A stretch of 64,000 bases of DNA from Exiguobacterium sp. Helios. Its GTDB lineage: Bacteria; Bacillota; Bacilli; Exiguobacteriales; Exiguobacteriaceae. A program made the translations under genes and the position numbers. Location: contig NZ_CP053557.1 in assembly GCF_014524545.1 (NCBI RefSeq), forward strand, positions 1,513,501 through 1,577,500, given 5' to 3'. Positions 1 through 64,000 of the stretch are shown here, piece by piece. How positions within the stretch are numbered: the stretch's first letter is position 1; every line of letters starts with the position of its first letter. The notes under the pieces are model-generated. The model saw only the letters and a list, made by a program, of their open reading frames with translations. It made no database searches and was not told the origin of the DNA.

Positions 1-563
1 CAACGACATGGGGAACACTGACCCGTGATCTGCGTGCCGGAAAATTTCATATGGTCGTCGGTGGTGTCACGAAAAACATCGAACGCGAAATCGTCGGTGA
101 CTTCACGAAAAGTTACCTGTCGTTTCAAAAGACACCGCTCGTCCGGACAACGGATCTCGACCTGTTGACGTCAATCGAGGCAATCAATCGACCGGACGTG
201 ACAATCGGCTTAAACCCAGGAGGAACGAACGAACAATTCGTCCGGCAGACTTTTGATCAAGCCCATATCGTCATGTATGCCGATAATTTGGCTATCCCGG
301 TAGCTGTCGCGACCGGCGAAGTCGATGTCATGATCACGGATACGGTTGAAGCGATTTATTATGCGTCGCTGGATACGCGGCTAGGGGCTCCGAAAATCAC
401 TGAAAAGTGGATTCCGGCCGAAAAAAGTTATCTGATTCAGGATCGACAGACCGAAGTCCTGGATGTCATGAATCTATGGATGAATTCCTATGAAGGACAG
501 GAACAGATTCGAGCCTTAAAAGAAAAGTGGTCTGTCGCTTCTGTCGTGCATGATGTCATCTAA
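1..563 (+). CDS. Substrate-binding protein, family 3 (3' part only)
   Basis: The reading frame is already open at the left edge, so the 5' end lies outside the window; at least 187 residues are present. The visible part resembles the C-terminal lobes of family 3 periplasmic-type binding proteins and the related PheC (cyclohexadienyl dehydratase-like) group: a TWGTLTRDLRAGKFH stretch, a GLNPGGTNEQFV ligand-loop region and an AVATGEVDVMITDTVEA segment match the usual order of conserved blocks. Such proteins bind amino acids or related small ligands outside the membrane. The internal ATG at 51 is not a true start because the homology continues upstream of it. A strong terminator follows, so this is the last gene of its transcript. 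The ligand cannot be told from this fragment. Confidence 0.75.
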   Translation, partial: TTWGTLTRDLRAGKFHMVVGGVTKNIEREIVGDFTKSYLSFQKTPLVRTTDLDLLTSIEAINRPDVTIGLNPGGTNEQFVRQTFDQAHIVMYADNLAIPVAVATGEVDVMITDTVEAIYYASLDTRLGAPKITEKWIPAEKSYLIQDRQTEVLDVMNLWMNSYEGQEQIRALKEKWSVASVVHDVI

Positions 564-577
564 CTGAAGAAACCGAG

Positions 578-609
578 GGACAAATCCAATTTGGGATTTG
601 TCCTTTTTT
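578..609 (+). terminator. Intrinsic terminator after binding protein gene
   Basis: A perfect 10-bp stem, GGACAAATCC with GGATTTGTCC, is followed by a run of T, 15 bases after the stop codon. Confidence 0.85.
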
Positions 610-691
610 GTGCAACCGATAAAAAAACGGGTAATGATAAAAATAAGGAAGTGACTGAACGATTGTCTGACCAATGGAAGGGCGGATGAAC

Positions 692-1609
692 ATGATTGAA
701 GTAGACCGGTTGACGAAGGAATATAACGGGAAAAAAGTCGTGGATCAGATTTCCTTTCATGTCGACAAGGGAGAGATTTTTGCCTTTCTCGGTCCGAACG
801 GTGCCGGTAAATCGACGACGGTTCAAATGCTGACGACATTGATTGCCGTCTCGTCCGGCAGTGCAACGATCAACCAGTACGACATTCAGCGAAACCAAAA
901 AGACGTCCGGCTGCAGATTGGTGTTGCCCTGCAGGAAACTGGAATCGACAATGATTTGACAGGTGAGGAGTTACTCGTGCTGCAAGGAAAACTGTTTGGT
1001 TTTTCACACGACAAAGCCGTCGGGCGGGCCGTTGAATTGCTTGAACTCGTCGGATTATCGGCAGACGGGAAACGCCGCGCCGGCACGTATTCCGGCGGGA
1101 TGAAACGCCGGCTGGATCTCGCATTGACACTTGTCCATCAGCCGACCGTACTGTTTTTGGATGAACCGACGACCGGACTGGATCCGGCAAGCCGTCAGCA
1201 AATCTGGACGGAAGTTCGGCGTCTGAATGAAGAATACGGAACGACGATTTTTTTGACGACACAGTACTTGGAAGAAGCCGATCAGCTGGCAGACCGGATC
1301 GCCATCATCAATGACGGGAAGCTGATTGCCGAGGGGACAGCGGCAGAGCTGAAAGCGCTGAACGGAACAGAACGGATCGAGGTCGTCCTTGAAGGGGAAC
1401 AGTCGAGCGAGGCTTTCCGGCAGGCGTTTGATGGTCGGATCGAGAAGGGTCTGATCATTTTGCCGTCCAACGGGACAGAGACGCTGAAGCAGGTCGTCCG
1501 CTATCTCGATGAACAGCACGTGACAGCCCGTTCGCTTGTCGTTAAACAGCCGTCGCTCGATGATGTCTTCATTCAATTAACGGGTCAGGCCTATAAGGAG
1601 GAGAGCTGA
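692..1609 (+). CDS. ABC transporter ATP-binding protein (DrrA type)
   Basis: This is a cytoplasmic ATPase subunit of an ABC exporter. Visible motifs are Walker A GPNGAGKST, the signature YSGGMKRRLDLA, Walker B VLFLDEPTTGLDP and the switch region FLTTQYLEEADQLAD. The C-terminal 80 residues form the extra domain typical of DrrA/daunorubicin-resistance and related drug or lipid exporters. Length is 305 residues. In-frame ATG codons exist at 674, 686 and 692; the purine-rich GGAAGGGCGG at 677-685 is correctly spaced only for 692. The stop codon is one base away from the start of the permease gene, so the two form an operon. The exported substrate is unknown. Confidence 0.9.
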   Translation: MIEVDRLTKEYNGKKVVDQISFHVDKGEIFAFLGPNGAGKSTTVQMLTTLIAVSSGSATINQYDIQRNQKDVRLQIGVALQETGIDNDLTGEELLVLQGKLFGFSHDKAVGRAVELLELVGLSADGKRRAGTYSGGMKRRLDLALTLVHQPTVLFLDEPTTGLDPASRQQIWTEVRRLNEEYGTTIFLTTQYLEEADQLADRIAIINDGKLIAEGTAAELKALNGTERIEVVLEGEQSSEAFRQAFDGRIEKGLIILPSNGTETLKQVVRYLDEQHVTARSLVVKQPSLDDVFIQLTGQAYKEES

Positions 1610-1610
1610 T

Positions 1611-2378
1611 ATGTGGCGGGAAACCTTGATTTTAACGAAACGCAGTCTGCTCGTGACCTTACGGAATCCGTTTTCGTTCATCCCGAACTTAATCATCAGT
1701 GTCTTTTTCCTGCTTGTTTATACGAGCGGTTTGTCCGGCATCTCGAGTCTGCCCCAGTTCGGCGGCGTCGACTACTTGAACTTCATCCTGCCCGTCTCAA
1801 TCGTGTCCGGTGCCGTCGGCGGAGCCGGGGGAGCGGGGCAGGCACTCGTCAAAGATATTGAGAGCGGTTATTTTGCCCGCTTGCTGTTGACGCCGGTCTC
1901 ACGGACGGCAATCGTTCTCGGACCGATGCTCGCCGGGATGTTGCAATTATTCGTTCAGACATTATTGATTTTCGGAATGGGCTTTTTGCTCGGACTGTCG
2001 ATTCCGGCAGGCATTGGCGGATTTTTCCTGACGATTGTCCTCGCGCTCGGCTTCGGTCTCGCGTTCGCCGGCTATTCCGTCGGTGTCGCCTTGAAGACGC
2101 GGAACGCCCAGGCGGCACAAGCCGGGACATTGCTGTTTTTCCCGTTGATTTTCTTATCGACGACGTTCGTCCCGAAAGAGTTGATTGAGGCGGAGTGGCT
2201 AAAAATTGCCGCGACGCTCAATCCGACGACATATATCATGGAAGGGATGCGGGCCGTCCTGTTACGCGAGACGATTGATTGGAGTGTTTATACGCAGGGT
2301 GTCATCGTCGCTGCCGTTTTGAGTATTGCGATGGTCGTATTTGCCGCACTCAACGCGCGCGGAGCCTTGAAGAAATGA
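1611..2378 (+). CDS. ABC-2 type permease (DrrB type)
   Basis: This 255-residue membrane protein has about six predicted hydrophobic helices, including LIISVFFLLVYTSGLS near the N-terminus, and the AGQALVKDIESGYFARLLLTPVSRTA block typical of ABC-2 permeases. It is the membrane partner of the preceding ATPase. The start ATG at 1611 follows AAGGAGGAGAGC, and the upstream stop lies directly before it. The pair makes a minimal two-gene exporter (DrrAB-like). Family members export drugs, lipids or polysaccharides; nothing in the sequence defines the cargo. Confidence 0.88.
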   Translation: MWRETLILTKRSLLVTLRNPFSFIPNLIISVFFLLVYTSGLSGISSLPQFGGVDYLNFILPVSIVSGAVGGAGGAGQALVKDIESGYFARLLLTPVSRTAIVLGPMLAGMLQLFVQTLLIFGMGFLLGLSIPAGIGGFFLTIVLALGFGLAFAGYSVGVALKTRNAQAAQAGTLLFFPLIFLSTTFVPKELIEAEWLKIAATLNPTTYIMEGMRAVLLRETIDWSVYTQGVIVAAVLSIAMVVFAALNARGALKK

Positions 2379-2383
2379 CAAAA

Positions 2384-2424
2384 CGCTGTCTCCGGATTTT
2401 TCAGCCGGAGACAGCGCTTTTTTT
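2384..2424 (+). terminator. Terminator between convergent genes
   Basis: A 12-bp stem CGCTGTCTCCGG / CCGGAGACAGCG is followed by seven T. It ends the ABC exporter transcript and overlaps the 3' end of the opposite permease gene. The left flank is also A-rich, so it may act in both directions. Confidence 0.85.
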
Positions 2425-3788
2425 AAGAAGATTTAGGTGTGCGTACGACGTAGTAGATGCCAGATACAATCAGGAACACGATTCCGATCAAAATTGAGAC
2501 ACGTGTCTCATCGTTAAACAACATGCCGACGAGAACGATCAGCAGCATCACAATCGTGATGTAGTTCGTGTACGGTGCGCCGGGCATTTTAAACGGATGG
2601 GCGGCACTCCGGTCGGCTTCGATTTTCCGGTACTGGATGTGGCTGATCAGGATGGCGAACCAGGGTACCATTCCCGGTAAGACCGACGCACTGTAAACAT
2701 AGACAAAGATGTTCGTGTCTTTCCCGAGGAACAGCGGCAGGACGATGTCGAGAATGACACCGACGAAGATTCCGGCTGAGACGGCAAGCACCGTATACAG
2801 GGGAATCCCGTTTTTGTTGACCTTCAGGAAAAGCGACGGCATTTGTCCTTTTTCCGCGAGCGTATAAATCATCCGGCTCGAGCTGAAGATGCCGGAGTTA
2901 CAACCGGACATCGCAGCCGTGATGACGACGACATTGATGACGGCTGCTGCGGCTGTAATCCCGACTTTAGCAAACGTCGCAACAAACGGGCTGCCGAGAT
3001 CTGCCAGCTGATCCCATGGATAGACGGTGACGATGATGAAAATTGCTCCAACGTAGAAAATCAGGATCCGCCAGATGACGCCGTTGATGGCACGGGTGAT
3101 GTTCGTTTCCGGATCCTTCGTCTCCCCGGCTGTCACACCGATTAGTTCAACGCCGATATAAGACGCGAAGACAATCGAGAGGGCGAAGAAGAAGCCGCTG
3201 ACGCCGTTGGTGAAGAAGCCACCGTGTGACCACAGGTTTGAGAAGCCGATCGGCGTCCCGTCGTTTCCGAAACCAAACAGAATGATGCCGAGACCGGCGA
3301 TGATCATCAGGATAATTGTGATAACTTTGACGGAGGCAAACCAAAATTCGAGTTCACCAAACATTTTGACCGAGGCGAGGTTCGCAAGCGTCAGGATGAC
3401 GATGACGACGACACCCGGAATCCAGGTCGGTAGATCCGGCCACCAAAACCGCATGTAGGTCCCGACGGCAATGACTTCACTCATCCCGACAATGACCCAG
3501 TTGAAAATGTTGCTGCTCGCCGTCATGAAGCCGGCTGCCGGATGAATGTAATCATTCGCGAACTTTGCATACGATCCGGTGTGTGGATGGGTGTAGACCA
3601 TCTCACCTAAGGCGCGCATGATTAAAAAGATGAAGGCCCCTGCCAACATGTAGGCAAGAATGACAGATGGACCGGTCCAGGCAATCGTACTTGACGATCC
3701 AAGAAATAGACCGACGCCGATGGTCCCCCCTAAGGCAATCATTTGTACTTGTCGTGCTGTTAATTCCCGCTTTAAGTTCGATTCCATA
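2423..3788 (-). CDS. Amino acid permease (APC superfamily)
   Basis: This is a 455-residue transporter with about twelve hydrophobic segments. The N-terminal region QMIALGGTIGVGLFLGSS is the signature of the amino acid transporter (AAT) subfamily of the APC superfamily (relatives: GabP, LysP, AnsP, RocE), which import amino acids with protons. The chosen start (ATG at 3788) has GGGGG five to ten bases upstream; two earlier in-frame codons lack a site. The gene stands alone on the minus strand. A 15-bp palindrome of the GntR/FadR operator kind sits upstream (see 3825-3839). The amino acid carried cannot be assigned from sequence alone. Confidence 0.9.
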
Positions 3789-3824
3789 AGTACCCCCATG
3801 TACCAAAAAATGATTACTCTTGAA

Positions 3825-3839
3825 CTTGTCAGACAAGTC
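3825..3839. promoter_or_regulatory. Candidate GntR/FadR-type operator before amino acid permease
   Basis: ACTTGTCAGACAAGT is a perfect odd palindrome whose core TTGTCAGACAA fits the TNGTNNNACNA pattern of FadR-subfamily GntR regulators. It lies between the permease start and a TATAGT element (minus strand, 3846-3851), where a bound repressor would block transcription. No GntR/FadR gene is adjacent, so the regulator would act from elsewhere. Confidence 0.5.
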
Positions 3840-3935
3840 CGAAACACTATAACCATGAGTATACTATCTTAAAAAAGAGAATTGAAAGCTTTTTCTGAAA
3901 ACATTTTCGTTTTTCCTAATATAAATGAAAAGAAA

Positions 3936-3975
3936 TGAAAAAAAGCCGAACCCCTTCAAAATGAAGGGATTCGGC
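3936..3975 (-). terminator. Terminator of the 3982-4851 gene
   Basis: On the minus strand GCCGAA-T-CCCTTC pairs with GAAGGG-G-TTCGGC and is followed by eight T. Confidence 0.85.
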
Positions 3976-3981
3976 AACTTG

Positions 3982-4851
3982 TCATTTTGGAATGAAATCT
4001 GTAAACGTTCCCGCATAAAGACGGGTATCCGTAGAGAGGACGATTCGGTTTTGGCGCATTTTGATGGTTCCTTGCAGCGGAGAGCCTTTTTCCGACTCGA
4101 ATAAAATCCGTGCCATCTCGACATACCTATCGCCTTCCCGCTTTAGCAAATACGTATGTTCATTGTCCGTTGAAATCAAATACCCGCCTTGGACGACGAA
4201 ATCTGAAAAGTGCCGACGCGGGACTTGATAGCTTGTACTGTTTCCTTGATGAAAGTGGACGACCCGGTAATCCGGATGATAAAAGAACCAGGCATCGTCC
4301 GACGCACAGACGTTCAGCGCATAACAGTCATCAATCGGATAATCCTTGTTCTTAAAAACGGCTTGTCCAAATTCATCGAAGACTACTAATCCAAAGGAAC
4401 CAACCGAATTGGTCACGGCATCGGCAAAGACGCCCTCATCGAAGTAACTGACCCAAATTTGGTTTTTTTCATCAATATGGACGTTTTGAATCCCGTCATC
4501 AAGACAAAAACTATCGAGGAGATGTCCCGCTGAATCGTAAATAAAAGCATTCGGCAGCCACAAACCGTCGATATCATCGTCGCATCGTGAAGCGACAAGG
4601 AGAATCCGTCCGTCAGAAAATGAGTCGACATAACTGAAATCTGTTTCGGCCTGAGCGATGATCGTCGTTGTCCGCCATTGGTCATGCAGACGATGGACAT
4701 GCAGTACGTTCCGATGTCGTTTTGTATCATAAATTTCTTCAATCATCATGATTTGTCCTGAAATCGTCAATCCCGTGGCAATGTGTTTACCGGTAACTTG
4801 AGACGCCGTAACGCGGTCGAGGTGAATTTTTAATGTGTTGGAAGTATCCAA
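3982..4851 (-). CDS. Hypothetical protein, possibly beta-rich
   Basis: I do not recognise this 289-residue cytoplasmic protein. It has no signal peptide or membrane helix. Its sequence shows repeated short beta-like units separated by charged turns (for example WRTTTIIAQAETDF, ILLVASRCDDD, GHLLDSFCLDDG, IWVSYFDEGVF), which would suit a propeller-like or beta-sandwich fold; this is inference. The start is a TTG at 4851, preceded by AAAAGGAGCGAC at good spacing. It is monocistronic, with a terminator directly downstream and another hairpin upstream. Confidence 0.7.
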   Translation of the reverse strand: MDTSNTLKIHLDRVTASQVTGKHIATGLTISGQIMMIEEIYDTKRHRNVLHVHRLHDQWRTTTIIAQAETDFSYVDSFSDGRILLVASRCDDDIDGLWLPNAFIYDSAGHLLDSFCLDDGIQNVHIDEKNQIWVSYFDEGVFADAVTNSVGSFGLVVFDEFGQAVFKNKDYPIDDCYALNVCASDDAWFFYHPDYRVVHFHQGNSTSYQVPRRHFSDFVVQGGYLISTDNEHTYLLKREGDRYVEMARILFESEKGSPLQGTIKMRQNRIVLSTDTRLYAGTFTDFIPK

Positions 4852-4865
4852 GATAAGTCGCTCCT

Positions 4866-4899
4866 TTTTAAAAACAGTCTGCCGCGGGGACAGACTGCA
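4866..4899 (-). terminator. Terminator of the DedA gene
   Basis: On the minus strand CAGTCTG pairs with CAGACTG around a GC-rich loop and is followed by TTTTT. Confidence 0.75.
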
Positions 4900-4908
4900 A
4901 AACTTGAA

Positions 4909-5502
4909 TTAGGTTGTACGTTGACGCTTTTTCAGGAAGACATATAAGAGAATCATAACGACAGCAGCAATCAGGACACCGTTCGTATAAGGTGCGGCCA
5001 CTTCTTTAATCGAGCGCCAGTTCGTTCCGAGCGTCTCACCGAGGTAGAGGAAAAGAATCGACCAGGGAATGATGGCGAGGACAGTGTAGAATGAGAATTT
5101 CGTCTGATCCATTTTTGCAAGACCGGCTGGAATCGAAATCGCATGACGGACGACTGGAATGAAGCGGGCTCCGAAAATGACGCCTTGTCCGTATTTCAGG
5201 AACCAGCGTTCTGCGAGATCGAGATGGTGTTCCGTAATCAGCAGGTACTTTCCGTATTTTAAAATCAATGGTCGACCGCCGTAACGGGCAAACCAGTATA
5301 AAAATAATTGCGAAAACAAACCGCCGATGACAGCAGCAACAACGGCAAGCGGCCAACCGATCGTTCCTTGGGAAATCATGAATCCACCGTAAGACAAGAC
5401 GATTTCGCTCGGAATGATCTCAATCATCAATCCTAAGGCAATACCGAAATACCCTAGATCAGCGAGGTATAATAAAACGTTATTAACAACTTGAGATAAC
5501 AC
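4909..5502 (-). CDS. DedA family membrane protein
   Basis: This 197-residue integral membrane protein carries the SNARE-associated/DedA (VTT) domain. Characteristic blocks are LGLMIEIIPSEIVLSYGGFM, the FARYGGRPLILKYGKY region, and FGARFIPVVRHAISIPAG with the conserved arginines. DedA proteins act as lipid flippases or proton-dependent transporters that recycle carrier lipids or polar lipids. The start is taken as GTG at 5502: AAGGAG at 5511-5516 leaves eight bases before it, whereas the upstream GTG at 5511 overlaps that same ribosome binding site. The gene appears monocistronic. Confidence 0.9.
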   Translation of the reverse strand: MLSQVVNNVLLYLADLGYFGIALGLMIEIIPSEIVLSYGGFMISQGTIGWPLAVVAAVIGGLFSQLFLYWFARYGGRPLILKYGKYLLITEHHLDLAERWFLKYGQGVIFGARFIPVVRHAISIPAGLAKMDQTKFSFYTVLAIIPWSILFLYLGETLGTNWRSIKEVAAPYTNGVLIAAVVMILLYVFLKKRQRTT

Positions 5503-5651
5503 ATCGAACACTCCTTCAGCTTCACTTCATTCCTTTATATTAGAGAAGAAAGCCGGAAAATGAAAGAAAAAATCTTTAATCTGACGAAGCAAATATTTAC
5601 TAAGCATCTTTAAGTAGAAGGTACAGCCCGTTTAATGAAGCAAAATGATTC

Positions 5652-5687
5652 AAAAAAAAGAACCAATACCGATTACGGCATTGGTTC
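5652..5687 (-). terminator. Terminator of the antiporter gene
   Basis: On the minus strand GAACCAATGCC pairs with GGTATTGGTTC, followed by eight T. Confidence 0.88.
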
Positions 5688-5702
5688 CTGAAAACATACT
5701 TT

Positions 5703-7025
5703 TTATAACACCATCGCGGCAATCGTTCCGAAAACGAGCAGCGGCAGATTGTAGTGCAGGAATGTCGGGATGACGGTTTCCCGCATGTGATCATGCTGTC
5801 CGTCAGCGTTCAGTCCACTTGTTGGACCGAGCGTCGAATCGGATGCCGGGCTTCCGGCGTCCCCAAGGGCACCGGCCGTCCCGATGATAGCAATCGTCGC
5901 TTCCAGACTGAATCCGTACTGGACACAAAGCGGGACGAAAATCGCAGCGATGACAGGAACCGTCGAGAAACTCGAGCCGATCCCCATTGTGACGAGCAGT
6001 CCGATCAATAGCATGACGAAAGCGGCAACGAGTTGGGAATCGCCCATCAAGGCTTTTGAATTCTCAACGAGCGGATCGATGTCACCGGTTTTCCGGATGA
6101 CGTTCGAAAATCCATTCGCTGAAATCATGACGAATCCGATGAACGACATCATTCGCATACCTCGGGTGATGACATCGTCTGCTTCACTGAAGCGGACGAG
6201 ACGAAGAAGGAGAAACAGGACGAGACCTGTTGTCGCAGCAAAAATCATCGATTCGGTCGTCAGCTGGACAGCGAGTGTCGCGAGGACGACGAGTCCGCTG
6301 AGGAACAATTTTGTTTTCGTGATGACGGGAATCTCATAGTCGTCCGGTGCGATGTTCCTCATTTCGTATTCCCGTGGTTTCCGGTAAACGTAAAGACCAA
6401 TCAACAGACCAACGAGCATTCCGAGTGCCGGAATCGCCATTGCCTGAATGACGGAAGCACCAGCCGTGTCCATTCCGTTTTTCGAAATGTTCGGCAAAAG
6501 GATCTGGTTCAAGTAGATATCCCCGAAGCCGACCGGCAGGAACATGTACGGTGTGACGAGACCAAACGTCATGACGATGGCAATCAGGCGACGGTCAATC
6601 TTCATCTCATTAAACAGACCGAGGAGCGGTGGAATGATGATCGGGATGAAGGCGATGTGAATCGGCAAGACGTTTTGTGAGCTGATCGCGAGCAACAAGA
6701 TTGCAAAGACGATAAAGCCTTTTAACTTCTTGACTGACGCCGCGTCAGCGGATCCTTTTGAACGGTTGATCAGAGCATGTGCCAACGCATCCGGAAGTCC
6801 GGTTTTCGACAAGGCGACAGCAAACGCACCGAGTAAGGCATAACTGAGGGCGATTTCGGCCCCGGCGCCAAGTCCTTCAGCAAACGTCGCGATCGTCTTG
6901 TTGATGCCGAGACCGCCGATCAGTCCGCCGGCGACGGCACTGAGAACCATCGCGAGGACGATATGGACCCGGAAGATGGCTAAAAGAAATAATAGAGCAA
7001 CGGCAATAATGACTGCATTAAACAT
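5703..7025 (-). CDS. NhaC/YuiF-like antiporter family protein
   Basis: This 440-residue protein has about twelve membrane segments beginning MFNAVIIAVALLFLLAIF. It resembles the Na+/H+ antiporter family proteins related to B. subtilis YuiF. Helpful blocks are GAGAEIALSYALLGAFAVALSK cut by the TGLPDALA loop, and GTAGALGDAGSPASDSTLGPT near the C-terminus. Members exchange sodium and protons, or carry organic acids or amino acids with them; the substrate is not resolved here. The ATG at 7025 is preceded only by a weak AAAGAAAGTG site. The gene is flanked by its own terminator and is probably transcribed alone. Confidence 0.82.
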   Translation of the reverse strand: MFNAVIIAVALLFLLAIFRVHIVLAMVLSAVAGGLIGGLGINKTIATFAEGLGAGAEIALSYALLGAFAVALSKTGLPDALAHALINRSKGSADAASVKKLKGFIVFAILLLAISSQNVLPIHIAFIPIIIPPLLGLFNEMKIDRRLIAIVMTFGLVTPYMFLPVGFGDIYLNQILLPNISKNGMDTAGASVIQAMAIPALGMLVGLLIGLYVYRKPREYEMRNIAPDDYEIPVITKTKLFLSGLVVLATLAVQLTTESMIFAATTGLVLFLLLRLVRFSEADDVITRGMRMMSFIGFVMISANGFSNVIRKTGDIDPLVENSKALMGDSQLVAAFVMLLIGLLVTMGIGSSFSTVPVIAAIFVPLCVQYGFSLEATIAIIGTAGALGDAGSPASDSTLGPTSGLNADGQHDHMRETVIPTFLHYNLPLLVFGTIAAMVL

Positions 7026-7112
7026 GAACTAAAACCACACTTTCTTTTGGTATCACTGTACTATACTAAAGTATCATACAGACCGATCTTTTGACTGTCA
7101 AGAAAAAAACAC

Positions 7113-7156
7113 AAAAAAGGTATGACCGACGTCAAATTGAGGTTGGCCATACCTTT
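7113..7156 (-). terminator. Terminator of the carbonic anhydrase gene
   Basis: On the minus strand AAAGGTATGGCC pairs with GGTCATACCTTT across an 18-base loop and is followed by six T. Confidence 0.75.
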
Positions 7157-7176
7157 CTTCTTCATTAAAACGTGAT

Positions 7177-7728
7177 TCAGCAATCGACTTGGTCGAGTTT
7201 ACCTGTTCCCGGATCGATGACAAGTCCGTGGACTTCCGTGCCCGGTGGCAACAATGGATGGTTTTTGATCAGTCCGACCGAGTGGCTGACATTTTCTTCG
7301 ACCGATGTGAAGCCGCGTAACCATTGCTTCAAATCGACGCCGGAAGCATCCAGCGTGTGCAGAACCTGTTCATTGATGCCACGATCCTGCATCTCGGCGA
7401 TCATCTTCGCCGGGTCAATCGTGCTCATGCCGCAGTCATGATGTCCGATGACAATGACTTCCTCTGCTCCAAGAGCATAGAGCGCGACGAGAATCGACCG
7501 CATGACAGATCCGAATGGATGGGACAGGACGGCTCCGGCATTTTTGATGATTTTCGCATCACCGTTTTTCAGACCAAGTGCGTGGGGAAGGAGCTCCGTC
7601 AAACGTGCATCCATACAGGTCAGAATCACAACCTTCTTATCCGGGAACTTATCCGAGATGAATGGTTCGTATTGTTTTTCTTCAACGAACTGTTGATTAA
7701 ACGCAAGCATTTGATTAACGACTGACAT
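7177..7728 (-). CDS. Beta-class carbonic anhydrase
   Basis: This 183-residue enzyme interconverts carbon dioxide and bicarbonate in the cytoplasm. The zinc-site motifs are clear: CMDARL with Cys38, Asp40 and Arg42, and GHHDCGM with His96 and Cys99. It belongs to the short single-domain Gram-positive beta class (relatives of YtiB/YvdA). The ATG at 7728 follows AAAGGAGGAAG at ideal spacing. It is divergent from adhE across a long intergenic region, so regulatory sites there could influence both, although most lie nearer adhE. Bicarbonate supply to carboxylases is the usual role. Confidence 0.93.
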   Translation of the reverse strand: MSVVNQMLAFNQQFVEEKQYEPFISDKFPDKKVVILTCMDARLTELLPHALGLKNGDAKIIKNAGAVLSHPFGSVMRSILVALYALGAEEVIVIGHHDCGMSTIDPAKMIAEMQDRGINEQVLHTLDASGVDLKQWLRGFTSVEENVSHSVGLIKNHPLLPPGTEVHGLVIDPGTGKLDQVDC

Positions 7729-7819
7729 TGAAACTTCCTCCTTTAAGACAAATGAATGATGGAACTATTCCTAGCGTACACGATGAACGATTGGTCAGAC
7801 AAGCAGATTCATCGATTGC

Positions 7820-7835
7820 TGTGACAGTTATCACA
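7820..7835. promoter_or_regulatory. Crp/Fnr-type palindrome, distal, upstream of adhE
   Basis: TGTGACAGTTATCACA is an exact TGTGA-N6-TCACA match, the recognition pattern of the Crp/Fnr family including Bacillus Fnr. It lies about 135 bases before the likely adhE transcription start and between the divergent carbonic anhydrase and adhE genes. Confidence 0.65.
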
Positions 7836-7883
7836 GGAGCGGTACAAAAAAGCGAATCCTTACGTCAGAACAGGTTGTTTCTT

Positions 7884-7897
7884 TGAAAACGCTATCA
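7884..7897. promoter_or_regulatory. Catabolite responsive element (cre) upstream of adhE
   Basis: TGAAAACGCTATCA matches the CcpA consensus TGWNANCGNTNWCA at every position. It is upstream of the -35 region, a position where CcpA can activate overflow-metabolism genes such as ackA; whether it activates or represses here is inference. Confidence 0.7.
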
Positions 7898-7901
7898 TTC
7901 A

Positions 7902-7917
7902 TGTGAAATAGTTCACA
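7902..7917. promoter_or_regulatory. Rex or Crp/Fnr palindrome, proximal, upstream of adhE
   Basis: TGTGAAATAGTTCACA is a near-perfect palindrome. It fits both TGTGA-N6-TCACA (Crp/Fnr) and the inner 16 bases of the Rex site TTGTGAA-N4-TTCACAA. Rex is the NADH/NAD sensor that represses adhE in Firmicutes. It starts five bases after the cre. Confidence 0.7.
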
Positions 7918-7926
7918 GGATAGCCA

Positions 7927-7955
7927 TGCACAAATGTAACAAAAGGCGGTATGAT
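7927..7955 (+). promoter_or_regulatory. Probable adhE promoter
   Basis: TGCACA (4 of 6 to the -35 consensus) is separated by 17 bases from TATGAT. A transcription start near 7962 is predicted, leaving a leader of about 100 bases. Confidence 0.45.
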
Positions 7956-7959
7956 TGAT

Positions 7960-7977
7960 TTGTGAAGGAAAGCACAA
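7960..7977. promoter_or_regulatory. Candidate Rex operator at the adhE start of transcription
   Basis: TTGTGAAGGAAAGCACAA has the 18-bp Rex layout: a perfect left half TTGTGAA, four-base spacer, and right half AGCACAA (5 of 7). It overlaps the predicted transcription start, where a repressor would be effective. Confidence 0.5.
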
Positions 7978-8062
7978 ACTATTGAAAATCAGCTTGGCAT
8001 TCCTAACATCTAATAGGGAATTGCAGACTCAGATTCGTTCCAAAATAGGGAGGAAACCTAAC

Positions 8063-10657
8063 ATGGCTGTCAAAGAAAAAATCAAACAAGATGTCTCACC
8101 TGTCGAACAAGCAATCAATCAAATCGTCGCGAAAGGTCAAACAGCACTTCAAGAATTACTGACATTTGATCAAACGAAAATCGATACGATCGTGCGGGAC
8201 ATGGCGCTCGCCGGTCTTGAACGTCACGTCGAACTGGCGCGTCTCGCGGTTGAAGAGACAGGACGCGGTGTCTTTGAAGATAAAATGATCAAAAACATGT
8301 TCGCAACAGAATACATCTACAATAGTCTCCGGAATGAAAAAACGGTCGGGATTTTAGAAGAAGACGTCCAAAACGGTATCACGTACATCGCGGAACCGGT
8401 CGGTGTCGTCTGTGGCGTCACACCGGTGACGAATCCGACGTCAACGACGATGTTCAAAGCGTTGATCGCGATCAAGACGCGTAACCCGATTGTGTTCGCC
8501 TTCCATCCATCAGCACAAAACTGTTCCCTCGAAGCAGCGAAAACATTACGCGATGCGGCCGTCAAAGCGGGTGCACCGAAAGATTGTATCCAGTGGGTCG
8601 AACAACCGTCACTTGAAGCAACAAAAGTTTTGATGAACCATACCGACATCGCGATGGTCCTCGCGACAGGCGGAGCCGGCATGGTCAAATCCGCTTACTC
8701 AACCGGTAAACCAGCACTTGGTGTCGGGCCGGGTAATGTACCGTGTTACATCGAAAAATCAGCTAAAATCAAACGCGCCGTCAGTGATTTGGTTCTCTCC
8801 AAAACATTTGATAACGGAATGATTTGTGCGTCCGAGCAAGCCGTCATCGTCGACCAGGAAATTTATGCGGAAGTCCGGGCAGAGATGGAAGCACTCGGTT
8901 GTTACTTCTGTACACCGGATGAGAAAAAACGTCTCGAAGCACTCGTCATCAAAACCGATACATGTGCCGTCAATGCGGATATCGTCGGAAAACCTGCGAC
9001 ATGGATTGCAGCAAAAGCCGGCATCGATGTTCCGGGCAACACCGTCATGCTCGTCGCGGAACTCGAAAAAGTCGGGGCTGAAGAACCGTTATCACACGAA
9101 AAACTAAGTCCGGTTCTCGGTGCGTACAGCGTTGCGTCAACGAATGACGCCTTCCATGTCGCGGAACGGATGCTTGAAATCGGCGGACTCGGTCATACGG
9201 CGGTTATTCACACAACAGATGATGAGTTGATGACAGCGTTTGGTCTCCGGATGAAAGCCTGCCGGATTCTCGTCAACAGTCCGTCAGCACACGGCGGAAT
9301 CGGCGATCTCTACAATGAATTGACACCGTCACTCACACTCGGTTGCGGATCATACGGGAAAAACTCGGTCTCAGAAAACGTAACGGCGAAACATCTACTC
9401 AATGTCAAAAAGGTGGCGAGACGACGCGTGAACATGCAGTGGTTCAAAGTACCGGAAAAGATTTTCTTTGAGAAAAACTCGGTTCAATACTTGAAATCGA
9501 TTCAAAATGTCTCACGAGCATTGATCGTCACCGACCAATCGATGGTTGAGTTCGGTTATGCCGACAAAGTCATCCGTAACTTGCCTGCAGGCGTCAGCTA
9601 CCGGATCTTTGACCAAGTCGAACCGGATCCATCCGTGACGACCGTTCAAGTCGGTGCCCAGGCGATGCGTGACTTTAAACCGGACCTGATCATCGCCCTC
9701 GGTGGCGGATCGGCGATGGATGCTGCGAAAGGGATGTGGTTGTTCTACGAGCAGCCAAACGAAACGTTCTCGAACCTCCGTCAAAAATTCATGGATATCC
9801 GGAAACGGGCCTATAAATTCCCGGAACTCGGTAATAAAGCGAAGTTCGTCGCCATTCCGACGACATCCGGTACGGGATCAGAAGTCACACCGTTCACTGT
9901 CATCACCGATAAAGAGAAAAACGTTAAGTATCCGATTGCTGACTATGCGTTGACACCAGACGTCGCCATTGTTGATCCGGAGTTCGTCATGACGGTGCCT
10001 GCCTCTATCACGGCCGATACAGGGATGGATGTCCTGACCCACGCGACGGAAGCTTTCGTCTCTGTCCTTGCGAACGACTACACGGATGGATTGGCATTAA
10101 AAGCAATCAAGATGATTTTTGAGTACTTGCCACGCGCTTACGATAACGGTTCAGACGCCGAAGCACGCGAAAAAGTCCACAATGCGTCCACGATGGCCGG
10201 AATGGCGTTTGCCAATGCCTTCCTCGGCATCAACCACTCGATCGCACACAAAATCGGTGGGGAGTTCCACACACCACACGGTCGGACGAATGCGATCCTG
10301 ATGCCGCACGTCATCCGTTACAATGCAACAAAACCAACAAAACTGGCCGCTTTCCCGAAATACGAATCGTTTATTGCAGATGAACGGTATGCGGAAATCG
10401 CCCGTTACCTCGGTCTGCCGGCAGCGACGACAGAACAAGGTGTCGAATCATTCATCCAAGCTGTCAGTGAACTCGGACAACGCCTCAACATCAAGATGTC
10501 GTTCAAAGCCCAAGGAATCAAAAAAGCCGACTTTGAAGCGAAACTCGACAAGATGGCCGTCGATGCGTTTGAGGATCAATGTACGACTGCGAATCCGAAA
10601 ATGCCGCTCGTGACGGAACTCCGTCAAATCATGGAACTCGCTTACGAAGGTATCTAA
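8063..10657 (+). CDS. adhE: Bifunctional acetaldehyde-CoA/alcohol dehydrogenase
   Basis: This 864-residue fermentative enzyme reduces acetyl-CoA to acetaldehyde and then to ethanol, oxidising two NADH. The N-terminal aldehyde dehydrogenase domain (about 1-440) carries the catalytic Cys255 in NGMICASEQ. The C-terminal iron-dependent alcohol dehydrogenase domain has GGGSAMDAAKG, TTSGTGSEVTPF, the metal ligands Asp656 and His660 in DVLTHATEA, and the HSIAHKIGG and HTPHGRTN histidines. The start ATG at 8063 follows GGGAGG; the frame is open further upstream but that part lacks homology. AdhE normally forms cytoplasmic spirosome filaments. The upstream region contains several redox and carbon-control sites, so anaerobic or high-NADH induction is expected. 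Confidence 0.97.
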   Translation: MAVKEKIKQDVSPVEQAINQIVAKGQTALQELLTFDQTKIDTIVRDMALAGLERHVELARLAVEETGRGVFEDKMIKNMFATEYIYNSLRNEKTVGILEEDVQNGITYIAEPVGVVCGVTPVTNPTSTTMFKALIAIKTRNPIVFAFHPSAQNCSLEAAKTLRDAAVKAGAPKDCIQWVEQPSLEATKVLMNHTDIAMVLATGGAGMVKSAYSTGKPALGVGPGNVPCYIEKSAKIKRAVSDLVLSKTFDNGMICASEQAVIVDQEIYAEVRAEMEALGCYFCTPDEKKRLEALVIKTDTCAVNADIVGKPATWIAAKAGIDVPGNTVMLVAELEKVGAEEPLSHEKLSPVLGAYSVASTNDAFHVAERMLEIGGLGHTAVIHTTDDELMTAFGLRMKACRILVNSPSAHGGIGDLYNELTPSLTLGCGSYGKNSVSENVTAKHLLNVKKVARRRVNMQWFKVPEKIFFEKNSVQYLKSIQNVSRALIVTDQSMVEFGYADKVIRNLPAGVSYRIFDQVEPDPSVTTVQVGAQAMRDFKPDLIIALGGGSAMDAAKGMWLFYEQPNETFSNLRQKFMDIRKRAYKFPELGNKAKFVAIPTTSGTGSEVTPFTVITDKEKNVKYPIADYALTPDVAIVDPEFVMTVPASITADTGMDVLTHATEAFVSVLANDYTDGLALKAIKMIFEYLPRAYDNGSDAEAREKVHNASTMAGMAFANAFLGINHSIAHKIGGEFHTPHGRTNAILMPHVIRYNATKPTKLAAFPKYESFIADERYAEIARYLGLPAATTEQGVESFIQAVSELGQRLNIKMSFKAQGIKKADFEAKLDKMAVDAFEDQCTTANPKMPLVTELRQIMELAYEGI

Positions 10658-10687
10658 TAGAGAGAAAAACATCATGGCAATTCAAAA

Positions 10688-10720
10688 GAGCCTTGCTTCC
10701 GGTTAACGGAGGCAAGGCTC
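10688..10720 (+). terminator. Hairpin terminator after adhE
   Basis: A 14-bp stem GAGCCTTGCTTCCG / CGGAGGCAAGGCTC with a GTTAA loop. The following TCGTGTGTTC is a weak U-tract, so termination may be incomplete or factor-assisted. Confidence 0.7.
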
Positions 10721-10752
10721 TCGTGTGTTCATAATCGTGAAGTAAAGTTTAC

Positions 10753-11163
10753 TCATTTGTTAATCACGATCGATAACTGATAATTCACATGCTCATTTAA
10801 TTCAGTTAAAAACGAATCCAGTTCCTTGTTCGATGGAAAACGACACTCCAATAGATAACAACTGTCCCCACTGATTTTATAATTATTCAGAACATATAAT
10901 GGATGTTTTTTGAGAAACGAGAGATACGGCTGGTGATGGGTATCTTTCGTATAGATACTAATCATCGCATGAATCGTATAACCCATCTTTACGGGGTTGA
11001 GAAGAATCGTATACCCTTCGATGATGCCTTGCTCTTCTAATTTCAAGACCCGGGCCGATGTTGCGGGTCCACTTAAGTGAATTTTTTGACCCAATTCTTT
11101 CATCGTGATCCGGCTGTTTTGTGACAGCTCGTTGATGATTTGTAAGTCCGTTTGATCCAACAC
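10753..11163 (-). CDS. Lrp/AsnC family transcriptional regulator
   Basis: A 136-residue DNA-binding regulator. The N-terminal helix-turn-helix (LDQTDLQIINELSQNSRITMKELGQKIHLSG, split over helices at residues 1-50) is followed by the RAM ligand-binding domain. The start is set at GTG 11163 because AAGGGA lies nine bases before it and Lrp proteins normally begin just before LDxxD; the ATG at 11181 would add six residues and has no clear ribosome binding site. It is divergent from the UlaG-like hydrolase and MFS operon and may control it, which is the common arrangement for local Lrp regulators. The effector is unknown. Confidence 0.88.
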   Translation of the reverse strand: MLDQTDLQIINELSQNSRITMKELGQKIHLSGPATSARVLKLEEQGIIEGYTILLNPVKMGYTIHAMISIYTKDTHHQPYLSFLKKHPLYVLNNYKISGDSCYLLECRFPSNKELDSFLTELNEHVNYQLSIVINK

Positions 11164-11280
11164 GATTTCAAATCCCTTCATAAGTAAAGTAAAACGGCAA
11201 AAATACCTTCAGTAAGCTCTGTATCGGGATGACGTTCAAATTATATACTAGGCTCCTAACAACGAAAAGGAGTGGTACAC

Positions 11281-12039
11281 ATGAACATCCAACATATCCG
11301 CAATGCAACGTTAAAACTGGACTATGCCGGCAAAACGTTTTTGATTGACCCGTTTTTAGCAAATAAGGGAGCCTATCCGGCATTTCCGAATTCGGCACGA
11401 CAAGATCAAAAAAATCCGTTAAACGACTTGCCGGTTTCACTTGACTCTATTATTGATGCAGATGCGGTCATTGTCACACATTTGCACCTCGATCATTGGG
11501 ACGACGTGGCGAAAGAAGTACTATCAAAAGACATGCCGTTGTTCACTCAGAATGAACAGGATGCCCAAGAAATCAGAAACAGCGGCTTCCAAAACGTCGA
11601 AGTGTTACAAGAAGATACCGTTTTTGAAGGGATTCAATTGATTCAAACAAAAGGTGAACATGGCAGAGGACCCATTTTGGAAATCGCCGGTTCGGTATGC
11701 GGAGTCGTCTTTAAACATGAGGATGAAAAGACAGTATACATCGCTGGCGATACGGTCTGGTATGAAGAAGTGGAGAAAGTGATCAAGCAGCATCAACCGA
11801 AAGTCATCGTCGTCAACGCGGGCGATAACCAGTTTGTTGAAGGTGGATCCCTGGTGATGGGAGCGGAAGACGTCTTAGCTGTCCATCAGGCAGCTCCAGC
11901 GGCTATGATTTTATCCGTGCATATGGAAGCTGTGAATCACTGGGCATTGTCTCGGACGGATTTAAGAACGTTTGCCGATGAACATCACTTTTCTTCTCAA
12001 CTGATCGTGCCGGAAGATGGCGAGCGTTTTGTGTTTTAA
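11281..12039 (+). CDS. Metallo-beta-lactamase fold hydrolase (UlaG-like)
   Basis: This 252-residue protein has the metallo-beta-lactamase fold: THLHLDHWD (His67, His69, Asp71, His72), a late VYIAGDTVWY aspartate strand and the IDPF strand near residue 22 typical of the UlaG/L-ascorbate-6-phosphate lactonase and YtkL-type group. It is a cytoplasmic metal-dependent hydrolase of unknown substrate. The ATG at 11281 follows AAAAGGAG eight bases upstream; a GTG at 11272 overlaps that site. An MFS transporter gene follows after 39 bases, so the two are probably co-transcribed, and the Lrp regulator is divergent. Confidence 0.85.
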   Translation: MNIQHIRNATLKLDYAGKTFLIDPFLANKGAYPAFPNSARQDQKNPLNDLPVSLDSIIDADAVIVTHLHLDHWDDVAKEVLSKDMPLFTQNEQDAQEIRNSGFQNVEVLQEDTVFEGIQLIQTKGEHGRGPILEIAGSVCGVVFKHEDEKTVYIAGDTVWYEEVEKVIKQHQPKVIVVNAGDNQFVEGGSLVMGAEDVLAVHQAAPAAMILSVHMEAVNHWALSRTDLRTFADEHHFSSQLIVPEDGERFVF

Positions 12040-12078
12040 GTTTAACTGGAGTTGCCGTGATTTTTGGAGGCACTCATC

Positions 12079-13236
12079 TTGAAGCAGATGGAGAAACGGT
12101 CTTTATGGACAAAAGAATTCGTGATGTTATCAAGTATCAACTTTTTCTTGATTTTTATGTATCTGTTGCTAAATTCCATCATCACACTGTATGCACTTAA
12201 TGAATTGGGTACGACGACTGGTCAGGCGGGGGTAGTCGCAGGTATTTTTATCATCGGTGCGTTGGTGGGGCGTCTCGTGACAGGGATGCTTTTGTCGAAA
12301 GTGAACGGTCAGTCCTTGTTACGCTTTGGATTACTGTTCTTTGCCCTGACGATGGCTCTCTATATTTTGGATTTTGGATTTGTTTTTTTGGCCTTAACCC
12401 GTTTATTAAATGGTTTTGCGATGGGGATTGCAACAACTATCATCGGAACGATCGTCGTCTTGACAATTCCGGAAGAAAGAAGCGGAGAGGGCATCGGCTA
12501 CTTTGCAGTAAGTACAGCGTTGGCCACCGGAATCGGTCCGTTCGTTGGACTGTTTTTGATGCCCCGGACAGGGTTTACGACAATCTTTCTATTCTGTTTG
12601 CTGCTGGCAGTCCTGAGTATGATGTGTGGATGGTTCCTTTCGGTTCCATCGAAGAAAATAAATACTCCGACTTCGTATTTGAAGTGGACGCATGTGTTTG
12701 AACGAAAAGCATTACCCATCAGCTTGCTTATTTTAGTGATGACTTTTTGTTTTTCCAGTATCCTCTCGTATATCAGTTTATTTGCCATCGAGCGTAATCT
12801 AATCACTGCTGCCAGTTATTTCTTTATCGTCTACACATTGACGGTTTTGGTTTCACGTCCTGTTACGGGACGTTTGATGGATCAGCGCGGACCCGACGTC
12901 GTCATGTATCCTGCCTTTCTCCTGTTTGCCGTCGGACTGTTTTTCCTGAGTAGTGCAACTGATGCCGTTGTCTTTCTATTCGCTAGCCTGTTGATTGGAC
13001 TCGGATTCGGCAATCTCTCTTCGATCAGTCAGACGATGGCTGTGAAAGCTGTCCCGCGCGAAGGAAAAGCACGTGCAACGGCGACGTTTCTTATTTTTTT
13101 TGATATCGGAAATGGACTCGGTCCGGTTGTACTCGGCTTGATGTTGCCGGTTATTGGATACACTGTCATGTATGTACTGCTTGGAATCATCGTGCTGTTG
13201 ACGAGTCTTCTTTACCGGCGTTTGTCTCTGCGATGA
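12079..13236 (+). CDS. MFS transporter
   Basis: A 385-residue, twelve-helix major facilitator superfamily protein. The GALVGRLVTGMLLSKVNGQSL-like loop between helices 2 and 3, and the repeat RPVTGRLMDQRGP between helices 8 and 9, are the usual MFS signatures. It looks like the YfkF/YwoG-type drug or metabolite exporter group. The start is TTG at 12079: GGAGG at 12066-12070 leaves eight bases before it, while the ATG at 12088 is too far. It lies in one operon with the upstream metallo-hydrolase. Substrate unknown. Confidence 0.88.
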   Translation: MKQMEKRSLWTKEFVMLSSINFFLIFMYLLLNSIITLYALNELGTTTGQAGVVAGIFIIGALVGRLVTGMLLSKVNGQSLLRFGLLFFALTMALYILDFGFVFLALTRLLNGFAMGIATTIIGTIVVLTIPEERSGEGIGYFAVSTALATGIGPFVGLFLMPRTGFTTIFLFCLLLAVLSMMCGWFLSVPSKKINTPTSYLKWTHVFERKALPISLLILVMTFCFSSILSYISLFAIERNLITAASYFFIVYTLTVLVSRPVTGRLMDQRGPDVVMYPAFLLFAVGLFFLSSATDAVVFLFASLLIGLGFGNLSSISQTMAVKAVPREGKARATATFLIFFDIGNGLGPVVLGLMLPVIGYTVMYVLLGIIVLLTSLLYRRLSLR

Positions 13237-13286
13237 ATGGGACATAGTACGCACGTCATGCAAAAAACGAAATTCAAAAAACAACT

Positions 13287-13346
13287 AAAAAACTCAATGT
13301 GGTCGGGGAAGACTTTTGTTCTTCGACCGGATTGAGTTTTCTTTTT
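13287..13346 (+). terminator. Terminator after MFS gene
   Basis: AAACTCAAT pairs with ATTGAGTTT, with an inner GTCGGGGAAGA / TCTTCGACC stem, followed by TTTTCTTTTT. Confidence 0.82.
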
Positions 13347-13364
13347 ACCAAAGGAGTAGTGAAC

Positions 13365-13928
13365 ATGTTTTTGGAAACAGAACACTTGACGAAAGACCAT
13401 CGGGATATCGACCGGGTAAATCAATTATACCTGGAAGCATTCCCGGATCATGAACGGATGCCGATGAACATATTGTTAAGAAAAGCCAACAAGCGCTCTG
13501 TGGATTTTTGGGCGCTGTATGATCAAAACATTTTTGTTGGTTTTACCTATGTGATCACGCATCAAGATTTAACGTATGTGTTATATGTGGCTGTTGACGG
13601 TCAGGCAAGATCCAGCGGCTACGGCAGTCAACTCTTAAAGAAGATTGAAGAACACCGGCCGGGAAATCGTATAATATTAAATATCGAGAATCTGGATGAG
13701 AGTGCTGAAAATTATCAACAGCGGGTGACACGGAAAAAGTTCTATGTGCGGAACGGCTATCGAGATTCCGGTCTGGTGTATGAAGACCGATGGGCAAAAT
13801 ATGAAGTACTCTTGAACGGAACGAACGTAGAAACACATGAGTTTTATCGGTTGCTGCGAAAGTTTGCGGGAAACCTTCTATTCCTTCTCTTTAAACCGCG
13901 TATTACAAAAACAAATTTGAATCGTTAA
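13365..13928 (+). CDS. GNAT family N-acetyltransferase
   Basis: This 187-residue protein has the GNAT fold, with the acetyl-CoA pyrophosphate loop VDGQARSSGYGSQLL in the position of the Q/RxxGxG/A motif, followed by the NIENLDESAENYQQR strand and a KKFYVRNGYRDSG block typical of motif B. The start at 13365 has AAAGGAG upstream; the frame is open back to 13299 but those codons lie in the preceding terminator. The C-terminus carries a hydrophobic, basic tail (LLFLLFKPRI) that may touch the membrane. Acyl acceptor unknown. Confidence 0.82.
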   Translation: MFLETEHLTKDHRDIDRVNQLYLEAFPDHERMPMNILLRKANKRSVDFWALYDQNIFVGFTYVITHQDLTYVLYVAVDGQARSSGYGSQLLKKIEEHRPGNRIILNIENLDESAENYQQRVTRKKFYVRNGYRDSGLVYEDRWAKYEVLLNGTNVETHEFYRLLRKFAGNLLFLLFKPRITKTNLNR

Positions 13929-13934
13929 ACAGTA

Positions 13935-14429
13935 TTACCGAAACCAGTCCCAATACATCGTCCCTTGCGCAACAATCAGATAATCAAGCCACTTATCGAA
14001 GGAGAACGGGAGTCGTTCGAAGTCAGGATCTTCGTACGTCAGGAATTCACCGGTCCAGATCCGATTGTCACCTTCACTGATCGATTCGCAAACGAGCCAT
14101 TCGCCGTCAGGTCCGTTACCAATCGGGATGAAGCCCGGTGGACATTCCCAAATCGGGAGGTAAGTCAAAATAGCATCAATCGAAAACAACTCGAAACCCC
14201 CGCCGCCGTCCAGCGTGAAATAAAGACGGGCACCATTATGAACACTTAAAAAATGTACGATTTCTTTTGGTGTGTCTTTTGGGAGTCGAGCCAATTCTTC
14301 CTGGCTGGCGCCTGAGTTGAAGCTGAACGACTCGACCTCGACATATCCTTCTTCCTTTTGCACTTCGAGCTGACTGTTGATTAAGCGGTCCTGTAATTGA
14401 AGTAATGTTTCCATCCCTGCTTGATACAT
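13935..14429 (-). CDS. SMI1/KNR4 family protein
   Basis: This 164-residue protein matches the SMI1/KNR4 (SUKH) fold: LPKDTPKEIVHFLSVHNGARLYF in the N-terminal part, GFELFSIDAIL, IPIGNGPDGEWLVC and a C-terminal FDKWLDYLIVAQGTMYWDW. In bacteria this fold is widespread among immunity proteins that neutralise polymorphic toxins. The ATG at 14429 is four bases past the stop of the preceding gene, and the GGGGATG at the end of that gene serves as ribosome binding site, so the two are translationally coupled. No toxin gene is nearby, so it may be an orphan immunity gene. Confidence 0.8.
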   Translation of the reverse strand: MYQAGMETLLQLQDRLINSQLEVQKEEGYVEVESFSFNSGASQEELARLPKDTPKEIVHFLSVHNGARLYFTLDGGGGFELFSIDAILTYLPIWECPPGFIPIGNGPDGEWLVCESISEGDNRIWTGEFLTYEDPDFERLPFSFDKWLDYLIVAQGTMYWDWFR

Positions 14430-14433
14430 GTGT

Positions 14434-14883
14434 TTATTTCATCCCCTTCAAAAAGTCTTTTGCGACTCGATTCTTTGGTTCCATCCGTAAGATTTCATTC
14501 GCCACAGCAAGGGCTTCCTGTGTTGGTGTGACTCGATCGGGCACTTCCGTTAAGAACAACAAATACTCCAGGAAAGCGACGTCTTGGCGATGGGTCAGGG
14601 CAACTATTCGCTGAACATGGTCATACGCTCGGTAGTAGGCGCGGTCATAATGACAAAAAGGATGGATCAATAGACCAAACGCTAACTCGTGCAGTTTGAC
14701 TGTTTCTTTTTGTTCAATCAGATAACAGACGAACTGATACAAAATGTCTGTCTCGTGATCAAAGGCGTCCCCAATGAATTTATCACTGATTTCATCGATG
14801 TCATACGTCTCAAATAAGATTTTTGCCTTGCTGAATTGATTCATTTTAATCAGTGTCATGAGGTAAGTGTAATCGATGGACAT
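14434..14883 (-). CDS. Small helical protein of unknown function
   Basis: I do not recognise a named family in this 149-residue protein. It appears entirely alpha-helical, with TPR-like pairs (YTYLMTLIKMNQFSKAKILFE, then AFDHETDILYQFVCYLIEQKE, then RQDVAFLEYLLFLTEV) and no signal peptide. It is the first gene of a coupled pair with an SMI1/KNR4 protein. Similar small helical proteins often accompany immunity genes of LXG or WapA-type toxins, which makes an accessory or immunity role plausible but unproven. The ATG at 14883 has GGAGCTGG-type sequence upstream. The kinase-fold gene precedes it by 17 bases, so all three may share a transcript. Confidence 0.72.
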   Translation of the reverse strand: MSIDYTYLMTLIKMNQFSKAKILFETYDIDEISDKFIGDAFDHETDILYQFVCYLIEQKETVKLHELAFGLLIHPFCHYDRAYYRAYDHVQRIVALTHRQDVAFLEYLLFLTEVPDRVTPTQEALAVANEILRMEPKNRVAKDFLKGMK

Positions 14884-14900
14884 TTAAATCCAGCTCCTTA

Positions 14901-15938
14901 CTAAAAAGTACTAATCGTGTTCTTTTGACTGTCACGCCACAACTTTCTAATCACTGGACAAAGCGCTTCGTAGTCTTTGAGCGCTTTTAACGTCTCAAGC
15001 ACCTGTTGAACGGCAACTTGTTGCTCTTTTTCAGTTACGGGTTCAAGGTGAAGAGCTTTGGATAGACTATAAGCAAGCCATCCGAGTTTACTCGCGTATC
15101 CAGCGGACAGAGCGGGCTCAAGAGGATAGTCAAGTCGACCGCCTGCCGCGTGATACCCTTTGACGAATGCCTCGAAATGGTCTCGTCGCACACGATTTTG
15201 CTCATCGAGCGACCAATAAAGGACCGTTTCTAAAAAATCGTGCATCGGATGAATCGGACCGGCTGATTCCCAGTCGATAAGAATCGGTGCACCGGACTTC
15301 CATAACACGTTTTTGGCATCCAAATCGCGGTGACTGAGGACCGATGTTCCTTGCCATTGTTTTAGGGTAGAAGACGCTTCGCTATCCCAACGCTTGATTC
15401 GTTTTAAGTCCGTCCAATAAGGTTCTAGCACTGTGAGTCCTTGCTGACGGATTTTTTCAGCGAATGTGTCCCATGGAAGCGGAGACTTTGTTGACGCAGG
15501 GGTTTGTTGAATCGTCAGCGAGGACAGGTCCGCAGCGTGGATCTGCGCCAACTGTTCGCCGATCAGTTCAGCGTGGCTCGGTGTGACTTGGCTAATCAGG
15601 AAGATCGAACCGTCCACCCACGGGAAGACAAGGTAATAGTGTGTACCGATTTGTTGCAAGGCAGATCCATCAATCGTCAAGGCAGGCAGAGCGGACACTT
15701 TGCCTGCTAAAGCGTTGACAATCCGTTCCGAATCGATGAAGTTTTGCCGTGCGGTCGGACGAGAAAGAATGGATGGATTCAGCAACTTTACTGCATATGT
15801 CCCGGTCGTTGTCTGAATTTGATTCATCTGATGCAGGAGACCACCGGACAGCGCTGTCGGTTCCGTAAGCAGCTGACCAAGTTTTGCCTGTTTGCTGATG
15901 TTCTCAAAAAGCGTTTGATTGGGTTCTGTTGTCGTCAC
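14901..15938 (-). CDS. Aminoglycoside phosphotransferase-family kinase
   Basis: This 345-residue protein has the APH/choline-kinase fold: a catalytic loop VLSHRDLDAKNVLW, a metal-binding ILIDWESAGP aspartate, and an N-lobe with GTYAVKLLNP containing the ATP-contacting lysine. Such enzymes phosphorylate small molecules such as aminoglycosides, homoserine, choline or methylthioribose; the family call does not imply drug resistance. The GTG at 15938 is preferred because AGGAGG lies six bases before it; the ATG at 15953 overlaps that site. It is the first gene of a probable three-gene minus-strand unit. Confidence 0.82.
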   Translation of the reverse strand: MTTTEPNQTLFENISKQAKLGQLLTEPTALSGGLLHQMNQIQTTTGTYAVKLLNPSILSRPTARQNFIDSERIVNALAGKVSALPALTIDGSALQQIGTHYYLVFPWVDGSIFLISQVTPSHAELIGEQLAQIHAADLSSLTIQQTPASTKSPLPWDTFAEKIRQQGLTVLEPYWTDLKRIKRWDSEASSTLKQWQGTSVLSHRDLDAKNVLWKSGAPILIDWESAGPIHPMHDFLETVLYWSLDEQNRVRRDHFEAFVKGYHAAGGRLDYPLEPALSAGYASKLGWLAYSLSKALHLEPVTEKEQQVAVQQVLETLKALKDYEALCPVIRKLWRDSQKNTISTF

Positions 15939-16100
15939 GTCGTTCCTCCTCATGGAATCAAAATCCCTCTTCCATACAATTTTGGTTATAATTAGAGTAT
16001 ATCGTACAAAAATGACCAGAAGTCATTGAAATTAGGCGACCGGCGTTTCTGAACGGCATAGAACAGGAATAATCAAACAAAGGAAAAGGAGGGATTGACG

Positions 16101-17489
16101 ATGGAGCAACGACAAGAGCGGCGCAACCGGCGCTTTTCGATTATGGATCTCGTGTTCGGGATTGGGTTTGGTCTAATTTTCTTTGCCGTCTTATATGGTC
16201 TGATGTCACTCGTGACCGGACAAATCGAATCCTCGGGTGATTACCAGTCGCTCGTCGAGCAAATGCAGGATGCAGGCGTCACCTGGGGAAGCAGCGACGT
16301 GACGGTCACGCTGATGCTGTTATTCGTCGGCGGACTGGACGTGACGATGCCGGGTGCCGTCCGGGAAGCAATCATCAATCAAGCGCTCGGGGCGAGTTCG
16401 GCCGGAGATGTGTTATCGATCTTTGGGATAGATTTGAATCAAGTCTTGTCCCCGCTGACATTCGACGCCACTTATGGATCGCTGTTGTTGTCGGTGTTTG
16501 GGATCGTATTTGTTTTTATTCTCTTTTTAATGATGCGGATCAAAGCAAACCGGCTCGGGTGGACAGTTCGATCCGTCAGTTTTTTGGTGACGGTCTGGAT
16601 CGGTTGGTTCTTTCTTGTCCAGCGCAGTGATTCGGTTCCCTTTTTATCGTTCCAAGGCGGTGTATTGACACAAGGTTTGCTGGCACTTGGGATCGTAATC
16701 GGTTTAAGTTATCTGGCGCTCTATCCGCAAGGGTTATCGGCGGCAGCCCGGGGCAGCCTGCTCGTATTGGTATTTGCGAGTTGTCTCCAGCTGTATCTCG
16801 TCGTGACGGATGAAACCAAATACAACGGAGATTCGATGCTTCGGACGGCCTTGACGGTCGCGAGTCTCGATGCCGGAAGCGGCGGCATGTACGACTTGTT
16901 GCACGGCGGACAGATTTCCTATAAAGCGAACGTTCTCGGAGCAGACGTCGACGTACCGGTGACGATGCTAAACGGGGAGACATCGACCGGGAAATTAAAT
17001 CAATCGATTGAGGATGTCCTGGCAGAAGTGGACACTGATCGGGTGACGGAACAGCTGTTGACGATTCTCGGGGGCGAACGACCTGATTTGTCGGATACCC
17101 GGTTGAATCTCGAACCGATCGATTACGGCATCGCCCGGCAGACGATTCAGGCACTCGATGCGGAATCAGCCGGATCCGTACCGGAGCCGATTGACTCGGA
17201 AAGTGCCTACTGGGTCTTGATTCTGATTCCGTTTGTTCTGTATCTGCTCGTCAGTATCCGTGCGTTCCGGACGATTCTTGATCCGATCGTCTTTGCAGTT
17301 TTAGTCGGCGTGACGAGTTTCCTTGTCGCTCAAGCGACGACGGCAAACTTTACCGTTGCTTGGCGGAATGAAGCCTTACTGCAGTTTGCGCAACAACCGG
17401 TTGGGCTGACACCGCTCTATGCAGCCGGCATGGCCTTGTTGGCGGGATTAATCGGCTTTGTCATCAAACGAAAACCAACTGTTTCATAA
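16101..17489 (+). CDS. Polytopic membrane protein of unknown function
   Basis: A 462-residue membrane protein I cannot assign. About eight hydrophobic segments are visible: near residues 13-35, 130-150, 160-178, 188-208, 214-236, then three after residue 365. A long soluble loop of about 120 residues (240-355; GGMYDLLHGGQISYKANVLGA onward in part) probably faces outward, and a shorter one lies at 40-125. The start ATG at 16101 follows AGGAGGGATTGACG; the in-frame TTG at 16095 is too near. It is a single gene with its own terminator. Confidence 0.75.
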   Translation: MEQRQERRNRRFSIMDLVFGIGFGLIFFAVLYGLMSLVTGQIESSGDYQSLVEQMQDAGVTWGSSDVTVTLMLLFVGGLDVTMPGAVREAIINQALGASSAGDVLSIFGIDLNQVLSPLTFDATYGSLLLSVFGIVFVFILFLMMRIKANRLGWTVRSVSFLVTVWIGWFFLVQRSDSVPFLSFQGGVLTQGLLALGIVIGLSYLALYPQGLSAAARGSLLVLVFASCLQLYLVVTDETKYNGDSMLRTALTVASLDAGSGGMYDLLHGGQISYKANVLGADVDVPVTMLNGETSTGKLNQSIEDVLAEVDTDRVTEQLLTILGGERPDLSDTRLNLEPIDYGIARQTIQALDAESAGSVPEPIDSESAYWVLILIPFVLYLLVSIRAFRTILDPIVFAVLVGVTSFLVAQATTANFTVAWRNEALLQFAQQPVGLTPLYAAGMALLAGLIGFVIKRKPTVS

Positions 17490-17529
17490 ATAAAAAATGA
17501 TCGGTTTAAGAATAGCTATGTAATGAGAA

Positions 17530-17562
17530 GGGCACAGTCGAAAGAATCTGTGCTCTTTTTTC
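17530..17562 (+). terminator. Terminator after the membrane protein gene
   Basis: GGGCACAG pairs with CTGTGCTC (one G-T pair) around a ten-base loop, followed by six T. Confidence 0.8.
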
Positions 17563-17570
17563 GTTTCGAC

Positions 17571-17996
17571 CTATTGATTGTTCAGAATTTTTTCTCCGAC
17601 ATCAAATACTCCTGATTTCAACTTCTCATGAATCAGTTGTTTTGAAATCTCAATCGGATAGTTCTCTTGTTCCTTTTCATCAATCGATAAAGTGGTTAGC
17701 AACTCAGAATGGAAATGTGCCAAGGTGGGAATGATGCCTGAAAATTGATAGTCTTTTTGAATCCGTATTAAAAACAAAGGAAGCTGTAAAACTGCTGTGG
17801 AAGAAGCGTTGCGTTTGAGCATCACATAGTCAATAGAGGTGAGTAGATCCGGAGTATATGCTTTTTGCTCGATCATCCTCATTAAAAGATTTTCCAGCGT
17901 CTCTATGTGCGCGGTCAAATCAAGGATATGTTGATCCATACGTTCGATATCCCGTTCTAATTGGGGAATGGATGGATGAAGCTGATTATTTTTCAT
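17571..17996 (-). CDS. Hypothetical protein with coiled-coil N-terminus
   Basis: A 141-residue protein not recognised. Residues 12-45 (LERDIERMDQHILDLTAHIETLEN) look like a coiled coil; the rest is mixed helix with no membrane segment. The ATG at 17996 has GAAGGAG nine bases upstream; an in-frame TTG at 18017 lies before that site and is rejected. Base composition is more AT-rich than most neighbours, hinting at an accessory origin. It faces the preceding gene and is monocistronic. Confidence 0.65.
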   Translation of the reverse strand: MKNNQLHPSIPQLERDIERMDQHILDLTAHIETLENLLMRMIEQKAYTPDLLTSIDYVMLKRNASSTAVLQLPLFLIRIQKDYQFSGIIPTLAHFHSELLTTLSIDEKEQENYPIEISKQLIHEKLKSGVFDVGEKILNNQ

Positions 17997-18305
17997 AATG
18001 GAAATCTCCTTCGCCAAGAATCTTGATATGTCTGATATGTACTAAAGTGAGTTGCCATTTCCTAACAGAAGTATGGCGTAAGTTGTTTTATTTTTCAAAT
18101 AGAGAGGTGAACTGCTGTTCACTGCAAAAAAATACGGTGATTTCTTTGAAAAGATTAAGTAGAAATGAAGTTTGTAAAGCCAGTATTTGGAATTAGTTAA
18201 GCAGGTTAAATAAGACGGATGTCCGACCTATACAAAGTCACTATAAGCTACAATGAAAGCGTGTTAAATTAGTTGAGCAGTCATTTATACTTAGGGGGAA
18301 ATCAG
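17997..18305. other. Intergenic region between divergent genes
   Basis: No gene is visible in these 309 bases. They include an inverted repeat GTGAAC-TGCT-GTTCAC at 18107-18122 and an AT-rich stretch with a TACAAT (18249-18254) that may be the -10 of the downstream secreted phosphohydrolase gene; no convincing -35 goes with it. Confidence 0.4.
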
Positions 18306-21023
18306 ATGAAACAAGTCACAAAAATCGTCATTGCCAGCACGTTGATCGCACCGATGCTTGCACCCGTCATTCAAGTCAAGACACTCGCCGCCGATAACAG
18401 CGTCGTCAAACTTCGTTTTTTAGAGACCACTGATTTACATACAAACTCAATGAACTACGATTACTTCAAGGATGTGCAAGATGAGACGATTGGTCTTGTC
18501 AAAGCGGCAACCGTCATTAAGCAGGAACAAAACGTCGTCGGCGAAGCCAACAGCTTCGTATTCGATAACGGGGATACGTTACAAGGGACACCGTTTGGCG
18601 ATTACGTCAAAAATCAGTACGACAAAGGCAACAAAGGGAAACACCCGATGTACGAACTGATGGAATACATCGGTTATGACGCCGTGACACTCGGCAACCA
18701 CGAGTTTAACTTCGGGCTCGATTTCCTGAAGTCAGCGATGAAAGCATCAAGCGGCGAAATCAAGTTCGTGAACTCGAATGTGCTCGATGCCGTTACGAAA
18801 AAACCGATCGTTTCCGAATTCAATACGGACGGGAAAGATTATCAAATCATCGAACGTCAAGTCAAAGACCAAAACGGTCAGATGAAAACGGTCAAAGTCG
18901 GTGTCTTTGGTGTCGTCACTCCACAAATCATGGCGTGGGATGCCGGAAACCTGACAGGAAAAGTGACAGCGGAAGATATCGTACCGGTCGCTAAAGCAAC
19001 GGCGAAGAAACTAAAAGATGCCGGTGCAGACGTCGTCGTCGCACTCGCGCACACAGGAATCGGTGATACAGCGGATCAAAAAGACGGCGATGAAAATGTC
19101 GGGTACGCGTTGACAAAAATCGCGGACATCGATGTCTTGATGACGGGTCACCAGCACGGAAAATTCCCGGACAAGACATCGGCGTTCAATAACTTACCGA
19201 ACGTCGACGCAGCAAACGGTCTCATCAACGGCAAACCGGTTGTCATGGCCAACACACAAGGGAAAAACGTCGGCGTGATTGACTTGCAATTGAAGCAGGA
19301 CGGCGAGAAATGGGTCGTCGATACAGCCGGCTCAAAACTGGCAGACGTCACAAAAGACACGGCGGCTGATGCCGGTGCCGTCAAATTGATCGAAAAAGCA
19401 CACGAAGGCACACTTGCCTACATCCGCCAGCAAGTCGGAACAATCAATGATGATATCCAAAGCTTCTTTGCGCTCGTTCAGGATGACGATTCCGTCCAGT
19501 TCGTCACGAACGCGCAAAAATGGTACGTCGAGAAACAACTGAAAGAAAATGCCGATCTCGCCCAATATAAAGATTTACCGCTCCTGTCTGCCGGTGCACC
19601 GTTCAAGACAGGCGGACGCAACCAAGTGAACGCGTCAGACTACACGTTGATCAAAAAAGGACCGATCGCGCTGAAAAACGTCGCTGATCTGTATGTTTAT
19701 CCGAACACACTCGAAGTCGTCAAAGTGACAGGAGCTGACGTCAAAAACTGGCTCGAGATGTCAGCCGGTCAATTCAACGAAGTGACGGATGCGCAGACAG
19801 ATTTGCTGAACAAAGAGTTCCGCAGCTACAACTTCGATATTCTGGACGGTTTGACGTACGATATCGACATCACGAAACCGGCGAAGTTTGATTTCAACGG
19901 GGTGGTCGTCAAAGAAGACGCAAGCCGTGTTCAAAACATCAAATACCAAGGCAAGGAAATCACGGATGATCAGGAGTTCCTCGTCGCAACGAACAACTAC
20001 CGTGCCGGCAGCGCAAGCTTCCCTGGTCTCGGCGGCGGAAAGAAAATCGTCTACAAATCGGCTTACGAAACACGCAACGTCATCTCGGATTTCATCAAAG
20101 CAAAACAGCCTGTTGATTATCAAGCGGACAACAACTGGTCACTCGTCGCAAGCAAACCGATCACGGTTGATTTTGATTCAGCCGAAGCCGCAGCGGACTA
20201 CACGAAACGTTACGAAGGCATCACGAACACGGGCGTCAAACGCGCCGGTGAGACCGGTACGTTCCTGAAGTTTAAACTCGACGTCCCGATGAAAGACTTT
20301 AACGTCAGCGTCAGCGCTGTGAAACCAGGAGCGAAGCTCGTCACGGGAACAGCGGTTGCTGGAGCAAAAGTTACAGTCAAACGCGGCACGACGGTCCTTG
20401 GCACGACGACAGCCGACGAAACCGGCAAGTATGCCGTGACGGTCCGTCCGGTCAAACTGCGTGACAAGTTGACGGTCGTCTCGGAGCTCGGTTTCATGAA
20501 AAAAGAAACGACGGTGACAGTCGGGACAGGTGTCGTCGCGACACCGGCCATCGATAAGAAATCAGCCGTCTACGGTTCGACGGTCTTGACAGGAAAAGCA
20601 ACGGAAGGACTCGATGTCACGCTCTATAAAGGGTCGACGAAAATCGCGAAAGCGAAAACGACGGCAAGCGGCTTCAAGATTCCGGTCAAAAATGGTCTGA
20701 TGACGGGCACGTACACAGTCAAGTCGACGGACATCTCAAATAAAATCACGAAAAAGGCGTTATTTACGATTAAAAATACGTATCCGGTCAAAAAATGGGC
20801 GGGTAAAAAGACCTTGACGGGCAAAGTCGAAAAACGTCAAATCGTCCGCTTATTCGAAAAAACAAGCAGCGGCTACAAATTGATTGCGCAGGACGTTGCC
20901 GACAACCACGGCAACTACGTCCTGAAGATGCGGACCGGTCTTGCGACAGGGTCATACAAGATGAACATCTATACAGCATCTGATCGTCTCGATCAATCGC
21001 GTTACTTCATCACGAAAAAATAA
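18306..21023 (+). CDS. Secreted 2',3'-cyclic-nucleotide phosphodiesterase/3'- or 5'-nucleotidase
   Basis: A 905-residue exported enzyme of the CpdB/YfkN/UshA group that strips phosphate from extracellular nucleotides. The signal peptide (residues 1 to about 30, basic start then IVIASTLIAPMLAPV) probably ends near LAA. The calcineurin-like metallophosphoesterase domain shows ETTDLHTN, DNGDTLQGTPFGDY, VTLGNHEFNFG, VALAHTGIGD and DVLMTGHQHGKF. A 5'-nucleotidase C-terminal domain follows (GRNQVNASDYTLIKKG, NNYRAGSASFPG). The last 240 residues form three short Ig-like repeats beginning near GTAVAGAKVTV, TGKATEGLDVTL and LTGKVEKRQIV. There is no LPXTG anchor, so it is either free or bound to wall polymers. 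ATG 18306 follows AGGGGGAA. Confidence 0.9.
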   Translation: MKQVTKIVIASTLIAPMLAPVIQVKTLAADNSVVKLRFLETTDLHTNSMNYDYFKDVQDETIGLVKAATVIKQEQNVVGEANSFVFDNGDTLQGTPFGDYVKNQYDKGNKGKHPMYELMEYIGYDAVTLGNHEFNFGLDFLKSAMKASSGEIKFVNSNVLDAVTKKPIVSEFNTDGKDYQIIERQVKDQNGQMKTVKVGVFGVVTPQIMAWDAGNLTGKVTAEDIVPVAKATAKKLKDAGADVVVALAHTGIGDTADQKDGDENVGYALTKIADIDVLMTGHQHGKFPDKTSAFNNLPNVDAANGLINGKPVVMANTQGKNVGVIDLQLKQDGEKWVVDTAGSKLADVTKDTAADAGAVKLIEKAHEGTLAYIRQQVGTINDDIQSFFALVQDDDSVQFVTNAQKWYVEKQLKENADLAQYKDLPLLSAGAPFKTGGRNQVNASDYTLIKKGPIALKNVADLYVYPNTLEVVKVTGADVKNWLEMSAGQFNEVTDAQTDLLNKEFRSYNFDILDGLTYDIDITKPAKFDFNGVVVKEDASRVQNIKYQGKEITDDQEFLVATNNYRAGSASFPGLGGGKKIVYKSAYETRNVISDFIKAKQPVDYQADNNWSLVASKPITVDFDSAEAAADYTKRYEGITNTGVKRAGETGTFLKFKLDVPMKDFNVSVSAVKPGAKLVTGTAVAGAKVTVKRGTTVLGTTTADETGKYAVTVRPVKLRDKLTVVSELGFMKKETTVTVGTGVVATPAIDKKSAVYGSTVLTGKATEGLDVTLYKGSTKIAKAKTTASGFKIPVKNGLMTGTYTVKSTDISNKITKKALFTIKNTYPVKKWAGKKTLTGKVEKRQIVRLFEKTSSGYKLIAQDVADNHGNYVLKMRTGLATGSYKMNIYTASDRLDQSRYFITKK

Positions 21024-21028
21024 GGCAG

Positions 21029-21061
21029 GAAAACGGCTTCTCATCTGAGGAGTCGTTTTAG
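21029..21061 (+). terminator. Terminator after the phosphohydrolase gene
   Basis: AAAACGGCTTCTC pairs with GAGGAGTCGTTTT around ATCT; the T-rich arm itself supplies the U-tract. Confidence 0.7.
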
Positions 21062-21107
21062 TTTTGCGGAAAAAACTGGCATACTAATAACGAGGGGAGC
21101 GGATAGC

Positions 21108-21623
21108 ATGCGGCAAGTCATCGTCACACCATATCAAACATCGTGGCCGGAGGCATTTGAACAGGAAGCGGATCGATTAAGAGCCATTTTCGGAGACCGT
21201 CTGCTGGCGGTTCATCATATCGGCAGTACATCGGTCCCGGGATTATCGGCTAAACCGATTCTTGATATTCTGCCGGTCGTCGATTCACTCGACGGGATTG
21301 AAGCGTTTGACGCAGCGATGGAAAAAATCGGCTATGAAGCGAAAGGGGAGTTCGGGATGCCCGGGCGCCGCTATTACCGGAAGGGCGGAGACGCGCGGAC
21401 GCATCACATTCATCTTTATGCAAGCGGCAACCCGGAAATCACCCGTCACGTCGTCTTTCGGGATTACTTGCGGGAACATCCGCACGAAGTCGAAGCTTAC
21501 AGTACAATCAAAGAGCAACTGGCGAACCGGTATCCGGAAGACATCAGCGCCTACATTGCCGGAAAGGACAGCTTCGTTAAAGCGATGGAACAACGGGCAC
21601 TGGCCTGGCGGTCGCATGACTGA
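21108..21623 (+). CDS. GrpB family protein (nucleotidyltransferase fold)
   Basis: This 171-residue protein matches the GrpB/UPF0157 family. The pattern HHIGSTSVPGLSAKPILDILPVV is the conserved GSTS...D core of a minimal nucleotidyltransferase fold, and RTHHIHLY carries conserved histidines. The molecular function of the family is not established. ATG 21108 follows GAGGGGAG. Its last eight bases overlap the start of the DinB-like gene (ATGACTGA), so translation is coupled and these two with the hydrolase behind them form an operon. Confidence 0.88.
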   Translation: MRQVIVTPYQTSWPEAFEQEADRLRAIFGDRLLAVHHIGSTSVPGLSAKPILDILPVVDSLDGIEAFDAAMEKIGYEAKGEFGMPGRRYYRKGGDARTHHIHLYASGNPEITRHVVFRDYLREHPHEVEAYSTIKEQLANRYPEDISAYIAGKDSFVKAMEQRALAWRSHD

Positions 21624-22062
21624 TTGGCAACAGGCACTTGACCGGCACGTTGGTGTCGGCGTCCGGACGACACGTGAGCTGATCCGGTTGATTCAGCCGG
21701 AGGATTGGGACAAACGTCCGATTTCCGGCAAACGGTCCGTCTATGAAATGGCGGTTCATCTCGCTGTGTTGCTCGAAGCCGATCTGCGGATTGCGACAGG
21801 GACGACGGCGGACGAGATGGCACAGTTCTATGCCGTTCCGGTGCGGCCGGAGCAACTTGTCGACCGGCTAGAGCAGTCGTGGCGGTATTATCAAGATCGG
21901 CTTACGGCCGATTTTTCGACGGAGACGACCTACTGGGGCGTCACCGATAATTCGACCGGTTGGCTGCTGGAAGCAGCTGTCCACTTGTATCATCACCGGT
22001 CACAGTTATTTGATTACTTGAACCTGCTTGGGTATGACATCAAGCTGGATTTGTTTGAATAG
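21616..22062 (+). CDS. DinB-like four-helix protein
   Basis: A 148-residue protein with the DinB/YfiT-like metal-dependent four-helix-bundle pattern: histidine in VYEMAVHLAVLLEAD and a HLYHHRSQLFDYL segment near the C-terminus, as expected for the three-histidine metal site (the first ligand is less clear). The family includes thiol-dependent transferases (bacillithiol and mycothiol transferases) and proteins of unknown activity. The start ATG overlaps the GrpB stop by eight bases; a longer frame upstream to 21262 is only a shadow of grpB. The next gene starts 13 bases after its stop. Confidence 0.78.
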   Translation: MTDWQQALDRHVGVGVRTTRELIRLIQPEDWDKRPISGKRSVYEMAVHLAVLLEADLRIATGTTADEMAQFYAVPVRPEQLVDRLEQSWRYYQDRLTADFSTETTYWGVTDNSTGWLLEAAVHLYHHRSQLFDYLNLLGYDIKLDLFE

Positions 22063-22075
22063 GAGAGGATTTATA

Positions 22076-22945
22076 ATGGAACGGATTGTCGATACAGCAG
22101 ACGGCCGCTTTGATACACGCTTGACGGGGACGGGCAATGTGACATTCATTCTTGATCACGGGATGATGTCGAGTCATTACCAATGGGGCTGGCTCCGCGG
22201 AGAATTGTTGAAACAGGGACGGGTCTTTGAATACTCCCGACTCGGTTACGGTCGATCGACCCGTGGCAAAACGAAACGGTTGTTTACGCAACAAGCGGAC
22301 GAACTGGAACGGGTCCTCGCGTTGCTTGGGATTAAAGGACCGTTCGTCTTCATCGGGCATTCACTCGGCGCCTACATCTCGCTTGAACTCGGACGCCGCC
22401 GTCCGGACGAGACGGCCGGAATCGTTCTGCTCGATCCGTCGCATCCGGAAGTCGATGCCGAACTGCCGAACTGGTACGAACGGACGCAGGAGGAATGGAA
22501 CCGCTTTTTGTATGTTTTAAGTCATGTCCGGCCACTCGCCTGGCTGATTCCGGATGATCTCGGCGCGCGGATGTTTACGAGTCTGCCGGAAGCCGACCGC
22601 ATTCCGATGTGGCGGAATATGGCACGGAAAAACCACTGGCGGGGGACGCTCGATGAGTGGCAGGCAGTCGAAGCGAATAATCAGCACGTCTTGGAAGTCG
22701 TCGAGCATATCACGCCTCCGGTCCTCGTGTTATCCGCATCGGACTGGGCCGGCGGAATGCCTGAGAACTGGCTGAACCCGGAACTGACGAAGCGAATCAA
22801 TGCGGCGCATGAACGGTTTGCTGCGAGTCTGCCGGACGCGGAATTTCACGTCATTCCGGACACGAATCATTATACGATTGCCGGTTTTTCGGAAGAGGCT
22901 GCGACAACGATCGTCCGCTTGATCCGCAACGCCTTTTTTAAATAA
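22076..22945 (+). CDS. Alpha/beta hydrolase
   Basis: A 289-residue cytoplasmic alpha/beta-hydrolase. The nucleophile elbow FIGHSLGAYISLELG places Ser96, the oxyanion region is LDHGMMSSHYQW, and a C-terminal PDTNHYTIAG supplies the catalytic histidine. Asp in VLSASDWAG may complete the triad. ATG 22076 follows AGGAGAGG; the frame extends upstream inside the preceding gene but without homology. It is the third gene of the GrpB-DinB-hydrolase unit. Substrate unknown. Confidence 0.87.
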   Translation: MERIVDTADGRFDTRLTGTGNVTFILDHGMMSSHYQWGWLRGELLKQGRVFEYSRLGYGRSTRGKTKRLFTQQADELERVLALLGIKGPFVFIGHSLGAYISLELGRRRPDETAGIVLLDPSHPEVDAELPNWYERTQEEWNRFLYVLSHVRPLAWLIPDDLGARMFTSLPEADRIPMWRNMARKNHWRGTLDEWQAVEANNQHVLEVVEHITPPVLVLSASDWAGGMPENWLNPELTKRINAAHERFAASLPDAEFHVIPDTNHYTIAGFSEEAATTIVRLIRNAFFK

Positions 22946-22959
22946 GTTTGATTCCTGGA

Positions 22960-23008
22960 TCCCGTTTCCATGACGCCTTGAGGATTGTCATGGAAGCGGG
23001 AATTTTTT
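22960..23008 (+). terminator. Terminator after the hydrolase gene
   Basis: TCCCG-TTTCCATGAC pairs with GTCATGGAA-GCGGGA around a 12-base loop, followed by six T. Confidence 0.88.
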
Positions 23009-23026
23009 AATGGTGTAAAACAGCAG

Positions 23027-23055
23027 TTGACAGGCTAAACCGGAACGATTACTAT
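23027..23055 (+). promoter_or_regulatory. SigA promoter of the COG0523 gene
   Basis: A perfect TTGACA (-35) is separated by 17 bases from TACTAT (-10). The two Zur boxes cover the -10 and the start of transcription. Confidence 0.8.
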
Positions 23056-23078
23056 TTAAAACGTAATGATTCCGATTT
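23037..23078. promoter_or_regulatory. Two tandem Zur boxes
   Basis: The 21-bp Bacillus Zur pattern (AAATCGTAAT-N-ATTACGATTT) occurs twice, end to end. The second copy, 23058-23078, centres on G23068 and matches 18 or more of 20 positions (core CGTAATGATTCCG). The first, 23037-23057, matches about 16. The 21-base repeat equals two helical turns, so two Zur dimers could bind on one face and block the promoter when zinc is sufficient. Confidence 0.75.
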
Positions 23079-23094
23079 AAAAAGGAGACTGTGT

Positions 23095-24219
23095 ATGAAT
23101 CCGATTCCGATCACCGTCTTGTCCGGCTACCTGGGTGCCGGCAAGACAACTGTATTAAATCATCTGTTGAACAACCGGCAAGGACGCAAGCTTGCCATCA
23201 TCGTCAACGATATGAGTGAAGTCAATATCGATGCCGTGTTGATTGAACAAGGCGGCTTTTCACGGACGGAAGAATCATTCGTGACGCTATCGAACGGTTG
23301 CATCTGCTGTACGCTGCGGGACGATTTATTACTCGAAGTCCGGCGCCTCGTTGATCAAGGCGATATCGACGGCATCGTCATCGAATCGAGCGGAATTTCG
23401 GAACCGATTCCGGTCGCCCAGACGTTTACATACCTGGATGAAGACAGTCGGATCGATTTGACGGAGACGACGAAAATCAATGCGATGGTGACGGTCATCG
23501 ACGGCTATCGTTTTCTGAAAGACTTTGAATCCGGTGAATCGTTGATTGAGCGGCAACAGGCGGTCGACGAGACCGACGTCCGGGAAGTCGTCGATCTCCT
23601 CGTCGATCAGGTCGAGTTCGCGGATATCATTTTGCTGAACAAGATCGACCGGTTGACCGAGTCGGAAAAACATGATGTCACAAGCTACTTAAAGGCGCTC
23701 AATCCGATCGCCAAACTGATTGAGACGACCCACGGGCAAGTCGATCCGGCTGAGATTCTTGACGTTGATCTGTTTGACTTCGAACAGGCGGCAGCAAGTG
23801 CCGGCTGGATCCGTGAGCTGAACGCCGAGGAACACGTCCCGGAAACGGAAGAATACGGCATCAGCTCGTTCGTCTATAAGCGCGATGTCCCGTTTCATCC
23901 CGAACGGTTGATGGCGTTGATTGAAGCCTGGCCGGAAGAAATCGTTCGCGCGAAGGGCTTTGTTTACCTTGCGACCCGTCCGGAAATCGCCTTGCTGTTC
24001 CATCAGGCGGGATATGCGTCGAATATGGAATATGCCGGACGCTTCGAGTCAGTCGCGGATCGCCGGACGGAACTCGTTTTGATCGGGATTGGTTTCGATC
24101 AGGTAACGCTTGAAGCAGAGTTCGACACCTGTCTTGTTCAAGAGGACGAAACGGATTGGGCCAGCCTGAGTGATCCGATTCCGGGACGCGAGCTGTACGA
24201 TCTGAATTTTTCAAAATAG
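23095..24219 (+). CDS. COG0523/CobW GTPase, zinc metallochaperone (ZagA/YciC-like)
   Basis: A 374-residue G3E-family GTPase. Walker A is GYLGAGKTT (residues 11-19), the metal-binding CxCC motif is GCICC with Cys69, Cys71 and Cys72, the switch aspartate/glutamate region is DGIVIESSGISEP, and the guanine specificity motif is LLNKIDR. The CobW C-terminal domain covers roughly residues 255-370. Relatives deliver zinc to essential enzymes such as FolE under zinc starvation. The tandem Zur boxes before it support a zinc rather than cobalt or nitrile-hydratase role. ATG 23095 follows AAAGGAGA. Single gene with its own terminator. Confidence 0.9.
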   Translation: MNPIPITVLSGYLGAGKTTVLNHLLNNRQGRKLAIIVNDMSEVNIDAVLIEQGGFSRTEESFVTLSNGCICCTLRDDLLLEVRRLVDQGDIDGIVIESSGISEPIPVAQTFTYLDEDSRIDLTETTKINAMVTVIDGYRFLKDFESGESLIERQQAVDETDVREVVDLLVDQVEFADIILLNKIDRLTESEKHDVTSYLKALNPIAKLIETTHGQVDPAEILDVDLFDFEQAAASAGWIRELNAEEHVPETEEYGISSFVYKRDVPFHPERLMALIEAWPEEIVRAKGFVYLATRPEIALLFHQAGYASNMEYAGRFESVADRRTELVLIGIGFDQVTLEAEFDTCLVQEDETDWASLSDPIPGRELYDLNFSK

Positions 24220-24230
24220 GTCAACTTTTC

Positions 24231-24259
24231 AAGAAATCACATCTGTGGTTTCTTTTTTT
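24231..24259 (+). terminator. Terminator after the COG0523 gene
   Basis: AAGAAATCAC pairs with GTGGTTTCTT around ATCT and runs into seven T. Confidence 0.8.
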
Positions 24260-24322
24260 GCTATATTTTTAGAGAAGAAAGGGAATTAGAAGAACAGAGT
24301 ACGTTACAGAGGAGGAAGTCTA

Positions 24323-25846
24323 GTGCGCAATCGGATTTTACAGTTCGCGCTCGTGTTTTTAGTCGCAGGCGGAATCATTTGGGGACTATACCAATTGGGC
24401 TACCTGTTTTATGTTTTGACGATTTCCGCGACCGTTGTACCCTTGGCCGTCATCATGATTATCTTCATCGAGAACCGGACGGCGGAGTCGACGATTGCCT
24501 GGTTTTTAGTTTTGATCTTCTTACCGATTCTCGGTGTCATCATCTGGATGATGTTCGGGCGCAATCCGCGCCGCCGTCGCCGGAACCGGCGGTCGCACGA
24601 TGAACGGATGTTGCTTAAACAGGCAATCCGTCCCGTCCGGTCGCTCGCGGTCAGTGAGTTGCCGCCGAACCACCTGAAGCTTGCCAATACGATCCGTAAC
24701 TTTGGCGGTGGTGGGGTCGACGTCCATACAGCCAGTCAAATCCTGACGAACGGCAACGAGACGTTCCCGGAAATTCTACGGATGATCCGCTCCGCCAAGC
24801 ATCATGTTCACATCCAGTATTACATTTACCGGAACGACGAGACCGGGCAGGCGATCCGCGAAGCATTGATTGACCGGTTGAACGACGGAGTCGAAGTCCG
24901 GTTCATGTTTGACGGTCTTGGCAGTTACATGCTCGGCGAAGGATTTTTGAAACCGCTCCGGGAAGCCGGGGCGAAGATTGCCGCCTACGATCCGATTTCC
25001 AGTCCGTTGTTCATCTTTACGGCGAACTTCCGCAATCACCGGAAAATCGTTGTCGTCGATGGAAAAATCGGTTTTACCGGGGGGCTGAACGTCGGCGACG
25101 AGTATGACGGAAAAAGTAAGAAGTTCGGCTTTTGGCGCGATACCCACCTCCGGCTCGAAGGACGGGCCGTCAAGGAACTGCAGGCGACGTTCCTTGACGA
25201 TTGGCTCTACGCCCATTTAGAAGGCAGTGATACGTGGGAGACGTTTGCCGGCGAAGGGGCAATCGATCAGTACTTCCCGAAACACGATGTCGAGACCGAC
25301 GGCGCGGTCCAAGTGGTGACGAGTGGACCGACGTCAAAAGATCCGGCGATCCGGAACGCTTTGATTGCCGCCATCATTTCGGCTCAGCGGTCAATTTGGA
25401 TTTCAACACCGTATTTGATTCCCGATAACGAGACGATGACACTGCTCCGTCTCGCGGCCCGTGCCGGACTCGATGTTCGGATTCTGACACCGGGTAAGGG
25501 GGACAGTTTTACGTCCTACTATGGAACACGGTCTTATTTCGGACCCTTGCTAAAAGACGGAGTCAAAATTTATACGTACAACCGTCATTTCATCCATGCC
25601 AAACTGTTTCTCGTCGACGGAAAGATTGCCGTCGTCGGAACGGCGAACATGGATATCCGGAGTTTCGTCTTGAACTACGAACTGATGGCCTTCATGTATG
25701 ATTCCGAGAGTGCGGCCCGGCTCGAGCGCGATTTCATCGATGATTTCGACGTCTCGATTCAGTTGTCCTCGGCGGATTATCTCAAACGGCCGATGCGGTT
25801 CCGGATCTTTGAATCGTTCTCCCGTTTGATTTCGCCATTGTTATGA
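24323..25846 (+). CDS. cls: Cardiolipin synthase
   Basis: A 507-residue membrane enzyme that condenses two phosphatidylglycerol molecules into cardiolipin and glycerol. Two N-terminal transmembrane helices (about residues 5-25 and 35-60) precede two phospholipase D-type HKD motifs: NHRKIVVVDGKIGFTGG with His239 and HAKLFLVDGKIAVVGTAN with His425, each with the expected Lys and Asp. Length and order agree with ClsA/YwnE of Bacillus. The start is GTG at 24323, with GAGGAGG seven bases before it. Single gene between two terminators. Confidence 0.93.
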   Translation: MRNRILQFALVFLVAGGIIWGLYQLGYLFYVLTISATVVPLAVIMIIFIENRTAESTIAWFLVLIFLPILGVIIWMMFGRNPRRRRRNRRSHDERMLLKQAIRPVRSLAVSELPPNHLKLANTIRNFGGGGVDVHTASQILTNGNETFPEILRMIRSAKHHVHIQYYIYRNDETGQAIREALIDRLNDGVEVRFMFDGLGSYMLGEGFLKPLREAGAKIAAYDPISSPLFIFTANFRNHRKIVVVDGKIGFTGGLNVGDEYDGKSKKFGFWRDTHLRLEGRAVKELQATFLDDWLYAHLEGSDTWETFAGEGAIDQYFPKHDVETDGAVQVVTSGPTSKDPAIRNALIAAIISAQRSIWISTPYLIPDNETMTLLRLAARAGLDVRILTPGKGDSFTSYYGTRSYFGPLLKDGVKIYTYNRHFIHAKLFLVDGKIAVVGTANMDIRSFVLNYELMAFMYDSESAARLERDFIDDFDVSIQLSSADYLKRPMRFRIFESFSRLISPLL

Positions 25847-25850
25847 TGAC

Positions 25851-25892
25851 AAACGCACCATCCTTGATTTTCAGAGGACTGGTGCGTTTTTT
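25851..25892 (+). terminator. Terminator after cls
   Basis: AAACGCACCA pairs with TGGTGCGTTT, enclosing a second TCCT/AGGA stem, and ends in six T. Confidence 0.85.
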
Positions 25893-25905
25893 GATTAGTT
25901 GTGAC

Positions 25906-25954
25906 TTGAAACGGGAACAACAACTCTTATACACTATTAGTGTAATCGGTTGCA
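25906..25954 (+). promoter_or_regulatory. Promoter and LacI/CcpA-type operator of the GH31 gene
   Basis: TTGAAA (25906-25911), 16 bases, TATACA (25928-25933). Eight bases on, TGTAATCGGTTGCA (25941-25954) is a pseudo-palindrome with the central CG of LacI-family operators; it fits the CcpA cre TGWNANCGNTNWCA with one mismatch. Its place at the predicted transcription start suggests repression by CcpA or a sugar-specific LacI regulator. Confidence 0.6.
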
Positions 25955-25979
25955 CATTCATTTTTGGAAGGAAGTGACA

Positions 25980-25995
25980 AGGACGTTCGCGTCCT
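25980..25995 (+). promoter_or_regulatory. Hairpin between ribosome binding site and GH31 start
   Basis: AGGACG-TTCG-CGTCCT is a perfect six-bp stem with a UUCG loop. It separates GGAAGGAAGTG (25966-25976) from the ATG at 26004, which otherwise lie 27 bases apart; folding would reduce the effective distance to about 11. Confidence 0.5.
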
Positions 25996-26003
25996 GATCC
26001 CGT

Positions 26004-28379
26004 ATGCGCACAATTGACGAATCCCATTTCTATACCCGAGACATGAAACCATTGGCACGACCGGAAGCGATTGTTCAAGGAGACACTTACCGCTTCACCG
26101 TTCTCACCAGTCGTCTGATTCGACTCGAGTACGCAGCAGACGGTCGATTTGAAGATCGTCCGACCCAAACCGTCTGGAACCGCGATTTTCCGGTCCCCTC
26201 GTATCGAATTGTCGAGGACGAGACGGAACTGCAAATCATCACGGAACACGTCCATTTGCATTATACGAAAGGACCTTTTGCGTCGAACACCCTCTACATC
26301 GACGTCCTTGGAAACTTCAGTACGTATTACAGCCGCTACACGTTCGGCGGACCCCTCCGGACTCTTAAGGGGACGGCGCGGACGCTTGACCATGCCGACG
26401 GTGAGATTCCGCTCGAAGAAGGAATCATCTCCCGCCAAGGCTACGCGGCAATCGATGACTCGGCGTCATTCGTCCTGACGGAAGACCACTTCGTCGAACC
26501 GCGTCAGGAAGGGGCGCAGGACATCTATTACTTCGGTTACGGCCATGATTATAAACAAGCCCTAAAGGACTTTTACCGTCTGACCGGTCCGACGCCGATG
26601 TTGCCGCGGCAAGTGCTCGGAAACTGGTGGAGCCGGTACTGGAGGTACAACGAAAAAGAATACAAAGATTTGATGACCCGCTTCAAGGCGGAGGATGTTC
26701 CATTCTCAGTCAGCGTCATCGACATGGACTGGCATGTGACGGATATTCCGGAGAAATACGGCAGCGGCTGGACGGGCTATACGTGGAACCGTGATTTGTT
26801 CCCGGATCCGAAAGGCTTCCTGCAGTGGCTGAAAGCGGACGACCGGATGGTGACGCTCAACCTTCACCCGGCGGACGGAGTCCGTGGTTTTGAAGAGTCT
26901 TATGAAGCAATGGCCGTTGCGTTGGGTGTCGACCCGGATACGGAAGACCGGATTCCGTTTGACTTCTCGGACCGCGACTTCATTGAACATTACTTCACGA
27001 AACTCCATCATCCGCACGAAGAGGATGGTGTCGACTTCTGGTGGATCGACTGGCAACAGGGGGCGAACTCAAAGATGAAAGGGCTCGATCCGCTTTGGAT
27101 GCTCAATCATTACCATGCGCTCGATATCGCGCGTGACGGCAATCGTCCGCTGATTTTCTCACGCTATGCCGGACCCGGCAGTCATCGCTATCCGGTCGGT
27201 TTCTCAGGCGATACGTTAATTTCCTGGGCATCACTCAAGTTCCAACCGTACTTCACGGCGACGGCATCAAACATCGGTTACGGCTGGTGGAGTCATGATA
27301 TCGGCGGTCACCAGCGCGGGGAAAAGGACGATGAACTGTCGACCCGCTGGCTACAGTACGGCGTATTCAGCCCGATTATGCGTCTGCACAGTACGATGAG
27401 TATCTTTAACGGGAAAGAACCGTGGCGGTATTCGGTCGAATCGGAACAAGTGATGAAGAAGTATTTACGACTTCGTCATCAGCTCGTGCCGTACATCTAT
27501 ACGATGAACGCCCGCAATCACTTTGACGGCTTACCACTCGTCTCTCCGATGTATTATGAACATCCGGAAGAAGAACTCGCCTACGCGGTGCCGAACCAGT
27601 ACTATTTCGGGACGGAACTGATGGTCACGCCGATCGTCGAACCGATGAATCCGAAGCTGCACGTCGCGGCGACAACGGCCTGGTTACCGGAAGGGGAATG
27701 GTTTGATTTCTTCACCGGTCACCGCTACTCGGGCGGCAAACAGATGCGTCTGTTCCGTAAGCTCGAGGATCAAGGCGTCCTCGCGAAAGCCGGAGCCATC
27801 GTTCCGCTCGGTCAACACCTCGAACATTCGAACGCGCTCCACAATCCGGAGCATCTCGAACTGCTTGTCTTCCCGGGGGCGTCGAACCGCTTCACGTTAT
27901 TTGAGGATGATAACGTCGGTGTCGCGCACCGCGACGGGGAAAATGTCGAGACGGCCTTTGAACTCGACTGGGCGGCCCGGACGTTGACGATTGCAACGCC
28001 GTTCGGTAAACGGGAACTGTTGCCGGAAAAACGTGAAGTGACACTGATCCTGCGTGGTGTCAACGAAGGACACGTCTCACGGGACGGAGAAGTGCTGCCG
28101 AGCCGTTATGATCATCAGACCCAATCGTTGTCGGTTGATCTTGGTGAACTCGGTGAGACGCAAGTCCTGTCGCTGCAGGTCGACATGTCGACGAACGATA
28201 ACCGGATGGAGCGGCTCTATACCTTCCTCGACCAGGCGGAAATCGGTTATGATCTGAAAGACCGCCTGTACCGTTTGTTGTCCCAACGACTCGATCCGGT
28301 CAATATGATGCATCAGTTGCAGGCCCTGGATCTTGAGAAGGATCTGGTCGACTGTCTGCTTGAAATCATGTTGTTCTAA
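26004..28379 (+). CDS. Glycoside hydrolase family 31 (alpha-glucosidase type)
   Basis: A 791-residue cytoplasmic enzyme of family GH31, whose members release alpha-linked glucose or xylose from oligosaccharides. The catalytic nucleophile lies in DFWWIDWQQG (Asp349) and the acid/base in GFSGDTLISW (Asp403); SRYWRYNEKEY and WWSHDIGGH are further family blocks. The N-terminal beta-sandwich (1-190), barrel and C-terminal beta domains are all present, plus a short helical tail after residue 735. An in-frame stop at 25995 forces the start to be ATG 26004, although no ribosome binding site lies at normal distance (see the hairpin entry). It is monocistronic. Confidence 0.92.
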   Translation: MRTIDESHFYTRDMKPLARPEAIVQGDTYRFTVLTSRLIRLEYAADGRFEDRPTQTVWNRDFPVPSYRIVEDETELQIITEHVHLHYTKGPFASNTLYIDVLGNFSTYYSRYTFGGPLRTLKGTARTLDHADGEIPLEEGIISRQGYAAIDDSASFVLTEDHFVEPRQEGAQDIYYFGYGHDYKQALKDFYRLTGPTPMLPRQVLGNWWSRYWRYNEKEYKDLMTRFKAEDVPFSVSVIDMDWHVTDIPEKYGSGWTGYTWNRDLFPDPKGFLQWLKADDRMVTLNLHPADGVRGFEESYEAMAVALGVDPDTEDRIPFDFSDRDFIEHYFTKLHHPHEEDGVDFWWIDWQQGANSKMKGLDPLWMLNHYHALDIARDGNRPLIFSRYAGPGSHRYPVGFSGDTLISWASLKFQPYFTATASNIGYGWWSHDIGGHQRGEKDDELSTRWLQYGVFSPIMRLHSTMSIFNGKEPWRYSVESEQVMKKYLRLRHQLVPYIYTMNARNHFDGLPLVSPMYYEHPEEELAYAVPNQYYFGTELMVTPIVEPMNPKLHVAATTAWLPEGEWFDFFTGHRYSGGKQMRLFRKLEDQGVLAKAGAIVPLGQHLEHSNALHNPEHLELLVFPGASNRFTLFEDDNVGVAHRDGENVETAFELDWAARTLTIATPFGKRELLPEKREVTLILRGVNEGHVSRDGEVLPSRYDHQTQSLSVDLGELGETQVLSLQVDMSTNDNRMERLYTFLDQAEIGYDLKDRLYRLLSQRLDPVNMMHQLQALDLEKDLVDCLLEIMLF

Positions 28380-28432
28380 GACTGAATGTAATAAGAGTTG
28401 AATGAAGACCACTGAGATTTGCAAACATCAAA

Positions 28433-28467
28433 AAGAAGCGATGGACACGTCCGTCGCTTCTTTTTTG
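28433..28467 (+). terminator. Terminator after the GH31 gene
   Basis: GAAGCGATGGAC / GTCCGTCGCTTC stem with six T following. Confidence 0.85.
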
Positions 28468-28540
28468 TGCAGACAATCAGTCTGTACGTGTATGGTATGC
28501 CGTAGTGGACAACGAGTGAGCCGGGCAAAAAAAGTCTGCC

Positions 28541-28580
28541 AAAAAGGTGTTCTTTCGCAACCTGCGGAAAGAACACCTTT
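28541..28580 (-). terminator. Terminator of the DUF1643 gene
   Basis: On the minus strand AAAGGTGTTCTTTC pairs with GAAAGAACACCTTT around a short GC loop, followed by T. Confidence 0.85.
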
Positions 28581-28584
28581 AAAA

Positions 28585-29166
28585 TCATTTACGTTTTAAT
28601 TTCTTCGCCTTCAACTTCATATCCTGATAAGTGATCATCGGGCTGTCGTCGACGGTCAACCGGAGATGGTTCGGTTCACCTTTTGATGTGATACCGGAAC
28701 AATACAGAATGTCGGCATACTGGTCAAACAGCTTTTCATAAGCCGGCAAATGGTGCATCAGGCGGCCGGGTGAACCCCAACCGCACAAGACGACACCATT
28801 CGTTTCCTTGACCCGGCGTAACGTCTGTTCGATGAACTCGTAATTGATTTCGTCGAAACTGGCTTGAGCGAACGGTAAATCTTCACTGACAAGCAGGTCC
28901 GGCATCAGGCTGATGATATCGTATTGTTTGATTGGATCTTCAATGTGTTTCTTCATCAAATTATACGCACGCTGCGTCGTCGTTCCGGATAAAAAAGCAT
29001 CCGTCGTCCGCGGTGTGTAAATCAGGGCGGCCACGTACGCGCCGTCCGTCACATCATCAAAGATGTAACTCCGGAGATAGCGTTTTGTTTTTGCTTCGTC
29101 AAACGTCGTCTTGACGCGGATTGACGATTCCTCAATCGTCAATGACGAACGATCGGGTTGTGTCAT
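28585..29166 (-). CDS. DUF1643-like protein
   Basis: A 193-residue protein resembling DUF1643. Supporting features are the KRYLRSYIFD start of the fold, the AALIYTPRTTDAFLSGTTTQR block in place of the usual NPS-A-- motif, and VVLCGWGSPGRL in place of the GWG motif. The family has no known activity and is often encoded near phage or competence genes. ATG 29166 follows AAAGGAGG and lies 14 bases after the lytic transglycosylase stop, so the two genes form one transcript ending at the terminator at 28541. Confidence 0.65.
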   Translation of the reverse strand: MTQPDRSSLTIEESSIRVKTTFDEAKTKRYLRSYIFDDVTDGAYVAALIYTPRTTDAFLSGTTTQRAYNLMKKHIEDPIKQYDIISLMPDLLVSEDLPFAQASFDEINYEFIEQTLRRVKETNGVVLCGWGSPGRLMHHLPAYEKLFDQYADILYCSGITSKGEPNHLRLTVDDSPMITYQDMKLKAKKLKRK

Positions 29167-29180
29167 GGTGGTGCCTCCTT

Positions 29181-29864
29181 TTAGTTGGTCAAACGTAAGC
29201 TGATGCGAAGGAGTTGGGCAAGTGTCTGTTGTTTGAAATCGAGATCGTTCGCATCAATCAATTCGATTTTTTGTTGATAGGCATCGTATTGGTCGAGGAC
29301 GTCAATGACATACTGTTCACTGCGATTGTATTCAAACAGGGCAGTTTCAAGCGTTCCTCGGTCAGACCGTTTCGTGACGTCATGCTGATTGAGGTACTTT
29401 GCTGCCGTGTGGGCGCTGTCCGTCAAATCTGTCGGATCGGCTTTACCGTCTCCGTTTGCATCGACGCCAAGGCCACCATATTGTTTGATGGCTTCTGGAT
29501 CGGTCAAATCAATTCCGTCATGCTCGATGTCGCCAAGTGACGTTCCACCTTCATACCCCCAACCGACCCACGTTTTCGGCATGAACTGAAAAGGGCCGAT
29601 TGCGCCGACAGAAGACTGCATCGCGGACGATTTCGAGAAGATGGTCTCGACGCGGTGAATCGCGGCAAGTAACTTCCAATCGACCTCGTACCGGTCACCG
29701 GCTTGTTCGTAGATGTCGATATTCTCGGCTGGGACACCGTACTGTCCATAATAGGTGCGATACAGCTCATTTTGGACGCGTTCCCGGTTTTGCCAGTAGA
29801 TGATGCTACTACCGATGAGGACGATCAGTACGAACAAGATGCTTAATCGAAAAACTTTTCGCAT
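29181..29864 (-). CDS. Membrane-anchored lytic transglycosylase (SLT/MltB-like)
   Basis: A 227-residue peptidoglycan-cleaving enzyme. Residues 7-24 form a signal anchor (LSILFVLIVLIGSSIIYW). The lytic domain follows: DWKLLAAIHRVET with probable catalytic Glu73, SSVGAIGPFQFMPKTWVGWG, and a DVNGDGKADPTDL-like segment (here VDANGDGKADP) typical of the SLT_2 group, then AALFEYNRSEQYV. It acts outside the membrane on glycan strands during growth or spreading. ATG 29864 follows AGGAGAG. It heads a two-gene unit with the DUF1643-like gene. Confidence 0.88.
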   Translation of the reverse strand: MRKVFRLSILFVLIVLIGSSIIYWQNRERVQNELYRTYYGQYGVPAENIDIYEQAGDRYEVDWKLLAAIHRVETIFSKSSAMQSSVGAIGPFQFMPKTWVGWGYEGGTSLGDIEHDGIDLTDPEAIKQYGGLGVDANGDGKADPTDLTDSAHTAAKYLNQHDVTKRSDRGTLETALFEYNRSEQYVIDVLDQYDAYQQKIELIDANDLDFKQQTLAQLLRISLRLTN

Positions 29865-30209
29865 ATTGTTCTCTCCTCTTTCTGTGATTCCACTGAATGG
29901 TATCATATTTCGCAAGGCGCTAATAGTTTTTTTATGAACTCCGTTCCCGGGCAACGGTGAGAGCGGTCACACCTTCGATGGATCATGTCCGATTTTTAAC
30001 ATGAAACAAGAGCAGAGTGGATTTAAAAAACAGCTAAATGGGAATGAGGATGTTAATTACTGACATCGTCAACACAACGAAAATTTGTTAGACTAAACGT
30101 CAGATGAAGTCATCGTTCATTTTTAAGAAATTGACGGTTGCAGGAACTGTTGATGGGCTTGTAAAATGAAGAGGTAAACGCTTACACATCAAAGGAGATG
30201 GACGAAACC
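29865..30209. other. Intergenic region between divergent genes
   Basis: No gene is visible. The right end holds the promoter and cre described for the gene at 30210. The left half includes an AT-rich TTTTTTT stretch and nothing else that I can interpret. Confidence 0.4.
30138..30186 (+). promoter_or_regulatory. Promoter and cre of the 30210 gene
   Basis: TTGCAG (30138-30143), 18 bases, TAAAAT (30162-30167) form a likely promoter. GGTAAACGCTTACA (30173-30186) matches the CcpA consensus at 13 of 14 positions and sits at the transcription start, so repression in the presence of good sugars is expected. Confidence 0.6.
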
Positions 30210-30632
30210 ATGCGAACGATCACTTCCACTGGCGAACGAAAGAAAACAAGTTGGACTCTAAATATCGGGAGTCAACCGAAGTTGATGATGGATGGACTGA
30301 CGGAGAAAGAAACAGATCAAGAACAACGGATCATCTTCGATCACTTTTACATTCCGACGACGGCTACACTGATTTTTCGGTTCAAGGAGCGTTTCCCGAA
30401 CCATCTCTGCGAGAACGGGTATGATGTGTATGGAGCAGCAGCATTTGATGAACAGGTCGTGGAACTGATTTCGAACTGGTTCATCGAACTGGTCACCGTC
30501 TTGACGGCCATTCAACGCACAAAAGGCATCCAGCACTTTTTGATTGAGGGTGGGGTCGCCAAACGGACGGATTTCCTTCCGACCGTGCGCCGGACCTGCC
30601 GGGCACTTGAATCAACGGTTGATATCGCATAA
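30210..30632 (+). CDS. Hypothetical protein under probable CcpA control
   Basis: A 140-residue soluble protein I do not recognise. The middle part is beta-rich (HFYIPTTATLIFRFKERFP) and the C-terminal half helical (DEQVVELISNWFIELVTVLTAIQ). It lacks a signal peptide or cysteine motif. The ATG at 30210 is chosen because AAAGGAG (30191-30197) abuts the ATG at 30198; spacing to 30210 is 12 bases, slightly long. A near-perfect cre before it suggests a link to carbon metabolism. Single gene with a strong terminator. Confidence 0.65.
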   Translation: MRTITSTGERKKTSWTLNIGSQPKLMMDGLTEKETDQEQRIIFDHFYIPTTATLIFRFKERFPNHLCENGYDVYGAAAFDEQVVELISNWFIELVTVLTAIQRTKGIQHFLIEGGVAKRTDFLPTVRRTCRALESTVDIA

Positions 30633-30640
30633 TTCCTTTT

Positions 30641-30671
30641 GACCGACGGCATACGCCGTCGGTTTTTTTTG
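30641..30671 (+). terminator. Terminator after the 30210 gene
   Basis: ACCGACGGC-ATAC-GCCGTCGGT is a perfect 9-bp stem followed by eight T. Confidence 0.9.
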
Positions 30672-30776
30672 TGAACAGCAAAACGATCCCCTTCATCGCC
30701 GAAACAGATGGGGGGACCGTCATTGAAAAATGATTTTAAAACTAACGAGGAAAAGACTTCCCCGTAGTCGAATGCC

Positions 30777-31676
30777 TTACATAGGGTTCGAGAAGCTTTT
30801 TTCAGCCGCCCGACATGCCCGGAGCAAGGCATCTTTGAAGAACCGGTCTTCCTGCGAGGCGAGCAAACGTGTCGCTTCCTCGTCACCGCGTAACGACTTA
30901 CCGAGCATCTGGATGACTTTGACCCAGCGCCGGACGTGATCGAGCTGTGGACGACCCATTGCGACGTAGACCGTAAACCAGTCGTTCTGATCACGGCGGA
31001 TCATCCGTTGGAAGAGTGATTTCGCGAGATCGACTTCTTCCGTTGACGGGACCGTCATCGTCTCGAAGTACTGGCGAAGCGAAGCGATGGCCGTAACATA
31101 GGCTTCTTTTACGTCAGCGGACGGTTGGTGTTTTCCGTAGTCGGACGTCGACAGGTGAATCAAGGCCGGTTTCTTTTCAATTCCGGTGATCCAGGCGGAC
31201 ATCGTCTTGCTACTTTTGATGGCTTGACGGTTCGCGACGGGCAGTTTCGCCGTCACTTGGCCGACCTTGCCGATGACGTTGACTTTTCCGTTACGTTCCT
31301 GGACTTCCGTCACGGTCATTTCGACCGTGTCGCCCATCTCGAACGGGATGGCTTTCGGTTGCAGTTTTTCACCGGCCGTCAACGGCGCGCGTTTGCGGAT
31401 CATCCGTAACGCTTCCTGCTCCATCCGGTCGTCGAGCGACCAAAGATGTTCCGGAGGGACGTTTCGGAACCGGCGGCGGCGCACTTTGATGTATTGATCG
31501 AGGGCGTCGGCAGCCTGATCCCGGGACATCTCGCCGGTAGCGACCGGTCCGATGATGTCGCGCAATGTGATGGATTCGAGTCGTTCCATGATTCCTTCGA
31601 ATGGAATCAGCTCCATCACGTAGAGGCTGCTGACGACGAGTTCACATTCGCGGGGCGTAAGAGGGCGTTTGGCCAT
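30777..31676 (-). CDS. Hypothetical protein with possible OB-fold segment
   Basis: A 299-residue soluble, basic protein not assigned to a family. Residues 1-95 are helical and rich in Arg (IKVRRRRFRNVPPEHLW). Residues 112-150 (MGDTVEMTVTEVQERNGKVNV, then GKVGQVTAKLP) read like a TRAM/S1-type OB strand pattern, which would suggest nucleic acid binding; this is inference. The remainder is helical. ATG 31676 follows AAAGGAAGTC. The gene has no partner on the same strand close by. Confidence 0.65.
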   Translation of the reverse strand: MAKRPLTPRECELVVSSLYVMELIPFEGIMERLESITLRDIIGPVATGEMSRDQAADALDQYIKVRRRRFRNVPPEHLWSLDDRMEQEALRMIRKRAPLTAGEKLQPKAIPFEMGDTVEMTVTEVQERNGKVNVIGKVGQVTAKLPVANRQAIKSSKTMSAWITGIEKKPALIHLSTSDYGKHQPSADVKEAYVTAIASLRQYFETMTVPSTEEVDLAKSLFQRMIRRDQNDWFTVYVAMGRPQLDHVRRWVKVIQMLGKSLRGDEEATRLLASQEDRFFKDALLRACRAAEKSFSNPM

Positions 31677-31718
31677 AAATTGACTTCCTTTCCAGTTGCT
31701 TGATGTTTCTAGTATACC

Positions 31719-31756
31719 AAAAAAAAGTCACCATCACCTTTATTGGTGATGATGAC
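31719..31756 (-). terminator. Terminator of the DUF1659-DUF2922 pair
   Basis: On the minus strand GTCATCATCACC pairs with GGTGATGGTGAC, followed by eight T. Confidence 0.85.
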
Positions 31757-31773
31757 GGAAGAAGTTTTTCAGC

Positions 31774-31980
31774 TTAAATGACGTAAGGCGATTCCGAACT
31801 GTTTTGCAGCTCGGCTTGGCTCAACTTGACGAGCCCGTCATGAAACGGATCGTGGTCGACCATCAATTGTCCGAGCGCCTTGATCTCGGCGACCGACGTG
31901 TCTGGTTTCGCACCCGTCAGACGTAAGCGGTACGGTTTTTTAAGTAACGTATCGAATGTCAAAACAATCGTGTGTTCCAT
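31774..31980 (-). CDS. DUF2922 family small protein
   Basis: A 68-residue protein fitting DUF2922: HTIVLTFDTLLKKPYRLRLTGAKPD at the start, then a helix with LGQLMVDHDPF. Function unknown. It follows a DUF1659 gene by 34 bases; these two small families are commonly encoded together in Bacilli, so the pair is conserved and probably works together. A terminator follows directly. Confidence 0.78.
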   Translation of the reverse strand: MEHTIVLTFDTLLKKPYRLRLTGAKPDTSVAEIKALGQLMVDHDPFHDGLVKLSQAELQNSSESPYVI

Positions 31981-32014
31981 CCAATTCCTCCTTCATTAGT
32001 GTAGTGAGAGTGAA

Positions 32015-32242
32015 TTAAGCGTTAAGTAAAGCGAAGTCACGGCTGATTTCCGTGTGTGTGTACGAACCGGCAAGCATATTGCCGATGGCTTGACCGATGG
32101 ATGCGACGACTTGCGGTTCGAGATCCGACCGCAGACCGTTAAAGCGGCGACGGGCGAGAACAGCGTCCCCGTTTGGTGTCACCTTGTCGTTTCGTTCGAA
32201 GACGACGACTAGACTGGTTTTGATTTCCTCAGCTTGTGTCAT
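32015..32242 (-). CDS. DUF1659 family small protein
   Basis: A 75-residue protein fitting DUF1659: KTSLVVVFERNDKVTPNGDAV, FNGLRSDLEPQVVASIGQAIG. Function unknown; partner of DUF2922. The ATG at 32242 has an unusually complete ribosome binding site, AAGGAGGTGAT, that matches the 16S 3' end over eleven bases; a GTG at 32251 overlaps it and is rejected. Such a strong site suggests high expression. Confidence 0.8.
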   Translation of the reverse strand: MTQAEEIKTSLVVVFERNDKVTPNGDAVLARRRFNGLRSDLEPQVVASIGQAIGNMLAGSYTHTEISRDFALLNA

Positions 32243-32311
32243 GTGTATCACCTCCTTCGCCCTTATTGACAGGACGAAAACAGCAAATGTTCGGAAAGGG
32301 TGAAAAAAAGT

Positions 32312-33307
32312 ATGGTCTGGTTACGATTTTTACGACGGATGTCTTTTTTAAAGATGCGAACGCTCGCCTATGCGTCGTTTCTGTTTGTATTCGGTGTCGC
32401 CCTGATCATGTATCTGGCGGAGCCGGACACGTTCGGAACTTACTTCCGGGCTGTCTACTGGACGATGACGACGGTCGTGACGGTCGGGTACGGGGACTTT
32501 TTCCCGAATACGGATTTCGGACGTTTCATGACGATTTTCGTCTTCATCTTCGGGATCGGGATCGTCGGGGGTTTGATTTCGAAACTCGTCGATGGTGTCC
32601 AACTGATTCGCAATCAAAAGGAAAGAGGGTTATTGCAAGTGAAAGAGACGGGACATACGTTAGTATTCGGCTACAGCCGGCGTTCGAAACACGTCATCGA
32701 CGAGTTGCTTGAAACGACGGACGTCATCCTGATTGACGATCTTGAGCGGGAACCATTCAGTCATCCGCGGTTCCATTATGTCAGTGGTGATCCGGCGCTT
32801 GACGCGACATTACAGCGGGCGAACATCAAAAAAGCGACCCGGGCGATCATTCTCGCCGATCATTCGATTCCACCGGCACTTGCCGACGGCCGGACATTGT
32901 TGATTGCCGCGAGCATCGAACGGGCGAATCCAAACATCTATACGATCGTCGAGATGATGCTTGAGGAACATCTTGACAGCTTTGAACAGGTCAAAGTCGA
33001 TGAAGTGCTGCTCGGTGACGAGACGGTCGCCCGTATGGCGATTCTTGCCGCGTATCATCCCGGCGTCTCGAAAGTCGTGACGAACCTGTTGACGAAGGAC
33101 GGGGACGGCATGTTTTCGATTCCTGCGAAACCGGAGTGGCAAACGTTTCGGGACGCATTCCACGTCCTGCTCGAAGACGGGGTGACAATTTTGTCGGACG
33201 GTAAACGACTCGACTTGAACCGGCGGCTGAACGAACCGATTCCTCCGAATACGACGTTGATTGTCTTATGCAGTGAAGAGACGGCGCAGCGAATCGGGGC
33301 TTTATAA
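32312..33307 (+). CDS. Potassium channel with RCK/TrkA-N domain (YugO-like)
   Basis: A 331-residue two-helix potassium channel. Helix 1 spans about residues 18-36, the pore loop carries the selectivity filter TVGYGD (57-62), and helix 2 spans about 70-90. A cytoplasmic RCK (TrkA-N) Rossmann domain follows from HTLVFGYSRRSKHVID, then a helical region and a small C-terminal TrkA-C-like part. B. subtilis YugO, of the same layout, carries electrical signals in biofilms. ATG 32312 is preferred (AAGGGTG nine bases upstream); the GTG at 32300 directly abuts the purine-rich site. Divergent from the DUF1659 gene. Confidence 0.9.
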   Translation: MVWLRFLRRMSFLKMRTLAYASFLFVFGVALIMYLAEPDTFGTYFRAVYWTMTTVVTVGYGDFFPNTDFGRFMTIFVFIFGIGIVGGLISKLVDGVQLIRNQKERGLLQVKETGHTLVFGYSRRSKHVIDELLETTDVILIDDLEREPFSHPRFHYVSGDPALDATLQRANIKKATRAIILADHSIPPALADGRTLLIAASIERANPNIYTIVEMMLEEHLDSFEQVKVDEVLLGDETVARMAILAAYHPGVSKVVTNLLTKDGDGMFSIPAKPEWQTFRDAFHVLLEDGVTILSDGKRLDLNRRLNEPIPPNTTLIVLCSEETAQRIGAL

Positions 33308-33375
33308 GGAAAAGGATTACATTAATTCTTTTTCGGGTATAGTAAATACATTTACTATGCAGAGGAGAAAAGTGT

Positions 33376-34068
33376 ATGACAAACCCACAACCAGAATGGA
33401 TTCAGGAATTATTTGAGACGGTCGATCAAGGGGAATTAAAAGATGTCCCGAAATTACTCTATATGGCGTTGACATTAGAGCCAAGTTATTTCACAAAAGC
33501 AGTTAGTCGGTTAAATCAGCGACTCGAAGTGGAGCAGCTTCAGGAAGTCTCGGAACTGTTGACGGTCTATCGTCAATTCTTCATTTCCGCCAATCCGTCG
33601 GAAGAATACTGGTCGATTGCCTGGAACGAATTGATTCAGACGATGCACCATTTCATCGACCGCAATGAAGCACAACAGTTGTTTAAAGAACATATTGATT
33701 TAATCGATTGGTGGTCAAGTGAATCGTTATTATCGTTGCCGAGTTGGTTGACGGTACTTGATCTTGCAGAACGAATTGACGCACTTGATCAATTTTCCAG
33801 TTACTTACCAGACATTTTTGAAAGTTATGCGCTCGAGACAGCGAAGGATGAACCGTTTGCCCGCCTCGCGTGGTACGCGCTTGCGAGCGGTCAGCAGGAT
33901 TTACTGACACCGTTCCGGTCACGGATTGAGCAGTCGGACGCACCGGTCATCCGTTCGCTCGCAGAAGCGGATTTACTTGATCAAATTGATACGACAAGGG
34001 TTCGTATGTTAAAGTCAAAGGATAACGAACCGATAGAATTGATGTTTGATCGAAAATGGACATTATAA
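33376..34068 (+). CDS. Hypothetical helical protein
   Basis: A 230-residue soluble acidic protein I cannot name. It looks wholly alpha-helical, with repeat-like pairs such as VPKLLYMALTLEPSYFTKAV and LARLAWYALASGQ-type segments (sequence: FARLAWYALASGQQD), which may be a HEAT or TPR-like array. ATG 33376 follows GAGGAGAAA. A TATAGTAAATACATTTACTATGC stretch precedes it in two halves (GTAAAT and ATTTAC around ACA at about 33342-33356), an inverted repeat that could be an operator. The next gene begins 59 bases later. Confidence 0.65.
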   Translation: MTNPQPEWIQELFETVDQGELKDVPKLLYMALTLEPSYFTKAVSRLNQRLEVEQLQEVSELLTVYRQFFISANPSEEYWSIAWNELIQTMHHFIDRNEAQQLFKEHIDLIDWWSSESLLSLPSWLTVLDLAERIDALDQFSSYLPDIFESYALETAKDEPFARLAWYALASGQQDLLTPFRSRIEQSDAPVIRSLAEADLLDQIDTTRVRMLKSKDNEPIELMFDRKWTL

Positions 34069-34127
34069 ATTAACCCATAGAAAGTGACATCTAGATACTG
34101 CATGAATTTAATTCAAGGGGTGTAGGG

Positions 34128-34544
34128 ATGATACACGTCAATTTGCCGCAAGGTGATTATGTCGTTTTGGTTGAAATCAACCGGGAAGTCTTATTGTGCC
34201 ACTCACTCGAAGAGGCCGAGCAGGCGGAACGGGATCGATATGAACTGGTTGGTCGGATGAGCGAACGGTTGCCGTCTGAAGTAATCGGTCCGTCGATTGC
34301 TGATTTTGTTCGGTTTTCCACCGGTTTCATCGGGGAGGCCGTGACGTGGAGCGAGGCAGAGGAAGCATTCTTCTGCCAACAGTTCGAAACGTTTGACGGC
34401 TCACCACTCGGTGAAGATTTGACCGGGATTGATGCCAAGCGTTGGCGTGCCGTTCTCGTCCGTTATTACTCCTATGTCACGATCGGAAAAATCATTCCAT
34501 TTGAAGTCAGCGAAGAATCCGATGGGACGGTACCATTTTTTTAG
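34128..34544 (+). CDS. Hypothetical protein
   Basis: A 138-residue acidic protein not recognised. It starts with beta strands (VNLPQGDYVVLVEINREVLLC) followed by helices (SLEEAEQAERDRYELVGRMSE). There is no signal peptide or metal motif. ATG 34128 follows AAGGGGTGTAGGG. It lies between another uncharacterised gene and the subtilisin-like protease gene on the same strand; whether they share a transcript is unclear. Confidence 0.62.
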   Translation: MIHVNLPQGDYVVLVEINREVLLCHSLEEAEQAERDRYELVGRMSERLPSEVIGPSIADFVRFSTGFIGEAVTWSEAEEAFFCQQFETFDGSPLGEDLTGIDAKRWRAVLVRYYSYVTIGKIIPFEVSEESDGTVPFF

Positions 34545-34604
34545 TCTGTTTGGATCAGCACATCAATAGAATCGGCGTGTCAAAAGAGAAGGGCAGGGTC
34601 CACA

Positions 34605-35948
34605 ATGAAAAAGAAACTTGCACTACTCACATTTGCTGTCGTCGTAGGGTTACCTACTTCTGCGTTCGCTAATTCTCAATATGTGCAGTATGATCCGACA
34701 TTTAACGAGCAACAAAAACAAACGTGGCTTGCGGAACAGGGGCTGCAGGAAGTCCGGGAGTTGAAGCAGGACGGGTTCTCACTCGTCGAACCGTTGCCGC
34801 ATGTCGACAAAGAAGATGTCGATGCCGACCTGATTCCAGTCAGTGTCGTTGAAAAGGCGACGGATTCCGCGCAATTGCAGCAGACATATCTCGATCAATC
34901 GCGTATTCCTACTTACTGGAAGTACAGTCGCGGTAAATCCGATGTTCGTGTTGCGGTCATCGATGATGCGATTGATGTCAATCATTCCGAGTTTAAAAAC
35001 GTCATCTATAAGACGACGACGATTTCCGGCATCCGGAAACCGGACGATCACGGGACGCATGTCGCGGGAATCGTTGCGGCGGCGGAAGACGGCAAAGGAA
35101 CGGTCGGTGTCGCATCCGGTGTCAAACTGATCGGCGCCGACGTCTTTGATGGCGACTTCGCCAGTTCAATCGATATCGGGGACGGCGTATTGTATGCCAT
35201 TTCCCAAGGCGCCGACGTAATCAACCTGTCGCTTGGTCAATACGAATACGATCCGTACATGGAAGCCGCGATTAAAAAGGCGGAAGCGAAAAATATCGTC
35301 GTCGTCAGTGCGGCCGGGAACGACGGACGCAATAAACTGTTATTCCCTGCTTCGATGAAATCCGTAATTGCCGTCGGTTCGGTCGGGACGCTCGGACGTG
35401 CCTCGACCTTCTCGAACTACGGTAGAGGGCTGAACATCATGGCACCGGGAGAAGGCGTTTATTCGACGATGGTCGGCAACAAGTACGGTTATCTCGACGG
35501 CACATCGATGGCGACACCGATCGTCAGCGGTGTCATTGCGCTTGCGAAATCGAAGAATCCGTTCATTACGAACAGTACGCTCCGCAGCAAGCTGTATGTG
35601 GCAGCGGCGAAAAAGACGGGAGATACGTCGCTGCATTACGGGACAGGCCGTCTGAATGCCGGGATGCTCGCAACGATTCCGTCACCGGTCTCGAAAGTGT
35701 CCGTCCCGTCCGTCTTAAAGCCTAATCAGCCGTTCGCGCTTTATTTTGATGAGTATTCAAACGCGAAGACGCTGACCCGCCTGTATAAGGACGGGAAAAT
35801 CGTCAAGACGTTCACAAGTGAGTATTTGCGCAACGGCACGCATAAGTATACGTATGCCTTAAAAGAAGCAGGGACGTATAAACTCGTCTTTGCGACATCG
35901 AGCGGGCGTCATACACGTGTGACGGAGCGGGTCATCACCGTCAAATAA
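34605..35948 (+). CDS. Secreted S8 family serine protease (subtilisin-like)
   Basis: A 447-residue exported protease. The signal peptide covers residues 1-22 (KKKLALLTFAVVVGLPTSAFA). A pro-region of about 80 residues is followed by the catalytic domain: Asp120 in VAVIDDAID, His152 in DDHGTHVAGIVAA, oxyanion Asn239 in VVSAAGND and Ser301 in DGTSMATPIVSG. The usual DTGI after the aspartate reads DDAI. The last 95 residues form a beta-rich domain (FALYFDEYSNAKTLTRLYKDG) that may bind wall or substrate. There is no LPXTG, so the enzyme is released. ATG 34605 follows AAGGGCAGGG. Confidence 0.92.
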   Translation: MKKKLALLTFAVVVGLPTSAFANSQYVQYDPTFNEQQKQTWLAEQGLQEVRELKQDGFSLVEPLPHVDKEDVDADLIPVSVVEKATDSAQLQQTYLDQSRIPTYWKYSRGKSDVRVAVIDDAIDVNHSEFKNVIYKTTTISGIRKPDDHGTHVAGIVAAAEDGKGTVGVASGVKLIGADVFDGDFASSIDIGDGVLYAISQGADVINLSLGQYEYDPYMEAAIKKAEAKNIVVVSAAGNDGRNKLLFPASMKSVIAVGSVGTLGRASTFSNYGRGLNIMAPGEGVYSTMVGNKYGYLDGTSMATPIVSGVIALAKSKNPFITNSTLRSKLYVAAAKKTGDTSLHYGTGRLNAGMLATIPSPVSKVSVPSVLKPNQPFALYFDEYSNAKTLTRLYKDGKIVKTFTSEYLRNGTHKYTYALKEAGTYKLVFATSSGRHTRVTERVITVK

Positions 35949-35952
35949 CAAC

Positions 35953-35983
35953 AAAAAAGCCGTCTCACCTGAGGAGAGACAGC
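35953..35983 (-). terminator. Terminator between convergent genes
   Basis: On the minus strand GCTGTCTC pairs with GAGACGGC and is followed by six T; it ends the gene at 36004. The plus-strand side has no U-tract. Confidence 0.7.
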
Positions 35984-36003
35984 TCGTTAAGGACTCAAAG
36001 TAT

Positions 36004-36447
36004 TTACTTTGGGTCTTTTCCTTTTTTATAGATGGGCGTCGGAACGTCTAGCGTTTCGCCGGTCCACTGAATCGTTGCTTCCATTTTGTAGCCGGTATCG
36101 TCTTCATGGATGAACGACAGGCGTCCTGAATCGATTAGCTGATACAAGCCGTATTCGACCTGATTCGCCCACGACCGTAACGTCATCGCTTCATCGTACA
36201 GCGGAATCTGTTGTGGGAACCGTTCATTCATCAATAAGATGTCATGCTGGTCAAAATGGTAACTCCGTTTCGAAAATGCATCAGGTTGTTTTACATTAAA
36301 TGGCTCGAACGCATGGATGAGTTCACCCTTGCGGTAAAAGGCAAAAATGCCGTTCCGGAGATGAAGGGCCTTGATTTCATCAATCTCGATCAAGAACGTC
36401 AACTTCCGTACGGTACGCTGGTTCGTACCAGAGCGTCTTTTTTTCAT
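36004..36447 (-). CDS. Hypothetical protein
   Basis: A 147-residue soluble basic protein of unknown family. Strand-rich segments (KLTFLIEIDEIKALHLRNG, IFAFYRKGELIHAFEPF) precede a helical part (DEAMTLRSWANQVEYGLYQLI) and a final beta region. ATG 36447 follows AAAGGGGC; the frame continues upstream to 36504 without a better site. It is divergent from rnpB, so its promoter region is shared with the RNase P promoter. Confidence 0.62.
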   Translation of the reverse strand: MKKRRSGTNQRTVRKLTFLIEIDEIKALHLRNGIFAFYRKGELIHAFEPFNVKQPDAFSKRSYHFDQHDILLMNERFPQQIPLYDEAMTLRSWANQVEYGLYQLIDSGRLSFIHEDDTGYKMEATIQWTGETLDVPTPIYKKGKDPK

Positions 36448-36534
36448 GGTATATGCCCCTTTCTGAACCATTGTACTATACCGTAAAATCAGGAAGAATT
36501 GCAACTTTTCCGCCCACTAAACGTGAAATACCTC

Positions 36535-36563
36535 TTGCTAGAAACGCTCGCGTGCGCTACACT
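36535..36563 (+). promoter_or_regulatory. Promoter of rnpB
   Basis: TTGCTA (36535-36540), 17 bases, TACACT (36558-36563). A start about seven bases later coincides with the 5' end of the RNase P RNA. Confidence 0.65.
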
Positions 36564-36570
36564 GTTAAGC

Positions 36571-36966
36571 AGTGACTATGTTGGTTCGGACAATTGCGGG
36601 GCACTCCGGTGCTTTGAGGAAAGTCCATGCTCGCACAACCTGCGATGGTTGTAGTGATCGTGCTACACGAAAAGATAAGTGTAGGCAGCGTCGTGCTGAC
36701 GGCAGAAGGAACGCCTAAGTCTTCTGATATGGCCGAAACTTCTTGAAAGTGCCACAGTGACGGAGCCTTACTGGAAACAGTAAGGGTGGAACGAGGTAAA
36801 CCCCACGAGCGAGAAACCCAAATTTGGTAGGGGAATTTCCGGAGCGGAACTGAACGCGAAGGAGAGCGTATGTAAATACGGAGATAGATGATTGTCGCCC
36901 GCGTGTGAGGGTCAAACCGTTTGCAACACTAGGGAACAGAACATGGCTTACAGGACCACATAGGCT
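36571..36966 (+). ncRNA. rnpB: RNase P RNA, B-type (Bacillus class)
   Basis: The catalytic RNA of RNase P, which trims 5' ends of precursor tRNAs. Hallmarks are GAGGAAAGTCCATGCTCGCA in the 5' third, CTGACGGCAG, CTTGAAAGTGCCACAGTGAC, GGTAAACCCC followed by GAGCGAGAAACCCAAATT, ATAGATGATTGTCGCC, and the 3' GAACAGAACATGGCTTACAG. The terminal P1 helix pairs CTATGTTGGTTC with GGACCACATAG, fixing the ends to within a few bases. The overall order agrees with the Bacillus B-type RNA. An intrinsic terminator follows. Any ORF called inside it is spurious. Confidence 0.97.
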
Positions 36967-36984
36967 GTTATTTTTACTTTGAAC

Positions 36985-37017
36985 GAGAGTCCAGGTCCAA
37001 CTGGGCTCTTTTTTTAT
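36985..37017 (+). terminator. Terminator after rnpB
   Basis: AGAGTCCAG pairs with CTGGGCTCT around GTCCAA, followed by seven T. Confidence 0.88.
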
Positions 37018-37065
37018 TGAAATGATTTTTGGAAATTTTAGAAACAGGTAGGAGCGTGAACAATC

Positions 37066-38211
37066 ATGGCAAAACGTTTAGTCATCGCGACGGCGGCAAT
37101 GGGAATCGAATCCCTCGTCGCCAAGGAAGTCCGCGATTTAGGATACGAGTGTACGGTCGAGGACGGAAAAGTCTACATCGATTGTGAGCTTGAGGACATT
37201 CCCCGTCTCAACCTTTGGTTACGGACAGCGGACCGTGTCAAACTCGTCGTCGCGGAATTTAAGGCGACATCATTCGAAAAATTATTTGATCAGGTCAAAG
37301 ACCTCCCGTGGAGCGAACTGTTGCCGTGGGAAGCGAACTACGTCGTCAACGGCCGCTCGGTCAAATCGAAGTTGTTCTCGATCCGGGACTGTCAGAAGAT
37401 CACGGAAAAAGCAATCGTCTCGCACATGCAGGAAGCCTACAACATGGGCGATGAGTGGTTACCGAAAACCGGTGCCAGCTTCCCGATCGAAGTCGCGCTT
37501 CTAAAAGACATCGCGACGCTGACGATCGATACGTCAGGCGATGCCCTCCATAAACGCGGTTACCGCGAGTTTCATTCGGCGGCACCGCTGAAAGAAACGA
37601 TGGCGGCAGCGATGCTGATGCTGACGAACTGGAAGCCGGACATGCCGCTGTACGACGTCTTTACGGGATCCGGGACACTGGCGATCGAAGCAGCCATGAT
37701 CGGCCGTAACATCGCACCGGGGATCAACCGCGAATTCGCGTCGCAGGAATGGGCCTGTATTCCGAAAAAAGCCTGGTTCGATGCAATCAAGGAAGCAAAC
37801 GACAAAGCCGAGTGGGACAAGCCACTCAAAATCTATGCCAATGATACGGATCCGGAGATGGTCAAGCTCGCGAAACAAAACGCCGAGCTCGCAGACGTCC
37901 GCGACGCGATCAATGTCATGCAACGCGACGCGGCCGACTTCAAGCCGAAGGAAGACTTTGGTGTCATCATCGGGAACCCGCCGTACGGGGAACGTCTGGA
38001 GGACGCACGTGAAGTCCATCAGCTGTACCGGAAGATCGGCAATGCGTTCCGTGAATTCCCGTACTACAGTGTCTATATGATCACGTCGTACGTCGAGTTC
38101 GAAAAAGCATTCGGCCGCCCGGCGACAAAACGCCGTAAGCTGTATAACGGAAATATCGAAGTTCAGTTCTACCAGTATTATGGTTTACGTCGGAAAAGAC
38201 CACAGTCTTAA
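37066..38211 (+). CDS. ypsC: THUMP-domain class I SAM-dependent RNA methyltransferase (YpsC/RlmL-N like)
   Basis: A 381-residue enzyme that probably methylates 23S rRNA guanine N2 or a similar base using S-adenosylmethionine. The N-terminal THUMP region (about 45-155) is followed by the methyltransferase fold: YDVFTGSGTLAIEAAMIG as motif I, IYANDTDPEMVKLAKQNA binding the cofactor, and GNPPYGERL as the catalytic NPPY motif. It lies right after rnpB, the same neighbourhood as ypsC in Bacillus, which supports the assignment. ATG 37066 follows TAGGAGCG. The exact modified nucleotide is not shown by sequence. Confidence 0.9.
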   Translation: MAKRLVIATAAMGIESLVAKEVRDLGYECTVEDGKVYIDCELEDIPRLNLWLRTADRVKLVVAEFKATSFEKLFDQVKDLPWSELLPWEANYVVNGRSVKSKLFSIRDCQKITEKAIVSHMQEAYNMGDEWLPKTGASFPIEVALLKDIATLTIDTSGDALHKRGYREFHSAAPLKETMAAAMLMLTNWKPDMPLYDVFTGSGTLAIEAAMIGRNIAPGINREFASQEWACIPKKAWFDAIKEANDKAEWDKPLKIYANDTDPEMVKLAKQNAELADVRDAINVMQRDAADFKPKEDFGVIIGNPPYGERLEDAREVHQLYRKIGNAFREFPYYSVYMITSYVEFEKAFGRPATKRRKLYNGNIEVQFYQYYGLRRKRPQS

Positions 38212-38239
38212 GCGGTTTTCAAGGGTAGGGAAGTCGCTA

Positions 38240-38257
38240 GTTCCCATTCAGTTCCCA
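38240..38257. repeat. Short direct repeat at the edge of an accessory island
   Basis: GTTCCCA occurs twice, separated by TTCA (11-base period), directly after ypsC and next to the decayed integrase. Such repeats can be integrase arm or core sites; no matching second copy was seen elsewhere in the window. Confidence 0.35.
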
Positions 38258-38287
38258 CTTTTTTTATTTTTCTGCCGAATATTCACG

Positions 38288-38311
38288 AACCGCTCTGTTG
38301 AGCGGTTTTTT
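38288..38311 (+). terminator. Terminator downstream of ypsC
   Basis: AACCGCTC-TGTT-GAGCGGTT is a perfect 8-bp stem that runs into TTTT. Confidence 0.8.
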
Positions 38312-38382
38312 GTCGTCCAATGAAGATGCGAACTGAGAAGCCATATTTCTCTTGTTGAATTCGTGTCAGTTCCTTGACGCTT

Positions 38383-38908
38383 TCACTCAATTTCGTCATC
38401 TTTGAGAATGGGTTCAGGTGATGGTCCGTGAAGTCCCATCCGTTTCATCCAAGAAAACAGAACGATCATGATGGCCCGGTAGGAGTTGATGGTCGATGCC
38501 TTGAGTCCTTTTTTGTCCCGCTCGATGAGTACACGCTGGGTATACGGTGGTGTGTGACTTTCTTCGATTAGAGTTCTTGAACTAAAGTAGCGGTATTCCC
38601 TTGACGATGTTTTGATACGAATGATAGGTCTTTTTCACTTTGCTCAGGCGAATGTGTTTTTCCAAACAAACGACGAACAGGTCTTCCATACGACGCTTAT
38701 TGATCATCTGACGGATGAAACCCTCTCGTCGTTTTCGGAGTTGGTCTGCCACCAAAAACTCGACTTTCTTCTTATGTTCAGACGAGTAGGCGAGTTGAAC
38801 GCGTTTCCTAGTCTTGTCAAATCCCGGATTGATTCGTACTTTCCATCGGCCGTTTGGTTGCTTGGTGATTTTTATATTCTTATTCTTATCCTTTGACGTA
38901 CATATGTT
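38383..38908 (-). pseudogene. Decayed tyrosine recombinase (integrase), N-terminal part only
   Basis: Read on the minus strand, one frame (38908 down to a TAG at 38582) gives an Arm-type DNA-binding domain: ITKQPNGRWKVRINPGFDKT, then KKVEFLVADQLRKRREG. A second frame continues with EYRYFSSRTLIEESHTPPY and GLKASTINSYRAIMIVLF, the core-binding (SAM-like) domain, and stops at 38383. One frameshift near 38600 would join them. There is no usable start codon with a ribosome binding site: the ATG at about 38905 runs into a stop after five codons. The catalytic domain with R-H-R-Y is missing. A 38-codon open stretch continues to 38283 in a third frame. It is a dead remnant marking an old integration at ypsC. 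Confidence 0.68.
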
Positions 38909-38922
38909 CTATTCTTAGTTAT

Positions 38923-38942
38923 AAAAAAGGCACTTGGGTGCC
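38923..38942 (-). terminator. Terminator of the 38958 gene
   Basis: On the minus strand GGCAC-CCAA-GTGCC is followed by six T. Confidence 0.75.
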
Positions 38943-38957
38943 TTCAGTGTAATACGG

Positions 38958-40208
38958 TTAGTTCCTTTGTTCATCTGCGTTTTCTTTAAAATATTTGCTG
39001 TATGCCGAAACGTCAGGATGAGTGAGTTTCTCCATCATACTAAAGTTCTGTTTGATGGCACTCACGAGTTGTGCAGCATCCGGATAATCCTGTTTGTCGA
39101 TGCTATAAAACTGTTGTTGAAGTTCCTCATAAATCTGATTCATTTCAGCTTGGTTAGTGGCAAGTTGTTCTGTCGTGGCGCCAATATCAGACGGTGTACT
39201 TGTTTGTTGTAACTTTGTGATTTCTTGACCAGTGTGATCCATCATTTCTTTCAAGCTGAATAGCGAAGACGATAGTGGGGCGGTGATGAGGTCCCCCTTC
39301 GTACCAACCATGACGCTAAGTTCTTCGATTTTGAAAGAGAGTTGATCGAATCCTTGCGTAATGATGAATGTACTATTGACGATGGCGGGAGCATCATATG
39401 AAATAGATTGTTCAGCTTCTGTTTGCGGTTCTTCCACTGCGTCTTCCGTGACTGGTTCCGCAACGATCGGTTTCTCTTTTTTCACGGAATCAGGTTGTTC
39501 TACTACATCATTCGTAGCACCATCTCGCATGTTGTAACGGGATTCATCCATGTTGTCGAAGTTGATAGGGGAGCGAATACCTTCACGTAACTTCTTATCG
39601 ACATTCAAGAAGATGCCAGGATGTAGCCAGTACCCGTCTGCTTTTTGAAAATAACGCTTCCTATCAACGAGAACCATGTCCGTGAAGTTATCAAGATTCA
39701 TCTGATCCAGTGTATTGCGGGTATAAAAAGATTTGAATACCGTATCTAACTTCTCATTCCCGTTATCGTCTGTCATCACGGTAGGGCGTTCAAAAGCGAA
39801 TAAATCAAAGTTTTGGTTCGAATAAAGATCCTCAATCAGGTTGATTGAATCATAGGCGTATTCTTCCAAAAGAGAATTGTCACTCCAAAATGCCGAATCT
39901 TTATAGGTCACAATCAATGCTTTATCTCGCACGACGACCTTATCAATATTCTCATCATACAATTTCAAGTCGTTCTCGATTGTGTCCGGCGCCGAGTTTT
40001 TCAAATCTGTACTTTTGATTTCTGGCTGCTTTTCAGCAGTTGTTTTTTTCTCATCAGCCACTTTGATTTCCTTCTTAGGTTCATCTGCGATTTTGCTTTG
40101 ATTGTTTATAGCCCCTAAAAATGCACCAATCATCAGCACGACAAAGATTGCGATCAAAGTCAATTTCCCGCTAAGTGTAGAACGTTGCTTATCTAAACGT
40201 CTTTTCAC
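38958..40208 (-). CDS. Membrane-anchored extracytoplasmic protein of unknown function
   Basis: A 416-residue protein. A basic N-terminus and one helix (LIAIFVVLMIGAFLGAI, about 16-34) anchor it to the membrane; a charged linker (35-75) follows. Residues 85-215 form a globular domain with VVVRDKALIVTYKDSAFWSD and GYWLHPGIFLNVDKK; then comes a Glu/Pro-rich linker and a helical domain of about 140 residues. I do not recognise the family. The start is GTG at 40208, with AAGGAGGG upstream. Base composition is AT-richer than the core genes, and it lies beside an integrase remnant, so acquisition by transfer is likely. Confidence 0.72.
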   Translation of the reverse strand: MKRRLDKQRSTLSGKLTLIAIFVVLMIGAFLGAINNQSKIADEPKKEIKVADEKKTTAEKQPEIKSTDLKNSAPDTIENDLKLYDENIDKVVVRDKALIVTYKDSAFWSDNSLLEEYAYDSINLIEDLYSNQNFDLFAFERPTVMTDDNGNEKLDTVFKSFYTRNTLDQMNLDNFTDMVLVDRKRYFQKADGYWLHPGIFLNVDKKLREGIRSPINFDNMDESRYNMRDGATNDVVEQPDSVKKEKPIVAEPVTEDAVEEPQTEAEQSISYDAPAIVNSTFIITQGFDQLSFKIEELSVMVGTKGDLITAPLSSSLFSLKEMMDHTGQEITKLQQTSTPSDIGATTEQLATNQAEMNQIYEELQQQFYSIDKQDYPDAAQLVSAIKQNFSMMEKLTHPDVSAYSKYFKENADEQRN

Positions 40209-40354
40209 GAAGTCCCTCCTTGTTCCATAAAATTAATTGAGTTAATTGTAAAATTGTTGTTTCTGAAAATAGAGACACTTTGTTCAATGAGTTTATACAG
40301 ATTTATCTGTTCTTTAATTTAATAAGATAAATTTACTTCATATTTTTGTATTCA

Positions 40355-40681
40355 TCATCGTTGATTTAGTTGACGTTTTCTAATGAAGTTCGTAATCACT
40401 ATTACAAGACCGACAATAAAATAAAGGATTCCGTTACCAACGATAACGAATCCAATAAAAGCTGCTGAAAAAGCAGCCCCAAAACCCTCTCCGTCCGCAC
40501 TGTAGTCTATCTTTAAAAAGATAGAACCTGATATTAAAGCAATGATTGGTCCAAGAAATCCGATTATTAAACCGGATCCCCATAAGGGCATTTTACCTTT
40601 CCTGTATAAAAGAACAGCCGACAAATTTAATACGATTAAGCTTGATATTAGAACACTCCAAACTAGTCCATCACCACTCAT
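40355..40681 (-). CDS. Small membrane protein of unknown function
   Basis: A 108-residue protein with three likely transmembrane helices (about 7-25, 34-57 and 76-98) and a basic C-terminal tail (RKRQLNQR). ATG 40681 follows AAGGAGG at ideal spacing, so it is probably a real gene. It lies in the AT-rich segment upstream of the anchored protein at 38958 on the same strand; a 146-base gap separates them. No family recognised. Confidence 0.65.
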   Translation of the reverse strand: MSGDGLVWSVLISSLIVLNLSAVLLYRKGKMPLWGSGLIIGFLGPIIALISGSIFLKIDYSADGEGFGAAFSAAFIGFVIVGNGILYFIVGLVIVITNFIRKRQLNQR

Positions 40682-40842
40682 TCAAAAACCTCCTTCCTTT
40701 TAAAAAAGGTAATATATGTATTTTTTATTGAGTTGATCATATCATAAACGCGAGAAGTTGGTATCTTTATTTCCAATTAAAGGTATAGAATGAAGAGAAT
40801 GCTTTTATGTAGGAGCAGTTCGAAAATTGAGGAGGATATAAG

Positions 40843-41457
40843 ATGAAACCGATTGAAAGAACCTTGACTTTGCTCAAACAAATGTTTAAAGATGAGCCGA
40901 GATTTATTATGGGAAGATACGGTAGAAACGGATGGGCAACTTGTAGTTTTAATAAACCTTTAACTTCTCAAGAAATTGAATCCTGCTTGTCTGAAGATAA
41001 TTTTTCTTTACCGAATGACTATAAACATTTTTTAACGTTGCATGATGGATGTGGCTTATTTAGAACTGAATCTGATCTAATCCTAGAATTGTTTTCTATT
41101 AAGGAAATGCTGGAAATGTCGGAAGAACACCATTCAGAAGACGGTCTCCTTTCAGAAGGAAACTACTGGATCATAGGTCAAATAGATGAGAATTGGATTT
41201 TAATTGATAAAAATCAATGTACGGATGCAGAAGAATCCTTTAAAAAACCATATATCACAGTTGTGCATCCATCAGATGGTCTCGATATGGCGGTTCCATT
41301 AAATTTAAATTTCGAATGTTTTTTAGAACGCGCTATTATTGCCCAAGGCGAATACTTTTGGGAGTGGTTAGAAGACACTGAGCTAACTGTAATATACGAT
41401 GATGCTTCTACATATGAAGAAGTTGACGAAACACTTTACCTTGAAAATAAAAAATAA
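40843..41457 (+). CDS. SMI1/KNR4 family protein
   Basis: A 204-residue SUKH-fold protein. The core reads LPNDYKHFLTLHDGCGLF, LELFSIKEMLEM, NYWIIGQIDENWILID, and LNFECFLERAIIAQGEYFWEW. The final AIIAQGEYFWEW resembles the end of the SMI1/KNR4 protein at 13935 (IVAQGTMYWDW), so the two are related copies. The family includes many bacterial toxin-immunity proteins. ATG 40843 follows GAGGAGG. No toxin gene is adjacent, and the gene is AT-rich like the rest of this island, so it is best read as an acquired orphan immunity gene. Confidence 0.8.
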   Translation: MKPIERTLTLLKQMFKDEPRFIMGRYGRNGWATCSFNKPLTSQEIESCLSEDNFSLPNDYKHFLTLHDGCGLFRTESDLILELFSIKEMLEMSEEHHSEDGLLSEGNYWIIGQIDENWILIDKNQCTDAEESFKKPYITVVHPSDGLDMAVPLNLNFECFLERAIIAQGEYFWEWLEDTELTVIYDDASTYEEVDETLYLENKK

Positions 41458-41490
41458 AGCATTCTGAGTGATTTTAAAAAAGGAGAATGT

Positions 41491-41967
41491 ATGATGACCT
41501 ATACCTTTTTACCGCTGACGCAAAATCAGGCGGAACAGATTGCCTATGACTGGACATACGAGGGTGACTTTGCCTTCTACGATATGCCGAACGACCAAGA
41601 AGACTTGGCGGAATTTCTCGATCCCAATCAACGGACGGAACATTATTATGCGGTGATGAATGGAACACAACTAATCGGATTTTTTGTATTTGAGCTCGGA
41701 CAGGACAGCCTTGATGTGGCACTGGGGATGCGTCCGGATTTGACGGGGCAGGGGAACGGTACAACGTTTTTAGAAAGCGGTCTTGCCTTTGCGATCGAGA
41801 AATATCAACCACATCAAATCGAATTAGCCGTCGCGACGTTTAACGAACGGGCAATCCGGCTGTACACAAAAAGCGGTTTTGAGCCGGTCGAACGGTTTCA
41901 GCAGGAAACGAACGGCGAAAGTTATGAATTCGTCAAAATGCGTCTACACACAGGAATGATGAAATAA
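41491..41967 (+). CDS. GNAT family N-acetyltransferase
   Basis: A 158-residue GNAT protein resembling RimJ/RimL-type enzymes. The acetyl-CoA site is GMRPDLTGQGNGTTFLESGL (Q/RxxGxG/A), followed by IELAVATFNERAIRLYTKSGF, the usual B motif. Two adjacent ATG codons (41491 and 41494) are possible; AAAGGAG at 41479-41485 suits either. Composition returns to that of the core genome here, marking the right side of the AT-rich island. Acceptor unknown. Confidence 0.87.
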   Translation: MMTYTFLPLTQNQAEQIAYDWTYEGDFAFYDMPNDQEDLAEFLDPNQRTEHYYAVMNGTQLIGFFVFELGQDSLDVALGMRPDLTGQGNGTTFLESGLAFAIEKYQPHQIELAVATFNERAIRLYTKSGFEPVERFQQETNGESYEFVKMRLHTGMMK

Positions 41968-42349
41968 AATCAAACAGCTGATGATTTTTTATGATGCCGC
42001 GGGTTTTGATTTTGTTGGGAACTTTACGGAGCATTCTTTTCAAGAGATAGAAATCATCGATGACTAAAACTGATTCAAATACGATCAATTGAGGTCAGGA
42101 AGTATCGTGGGTAGTCTGATTGCTTTTGCATTCTATAGTTCGAAGAAGATGTTGAAGAACTGAACTACCAAATGCATTCACTGCCATAACAAAGGAAAAT
42201 TCAGTCTACATATTTCCTAAAAGAGGAGCCTTCACATGAAATTGATGTGCAGGCTCCTCTTTTTTAGATTCCTAAATAAAAACAATCAGCGAAAGTTCTA
42301 ATAAAGAGGACATCTTTGAGATGAAAAAGTCTGTGGGGTAGTGGACGAA
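41968..42349. other. Intergenic region with possible gene fragments
   Basis: No complete gene is present. Two short open stretches on the plus strand read like protein ends: 41982-42065 (YDAAGFDFVGNFTEHSF then a stop) and about 42138-42188 (FEEDVEELNYQMHSLP then a stop). Neither has a plausible complete gene. They may be debris of lost genes, or chance. Confidence 0.35.
42220..42266. terminator. Strong bidirectional terminator
   Basis: AAGAGGAGCC-TTCACAT pairs with ATGTG-CAGGCTCCTCTT (one mismatch), with seven T on the plus side and TTTT on the minus side. It separates the GNAT gene from the convergent isomerase-kinase gene. Confidence 0.85.
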
Positions 42350-44143
42350 TTAATCGATATATGCCGCCCCGATGACTCCTGCATGACCCTCCAGCGTCGC
42401 GAGACGAATGTCGATAGTTGATCGGAGCGCCGGATAAACCAGTCCGCTGACTGCTTCAAGCAACTCTTCCCAATACAAATCGGCTGATCCGGTAACACCG
42501 CCGCCGATGACGATGACATCTGGATCAATCGTGTGGATGATATTGGCGAGTCCTGTCGCCAGGTGGTTGATGAAACGAGTCCGTTCCTGTGGGTCCTCGA
42601 GTAACAGTTCGATGGACGACGCCCGCTTTTCTAAAGCACGTGATTGAAGAGCTGTGCCGCTGGCTAGTCCTTCAAGCGAACCGGCATTAAGCACAGGATG
42701 AACCGGACCGGATGAATCGATGATCGTATTGCCGATTTCTCCAGCATACCCATGTGCCCCGCGGATGAGTTTTTTCTCATAAACATATCCGCCTCCGATC
42801 CCTGTGCTGACCGTCACGTAATAGACAGAAGAGTACGGTTGACCCGCTCCGAACAATGCTTCGCCGAGTGCTGCGGCATTCGCATCATTCTCAAGCGACA
42901 CCGGGATGTCGAACATCGAGGATAGAGGGGTGACGAGATCGACGTCATCCCAACCCGGCAGATTCGGAGGAGACAGGAGATGGCCGGTCTTGGTATCGAG
43001 CGGACCAGGTGCGGCGATACCGATTGTCGTCAGCTGGAATTCGTCCGAGAACAGTTGAATGGCTTGTTTGATGTGAGAGATAGTTTGTTCCGGACCGGCT
43101 GCCGGACGTGTCGGAAATGACAGCTGTTTGATGATGGTATCTTGATCGACGACGGCGACCCGTGTTTGAGTGCCACCTAAATCGATACCGATCCGGAGCG
43201 GACGAGTTATTTTTAGTGCGGGACCGGTGACGATCAGAAGTCCTGTTCCAGAGACGGTATGCTCGCTGTTGGCGGGTAAGAGGACCGTTGTGCCGACCGA
43301 TAATTTGATACCATTCAATTCGATCGTTCCTTCAATGACCGTAATGATCTGGAACAAAGGGGATGACTCCAAGGTATGTGTCTGGCGGATGGTCCATTCT
43401 TCGACGAAGAAATCAGGTGTCTGCGTCAGTCTTTTGCGGAAGGGAGACAAGAAAACAGGAGATTCCACATAGTGAAAATGCGGGAAACGGATGACACGTC
43501 GGGCTTGCTCGAGATGAAGAGGACGTTTCACTCCTGTCACAGGATCAAGACGATCATAATCATACAGCCGGTATGTCGTATCTGAACTTTGTTGGATTTC
43601 AAGGACGACGCAGCCTTTCGTCAAAGCATGGACCGTTCCGGCCGGGACATAGAAGAAGTCACCTTTTGAGATCGGGACGTGTTTCAGCGATTGGACTAAG
43701 GTTCCCTGGTCGATTGCCGTATCAAACTCGGATGGTGAGGACAGGGAATGACCATAGATGAGCGTGGCATTCTCTGGACAATCGATGATGTACCAACATT
43801 CATTCTTACCGAACGGCTGGTCTTCATAGCGTCTGGCATCTGAATCGGTCGGATGGACTTGGACGGATAAATCCGTCGAGGCATCAATCCACTTCAACAA
43901 AAGCGGGAAGTCGGAGTCCGTCTCCCTTCCGAATATTTCAGGGTGGTTTGACCATAATTCTTCCAGTGTCATGCCTGCCATCGGACCGGAGCGGACGGTC
44001 GTCATACCGTTCGGATGACTGGCGAGCGTCCAGACTTCGCCTGTCCGTTGCTCATCTGAAATGGAAAACCCATACTGTTGAAGCTTCTGACCACCCCATA
44101 TCCGCTCTTTTACGATGGGTTCAAAAAAAATCGGTTTCTGCAT
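42350..44143 (-). CDS. manA: Fused mannose-6-phosphate isomerase and ROK sugar kinase
   Basis: A 597-residue two-enzyme protein. Residues 1-312 are a class I phosphomannose isomerase: zinc ligands Gln95 and His97 in VQVHPTD, Glu115 in KNECWY and His172 in AGTVHAL. Residues 317-597 are a ROK kinase: ATP loop GIDLGGTQT, ENDANAAALGE with the catalytic Asp, GIGGGYVY and GAHGYAGEIGN. The ROK zinc site is lost: CxCGxxGCxE reads HPVLNAGSLE and the following His is Asn472. In Bacillus the same two activities are separate genes, gmuE (ROK fructokinase) and gmuF, in the glucomannan operon. Here the fused gene is divergent from the matching PTS operon. It would pass mannose-6-phosphate or fructose into glycolysis. 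ATG 44143 follows AAGGAGG. Confidence 0.9.
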   Translation of the reverse strand: MQKPIFFEPIVKERIWGGQKLQQYGFSISDEQRTGEVWTLASHPNGMTTVRSGPMAGMTLEELWSNHPEIFGRETDSDFPLLLKWIDASTDLSVQVHPTDSDARRYEDQPFGKNECWYIIDCPENATLIYGHSLSSPSEFDTAIDQGTLVQSLKHVPISKGDFFYVPAGTVHALTKGCVVLEIQQSSDTTYRLYDYDRLDPVTGVKRPLHLEQARRVIRFPHFHYVESPVFLSPFRKRLTQTPDFFVEEWTIRQTHTLESSPLFQIITVIEGTIELNGIKLSVGTTVLLPANSEHTVSGTGLLIVTGPALKITRPLRIGIDLGGTQTRVAVVDQDTIIKQLSFPTRPAAGPEQTISHIKQAIQLFSDEFQLTTIGIAAPGPLDTKTGHLLSPPNLPGWDDVDLVTPLSSMFDIPVSLENDANAAALGEALFGAGQPYSSVYYVTVSTGIGGGYVYEKKLIRGAHGYAGEIGNTIIDSSGPVHPVLNAGSLEGLASGTALQSRALEKRASSIELLLEDPQERTRFINHLATGLANIIHTIDPDVIVIGGGVTGSADLYWEELLEAVSGLVYPALRSTIDIRLATLEGHAGVIGAAYID

Positions 44144-44219
44144 GCTTCATTCCTCCTTCAATCTGTTTTCAATGACAACTCTACACTTTTGATAAATAAA
44201 AATAAACAAAATAATTATC

Positions 44220-44231
44220 AAGTATAGACAT
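44220..44231. promoter_or_regulatory. GntR/HutC-type operator at the gmu promoter
   Basis: Read on the minus strand, ATGTCTATACTT fits the HutC-subfamily consensus NYGTMTAKACNY exactly. It overlaps the -35 element of the PTS operon and lies between the divergent isomerase-kinase and PTS genes. The same motif recurs before the gene for the GntR/UTRA regulator (47787-47798). Confidence 0.65.
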
Positions 44232-44272
44232 GGGTTTGAAAATCCGTATAATCAAATGTGTAAGCGATTTCA
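44225..44272 (+). promoter_or_regulatory. Promoter and cre of the gmu PTS operon
   Basis: TAGACA (44225-44230), 16 bases, TATAAT (44247-44252). TGTAAGCGATTTCA (44259-44272) matches the CcpA consensus at all defined positions and begins at the predicted transcription start, so strong glucose repression is expected. Confidence 0.75.
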
Positions 44273-44291
44273 AAAAAGGAGGAAATATCAA

Positions 44292-44588
44292 ATGAAAAAA
44301 ATTATGTTGGCGTGCAGCTCGGGAATGTCGACGAGTATCCTGGTATCGAAAATGCAGGAACATGCGAAGGGAATCGGAGAAGAAGCCAAGATTTGGGCAG
44401 TGGGTCAAGATCAGGCATTGAAGGAGATCGACGGTGCTGATGTCATTCTGATCGGACCTCAAATGCGCTTTTTATTATCGAAATTTCAAAAGGCGACAGA
44501 TAAGCCGGTCGAAGTGATCGATATGATGGCATATGGAATGGCTGACGGAAAAGCGGCGTACGAACAAGCCGTAAAATTAATGGGGTGA
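44292..44588 (+). CDS. gmuB: PTS oligosaccharide-specific IIB component
   Basis: A 98-residue cytoplasmic phosphocarrier of the lactose/cellobiose PTS family. The phosphorylated Cys8 lies in MLACSSGMSTS. It passes phosphate from IIA to the incoming sugar held by IIC. ATG 44292 follows AAAGGAGGAAAT. Gene order IIB-IIA-IIC-6-phospho-beta-glycosidase-GntR equals gmuBACDR of Bacillus, which imports oligosaccharides of glucomannan; cellobiose import (celBAC-like) is the alternative. The stop overlaps the ribosome binding region of the IIA gene. Confidence 0.88.
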   Translation: MKKIMLACSSGMSTSILVSKMQEHAKGIGEEAKIWAVGQDQALKEIDGADVILIGPQMRFLLSKFQKATDKPVEVIDMMAYGMADGKAAYEQAVKLMG

Positions 44589-44593
44589 ACAAT

Positions 44594-44923
44594 ATGCCGA
44601 CAAATGAACAGACGATCGAACAAGTAGCGTTCATGATGATTTTGCACAGCGGAAATGCACGAAGCACAATCCGCGAAGCCATCGAAGTATACAAAGAGGG
44701 CACTTTTGAAGAGTTTGATCAATTACTGACCAGTGCACGTTCGCAACTGCAGGAAGCGCACCAGGTTCACTTCAGCCAAGTCCAAAAGGAAGCAAATGGT
44801 GAACCGACGACGTTATCTCTTCTCTTGTTGCATGCAGAAGACCATTTGATGTCGACACAGACGATGCTTGATTTAACCTCAGGGCTCATTGAGCTCATGG
44901 AACATAAGTTTTCTAAAAAATAA
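44594..44923 (+). CDS. gmuA: PTS oligosaccharide-specific IIA component
   Basis: A 109-residue helical protein of the lactose/cellobiose IIA family. The active site is SLLLLHAEDHLMS with phosphorylated His80 and metal-binding Asp83. It receives phosphate from HPr and hands it to IIB. ATG 44594 is used because GGGGTG ends seven bases upstream; the GTG at 44585 overlaps the IIB stop. It is the second gene of the PTS operon, 15 bases before the IIC start. Confidence 0.9.
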   Translation: MPTNEQTIEQVAFMMILHSGNARSTIREAIEVYKEGTFEEFDQLLTSARSQLQEAHQVHFSQVQKEANGEPTTLSLLLLHAEDHLMSTQTMLDLTSGLIELMEHKFSKK

Positions 44924-44938
44924 TAAGGAGTGTTTGAG

Positions 44939-46276
44939 ATGACTGAGAATAGTAAGTGGTTCGACCTGTTGAGTCGTTTCCTGATGCCGATGGCGGCATT
45001 TTTGAATAACAGTCGTTACCTGCAAACGTTACGTGATGCGTTCATGCTTGCTTTTCCGATTACGATGTTCGGTTCGTTGATCGTCGTCGTCGCCAATCTG
45101 CCGTTTCTTGATAAGTTCATGTCTCCCGGCGTACTCGATGCCTTCAAGACGTCACTCGGAAATGCACCGTCCGCGACGATGGGAATCATGTCATTGTTTG
45201 TGGTGTTTGGAATTGGCTATTATCTTTCTAAAAGTTACGAAGTTGAAGCCGTATTCGGTGGTGTCATCGCTTTAGTCTCGTTCTTATTACTTACTCCGTT
45301 TTTTGTTTCAGTTGAAAATGTCACAGGTCCGGTCGGAAACGTCATTCCACTCGACCGTTTAGGTGCGAAAGGCATGTTCCTTGCCATGATCACCGGATTC
45401 TTGTCAGGAGAAATCTACCGCTTCGTCGTCCAAAAGAACTGGACGATCAAAATGCCGGCCGGCGTACCGACCGCGGTCGCCAAATCGTTTTCGGCCCTCG
45501 TTCCAGCCTTGTTGACCCTCACGATTTTCCTCGGGATCAACATTGCAGTCACTTCTATTTTGAACACGAACTTACATGACCTTATCTTTGATCTCGTTCA
45601 AAAGCCGCTCGTCAATCTAGGAAATGGACTCGTCCCGACCTTGATCGCGATTTTCTTTGTCCAGCTGTTTTGGTTTTTCGGTCTGCATGGTCAGGTCATC
45701 GTCAACTCGGTGATGGACCCGATTTGGAACACGCTGTCTCTCGAAAACCTGAACGCCTACACATCGAACGGAGAAATTCCGAACATCATCAGCAAACAGT
45801 TTATCGAGATCTATACCGTCGGGATCGGCGGATCAGGTTCGACATTGGCTGTTGTCGTCGCCATCCTGTTGTTCATGCGCTCCAAACAATTGAAACAAAT
45901 CGGGAAGCTGTCGATTGGACCGGGTGTCTTCAACGTCAATGAACCGATGATTTTCGGACTCCCGATCGTCATGAATCCACTCATCATGATTCCGTGGATC
46001 GTCGCACCGCTGATTACTGTCACCGTGACGTACTTCGCCATGTCATCCGGTCTCGTTCCTCCTCCGACCGGTGTCGCCGTTCCGTGGACCGTTCCGATGT
46101 TCATCAGTGGAATGATGGCGACGAATTCCCTTGCCGGCGGGTTATTACAGCTCGTCAACTTCGCCATCATCATGGCCGTATGGTTCCCGTTCCTCGTTTT
46201 CATCGATCGTCTGAACCTGAAGAAGGAAAGAGAAGAAGAAAAGGCTGCACAAGAGAAGGACCAACAAATCGGTTAA
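44939..46276 (+). CDS. gmuC: PTS oligosaccharide-specific IIC component
   Basis: A 445-residue membrane permease of the cellobiose/lichenan PTS family with about ten helices. Family blocks are RDAFMLAFPITMFGS near the N-terminus, FFGLHGQVIVNSVMDPIW in the middle, and GPGVFNVNEPMIFGLPIVMNP, which carries the conserved sugar-binding glutamate. It imports and phosphorylates disaccharides with IIA and IIB. ATG 44939 follows AAGGAG at 44924-44930 region spacing. The charged tail (KKEREEEKAAQEKDQQ) faces the cytoplasm. Confidence 0.9.
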   Translation: MTENSKWFDLLSRFLMPMAAFLNNSRYLQTLRDAFMLAFPITMFGSLIVVVANLPFLDKFMSPGVLDAFKTSLGNAPSATMGIMSLFVVFGIGYYLSKSYEVEAVFGGVIALVSFLLLTPFFVSVENVTGPVGNVIPLDRLGAKGMFLAMITGFLSGEIYRFVVQKNWTIKMPAGVPTAVAKSFSALVPALLTLTIFLGINIAVTSILNTNLHDLIFDLVQKPLVNLGNGLVPTLIAIFFVQLFWFFGLHGQVIVNSVMDPIWNTLSLENLNAYTSNGEIPNIISKQFIEIYTVGIGGSGSTLAVVVAILLFMRSKQLKQIGKLSIGPGVFNVNEPMIFGLPIVMNPLIMIPWIVAPLITVTVTYFAMSSGLVPPPTGVAVPWTVPMFISGMMATNSLAGGLLQLVNFAIIMAVWFPFLVFIDRLNLKKEREEEKAAQEKDQQIG

Positions 46277-46305
46277 GTGAAAACTACAGATGGGATGTGC
46301 ATACG

Positions 46306-47727
46306 ATGAATCAGATTGAAAATATGACCGGACGGACAAAAAAATATACCTTCCCGACTGACTTTTGGTGGGGAACGGCTGCTTCCGCAACGCAAATGGA
46401 AGGTGCCGCTGATGAAGCGGGGAAAGGCCCGAACATTTGGGACTATTGGTACGAACAGGAACCGAATCGCTTCTTTGACGGCGTTGGGGCCACGGTAGCT
46501 TCGAACTTCTATCATCAGTATGAGGAAGACATCGCCCTGATGAAGGAACTGGGACACAACTCTTTCCGTATGTCGATCTCCTGGTCCCGGCTGTTCCCGA
46601 CAGGTGAAGGGGACATCAATCCGTTGGCCGTGGATTTCTATAATCGTGTCATCGATGAGCTGATCGAGGCAGGGATTGAACCTTTCGTCAATCTCTATCA
46701 TTTCGATATGCCGCTTGCGTTACAGCAGAAAGGTGGCTGGGAGAGCCGGGACGTCGTCCTGCATTTTGTCGACTATGCTAAGAAATGCTTTGATTTGTTC
46801 GGGGATCGCGTGGCGAAATGGTTCACACATAACGAACCGATCGTCCCGGTCGAGGGTGGATATTTATATGATTTCCACTATCCGAACGTGGTGGACTTCA
46901 AAAGAGCCGTTCAGGTCGCGTATCATTCGATCCTGTCAAGTGCGCTGGCGATCAAGGCGTATAAGGATTCAGATCAGGCGGGCAAGATTGGTATCATTCT
47001 GAACCTGACGCCTTCTTATCCGAGAAGTCAGAATGAGGCGGACGTCCAAGCTGCTCATTTGGCGGACATCCTGTTCAACCGCTCCTTCCTGGATCCGTCC
47101 GTCTTAGGCAGCTTCCCGCAGGAATTGGTCAAACTGTTAGAAGAACAGGACGCTTTACCGGTCATGGAAGAAACGGACCGGCAGATGATTGCGACGTATA
47201 CGGTCGACCTGCTCGGTATCAACTATTACCAGCCAAGACGCATCAAAGTGAAGGAGCATCTTCCGAATCCGGCGGCTCCATTCATGCCGGAGCATCTGTT
47301 CGATTATTATGAGATGCCGGGACGTAAAATGAACCGTCACCGGGGATGGGAAATCTACGAGAAGGGTGTCTATGACATCTTGACGAACTTGCGTGAGAAC
47401 TATGGAAACATCGAGTGCTTCATTTCGGAGAACGGCATGGGCGTCGAGGGGGAAGAACGGTATCGTGATGCGGACGGAAGCATTCAGGATGATTACCGGA
47501 TTGATTTCATCGCGGAGCATCTCAAGTGGGTGCATCTTGCCTTACAGGAAGGTTCGAACGTCAAAGGGTATCATCTCTGGACGTTCATGGACAACTGGTC
47601 ATGGAGCAACGCCTATAAAAACCGCTATGGTTTTGTCGGGGTAGATCTGTCCAGTCAGACGAGAACGGTCAAAAAGAGTGGGCATTGGTTCAAGCATTTG
47701 ATTGAAGAGAACGGATTCGTAAAATGA
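46306..47727 (+). CDS. gmuD: 6-phospho-beta-glycosidase (GH1)
   Basis: A 473-residue cytoplasmic enzyme that splits the phosphorylated disaccharides delivered by the PTS. Acid/base Glu177 lies in FTHNEPIVP and nucleophile Glu375 in FISENGMG. The phosphate-site pattern WSWSNAYKNRYG (Ser434, Lys438, Tyr441) marks the 6-phospho subgroup rather than simple beta-glucosidases. In Bacillus GmuD accepts both phospho-glucosides and phospho-mannosides. ATG 46306 has only a weak site (GGGATG); the open frame upstream to 45994 is antisense-like shadow of the IIC gene. It is followed by a terminator. Confidence 0.92.
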   Translation: MNQIENMTGRTKKYTFPTDFWWGTAASATQMEGAADEAGKGPNIWDYWYEQEPNRFFDGVGATVASNFYHQYEEDIALMKELGHNSFRMSISWSRLFPTGEGDINPLAVDFYNRVIDELIEAGIEPFVNLYHFDMPLALQQKGGWESRDVVLHFVDYAKKCFDLFGDRVAKWFTHNEPIVPVEGGYLYDFHYPNVVDFKRAVQVAYHSILSSALAIKAYKDSDQAGKIGIILNLTPSYPRSQNEADVQAAHLADILFNRSFLDPSVLGSFPQELVKLLEEQDALPVMEETDRQMIATYTVDLLGINYYQPRRIKVKEHLPNPAAPFMPEHLFDYYEMPGRKMNRHRGWEIYEKGVYDILTNLRENYGNIECFISENGMGVEGEERYRDADGSIQDDYRIDFIAEHLKWVHLALQEGSNVKGYHLWTFMDNWSWSNAYKNRYGFVGVDLSSQTRTVKKSGHWFKHLIEENGFVK

Positions 47728-47730
47728 GGA

Positions 47731-47770
47731 AAGATAATCAGGGTATATCTAGCCCTGATTATCTTTTTTT
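47731..47770 (+). terminator. Terminator after the 6-phospho-beta-glycosidase gene
   Basis: AAGATAATCAGGG pairs perfectly with CCCTGATTATCTT and is followed by T, ending most transcripts before the regulator gene. Confidence 0.9.
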
Positions 47771-47786
47771 GTTATATTGTTCTTAT

Positions 47787-47798
47787 ATGTCTATACAT
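47787..47798. promoter_or_regulatory. GntR/HutC-type operator before the regulator gene
   Basis: ATGTCTATACAT fits NYGTMTAKACNY exactly and shares ATGTCTATAC with the operator at the PTS promoter. It lies 12 bases before the regulator's start codon, indicating autoregulation. Confidence 0.65.
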
Positions 47799-47809
47799 GG
47801 GGTGGAATC

Positions 47810-48538
47810 ATGTCTACAAAAAAGAAACCAAAATATGAAAAAATCGCAGATGAGTTACGCAAACGGATTCTTAACGGAGGTTATGATGTCGAAGAGGCGA
47901 TGCCGGACGAGATTCAATTAGCCGAGGAATTCGAGGTCAGCCGGATGACGATGAAACGCGCCTTGGAGATCTTAGTACTCGAAGGCATCATCTACCGGCA
48001 ACGAGGACAAGGAACGTTCATCCTGCCGTCGAGCTTTTCGCAGGGAAGAATCAATGTATTGAACAAAGAATCGCAGGGCTTGACGAAGCTGCTTGGCGAA
48101 CGGGCAGTCAAGAGTGAGGTCTTGCAGTTCGAGGTCCGTTTTCCGGAAGCGGAAGTTGCACGTCACCTGATGATCGAAAAGACGGATCCGGTCTACGAAA
48201 TTCGACGTGTCCGTTACGTAGAAGAAGAACCATATGTCATTGAACATACGTTCATGCCATCTTCCCTGATCACCGGATTGACGAAAGAAATTCTGGATAC
48301 TTCAATTTACCGGTACATTCAGGAAGAGCTTGGGTATACGATCACCAGCTCACACAAGATGATTCGCGCGGACAAACCGAATCAGTGGGACCGTGAATAC
48401 CTCGGGAACGAAGAAACTGATCCTGTGATTGAAGTCGAACAAGTGGTGTTCCTCGGAAACGGAAAACCGTTCGAGTATTCATTTTCGAGGCACCGGTATG
48501 ACAAGTTTGTCTTTACGTCTGTTCACATCGGTCGATAA
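47810..48538 (+). CDS. gmuR: GntR-family (HutC/UTRA) regulator of the gmu locus
   Basis: A 242-residue repressor. The winged helix DNA-binding domain (about 8-75) reads YEKIADELRKRILNGGY, then EFEVSRMTMKRALEILVLEG and the wing QRGQGTFI. A UTRA effector domain follows (RVRYVEEEPYVIEHTFMP). It is related to GmuR/YdhQ, BglR and TreR-type regulators that sense phosphorylated sugars. ATG 47810 follows GGGGTGG; the frame upstream to 47777 lacks homology. Two matching operators, one here and one at the PTS promoter, support the local target. Confidence 0.9.
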   Translation: MSTKKKPKYEKIADELRKRILNGGYDVEEAMPDEIQLAEEFEVSRMTMKRALEILVLEGIIYRQRGQGTFILPSSFSQGRINVLNKESQGLTKLLGERAVKSEVLQFEVRFPEAEVARHLMIEKTDPVYEIRRVRYVEEEPYVIEHTFMPSSLITGLTKEILDTSIYRYIQEELGYTITSSHKMIRADKPNQWDREYLGNEETDPVIEVEQVVFLGNGKPFEYSFSRHRYDKFVFTSVHIGR

Positions 48539-48671
48539 AAATAAAAACACAAATGTATTGTGAAAAATTTAATTCTTATTTGAGGGTTATTAGAAAAATA
48601 ACGGTAGGAATTAATAATGAAGTGATTATATTTTTCGGGTGGAACATAATTACCCCCTCCTTCCTGATTGA

Positions 48672-48750
48672 TGAACTGAACCTTGAATGGTGGACACTTG
48701 ATAAAAGCCCCCATTCAGTGTTCAGTTCAGAATGGGGCTGAGCTGGGGAA
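48672..48750 (-). mobile_element. Probable IS3-family end remnant
   Basis: TGAACTGAACCTTGAATGG, continuing GTGGACA, at 48672-48697 resembles the terminal inverted repeat of IS150-group IS3 elements. Read on the minus strand, the adjoining bases end a frame with LSPILN and a stop, similar to the LSPVQ-R-T end of IS3 OrfB. The rest of the element is missing. Hairpin-forming CCCCATTC/GAATGGGG also lies here. This is a fragment call from pattern only. Confidence 0.4.
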
Positions 48751-48753
48751 AAA

Positions 48754-49074
48754 ATGATATTTGGTGAAAATGAAGGGAATTATTCTTGGTATTTTGATTT
48801 TTGATGAAAACTTGAAAATTCAAAAGTATGGTGTTTAGAAATCTCTGACGAGACTGCACATTTTGTAACAGAATCTTTTGAAGAACTACTACCAAATCTC
48901 GAAAAACGAGATAACGATGTTGAGCTATTATACGACGATGTATTTGCGGACTATCCTAGTATGGATGAAATTCGAGAAACAATTAAAGGAAATGATGAGG
49001 ATGCACGATTCGAAGCGAACAATAAACGCTTTTTCTTGATAAAGAAAAGAATGACTACTTTGTCTTCAATCTGA
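48754..49074 (+). pseudogene. Broken SMI1/KNR4-family gene
   Basis: Three reading frames must be joined. ATG 48754 opens with FGENEGNYSWYFDF then a stop; an overlapping frame gives FDENLKIQKYGV then a stop; the last frame reads DETAHFVTESFEELLPNLEK and continues to a stop at 49074. The GNYSWYFDF and VTESFEELLPNL blocks are typical of the C-terminal half of SMI1/KNR4 proteins. The N-terminal half is absent, replaced by the IS-like fragment. It would be a third, dead member of this family in the window. Confidence 0.55.
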
Positions 49075-49123
49075 AACACCTCCGATACTAGTACTTTTAA
49101 AAGTACTAGTATCGGAGGTGTTT
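49074..49123. repeat. Perfect 50-nt palindrome, probable terminator
   Basis: Two 25-base arms (left arm begins AAACACCTCCGATACTAGTA) are exact reverse complements with no spacer; the RNA would fold into a long stem closed by a small loop in TTTTAAAA. It lies about 90 bases downstream of the minus-strand YesL-like gene and just after the broken SMI1 gene, so termination on either strand is the simplest role. Confidence 0.8.
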
Positions 49124-49210
49124 TATGTTATCTCATAAATTTAGATTATCCTAATTGCAATAAAAAGGGAATTTTTCTTTTCTCTTCGTTAAAATTTAAA
49201 AATACATTTT

Positions 49211-49810
49211 TTATGTTTTCGATAATGTACAATTTAATTGATGAAGATACAACTTTGTTGTAAAAAACATAATAAAAGAGAAACCAAACAATAGGTAGAG
49301 AGGTGATTGATAAGCCAGGACAGCTAATGTTGCTAGTAAGAGGAAAGCAAGCAATAAAACGTGCACGTAACGAATAGTGCTAAAGAAAGCTAACTTCAAG
49401 ACATCGATTTTTTTCATTTCAAAATGTGACAAAATCGGGAAAAGAAATAGAGAAAGAGCACAAAAGACCAAGCTAACGACGATGAGACCCGTAAATAGAA
49501 TAGTCTGACCCGAGTCAATCTGACGAATGATCAAGAAATCGAATATCAAGAACAACACTATACACGTCCATACGATTCCGAATTTAAAATGCTGTTGCGT
49601 CGCTTCTTTAAAAAAATGAACGTATGAACGAAACACACTATAATCTTGATGAATGGACCACTGCCGAGCTACTGAGGTCAGAGCATACAGAGCTGGAAAT
49701 ATCGTAAAGACGGGTAATAGGGTTAACAGAAAAATGAAATTTAATTGTACGAGCCCAGTGACGAATTCAAGCAACTGAAATAATTTACTTTGTTCATGTT
49801 TTAAATTCAT
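49211..49810 (-). CDS. YesL-like (DUF624) membrane protein
   Basis: A 199-residue protein with five likely transmembrane helices (about 13-40, 78-98, 103-125, 145-165 and 172-190). It matches the DUF624/YesL family: LLTLLPVFTIFPALYALTSVARQW in the first part. Members are encoded with carbohydrate ABC importers in Bacilli and are thought to assist them; mechanism unknown. It follows araR on the minus strand by 27 bases and so is probably co-transcribed with it, which ties it to arabinose uptake. AT-rich for the neighbourhood. Confidence 0.78.
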   Translation of the reverse strand: MNLKHEQSKLFQLLEFVTGLVQLNFIFLLTLLPVFTIFPALYALTSVARQWSIHQDYSVFRSYVHFFKEATQQHFKFGIVWTCIVLFLIFDFLIIRQIDSGQTILFTGLIVVSLVFCALSLFLFPILSHFEMKKIDVLKLAFFSTIRYVHVLLLAFLLLATLAVLAYQSPLYLLFGFSFIMFFTTKLYLHQLNCTLSKT

Positions 49811-49837
49811 AATGGCCTCCTTGAAATTTCCATAAAA

Positions 49838-50962
49838 TTAACCTAATTTGGATTCGAGACGATTGAAGGGTGCTGTCGAATTCCGAATGATAAGCTCAGG
49901 TTCATAGATGTGAGAGGGTGGAGCCTCCTGTTTTTCGACTGCAGCGATAATCCATTCTGCTGCTGCGCGGCCTAATTCTTGCTTAGGATGAAGGACTGAC
50001 GTGAGCTTTACTTCTGTCGCGACCGCAAGAATCGAGTCATCATATCCGACGAGCGAGATATCTTGTGGCACTGATAAATGTAACTTTCGTAACTGATCCA
50101 ATACGCTTAATGCAAGTTGATCATTGTAGCAAACAACAGCACTCGGTCTTTCTTCCGCATTCTCAAAAAAATATCCAATCGAGTCATAGAAACTCGGAAC
50201 CATGTCTTCTGTTGTATAGGTAACGATCAGCTCTGGTTCTAAAGGAAGACCGTATTCACGAAATGCTCGGATGAAACCACTCATTCGATGGACACCCTGT
50301 AAATCATCTGTTTTGAATAGACCTAGGATTCGTTCATGTCCGAGTTTAATCAAATGTTCCGCCGCTAAAAATCCACCTTTTTCGTCATCCATTATGAGGT
50401 GAGCAGGTACCAATTGTGAATAGAACTGGTTGATCATGAGGTAAGGTATATGTTGCTGTTCTAGTTCCAAATAATACTTAATATTTGGATTATAGTTACT
50501 ACTCTTCGTTGGTTCGACAATCAAACCGTCGATTTGACGATCAATCATCATTTCAAGGCATTGACGTTCTCTTTCTACATCATTATCTGTACACGATAAG
50601 GTTAACGTATAACCTTTAGAGGCTAAGTGTGATTCTATCCCACGGATGATGGAGGGAAAAATATAATCTGACATATAGGTCGTGATGACGCCGATGTTTT
50701 TTCCATTACTTATTCGTTCAATGGTTTCCGGAATGGGATTCGGTAACACATGGGAACAATAAGTTCCTGAACCTTGTTCGCGATAAAGATAGCCTTCATT
50801 GACAAGCTCACCGACAGCTTGTCGAATCGTATGTCGACTTACTCCGAAAGAGTGGACCAGTTCACTTTCCGGAGGAATTTTTTCGCCTGGTTTTACTGTT
50901 CCATCATTTATCCAATTAAGAATATGATCTTTGACCATACTGTACTTTGTACGTTGTGCCAT
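49838..50962 (-). CDS. araR: Arabinose repressor (GntR-type DNA-binding, LacI-type effector domain)
   Basis: A 374-residue chimera regulator. The N-terminal GntR winged helix (about 1-70) has VKDHILNWINDGTVKPGEK and FGVSRHTIRQAVGELVNEG, closely like Bacillus AraR. The LacI-type periplasmic-binding domain follows (NIGVITTYMSDYIFPSI to the C-terminus) and would bind L-arabinose. ATG 50962 is used; the frame continues to 51016 but without similarity. It lies divergent to araN, with an AraR-type palindrome next to its own -35 element, so it is autoregulated and controls araNPQ and araBDA. Confidence 0.94.
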   Translation of the reverse strand: MAQRTKYSMVKDHILNWINDGTVKPGEKIPPESELVHSFGVSRHTIRQAVGELVNEGYLYREQGSGTYCSHVLPNPIPETIERISNGKNIGVITTYMSDYIFPSIIRGIESHLASKGYTLTLSCTDNDVERERQCLEMMIDRQIDGLIVEPTKSSNYNPNIKYYLELEQQHIPYLMINQFYSQLVPAHLIMDDEKGGFLAAEHLIKLGHERILGLFKTDDLQGVHRMSGFIRAFREYGLPLEPELIVTYTTEDMVPSFYDSIGYFFENAEERPSAVVCYNDQLALSVLDQLRKLHLSVPQDISLVGYDDSILAVATEVKLTSVLHPKQELGRAAAEWIIAAVEKQEAPPSHIYEPELIIRNSTAPFNRLESKLG

Positions 50963-51059
50963 GAGGCGTCCCTGCTTTCTTTCTTGTACCGGTATCAACT
51001 CATCCGTACAAGACATGATATTAACTTCATAGTAGCAAATAATTGTATGGTTTGCTACG

Positions 51060-51089
51060 AATATAAAGAAATAAACCAGATTTGTTGAA
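51060..51089 (-). promoter_or_regulatory. Probable araR promoter
   Basis: On the minus strand TTCAAC (51089-51084), 18 bases, TATATT (51065-51060). The AraR box at 51091-51106 abuts the -35. Confidence 0.5.
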
Positions 51090-51090
51090 T

Positions 51091-51106
51091 ATATGTACGT
51101 ACAAAA
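51091..51106. promoter_or_regulatory. AraR operator, between araR and araN (distal)
   Basis: ATATGTACGTACAAAA matches the Bacillus AraR box ATTTGTACGTACAAAT apart from the flanks. It lies upstream of the araN -35 element and beside the araR promoter. Confidence 0.8.
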
Positions 51107-51130
51107 AAGGAAAAAATGACAAAAATCAAA

Positions 51131-51183
51131 TTGACATGTTCAAATCCATGTAATAGACTCAAGTTGTGTAGAAAACGCTTTCA
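51131..51183 (+). promoter_or_regulatory. araN promoter with cre
   Basis: A perfect TTGACA (51131-51136) lies 17 bases before TAGACT (51154-51159). AGAAAACGCTTTCA (51170-51183) matches the CcpA consensus at 13 of 14 positions just past the predicted start, indicating catabolite repression. Confidence 0.75.
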
Positions 51184-51265
51184 TTACCGTTATGAAAGCT
51201 TTTTAGTCGATTTAAGTATAATGTTGTGTGGGCTTCGTTATACATCTATTACTTTTTATTAATTA

Positions 51266-51281
51266 AATATGTACGTACATC
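51266..51281. promoter_or_regulatory. AraR operator in the araN leader
   Basis: AATATGTACGTACATC, core ATGTACGTACAT, is a perfect palindrome about 100 bases after the araN promoter. Its centre is about 176 bases from the upstream AraR box, suiting repression by DNA looping. Confidence 0.8.
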
Positions 51282-51326
51282 TTAGTTTTTTTGAATCCGA
51301 AAAATTAATCAATGGAGGAATTGACG

Positions 51327-52676
51327 ATGAATCGTAAATCAAAAAAGATGTTTGCGTTAACGATGACTGCCCTCATGACAACTTCTATCGCACTTGCTGG
51401 TTGTTCAGGAGACGGAAAGAGCGCCGATGGAAAAGTGGAACTGACATTCATGTTCCGTGGAAATCCTGAAGAATTAAAAGCCTATAAAGCGACAGTTAAG
51501 CGATTTGAAGAAGCACATAAAGATGTCAAAGTAACGATGGTTCAGACGGCCCCCGATCAATATGATACAAAATTAAAATCTGCTATTGCGGGACGCAAAG
51601 TACCTGACGTCTTCTTCTATAATCCAGCGCAAGTCAAAGCGTATGTGAACTCGGGTGTGCTATTAGATATTACAAAAGACGTCGAAGGTTCAAAAGACAT
51701 CAAATTAGAAGACATCTGGCAAAAAGGTGTTGATAAGTATCGTTATGATGGAAAAGCCCTTGGTAAAGGTGCGATTTACGGGCTACCGAAGGACTTAGGA
51801 CCTTTTGCACTTGGTTATAACAAGACGATGTTTGAGAAAGAGAATGTTCCACTTCCGGATAAAGATAAACCCTATACATGGGATGAATTTGTGAAAGTAG
51901 CTAAAAAATTGACGAAAGATACGAATGGCGACGGAAAGATGGATCAGTATGGTACTGGTTTTAACGCGAACTGGGCACTACAACCGTTCGTTTGGAGCAA
52001 CGGTGCAGATTGGATCAATGAAGAGGGAACAAAGGTGACGATCGACGACCCGAAATTTATCGAAGCCTTGCAATTCTTCGTCGACCAACAAGTGAAACAT
52101 AAAATTACGCCTTCTATCGGTGAGACGCAAACACTGGATACGTATCAACGTTGGATGAAGGGGCAACTCGCGTTCTTCCCAGTCGGGCCGTGGGATATGG
52201 CAGCGTTCAAAGATCAATTGAAATTTGAGTATGATCTACTTCCTTGGCCAGCGGGATCAACGGGTAAGCCATCTGGTTGGGTCGGATCGCTCGGTATCGG
52301 TGTCGGATCTACGACGAAACACCAAAAAGAAGCGGCTGAATTAGCCATGTACTTATCGGCTGATCAGGAAGGACAACAGGAATTAGTCGATGCACAAGTC
52401 CAGTTGCCAAATAGCATGGAGATTGCAAAAGACTGGGTGGAGGACACATCCATCCAACCAAAGAACAAAGAAGAGTTCTTAGACTTGATCAATGATTACG
52501 GTCGTGGTTTCCCAGCCGAGAAAACGTACACAGCAGAATGGTACGACGAGTTCTTTAAAAACATCCAACCTGTCCTTGATGGTAAAACATCAGTCGAAGA
52601 CTATGTAAAGAAAGAGCAACCAAAAATGCAGAAGTTGCTGGATGCTGCCATCGCACAAGAGAAACAGGCGAACTGA
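51327..52676 (+). CDS. araN: Arabinose-oligosaccharide-binding lipoprotein
   Basis: A 449-residue extracellular solute-binding protein, family 1. The signal peptide ends in IALAGCSG, with lipid-modified Cys26. The mature part has the usual order: [56 protein letters not shown] and a [16 protein letters not shown] turn. It captures arabinose oligomers for AraPQ. ATG 51327 follows GGAGG; an ATG at 51312 overlaps that site. It heads the araNPQ transport unit and is divergent from araR. Confidence 0.93.
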
Positions 52677-52689
52677 TCAAAGGTTTTAG

Positions 52690-52721
52690 AAAGGGTGGTG
52701 TTTATCACCACCTGACCCTTT
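52690..52721 (+). terminator. Intercistronic hairpin between araN and araP
   Basis: AAAGGGT-GGTG pairs with CACC-(ACCTG)-ACCCTTT. There is no long U-tract, so it more likely protects the araN mRNA end or causes partial termination, making binding protein exceed permease. Confidence 0.55.
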
Positions 52722-52744
52722 GACGTGGAAAGGATGGAAGAACG

Positions 52745-53641
52745 ATGAAAACAAAAACGATTTCTAAGTTATATCGAACCGAGCAACGTTATGCCTACTT
52801 GTTTGTTGCAGCGCCAGTCATTGGATTCTTTCTTTTCGCATTATTGCCATTGATGTACTCCTTCTATGGCGCATTCACCAATTGGAATGGACTTGGACAA
52901 ATGAAATTCATTGGTCTAGAGAACTTCATTAATTTGTTCCAAGATGAGTATTTCTATAAGTCGATGTATAACACGCTCTTCATGATGCTTGGTATTCCAA
53001 TCGGGATCGTACTCGCTCTCATGCTCGCTTTAGCACTGAATCGCGGAATTTTTGGCACGAATACCTTCCGAGTCATTTACTACATCCCCGTCATTTCCTC
53101 TATTGCTGCTGTTTCGATTTTATGGCAGTGGGCGTATAACGGAGATTACGGTCTAGTAAATCAGTTCTTAGATCTGATTGGTATTGACGGTCCGAATTGG
53201 CTACAAAATACAAATACGGTCAAACCAGCATTGATTGTCATGGCCATCTGGAAAGGGTTAGGGTATACGATGCTCCTTTATTTGGCGGCATTGCAAAGTG
53301 TACCTAAATCCTACTATGAAGCAGCGAAATTAGATGGTGCGAATGCGTGGCACTGTTTTTGGTACATCACTCTCCCGATGGTCAAGCCTGTGACATTCTT
53401 CATTATCGTGACAAACATTATCGGTGGTGCTCAAATCTTTACGGAAATTAACGTCATGACGCCAACGGGTGGACCGGAGTATTCTTCTGCTTCTGCTGTC
53501 TTTTATATTTGGCAAAAGTCGTTCGGGAACTTCCAGTTGGGATATGCTTCGGCGATGGCACTTGTGCTAGGTCTCTTTATCTTCATCATCACGCTACTTC
53601 AATTCCGGATGAACGAAAAATCATCATTCGACATCGATTAA
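52745..53641 (+). CDS. araP: Arabinose-oligosaccharide ABC permease
   Basis: A 298-residue MalF-like inner membrane subunit with six helices. The first helix is YLFVAAPVIGFFLFALLPLMYSF and the cytoplasmic EAA loop is YYEAAKLDGANAWHCFWYITLPM. It forms the channel with AraQ; the ATPase is not in the window and, as in Bacillus (MsmX), is probably a shared protein encoded elsewhere. ATG 52745 follows AAAGGATGG. The araQ gene begins 30 bases after its stop. Confidence 0.93.
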   Translation: MKTKTISKLYRTEQRYAYLFVAAPVIGFFLFALLPLMYSFYGAFTNWNGLGQMKFIGLENFINLFQDEYFYKSMYNTLFMMLGIPIGIVLALMLALALNRGIFGTNTFRVIYYIPVISSIAAVSILWQWAYNGDYGLVNQFLDLIGIDGPNWLQNTNTVKPALIVMAIWKGLGYTMLLYLAALQSVPKSYYEAAKLDGANAWHCFWYITLPMVKPVTFFIIVTNIIGGAQIFTEINVMTPTGGPEYSSASAVFYIWQKSFGNFQLGYASAMALVLGLFIFIITLLQFRMNEKSSFDID

Positions 53642-53671
53642 GCAACTAGCACCTTGGAAAGGAGAATAACC

Positions 53672-54556
53672 ATGCAGTTAGCTCTTACGCGTAAAAAAGA
53701 AAACGTGGAGAAGATGTCAGTAAAGAAAAAGGATCGGATTACGGATGTCTTTGTCTTTGTCTTCTTAACGATGGGAGCGGTCGTCATGATCGCACCGTTA
53801 CTTTGGATGGTATCGACATCCTTGAAGTCGAAAGAAGAGGTATTTTCGCTTCCACCGGTATGGATTCCGACTGACATATCGTTTAATAAGTATTTTGAGA
53901 TTTGGAATATGGGTCCACTCTTATCAGGGATATCAAACAGTTTAATTGTTGCGTTGTCTGTCACGATCGTAGGAACATTTACTTCAAGCTTAGCAGCGTT
54001 CGCTTTTGCTAAATTGAATTTTAGAGGGAAAAATAAAATCTTTCTACTTTTGTTCGCCTCAGTCATGATTCCATACCCGGTCCTGATGATTCCACAGTTT
54101 ATGATGTTCTCGAATATTGGATGGGTCGATACATTACTGCCGCTGATTGTACCTGGATTGTTTGGAAACATCTTCATGATTTTCTTCTTGCGTCAATTCT
54201 TGAACAGCATTCCGAACTCAATTATCGAAGCAGCTAAAATCGATGGTTGTTCGTATTTCCAAATCTTCTATAAAATCATCTTTCCACTGATCAAGCCCGC
54301 TGTAGCGGCACAATTGATTCTTTGGTTTATGGCCATTTGGAATGATTATCTAGGTCCAATTCTATATCTGAATTCACCTGAGAAACAAACGCTTCAACTG
54401 GTTATTGCAAATTTCAATGCATCTTATGCAATTCAAAGTGATTATCCATTAATCATGGCTGCATCCGTTGTGGCATTACTCCCGATGTTAATCGTCTTCA
54501 TGATATTTCAAAAACAGATCATCGAGTCGATTGCCATTTCTGGTGTGAAGGGCTGA
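53672..54556 (+). CDS. araQ: Arabinose-oligosaccharide ABC permease
   Basis: A 294-residue MalG-like subunit with six helices; the EAA loop reads IIEAAKIDGCSYFQIFYKIIFPL. It pairs with AraP. ATG 53672 follows AAAGGAGAATAACC; a TTG at 53654 in frame precedes that site and is rejected. The N-terminal tail is highly basic (RKKENVEKMSVKKKDR), as expected for a cytoplasmic end. A hairpin then a GH43 gene follow. Confidence 0.93.
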   Translation: MQLALTRKKENVEKMSVKKKDRITDVFVFVFLTMGAVVMIAPLLWMVSTSLKSKEEVFSLPPVWIPTDISFNKYFEIWNMGPLLSGISNSLIVALSVTIVGTFTSSLAAFAFAKLNFRGKNKIFLLLFASVMIPYPVLMIPQFMMFSNIGWVDTLLPLIVPGLFGNIFMIFFLRQFLNSIPNSIIEAAKIDGCSYFQIFYKIIFPLIKPAVAAQLILWFMAIWNDYLGPILYLNSPEKQTLQLVIANFNASYAIQSDYPLIMAASVVALLPMLIVFMIFQKQIIESIAISGVKG

Positions 54557-54572
54557 GGTGTATAGAGAGAAG

Positions 54573-54605
54573 AACACCCGTCTTGATTAAAGGCGGGTGC
54601 TTTTG
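54573..54605 (+). terminator. Partial terminator between araQ and the GH43 gene
   Basis: CACCCGTC pairs with GGCGGGTG across TTGATTAAA and is followed by CTTTTG. The short U-tract and the close downstream gene suggest attenuated read-through. Confidence 0.65.
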
Positions 54606-54624
54606 ATTGAAGGAGGAAACATGT

Positions 54625-56025
54625 ATGAGAAAAATCATGATAGGAATAACAATGTTAATCCTTGTGATTGGCAGTTTTTTGTTTTGGTGGTCTACGAGTG
54701 CATCTATCAAAGATTTGGCACTACCAAAAGCACCTTTTGAAAAACAGATTTCAGATGTACGACCTGAAATACTCCATCAAGAGAACAAATGGACGACCAA
54801 CTTTACGCATGATGGTGCCATTCTAAAGGAAGCGGATACCTATTACGTCTTTTCAACAGATTATATGGTAGGAAGTCCACCAAAACCTGGGATTCAAATA
54901 CGAAAATCAAAAGACCTTATTCATTGGCAATTCGCGGGTCGTGTATTTGATCAAGTAACAGAAGAAGCCTTTGATTGGACAGGTGGAAACACATTCTGGG
55001 CTCCAGCCATTACGAAAATAGCAGGGAAGTTTTACTTGTACTATTCTGTCTCCAAAGTCGGGAGTCGTACTTCTTATATTGGATTAGCGACCGCTGCGCA
55101 CATTGATGGACCATGGGAAGATAAAGGAGTCGTCGTAGCATCGAAAGACGGAGATGGAAAGACGGTGAACGCCATTGATCCACACGTTCTTCAAGATGAG
55201 CACGGTAAGTGGTGGATGACGTACGGTTCGTACTTTGGTGGTATTTTCTTGACGGAGATTGATCCGAAGGACGGTAAGCTCATGAAGGAATCCTACGAAG
55301 GTATGTTGCTCGCCAAAAGAAAAGATATGACGATGGGAATCGAAGGGCCGGAAATTCTCTACAATGCTAAAACAGGTTATTACTATTTGATGGTTTCATA
55401 TGGATGGTTAGAAGATACATATAACGTTCGAATCGGCCGTTCGAAATCGATAAAGGGTCCTTATGTGGACTCCCGTGGGCGTGATTTACGTGATACATCA
55501 GATGAATCGTTTGATACTGGCGTGAAGATTATAGGTGGTTATCAATTTAGAGGAGATGATGGATACGTCGGCACAGGCCACGCTGCATTCTTAAAGGATG
55601 GGAAAGATACGTTCATCATTCACCAAGCGCGGCCTAATGAAGATATTTACTGGTCCCAATTGCAAGTTCGAAAAGTGTACTGGACAAAAGACGGTTGGCC
55701 CGTCGTCTCACCTGAACGCTATGCGGGAGAATCTGAAATTAAAATTAAAGACGCGCATATGGTCGGTGAATGGGACATCCTTACATTTCCCCGCTTTGAT
55801 GATGGACAACAGAAATCGGAAAAAGTGACGTTGAAAAAGAATGGAAAGTTACTAAATGAAAAGGGATCATGGCGTCTGAAAAACCATATGCTTACACTTC
55901 GTGTAGGGCAAGAAACGTATGATATGCAAATGGGTGCAGCATGGGATTGGGAGAACTGGAAGTCGACGATAATTATGACCGGTATGAGTAAGGATGGAAC
56001 TACTATTTGGGCAAAACGCTTATGA
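54625..56025 (+). CDS. Membrane-anchored endo-1,5-alpha-L-arabinanase (GH43)
   Basis: A 466-residue exported hydrolase of family GH43, closest in layout to B. subtilis Abn2. A single N-terminal hydrophobic helix (IMIGITMLILVIGSFLFWW) without a clear cleavage site suggests anchoring. The five-bladed propeller carries the catalytic trio: Asp63 in THDGAIL, Asp185 in NAIDPHVL and Glu240 in GIEGPEIL. A C-terminal beta domain (about 365-466) is the small extra domain of this subgroup. It would cut arabinan outside the cell into oligomers for AraNPQ. ATG 54625 follows AAGGAGG. Confidence 0.88.
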   Translation: MRKIMIGITMLILVIGSFLFWWSTSASIKDLALPKAPFEKQISDVRPEILHQENKWTTNFTHDGAILKEADTYYVFSTDYMVGSPPKPGIQIRKSKDLIHWQFAGRVFDQVTEEAFDWTGGNTFWAPAITKIAGKFYLYYSVSKVGSRTSYIGLATAAHIDGPWEDKGVVVASKDGDGKTVNAIDPHVLQDEHGKWWMTYGSYFGGIFLTEIDPKDGKLMKESYEGMLLAKRKDMTMGIEGPEILYNAKTGYYYLMVSYGWLEDTYNVRIGRSKSIKGPYVDSRGRDLRDTSDESFDTGVKIIGGYQFRGDDGYVGTGHAAFLKDGKDTFIIHQARPNEDIYWSQLQVRKVYWTKDGWPVVSPERYAGESEIKIKDAHMVGEWDILTFPRFDDGQQKSEKVTLKKNGKLLNEKGSWRLKNHMLTLRVGQETYDMQMGAAWDWENWKSTIIMTGMSKDGTTIWAKRL

Positions 56026-56244
56026 AAAATAAGAATGCAATGCTGAATAAGAGAAGCATATATTGAAACGAATACCTGATGTAAGAAGGGTCAACTAATC
56101 AAATGCGGATTCAAAAGCAACCTATCTTACTGTGTGCTTTGGTTTGAATTCTAATCTAGTCTCTGAATAATTAGACAAAAACAAATGGTGTTCATCATTA
56201 AATTAGTCATCTGAATGAACTAAAACTATTGAACGCAATTCAAC

Positions 56245-56258
56245 ATGTACGTACCAAT
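56245..56258. promoter_or_regulatory. AraR operator upstream of araB (distal)
   Basis: ATGTACGTACCAAT is an AraR box with one flank mismatch. Its centre is about 138 bases from the proximal box at 56383-56396. Confidence 0.72.
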
Positions 56259-56361
56259 AGTGATAAAATAGACATGAAAGAGTCTTGAAACAACCTTAAA
56301 AGTCTTTTTGAACAAAAAAATAGCCTTATTTACGAAAAAATAGTTGATTAATTGGAAATAA

Positions 56362-56396
56362 TTGATACAATCATAGTGTAAGTTATACGTACAAAT
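56362..56396 (+). promoter_or_regulatory. Probable araB promoter with overlapping AraR operator
   Basis: TTGATA (56362-56367), 16 bases, TATACG (56384-56389). The AraR box TTATACGTACAAAT (56383-56396) covers the -10, so bound AraR would exclude RNA polymerase. Confidence 0.65.
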
Positions 56397-56486
56397 TTTA
56401 GTTTTTATTTTATTTTTCTACACATTTCTATCAATTGTCCGGATGAAAAAAAGGAGTGCCCACACACTTTATTTTTTATTCCGAAA

Positions 56487-56500
56487 TGTAAGCGTATTCT
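56487..56500. promoter_or_regulatory. Weak cre in the araB leader
   Basis: TGTAAGCGTATTCT fits the CcpA consensus at 12 of 14 positions, 22 bases before the araB start codon. Confidence 0.4.
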
Positions 56501-56521
56501 TTTTGGAAGTAGGGTGATGAA

Positions 56522-58213
56522 ATGTCTAAGTATACAATTGGAATTGACTATGGGACACAATCAGGTAGAGCGGTCTTGATCGACGTAGAAACAGGTTGCG
56601 AAGTAGCGACTGCTGTCAAAACGTATACACATGGTGTCATGGATAAATTTTTACCAGATGGAAAAACGCGTTTGGAACATGATTGGGCACTCCAGCATCC
56701 GCGAGATTACCTTGAAGTGTTAGAAGTCACCATACCATCCGTTGTAAAAAAAGCAGGTGTCCTGGCGGATCAAGTGATTGGTCTTGGTATTGATTTTACG
56801 GCATGTACGATTTTACCGATTGATAAAGACTTGAATCCGTTATGTTTCCGTGATGAACATCAACAAAACCCACATAGCTATGTAAAGTTGTGGAAGCATC
56901 ATGCAGCCCAAGATGAAGCAGATGCTTTGAACCGGATTGCTAGTGAACGTGGAGAAAGCTTCTTGCAACGTTACGGTGGGAAAATTTCATCAGAGTGGAT
57001 GATACCGAAAGTCTGGCAAATCTTAAATGAGGCACCGACTATTTATGCGGAAGCACATGAAATTTTAGAAGCGACAGACTGGGTGGTCTCTCAGTTAACA
57101 GGAAAAGTTGTACGTAATAGTTGTACGGCTGGATATAAAGCAATGTGGCATAAACAAGAAGGCTATCCTTCAAAATCATTCTTTAAAGCGCTGGATCCCC
57201 GACTAGAGAACGTGGTGGAAGAGAAACTCTCCAACGACATCTCGCCTATCGGAGCAAAAGCAGGTGAACTAACGAAAGCTTTCGCCGCTCGGATTGGACT
57301 TCTTCCAGGAACAGCCGTTGCGGTAGGGAATGTAGATGCGCATGTAGCCGTACCAGCCGTTGGGATTACCGAACCGGGTAAATTGTTGATGGTGATGGGC
57401 ACATCCACCTGTCATATCTTGCTTGGTGAAGACGAACAAGTCGTACCGGGTATGTGTGGAATCGTAGAAGATGGCGTTCTACCCGGATTAATGGGCTATG
57501 AGGCGGGTCAGTCCTGTGTCGGAGATCATTTTGAATGGTTCACTGAAAATTGTGTGCCAAGCAACTATATAGAAGAAGCAGCTCTAAAAGGAATGAGTAT
57601 CCATCAACTCCTGACGGACAAGGCGGCAGCACAGCGTGTCGGAGAGAACGGTCTGATTGCTCTAGATTGGTGGAATGGGAACCGCTCTACGCTTGTCGAT
57701 ACGAATCTGACAGGAATACTGCTTGGAGCCACCTTGCTCACAAAAACGGAGGATATGTATCGAGCGCTGATTGAAGCAACTGCCTATGGAACACGAACCA
57801 TCGTCGAAGCGTTTCGGACAAGTGGCGTTCCGGTACACGAAGTCTATGCAGCAGGTGGAATCGCAGAGAAGAACACACTGATGATGCAAATTTACGCGGA
57901 CGTATTGAATATGGAAATCAAAATTTCAGCCTCTTCTCAAACGCCAGCGTTAGGATCTGCAATGTTCGGTGCCGTCGCAGCAGGAGCAGAGCGAGGAGGA
58001 TATGCCACGATCACAGAAGCAGCGACGAAAATGGGACGCGTGAAGGACAAGACCTATGTTCCGATTCCAGAAAATGTCGAGGTGTACGATGCCTTATTCG
58101 CTGAGTATACGAAACTGTATGATTATTTCGGTCGTGGAGAGAACGATGTGATGAAGCGTTTGAAAAAAATTAAAGCTGAAGCGTCACGTCAGAAGGGGGA
58201 ACCCGTATGGTAA
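56522..58213 (+). CDS. araB: Ribulokinase
   Basis: A 563-residue FGGY-family kinase that phosphorylates L-ribulose to L-ribulose-5-phosphate. The first ATPase lobe begins [31 protein letters not shown] and the second-lobe [12 protein letters not shown] and [11 protein letters not shown] are conserved AraB blocks. Length is that of the family. ATG 56522 follows AGGGTGATGA. It starts the araBDA unit behind a regulatory region of about 500 bases. Its last seven bases overlap the araD start, so the two are translationally coupled. Confidence 0.96.
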
Positions 58214-58905
58214 GTCGTCAATTGAAAGAAGAAGTACTAAAAGCCAATCTAGCTTTACCTCAACATGATTTGGTTACGTTCACGTGGGGCAACGTCAGTG
58301 GAATCGATCGCAATACAGGTTTGGTTGTCATCAAACCGAGCGGGGTGCCCTATGAGCAATTGACGATAGAAGATTTAGTCGTCGTTGATTTAGAAGGAAA
58401 TATTGTAGAAGGTGAACTGCGTCCATCCTCAGATACACCGACTCATCTTGCATTGTATCGTGCTCTTCCAGAGATTGGGGGCATTGTTCACACGCACTCA
58501 CCGTGGGCGACGAGCTGGGCCCAAGCAAAACGATCGATTCCTGCTTTTGGGACGACGCATGCTGATTACTTCTATGGAGAAATTCCTTGTACGCGGGAGT
58601 TATCAGATGAAGAAATCGAGGCAGCTTATGAGTTAGAGACGGGACATGTCATTATTGAAACATTGAGCGAACTCCACTTAGAAGCCGTTGCTGTACCTGG
58701 TGTGCTTGTCGCCAATCATGCTCCCTTCTGTTGGGGAAAGGATGCGGATGAAGCAGTGCATAATGCCGTCGTACTTGAAGAAGTAGCAAAGATGGGAATC
58801 CATGCCTTGAACTTGAATCCGAATTTGACACCAATCAAACAAAGCATATTAGACAAACACTATCTGCGGAAGCATGGAGCGAACGCATATTACGGTCAGA
58901 AATAA
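58207..58905 (+). CDS. araD: L-ribulose-5-phosphate 4-epimerase
   Basis: A 232-residue class II aldolase-fold enzyme that converts L-ribulose-5-phosphate to D-xylulose-5-phosphate for the pentose phosphate pathway. Visible blocks are [22 protein letters not shown], the metal-binding [14 protein letters not shown] and [18 protein letters not shown], with the third histidine in [13 protein letters not shown] 58207 follows AAGGGGG inside araB and overlaps its stop. araA follows after 33 bases. Confidence 0.96.
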
Positions 58906-58938
58906 TACCTGCTCATAGCTAGATTAGGGGGACTTTAG

Positions 58939-60426
58939 ATGTTGACAGCAAATACGCATGAATTTTGGTTTATAACAGGAAGCCAGATGCTTTATGGAAA
59001 GGATGTTCTGCGCCAAGTCGAAACGCATTCAAAAGAAATGGTTTCAGGGTTAGACGGAGCCGACGTCTTTCGTGATCGGATTGTCTTTAAAGGAGTCGTC
59101 AAAAATGCCGAGGAAATTCGGCAGATGATGCTCCAAGCCAATGCAGATGATACGTGTGCTGGTGTCATTACATGGATGCATACCTTCTCTCCATCCAAAA
59201 TGTGGATCAGTGGGATGCGCGTTCTACAAAAACCATTGCTTCATTTTGGTACACAATTCAACCGTGACATTCCATGGGATGCCATCGATATGGATTTCAT
59301 GAACCTCAATCAGTCGGCACACGGGGATCGAGAACATGGCTTCATCACAAGCCGGATGAATGTGAAACGCAAAGTGCTAGTCGGGCATTGGGAAGATACA
59401 GGTACTCGCCAAAAGATGGCGTCTTGGATGAGTGTCGCCCATGCTTTAGCGGAAAGTAAAGTCTTGAAGGTAGCGCGTTTTGGTGACAACATGCGTAATG
59501 TTGCCGTGACGGAAGGCGATAAAGTTGAGGCACAGATTCGGCTTGGCTGGACGGTTGACGGTTATGGCGTTGGGGATCTCGTCACATACATGGATGCAGT
59601 GACGGAGACAGCGTTGGATGAGCTGATGGAAGAATATCAAACACGATATGAATTGACGAATAAAGGAATGAAAGAAGAAGCATTCCTCGCCTCAGTTCGC
59701 TACCAAGGACGCATCGAACTCGGGATGAAAGCTTTCTTGGAAGCGGGAGAATACACAGCTTTCACTACAACTTTCGAAGATTTACATGGAATCAAGCAAT
59801 TACCCGGTCTAGCTGTTCAACGTTTAATGGAACAAGGCTACGGATTTGCGGGAGAAGGGGACTGGAAGACAGCGGCTTTAGTGCGTCTTATGAAGATCAT
59901 GGCCAGCAACGAGCGCACCTCCTTCATGGAAGATTATACGTACCACTTTGAGCCTGGAAACGAGATGGTCCTCGGTGCACATATGCTCGAGATCTGTCCG
60001 ACGATTGCTGTAGACAAGCCACGAATCGAGGTACATCCGCTCGGCATCGGAGATCGGGAGGCACCGGCGCGAATGGTATTCGAAGGACAGAACGGTAAGG
60101 CACTTAATGCCAGTCTGATTGATCTAGGACATCGCTTCCGCCTTCTAGTCAACACGGTGGAAGGAATCCAACCTGATGAAGAAATGTCGAACTTACCAGT
60201 TGCACGTGTTCTTTGGAAAACACAACCGTCGATGGCTCAGGCCGTTGAAAACTGGATTCAAGCTGGAGGCGCTCATCATACTTGTTACTCTTATGAAGTC
60301 ACAACAGACCAACTGCGCGACTTTGCGGAACTTCTCAATGTCGAAATTGCTGTCATCGACGAACAAACGGAGACAGTCAGGTTCAATAATGAATTACGCT
60401 GGAACGAGCTGTATTATCGACCATAA
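58939..60426 (+). CDS. araA: L-arabinose isomerase
   Basis: A 495-residue manganese-dependent isomerase converting L-arabinose to L-ribulose. It begins [14 protein letters not shown], the family hallmark; THSPSKMW-like [12 protein letters not shown] and [26 protein letters not shown] with a catalytic glutamate are present, as is FMEDYTYHF and [12 protein letters not shown] 58939 follows TAGGGGG. Order B-D-A differs from the A-B-D order of B. subtilis. A hairpin follows the stop. Confidence 0.96.
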
Positions 60427-60432
60427 TCTATC

Positions 60433-60454
60433 GGGACCTGATCAGGTCCCTTTT
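60433..60454 (+). terminator. Hairpin after araA
   Basis: GGGACCT-GATC-AGGTCCC is a perfect palindrome followed by TTTT, 16 bases before the next start. With the short U-tract it probably reduces, rather than stops, expression of the downstream genes. Confidence 0.7.
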
Positions 60455-60469
60455 CATGGAGGAGATATT

Positions 60470-61996
60470 ATGAATAACCAACTCATTAAATCAACACTGA
60501 AGACAAAAGAAGCGACAACACAACTGATCGTCAATGCGGATCTACCGAGAGGCAAAATCAGCAAGCATATCTATGGGCACTTCGCGGAACACCTCGGACG
60601 TTGCATCTATGAAGGTCTCTGGGTCGGTCCGGAATCGCACATCCCAAACACGGATGGCATTCGGAATGACGTGTTAGCGGCGCTGAAGAAATTGAGTATT
60701 CCTGTCTTGCGTTGGCCTGGCGGTTGCTTTGCTGATGAATACCATTGGAAAGATGGAATCGGACCGAACGAGAACCGAAAACGGATGGTCAACACGCATT
60801 GGGGTGGCGTTGTCGAAAACAATCATTTTGGGACACATGAATTCATGCGTCTCTGTGAACTACTCGAATGCGAGCCATATATCTGTGGGAACGTCGGAAG
60901 TGGAACGGTTCAAGAAATGTCTGAGTGGGTCGAATACATGACATTCAACGGAGAGTCACCGATGGCGAACTGGCGTCAGGAGAATGGTCGCACGGAACCG
61001 TGGTCGCTTACATACTTCGGCGTCGGCAACGAGAACTGGGGTTGTGGTGGAAACATGCGTCCTGAGTATTACGCAGACCTGTATCGCCGCTATCAGACTT
61101 ATGTACGAAACTATGATGGCAATCAGCTCTACAAGATTGCTGGTGGCGCCAATATTGATGACTACAAATGGACAGAGGTTCTCATGCGTGAAGCAGGTAC
61201 GATGATGGACGGACTCAGCCTTCACTATTACACGATCCCGGGTGATTTCTGGTTAGGTAAAGGATCGGCGTTAGATTTCACAGAAGACGAGTGGTTCATC
61301 ACATTAAAACGTGCTTATTATATGGATGAATTGATCACGAAGCACGGTCAAATTATGGACCAATATGATCCGGAGAAGCGAGTCGGCCTGATCGTCGATG
61401 AGTGGGGAACATGGTTCGATGTAGAACCAGGAACGAACCCAGGCTTCTTGTATCAACAAAATTCAATCCGTGATGCACTCGTAGCAGCGATTCACTTCAA
61501 TATCTTCCATAAGCACAATGATCGTGTTCACATGGCGAACATTGCACAAATGGTCAACGTGCTTCAGGCGATGATATTGACGGAAGGTGATCAGTTCATT
61601 CTTACTCCGACGTATCACGTGTTTGAAATGTATCGTGTCCATCAAGATGCTGAACGTGTCGAACTAGCAGCCATTACACGTGACTATGTCACTAAACAGG
61701 AAGCCATTCCCGCGATAAATGCAACAGCTTCTCGTGACGCAGAAGGTGTGTTGCATATCAGTCTTTGTCAGCTCGATCACGAGAACGGCGATAAGGTAGA
61801 AATTGATTTGCGTGGTATCGGGATAATTTCTGAAGTATCGGCACGTATTTTAACAGCAGATCATCTCAATGCCCATAATACGTTCGAACAACCTGATTTG
61901 GTTTCTCCACGCGATCATGAAGTGCAGCTGACGGAAGAAGGAAAACTTATTTTTGATGTACCCGCAATGAGCGTCATTACGCTTACGGTTAGCTGA
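60470..61996 (+). CDS. abfA: Alpha-L-arabinofuranosidase (GH51)
   Basis: A 508-residue cytoplasmic enzyme that removes L-arabinose from imported arabino-oligosaccharides. The acid/base is Glu188 in [12 protein letters not shown] and the nucleophile Glu311 in [30 protein letters not shown] and [20 protein letters not shown] are family blocks. There is no signal peptide. ATG 60470 follows GGAGGAGATATT; the same frame is open far upstream inside araA, but that part is not homologous. The small cysteine protein gene starts two bases after its stop. Confidence 0.94.
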
Positions 61997-61997
61997 G

Positions 61998-62237
61998 ATG
62001 AAGGTCGCAGAGACACGACGTTGTCGGACTTGTTCTCCCACAGCGCTAGAGACAGATTGGTTGTTGACGATTGATGCAGAAGTGATGCAACAAGTTACGG
62101 ATGCCGAGTATCAAGAACGACTTCGTCAGTGTTCGACCTGTCCGTTTCATCAGGACGATACCTGTTTAAAGTGTGGATGTTATATCTCTTACCGAGCACG
62201 TCTTGCAACGAAGCATTGTCCTATGAAGGTTTGGTGA
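61998..62237 (+). CDS. Small eight-cysteine protein (DUF6171-like)
   Basis: A 79-residue protein with Cys9, Cys12, Cys45, Cys48, Cys56, Cys59, Cys61 and Cys74, arranged as CRTC, CSTC, CLKCGC and a single C before MKVW. This suits one or two zinc ribbons or an iron-sulfur site, and resembles the DUF6171 family, for which no function is known. The gene lies between abfA and the epimerase gene with one base before its start, so it is co-expressed with the arabinose genes. ATG 61998 has GGTTAGCTGAG upstream, a weak site consistent with coupling. Confidence 0.72.
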   Translation: MKVAETRRCRTCSPTALETDWLLTIDAEVMQQVTDAEYQERLRQCSTCPFHQDDTCLKCGCYISYRARLATKHCPMKVW

Positions 62238-62252
62238 GAAAGGAGCAACAAT

Positions 62253-63254
62253 ATGGAACGACAGACAGAAGTAGTGGATCAGACGGCAATCATGCTTGAG
62301 AATGAGACGTGTCGTTTGCGTATCTTGACATATGGAGCTACGCTTCAAGAATTTTCGATACAAGATGAAGGATGGAAAAATCTTATCCTGTCTTACGATA
62401 CGTTGGAAGAGTATATGGCAGATACCTATTACTTAGGAGCGACCATCGGGCGCGTCGCAGGTCGAATCGAAAACGGCGCATTTGATCTAGAGAAAATGAC
62501 GTATCAGTTACCGCAAAACGAAGGGAATCATCATTTACATGGTGGAGACGGTCTGCACTGTCAGTTTTGGAAAGTAGAAGACGTGTCAGCAGATTTCCTA
62601 ACCCTTCGTTACGTAAGTCCTGATGGTGAGAATGGCTATAAAGGAATGCTTGATATTCGGGCTTCTTTTGAGTTACTTTCTGATGGTGTGAGGATTAGCT
62701 ATGAGGCAACCAGTGATACTGATACGGTGTGTGATCTGACGAACCATACGTACTTTAATCTGAGTGCAGGTAAACGTGATATTTTACAACATGAATTGAC
62801 ATTATCTGCTGATCGCTTTGCTGAGCTACGTGAGGATTTGATACCTACAGGAAAATTACTAGAGGTAGACCAAACACCATTCGACTTCCGATTAGGCCGA
62901 ACCTTATCGGAAGGTTCTGCTTCGCATCATCCTCAAAACCAATTGGTCGGTGGTTATGATCATCCGTTTGTGTTCGCCGATCAACGAAAAGCGAAGCTCT
63001 ATGATCCTGAAAGCCAACGCACATTGACATTGTTTACATCTACTCCCGCACTCGTTTTGTACTCAGGAAATCAGATGAATGAGGAGACGATGTTACGTGA
63101 AGGACAATCAAGAAAACATTACGGTGTATGTTTAGAGCCGCAGCATCTTCCTGACGCGGTCCATCATGAAGAGTTCCCTTCTATCCTATTAGCAGCAGGA
63201 CAGACATATCGATGGGAAACGGTGTATCGAGTCGAGAAAGGAGTCAGTCGATGA
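62253..63254 (+). CDS. galM: Aldose 1-epimerase (mutarotase)
   Basis: A 333-residue enzyme that interconverts alpha and beta anomers of free sugars, here presumably arabinose. Family motifs are GRVAGRIENGAF, HHLHGGDGLH, CDLTNHTYFNLSA with the catalytic histidine, and GVCLEPQHLPDA with the catalytic glutamate. ATG 62253 follows AAAGGAGC. The last four bases overlap the araM start (ATGA), so translation is coupled. It supplies the anomer preferred by AraA. Confidence 0.93.
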   Translation: MERQTEVVDQTAIMLENETCRLRILTYGATLQEFSIQDEGWKNLILSYDTLEEYMADTYYLGATIGRVAGRIENGAFDLEKMTYQLPQNEGNHHLHGGDGLHCQFWKVEDVSADFLTLRYVSPDGENGYKGMLDIRASFELLSDGVRISYEATSDTDTVCDLTNHTYFNLSAGKRDILQHELTLSADRFAELREDLIPTGKLLEVDQTPFDFRLGRTLSEGSASHHPQNQLVGGYDHPFVFADQRKAKLYDPESQRTLTLFTSTPALVLYSGNQMNEETMLREGQSRKHYGVCLEPQHLPDAVHHEEFPSILLAAGQTYRWETVYRVEKGVSR

Positions 63255-64000
63255 ACCTCGAACAGATTCAGGAACAGGTAGCCGCGTGCACATGTGGAAA
63301 TCCGCATCACACCATTACAATAGAACAGATTAGTGCTTCAGAAAATGTTTGGCAATCGTTAGCCGAGTTTGTACAGAAAAAAGAATGGCGGCACCTTCTC
63401 GTCATCGCAGATGCAAATACGCAGGCTGTCGGTTATTCTCCATTGAAAAAAGTATTAGAAGAAGCGGGCATCGACGTATCATTCGTCTCACTTTCCTTGA
63501 ACGAACAAGGGGATGTCTTAGCTGGTGAATTATCAGTTGTTCAAGTGTTGTTAGAGCAAGATGCGAGTGTAGATGCATTGATTGCACTAGGAACAGGTAC
63601 GATTCATGATGTGACACGATTCTGTGCTGCAAAAACAAAAGTGCCATTTCTCTCGGTGCCAACTGCTCCTTCAGTGGATGGTTTTACATCGAAAGGGGCA
63701 CCATTGATTGTAAGAGGTAAAAAGATCACCTATCAACTTGTTTCGCCGATTGCTGTATTTGTACCGAATGATATTATTCGCAACGCACCACAAGCTTTAG
63801 TGGCAGCAGGTGTAGGTGATATGCTCGGAAAATATACATCCTTATTGGATTGGCACTTTGGCGCTTTTGATGGAAATGAACCGTTTTGTCCTATTGTCGC
63901 TCGATTAACAGAACGAGCATTGTTTGCCTGTATGGAGGTTCTACCAGAGATCTACGAAGGAAAAGCGAAAGGTTTGGATCAACTCATGGACTCGCTACTC
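63251..64000 (+). CDS. araM: sn-Glycerol-1-phosphate dehydrogenase (5' part, cut by window end)
   Basis: At least 250 residues are present and the frame is open at the right edge. The sequence matches AraM/EgsA: LLVIADANTQAVG, the NAD-binding LIALGTGTIHDVTRF, VPTAPSVDGFTSKGAPLI with a metal-ligand aspartate, and AAGVGDMLGKYTSLLDW. In Bacillus AraM is a nickel-dependent dehydrogenase reducing dihydroxyacetone phosphate to sn-glycerol-1-phosphate for an archaeal-type lipid, and is encoded in the arabinose operon as here. It overlaps the epimerase gene by four bases. Confidence 0.92.
   Translation, partial: MNLEQIQEQVAACTCGNPHHTITIEQISASENVWQSLAEFVQKKEWRHLLVIADANTQAVGYSPLKKVLEEAGIDVSFVSLSLNEQGDVLAGELSVVQVLLEQDASVDALIALGTGTIHDVTRFCAAKTKVPFLSVPTAPSVDGFTSKGAPLIVRGKKITYQLVSPIAVFVPNDIIRNAPQALVAAGVGDMLGKYTSLLDWHFGAFDGNEPFCPIVARLTERALFACMEVLPEIYEGKAKGLDQLMDSLL

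What the first reader, a model, noticed from the sequence alone, without database searches (positions are those of the whole stretch)
42350..44143. Fusion of phosphomannose isomerase and ROK kinase with the ROK zinc site lost
One 597-residue protein joins what are separate genes (gmuF and gmuE) in Bacillus. The kinase half keeps the ATP and catalytic motifs but the structural CxCGxxGCxE reads HPVLNAGSLE and the next histidine is Asn472. Fusion may channel mannose-6-phosphate or fructose, and the missing zinc site may reflect altered specificity or fold support by the isomerase half.
Basis: partly seen in the sequence, partly recalled or inferred. Interest (0 to 1): 0.68.

Follow-up and report, generated by a model that had tools for sequence, protein, structure and literature searches.

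The report
Fused mannose kinase–isomerase enzyme
Some Exiguobacterium and a few other bacteria carry one long protein that probably does two neighbouring steps of mannose breakdown; it is a real and inherited gene fusion, but its missing zinc site is shared with unfused relatives and so is not a result of the fusion.

Summary
Window 42350-44143 (minus strand) is one 597-residue frame: type I phosphomannose isomerase, a linker of about ten residues, then a ROK sugar kinase whose four zinc ligands read Asn472, His482, Val484, Ser489. It is not a sequencing artefact: 18 genomes in three families carry the unbroken fusion, both halves are under purifying selection, and the catalytic residues checked are invariant in 18 of 18. 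Both half-trees fit one fusion event. The kinase half is not GmuE: GmuE/YdhR-type kinases form a separate branch. The zinc loss is not tied to fusion: six unfused close relatives also lack the site, and other unfused ROK proteins lack it too. The fusion is divergent from a PTS IIB-IIA-IIC, GH1, GntR cassette with a conserved operator-like motif, and the layout recurs in the other families. [quoted passage not shown] Substrate and channelling are untested. I found no description of this architecture in the searches named. New variant of a known kind; modest interest.

The parts
42350..44143 (-). PMI-ROK fusion gene, 597 aa
   Evidence: same architecture in 18 genomes
43226..44143 (-). Type I phosphomannose isomerase half (residues 1-306)
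   Evidence: TIGR00218 176.8 bits over cut-off 116.2; B. subtilis PMI 1qwr 250 bits; model matches 1qwr, TM 0.91 by target length
43196..43225 (-). Linker of about 10 residues (307-316)
   Evidence: one search prints the junction in 13 copies
42353..43195 (-). ROK kinase half (residues 317-597)
   Evidence: PF00480 199.3 bits; closest solved 3vov, ROK hexokinase/glucokinase
42671..42739 (-). Residues 469-491: ExGN ... HPVLNAGSLE, the zinc site lost
   Evidence: alignment, counts
44220..44231 (+). AAGTATAGACAT, operator-like motif in the divergent gap, overlapping a -35
   Evidence: only exact copy in the 3.15 Mb genome; seen in the gap of 14 of 14 intact fusion loci printed; one exact copy in the fetched stretch of each of the 18 fusion genomes
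44225..44252 (+). Promoter-like TAGACA-16-TATAAT towards the PTS genes
   Evidence: 11 of 12 matches; consensus match only
44259..44272 (+). cre-like site TGTAAGCGATTTCA (CcpA consensus recalled)
   Evidence: read in the sequences; not scored, function not tested
44292..44588 (+). PTS IIB, lactose/cellobiose family
   Evidence: TIGR00853, below cut-off
44585..44923 (+). PTS IIA, lactose/cellobiose family
   Evidence: TIGR00823, below cut-off
44930..46276 (+). PTS IIC, lactose/cellobiose family
   Evidence: TIGR00410, TIGR00359, above cut-off
46306..47727 (+). GH1 glycosidase, probably a 6-phospho-beta-glycosidase
   Evidence: PF00232; nearest solved 4b3k (deposited as beta-glucosidase) and near-identical 5foo (6-phospho-beta-D glycosidase); best NCBIfam profile is plain GH1 beta-glucosidase, below its cut-off
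47787..47798 (-). Second, one-mismatch copy of the motif (ATGTATAGACAT) before the regulator
   Evidence: found in 8 of 8 Exiguobacterium-family loci scanned, 0 of 3 others
47810..48538 (+). GntR-family regulator with UTRA domain
   Evidence: PF00392, PF07702

Best explanation
A bifunctional catabolic enzyme of a GntR-linked beta-mannoside PTS pathway. Inferred steps: the PTS imports and 6-phosphorylates a beta-disaccharide with mannose at its non-reducing end (mannobiose or mannosyl-glucose); the GH1 enzyme splits it into mannose-6-phosphate and a free hexose; the ROK half phosphorylates the free mannose (and/or glucose) with ATP; the isomerase half converts mannose-6-phosphate from both sources into fructose-6-phosphate. 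Shown by computation: the fusion, its conservation, a pattern that fits one origin, selection on both halves, and the shared cassette and motif. The kinase belongs to a zinc-less ROK branch with an ExGN ... NxG(S/A)xE signature that was most likely zinc-less before it was fused.
For: Both halves intact with the checked catalytic residues invariant in 18 of 18 and dN/dS under 0.25 in all pairs where it was defined. Same divergent cassette (PTS, GH1, GntR) with the fusion in Exiguobacterium, on an E. acetylicum plasmid, and in three genomes of two other families (GntR after the fusion in G216 and G224). Motif AAGTATAGACAT in the divergent gap of 14 of 14 loci printed. The fusion is the only PMI-half match in its genome at E 1e-10. 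Unfused ExGN or ExGQ kinases sit in related settings: L165 PTS EIIC, GH1, ROK with a PMI 4.4 kb on; L084 GH130 mannooligosaccharide phosphorylase, DUF1861, PMI, ROK; L168 GH130, DUF1861, ROK; L085 a GlcNAc-2-epimerase-family gene and LacI upstream. B. subtilis gmu operon logic as told in PMC11669640 (passages). Trees.
Against: No activity data. The substrate of the PTS and GH1 is inferred; the families are named for cellobiose or lactose, and the best GH1 profile is a plain beta-glucosidase, below cut-off. No GH26 mannanase match in the own genome, but the same search did not ring in its B. subtilis control, which should carry GmuG, so it says little. Asn472 replaces a residue that contacts the sugar in NagK (PMC10031466, passages), so sugar preference could be unusual. 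In GH130/epimerase settings the freed sugar would be glucose rather than mannose (pathway recalled). Both AlphaFold models are poor in residues 446-492, so the loop is unresolved.
Confidence: 0.62

Rival explanations
1. The kinase half is mainly a glucokinase and the fusion only links two enzymes of mixed gluco-mannoside breakdown, so the two reactions are parallel, not consecutive.
For: Best curated kinase profile is ROK_glcA glucokinase, 146 bits, below its cut-off of 260; nearest solved relatives are glucokinases or a ROK hexokinase; GH130 and epimerase-family settings of unfused relatives would release glucose (pathway recalled).
Against: The own genome already has a separate ROK glucokinase over the curated cut-off (L001, 331.9 vs 260.35 bits); joining a glucokinase to PMI gives no shared intermediate.
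Confidence: 0.25
2. The kinase half is a structural or regulatory ROK domain without kinase activity, the zinc loss marking decay; only the isomerase works.
For: Lost zinc ligands; cysteine mutation inactivated B. subtilis glucokinase (as reported in PMC5458393, passage).
Against: D321, D420, the glycine loop, E469 and E491 invariant in 18 of 18; the ROK half has the lower dN/dS in each of the 11 pairs where both halves were defined; F. nucleatum NanK keeps the active-site layout without zinc (PMC5458393, passages).
Confidence: 0.06
3. Zinc loss is a consequence of fusion, the isomerase half taking over fold support.
For: All 18 fused proteins are zinc-less.
Against: Six unfused neighbours on the tree and one more on a viral-collection contig (L193) are zinc-less too.
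Confidence: 0.04

Closest known systems
Bacillus subtilis gmu operon (GmuE fructokinase YdhR, GmuF PMI)
   Same: PTS IIB/IIA/IIC, GH1, GntR, ROK kinase and PMI in one glucomannan pathway (PMC11669640, passages; that GmuE is YdhR is recalled)
   Different: Two genes there; its kinase type forms another, zinc-type branch; here the fusion is divergent from the PTS genes
Type I phosphomannose isomerase (B. subtilis 1qwr)
   Same: 43% identity over the half, metal and catalytic residues kept (roles recalled)
   Different: Here it carries a C-terminal kinase
Zinc-less ROK kinases (F. nucleatum NanK 5nck, L. monocytogenes 4htl, S. aureus NanK)
   Same: No CxCGxxGCxE zinc site, other ROK motifs kept (PMC5458393, passages)
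   Different: Here the ExGH histidine is Asn; F. nucleatum NanK keeps it and L. monocytogenes has Tyr; different sugar context
Human GNE (UDP-GlcNAc 2-epimerase / ManNAc kinase)
   Same: A sugar epimerase joined to a ROK kinase for neighbouring steps (molecule name; the rest recalled)
   Different: N-terminal enzyme of another family (recalled); there the kinase acts second, here it would act first

Membership tests
Class I mannose-6-phosphate isomerase (TIGR00218 / PF20511) | Profile score over curated cut-off | tested here: met
   176.8 vs 116.2 bits; PF20511 57 vs 22
Class I mannose-6-phosphate isomerase (TIGR00218 / PF20511) | Metal and catalytic residues (Gln, His, Glu, His, Arg; roles recalled) | tested here: met
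   invariant in 18 of 18
ROK family | PF00480, DxGGT and catalytic Asp | tested here: met
   199.3 vs 22.9 bits; D321, D420
ROK family | ExGH motif | tested here: not met
   E469-x-G471-N472 in 18 of 18
ROK family | CxCGxxGCx(E/D) zinc motif (definition from PMC5458393) | tested here: not met
   HPVLNAGSLE; final Glu kept. Published ROK members also lack it
GmuE/YdhR fructokinase | Groups with YdhR-like kinases | tested here: not met
   four YdhR-like rows separate at 100/100 (one of the four, L092, compared with YdhR structures)
gmu-type pathway | PTS + GH1 + GntR + PMI + ROK | tested here: met
gmu-type pathway | GH26 mannanase (gmuG type) | tested here: inconclusive
   0 matches in own genome, but the B. 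subtilis control did not ring either
Bifunctional mannokinase/PMI | Both activities in one chain | not testable with these tools
   needs assay

The most novel reading that the evidence does not exclude
The short linker fixes the two active sites so that mannose-6-phosphate made by a zinc-independent ExGN mannokinase is passed directly to the isomerase: a self-contained mannose-to-fructose-6-phosphate machine that spread with its PTS cassette, partly on plasmids, among Bacilli.
Probability: 0.15. Interest if true: 0.5.

Novelty: new variant of a known kind. Interest (0 to 1): 0.34.

Why it matters
It corrects annotation (two plasmid copies are named only as a PMI catalytic subunit), suggests a natural two-step enzyme for turning mannose into fructose-6-phosphate, and marks an ExGN, zinc-less ROK branch found in several beta-mannoside settings, useful for testing what the ROK zinc site is for.

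Tried and rejected
Artefact joining two genes: rejected (18 unbroken copies). Paenibacillus cellulosilyticus hit H3 as a further fusion: rejected, two adjacent genes in ROK-PMI order. Five rows with stops inside (G381, G250, G280, G027, G065) are neighbouring PMI and ROK genes, not fusions. Fructose as substrate: no support found. Structure of the interface: two AlphaFold jobs (and 81/89). The full-length model has a good PMI half but most of the kinase half is poor (under pLDDT 50: 379-394, 420-492, 494-497, 534-556, 569-573, 576-597); the kinase alone is poor at 446-492. No interface measure is given, so nothing is claimed about channelling geometry or how the loop is held. Five viral-collection scans for more kinase rows gave one locus, L193.

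Trees: the quick 109-row ROK tree needed 3 changes for 'fused': the long-branched zinc-less rows L143, L145, L153 fell inside and L025 (a truncated fusion copy) was coded as unfused. It needed 6 zinc changes, with labels that wrongly coded L050 and L051 (CPVC...GC) as zinc-less. For the 72-row careful tree (built, shown) I dropped those three rows, 28 loci that were long-branched, repetitive or off-topic (zinc-less L052, L144, L156, L174 among them), and the second kinases of L038, L040, L041, L044, also zinc-less; so its 3 zinc changes are a lower count for that subset. There the fused rows are one clade (96/95), but the clade joining them with the six unfused zinc-less rows has only 72/8 (96 by SH-aLRT alone in the 109-row tree, where L143, L145 and L153 also fall in it), so 'zinc lost before fusion' rests on parsimony and the shared signature, not on strong support. 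PMI tree: the free quick tree put one long row (L079) among the fused; held together the likelihood was 14.45 higher, AU p 0.773. One search then failed at display and one search failed for a missing file.

The zinc counts come from loci I held: 65 of the 80 unfused rows listed, the 18 fused, and loci of other calls. Ligands were read at aligned columns.

Literature: searches (open PMC library only) listed no description of a PMI-ROK fusion that I recognised; of these papers I opened passages of one, PMC7478625, which names a 'bifunctional glucosidase/phosphomannose isomerase' in Roseburia, not a ROK fusion. The others were seen as listings only.

Full report
What is there. Window 42350-44143 on the minus strand is one open frame of 597 residues. 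Residues 1-306 are a type I phosphomannose isomerase (TIGR00218 176.8 bits against a cut-off of 116.2; B. subtilis 1qwr 250 bits). Residues 317-597 are a ROK domain (PF00480 199.3 bits), with best solved relatives a Thermus ROK hexokinase/glucokinase and other glucokinases. The junction is about ten residues.

It is a real, inherited fusion. Of 398 genomes of the class, 18 carry one unbroken frame of 598-639 aa covering both halves: 8 of 19 in the same genus, 7 of 19 in the sister genus of the family, and 3 of the other 360. Within the families of those three it is 2 of 10 and 1 of 39. In a draw of 398 genomes of the phylum, 4 had a match at E 1e-75 and only the window's own was a fusion. Named carriers are E. 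indicum, E. profundum and E. chiriqhucha among the loci (fusion seen) and two E. acetylicum plasmids. The catalytic residues checked are invariant in 18 of 18. Nei-Gojobori dN/dS was 0.05-0.13 in each half against same-genus copies where dS was defined, and at most 0.24 in five other pairs.

One fusion. The kinase halves, with the zinc columns left out, form one clade of 19 rows (18 plus a truncated copy) at 96/95. For the isomerase halves, holding the 18 together improved the likelihood. The rows left out and the less clean first trees are told under Tried and rejected.

The kinase half is not GmuE. YdhR-like kinases beside PMI genes (L092, 444 bits to 1xc3 and 3ohr; with L055, L048, L049) form a separate branch at 100/100. 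Pairing of the two enzymes is common: among the unfused ORFs, 12 zinc-type, non-YdhR ROK genes stand directly before a PMI gene, P. cellulosilyticus among them, and 6 ROK genes of several types directly after one. The fusion has the PMI-ROK order.

The zinc loss is not due to the fusion. All 18 fused ORFs have 0 of 4 ligands, but so have 19 unfused ORFs of the 113 distinct ROK ORFs held, leaving out the truncated fusion copy L025 and the partial match L004; three more keep only the histidine. Three of the 19 are weak, distant matches. Six of the unfused ones (L084, L085, L086, L117, L119, L165) lie next to the fusion clade, and five of these six share Asn at position 472. N472, N486, G488 and E491 are invariant in the 14 rows (11 fused, 3 unfused). 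Parsimony needs 3 changes on the 72-row tree, one of them shared by the fused and these six (joint support only 72/8; zinc-less rows were among those dropped). L193 from a viral-collection contig is a further unfused ExGN kinase. That a zinc-less ROK kinase keeps its active-site layout is in print for F. nucleatum NanK, in a paper that also names L. monocytogenes and S. aureus enzymes (PMC5458393, passages). In the zinc-type P. shigelloides NagK the histidine both holds zinc and binds sugar (PMC10031466, passages), so Asn472 may bear on sugar preference.

Surroundings and control. On the other strand lie PTS IIB, IIA, IIC, a GH1 glycosidase and a GntR regulator with a UTRA domain. The GH1 is nearest to 4b3k, deposited as beta-glucosidase, and its near-copy 5foo, deposited as 6-phospho-beta-D-glycosidase; its best NCBIfam profile is plain beta-glucosidase, below cut-off. 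The same divergent layout occurs on the E. acetylicum plasmid, in G075, and in G216 and G224, where GntR follows the fusion instead. The 12-base AAGTATAGACAT occurs once exactly in the genome, in the divergent gap; ten one-mismatch matches in 3.15 Mb are fewer than the reversed control pattern gives (22), and one of them stands before the GntR gene. The motif is in the gap of 14 of 14 intact loci printed, occurs once in the stretch held for each of the 18 fusion genomes, and the second site is in 8 of 8 Exiguobacterium-family loci scanned but 0 of 3 others. By itself a 12-base match with mismatches is not significant in the window (4 found, 3.16 expected); its conservation at one place is the argument. 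It overlaps a -35 element, so part of the conservation may be promoter.

How it works (inferred). As in the gmu operon (PMC11669640, passages), sugars enter by the PTS and are processed by a GH1 enzyme, a kinase and an isomerase. With PMI in the cassette, the phosphorylated product is most likely mannose-6-phosphate. The kinase half would phosphorylate the freed mannose or glucose, and the isomerase half would turn mannose-6-phosphate from both routes into fructose-6-phosphate. Unfused ExGN or ExGQ kinases in EIIC-GH1 (L165) and GH130/DUF1861 settings (L084, L168) support a link to beta-mannosides. The fusion is the only PMI-half match in its genome, so its isomerase half may also serve general mannose metabolism; the genome has a separate ROK glucokinase. 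A GH26 search of the genome found nothing, but its B. subtilis control did not ring, so it is inconclusive. Channelling is not shown.

Verdict. Observation confirmed; interpretation partly supported. A new variant of known enzymes rather than a new kind.

Noticed in passing
L025 (G016:C1:1480451-1481146) and L008 (G016:C2:18680-20470): One genome has an intact fusion on a 128 kb contig and a truncated chromosomal copy that lost the isomerase half and the kinase N-terminus.
   Followed up: partly
L062:7778-8674, L063 and L064:7709-8668: In three sister-genus loci a second zinc-less ROK gene (GEFGYW or GEYGYW) follows the fusion; L038's copy scores best, but far below cut-off (143 vs 550), on beta-glucoside kinase BglK.
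   Followed up: partly
L193: Unfused ExGN ROK kinase on an IMG/VR contig beside what looks like an RluA-type pseudouridine synthase (recalled, not searched); the contig may be bacterial.
   Followed up: no
NZ_CP081879.1 and NZ_CP075898.1: The fusion is annotated only as type I PMI catalytic subunit; the kinase half is unnamed.
   Followed up: no
window 51312-60426: A solute-binding protein and what look like ABC permeases, followed by an FGGY kinase, a class II aldolase-family gene and L-arabinose isomerase, so probably an arabinose cluster.
   Followed up: partly
L084:7803-8780 and L168:3232-4191: DUF1861 protein (PF08950) next to GH130 genes and ExGN/ExGQ kinases in two genomes; DUF1861 may belong to beta-mannoside use.
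   Followed up: partly
control: The PF02156 (GH26) search did not ring in the B. subtilis control genome, although B. subtilis is known (recalled) to have GmuG; the search may be insensitive or the control incomplete.
   Followed up: no
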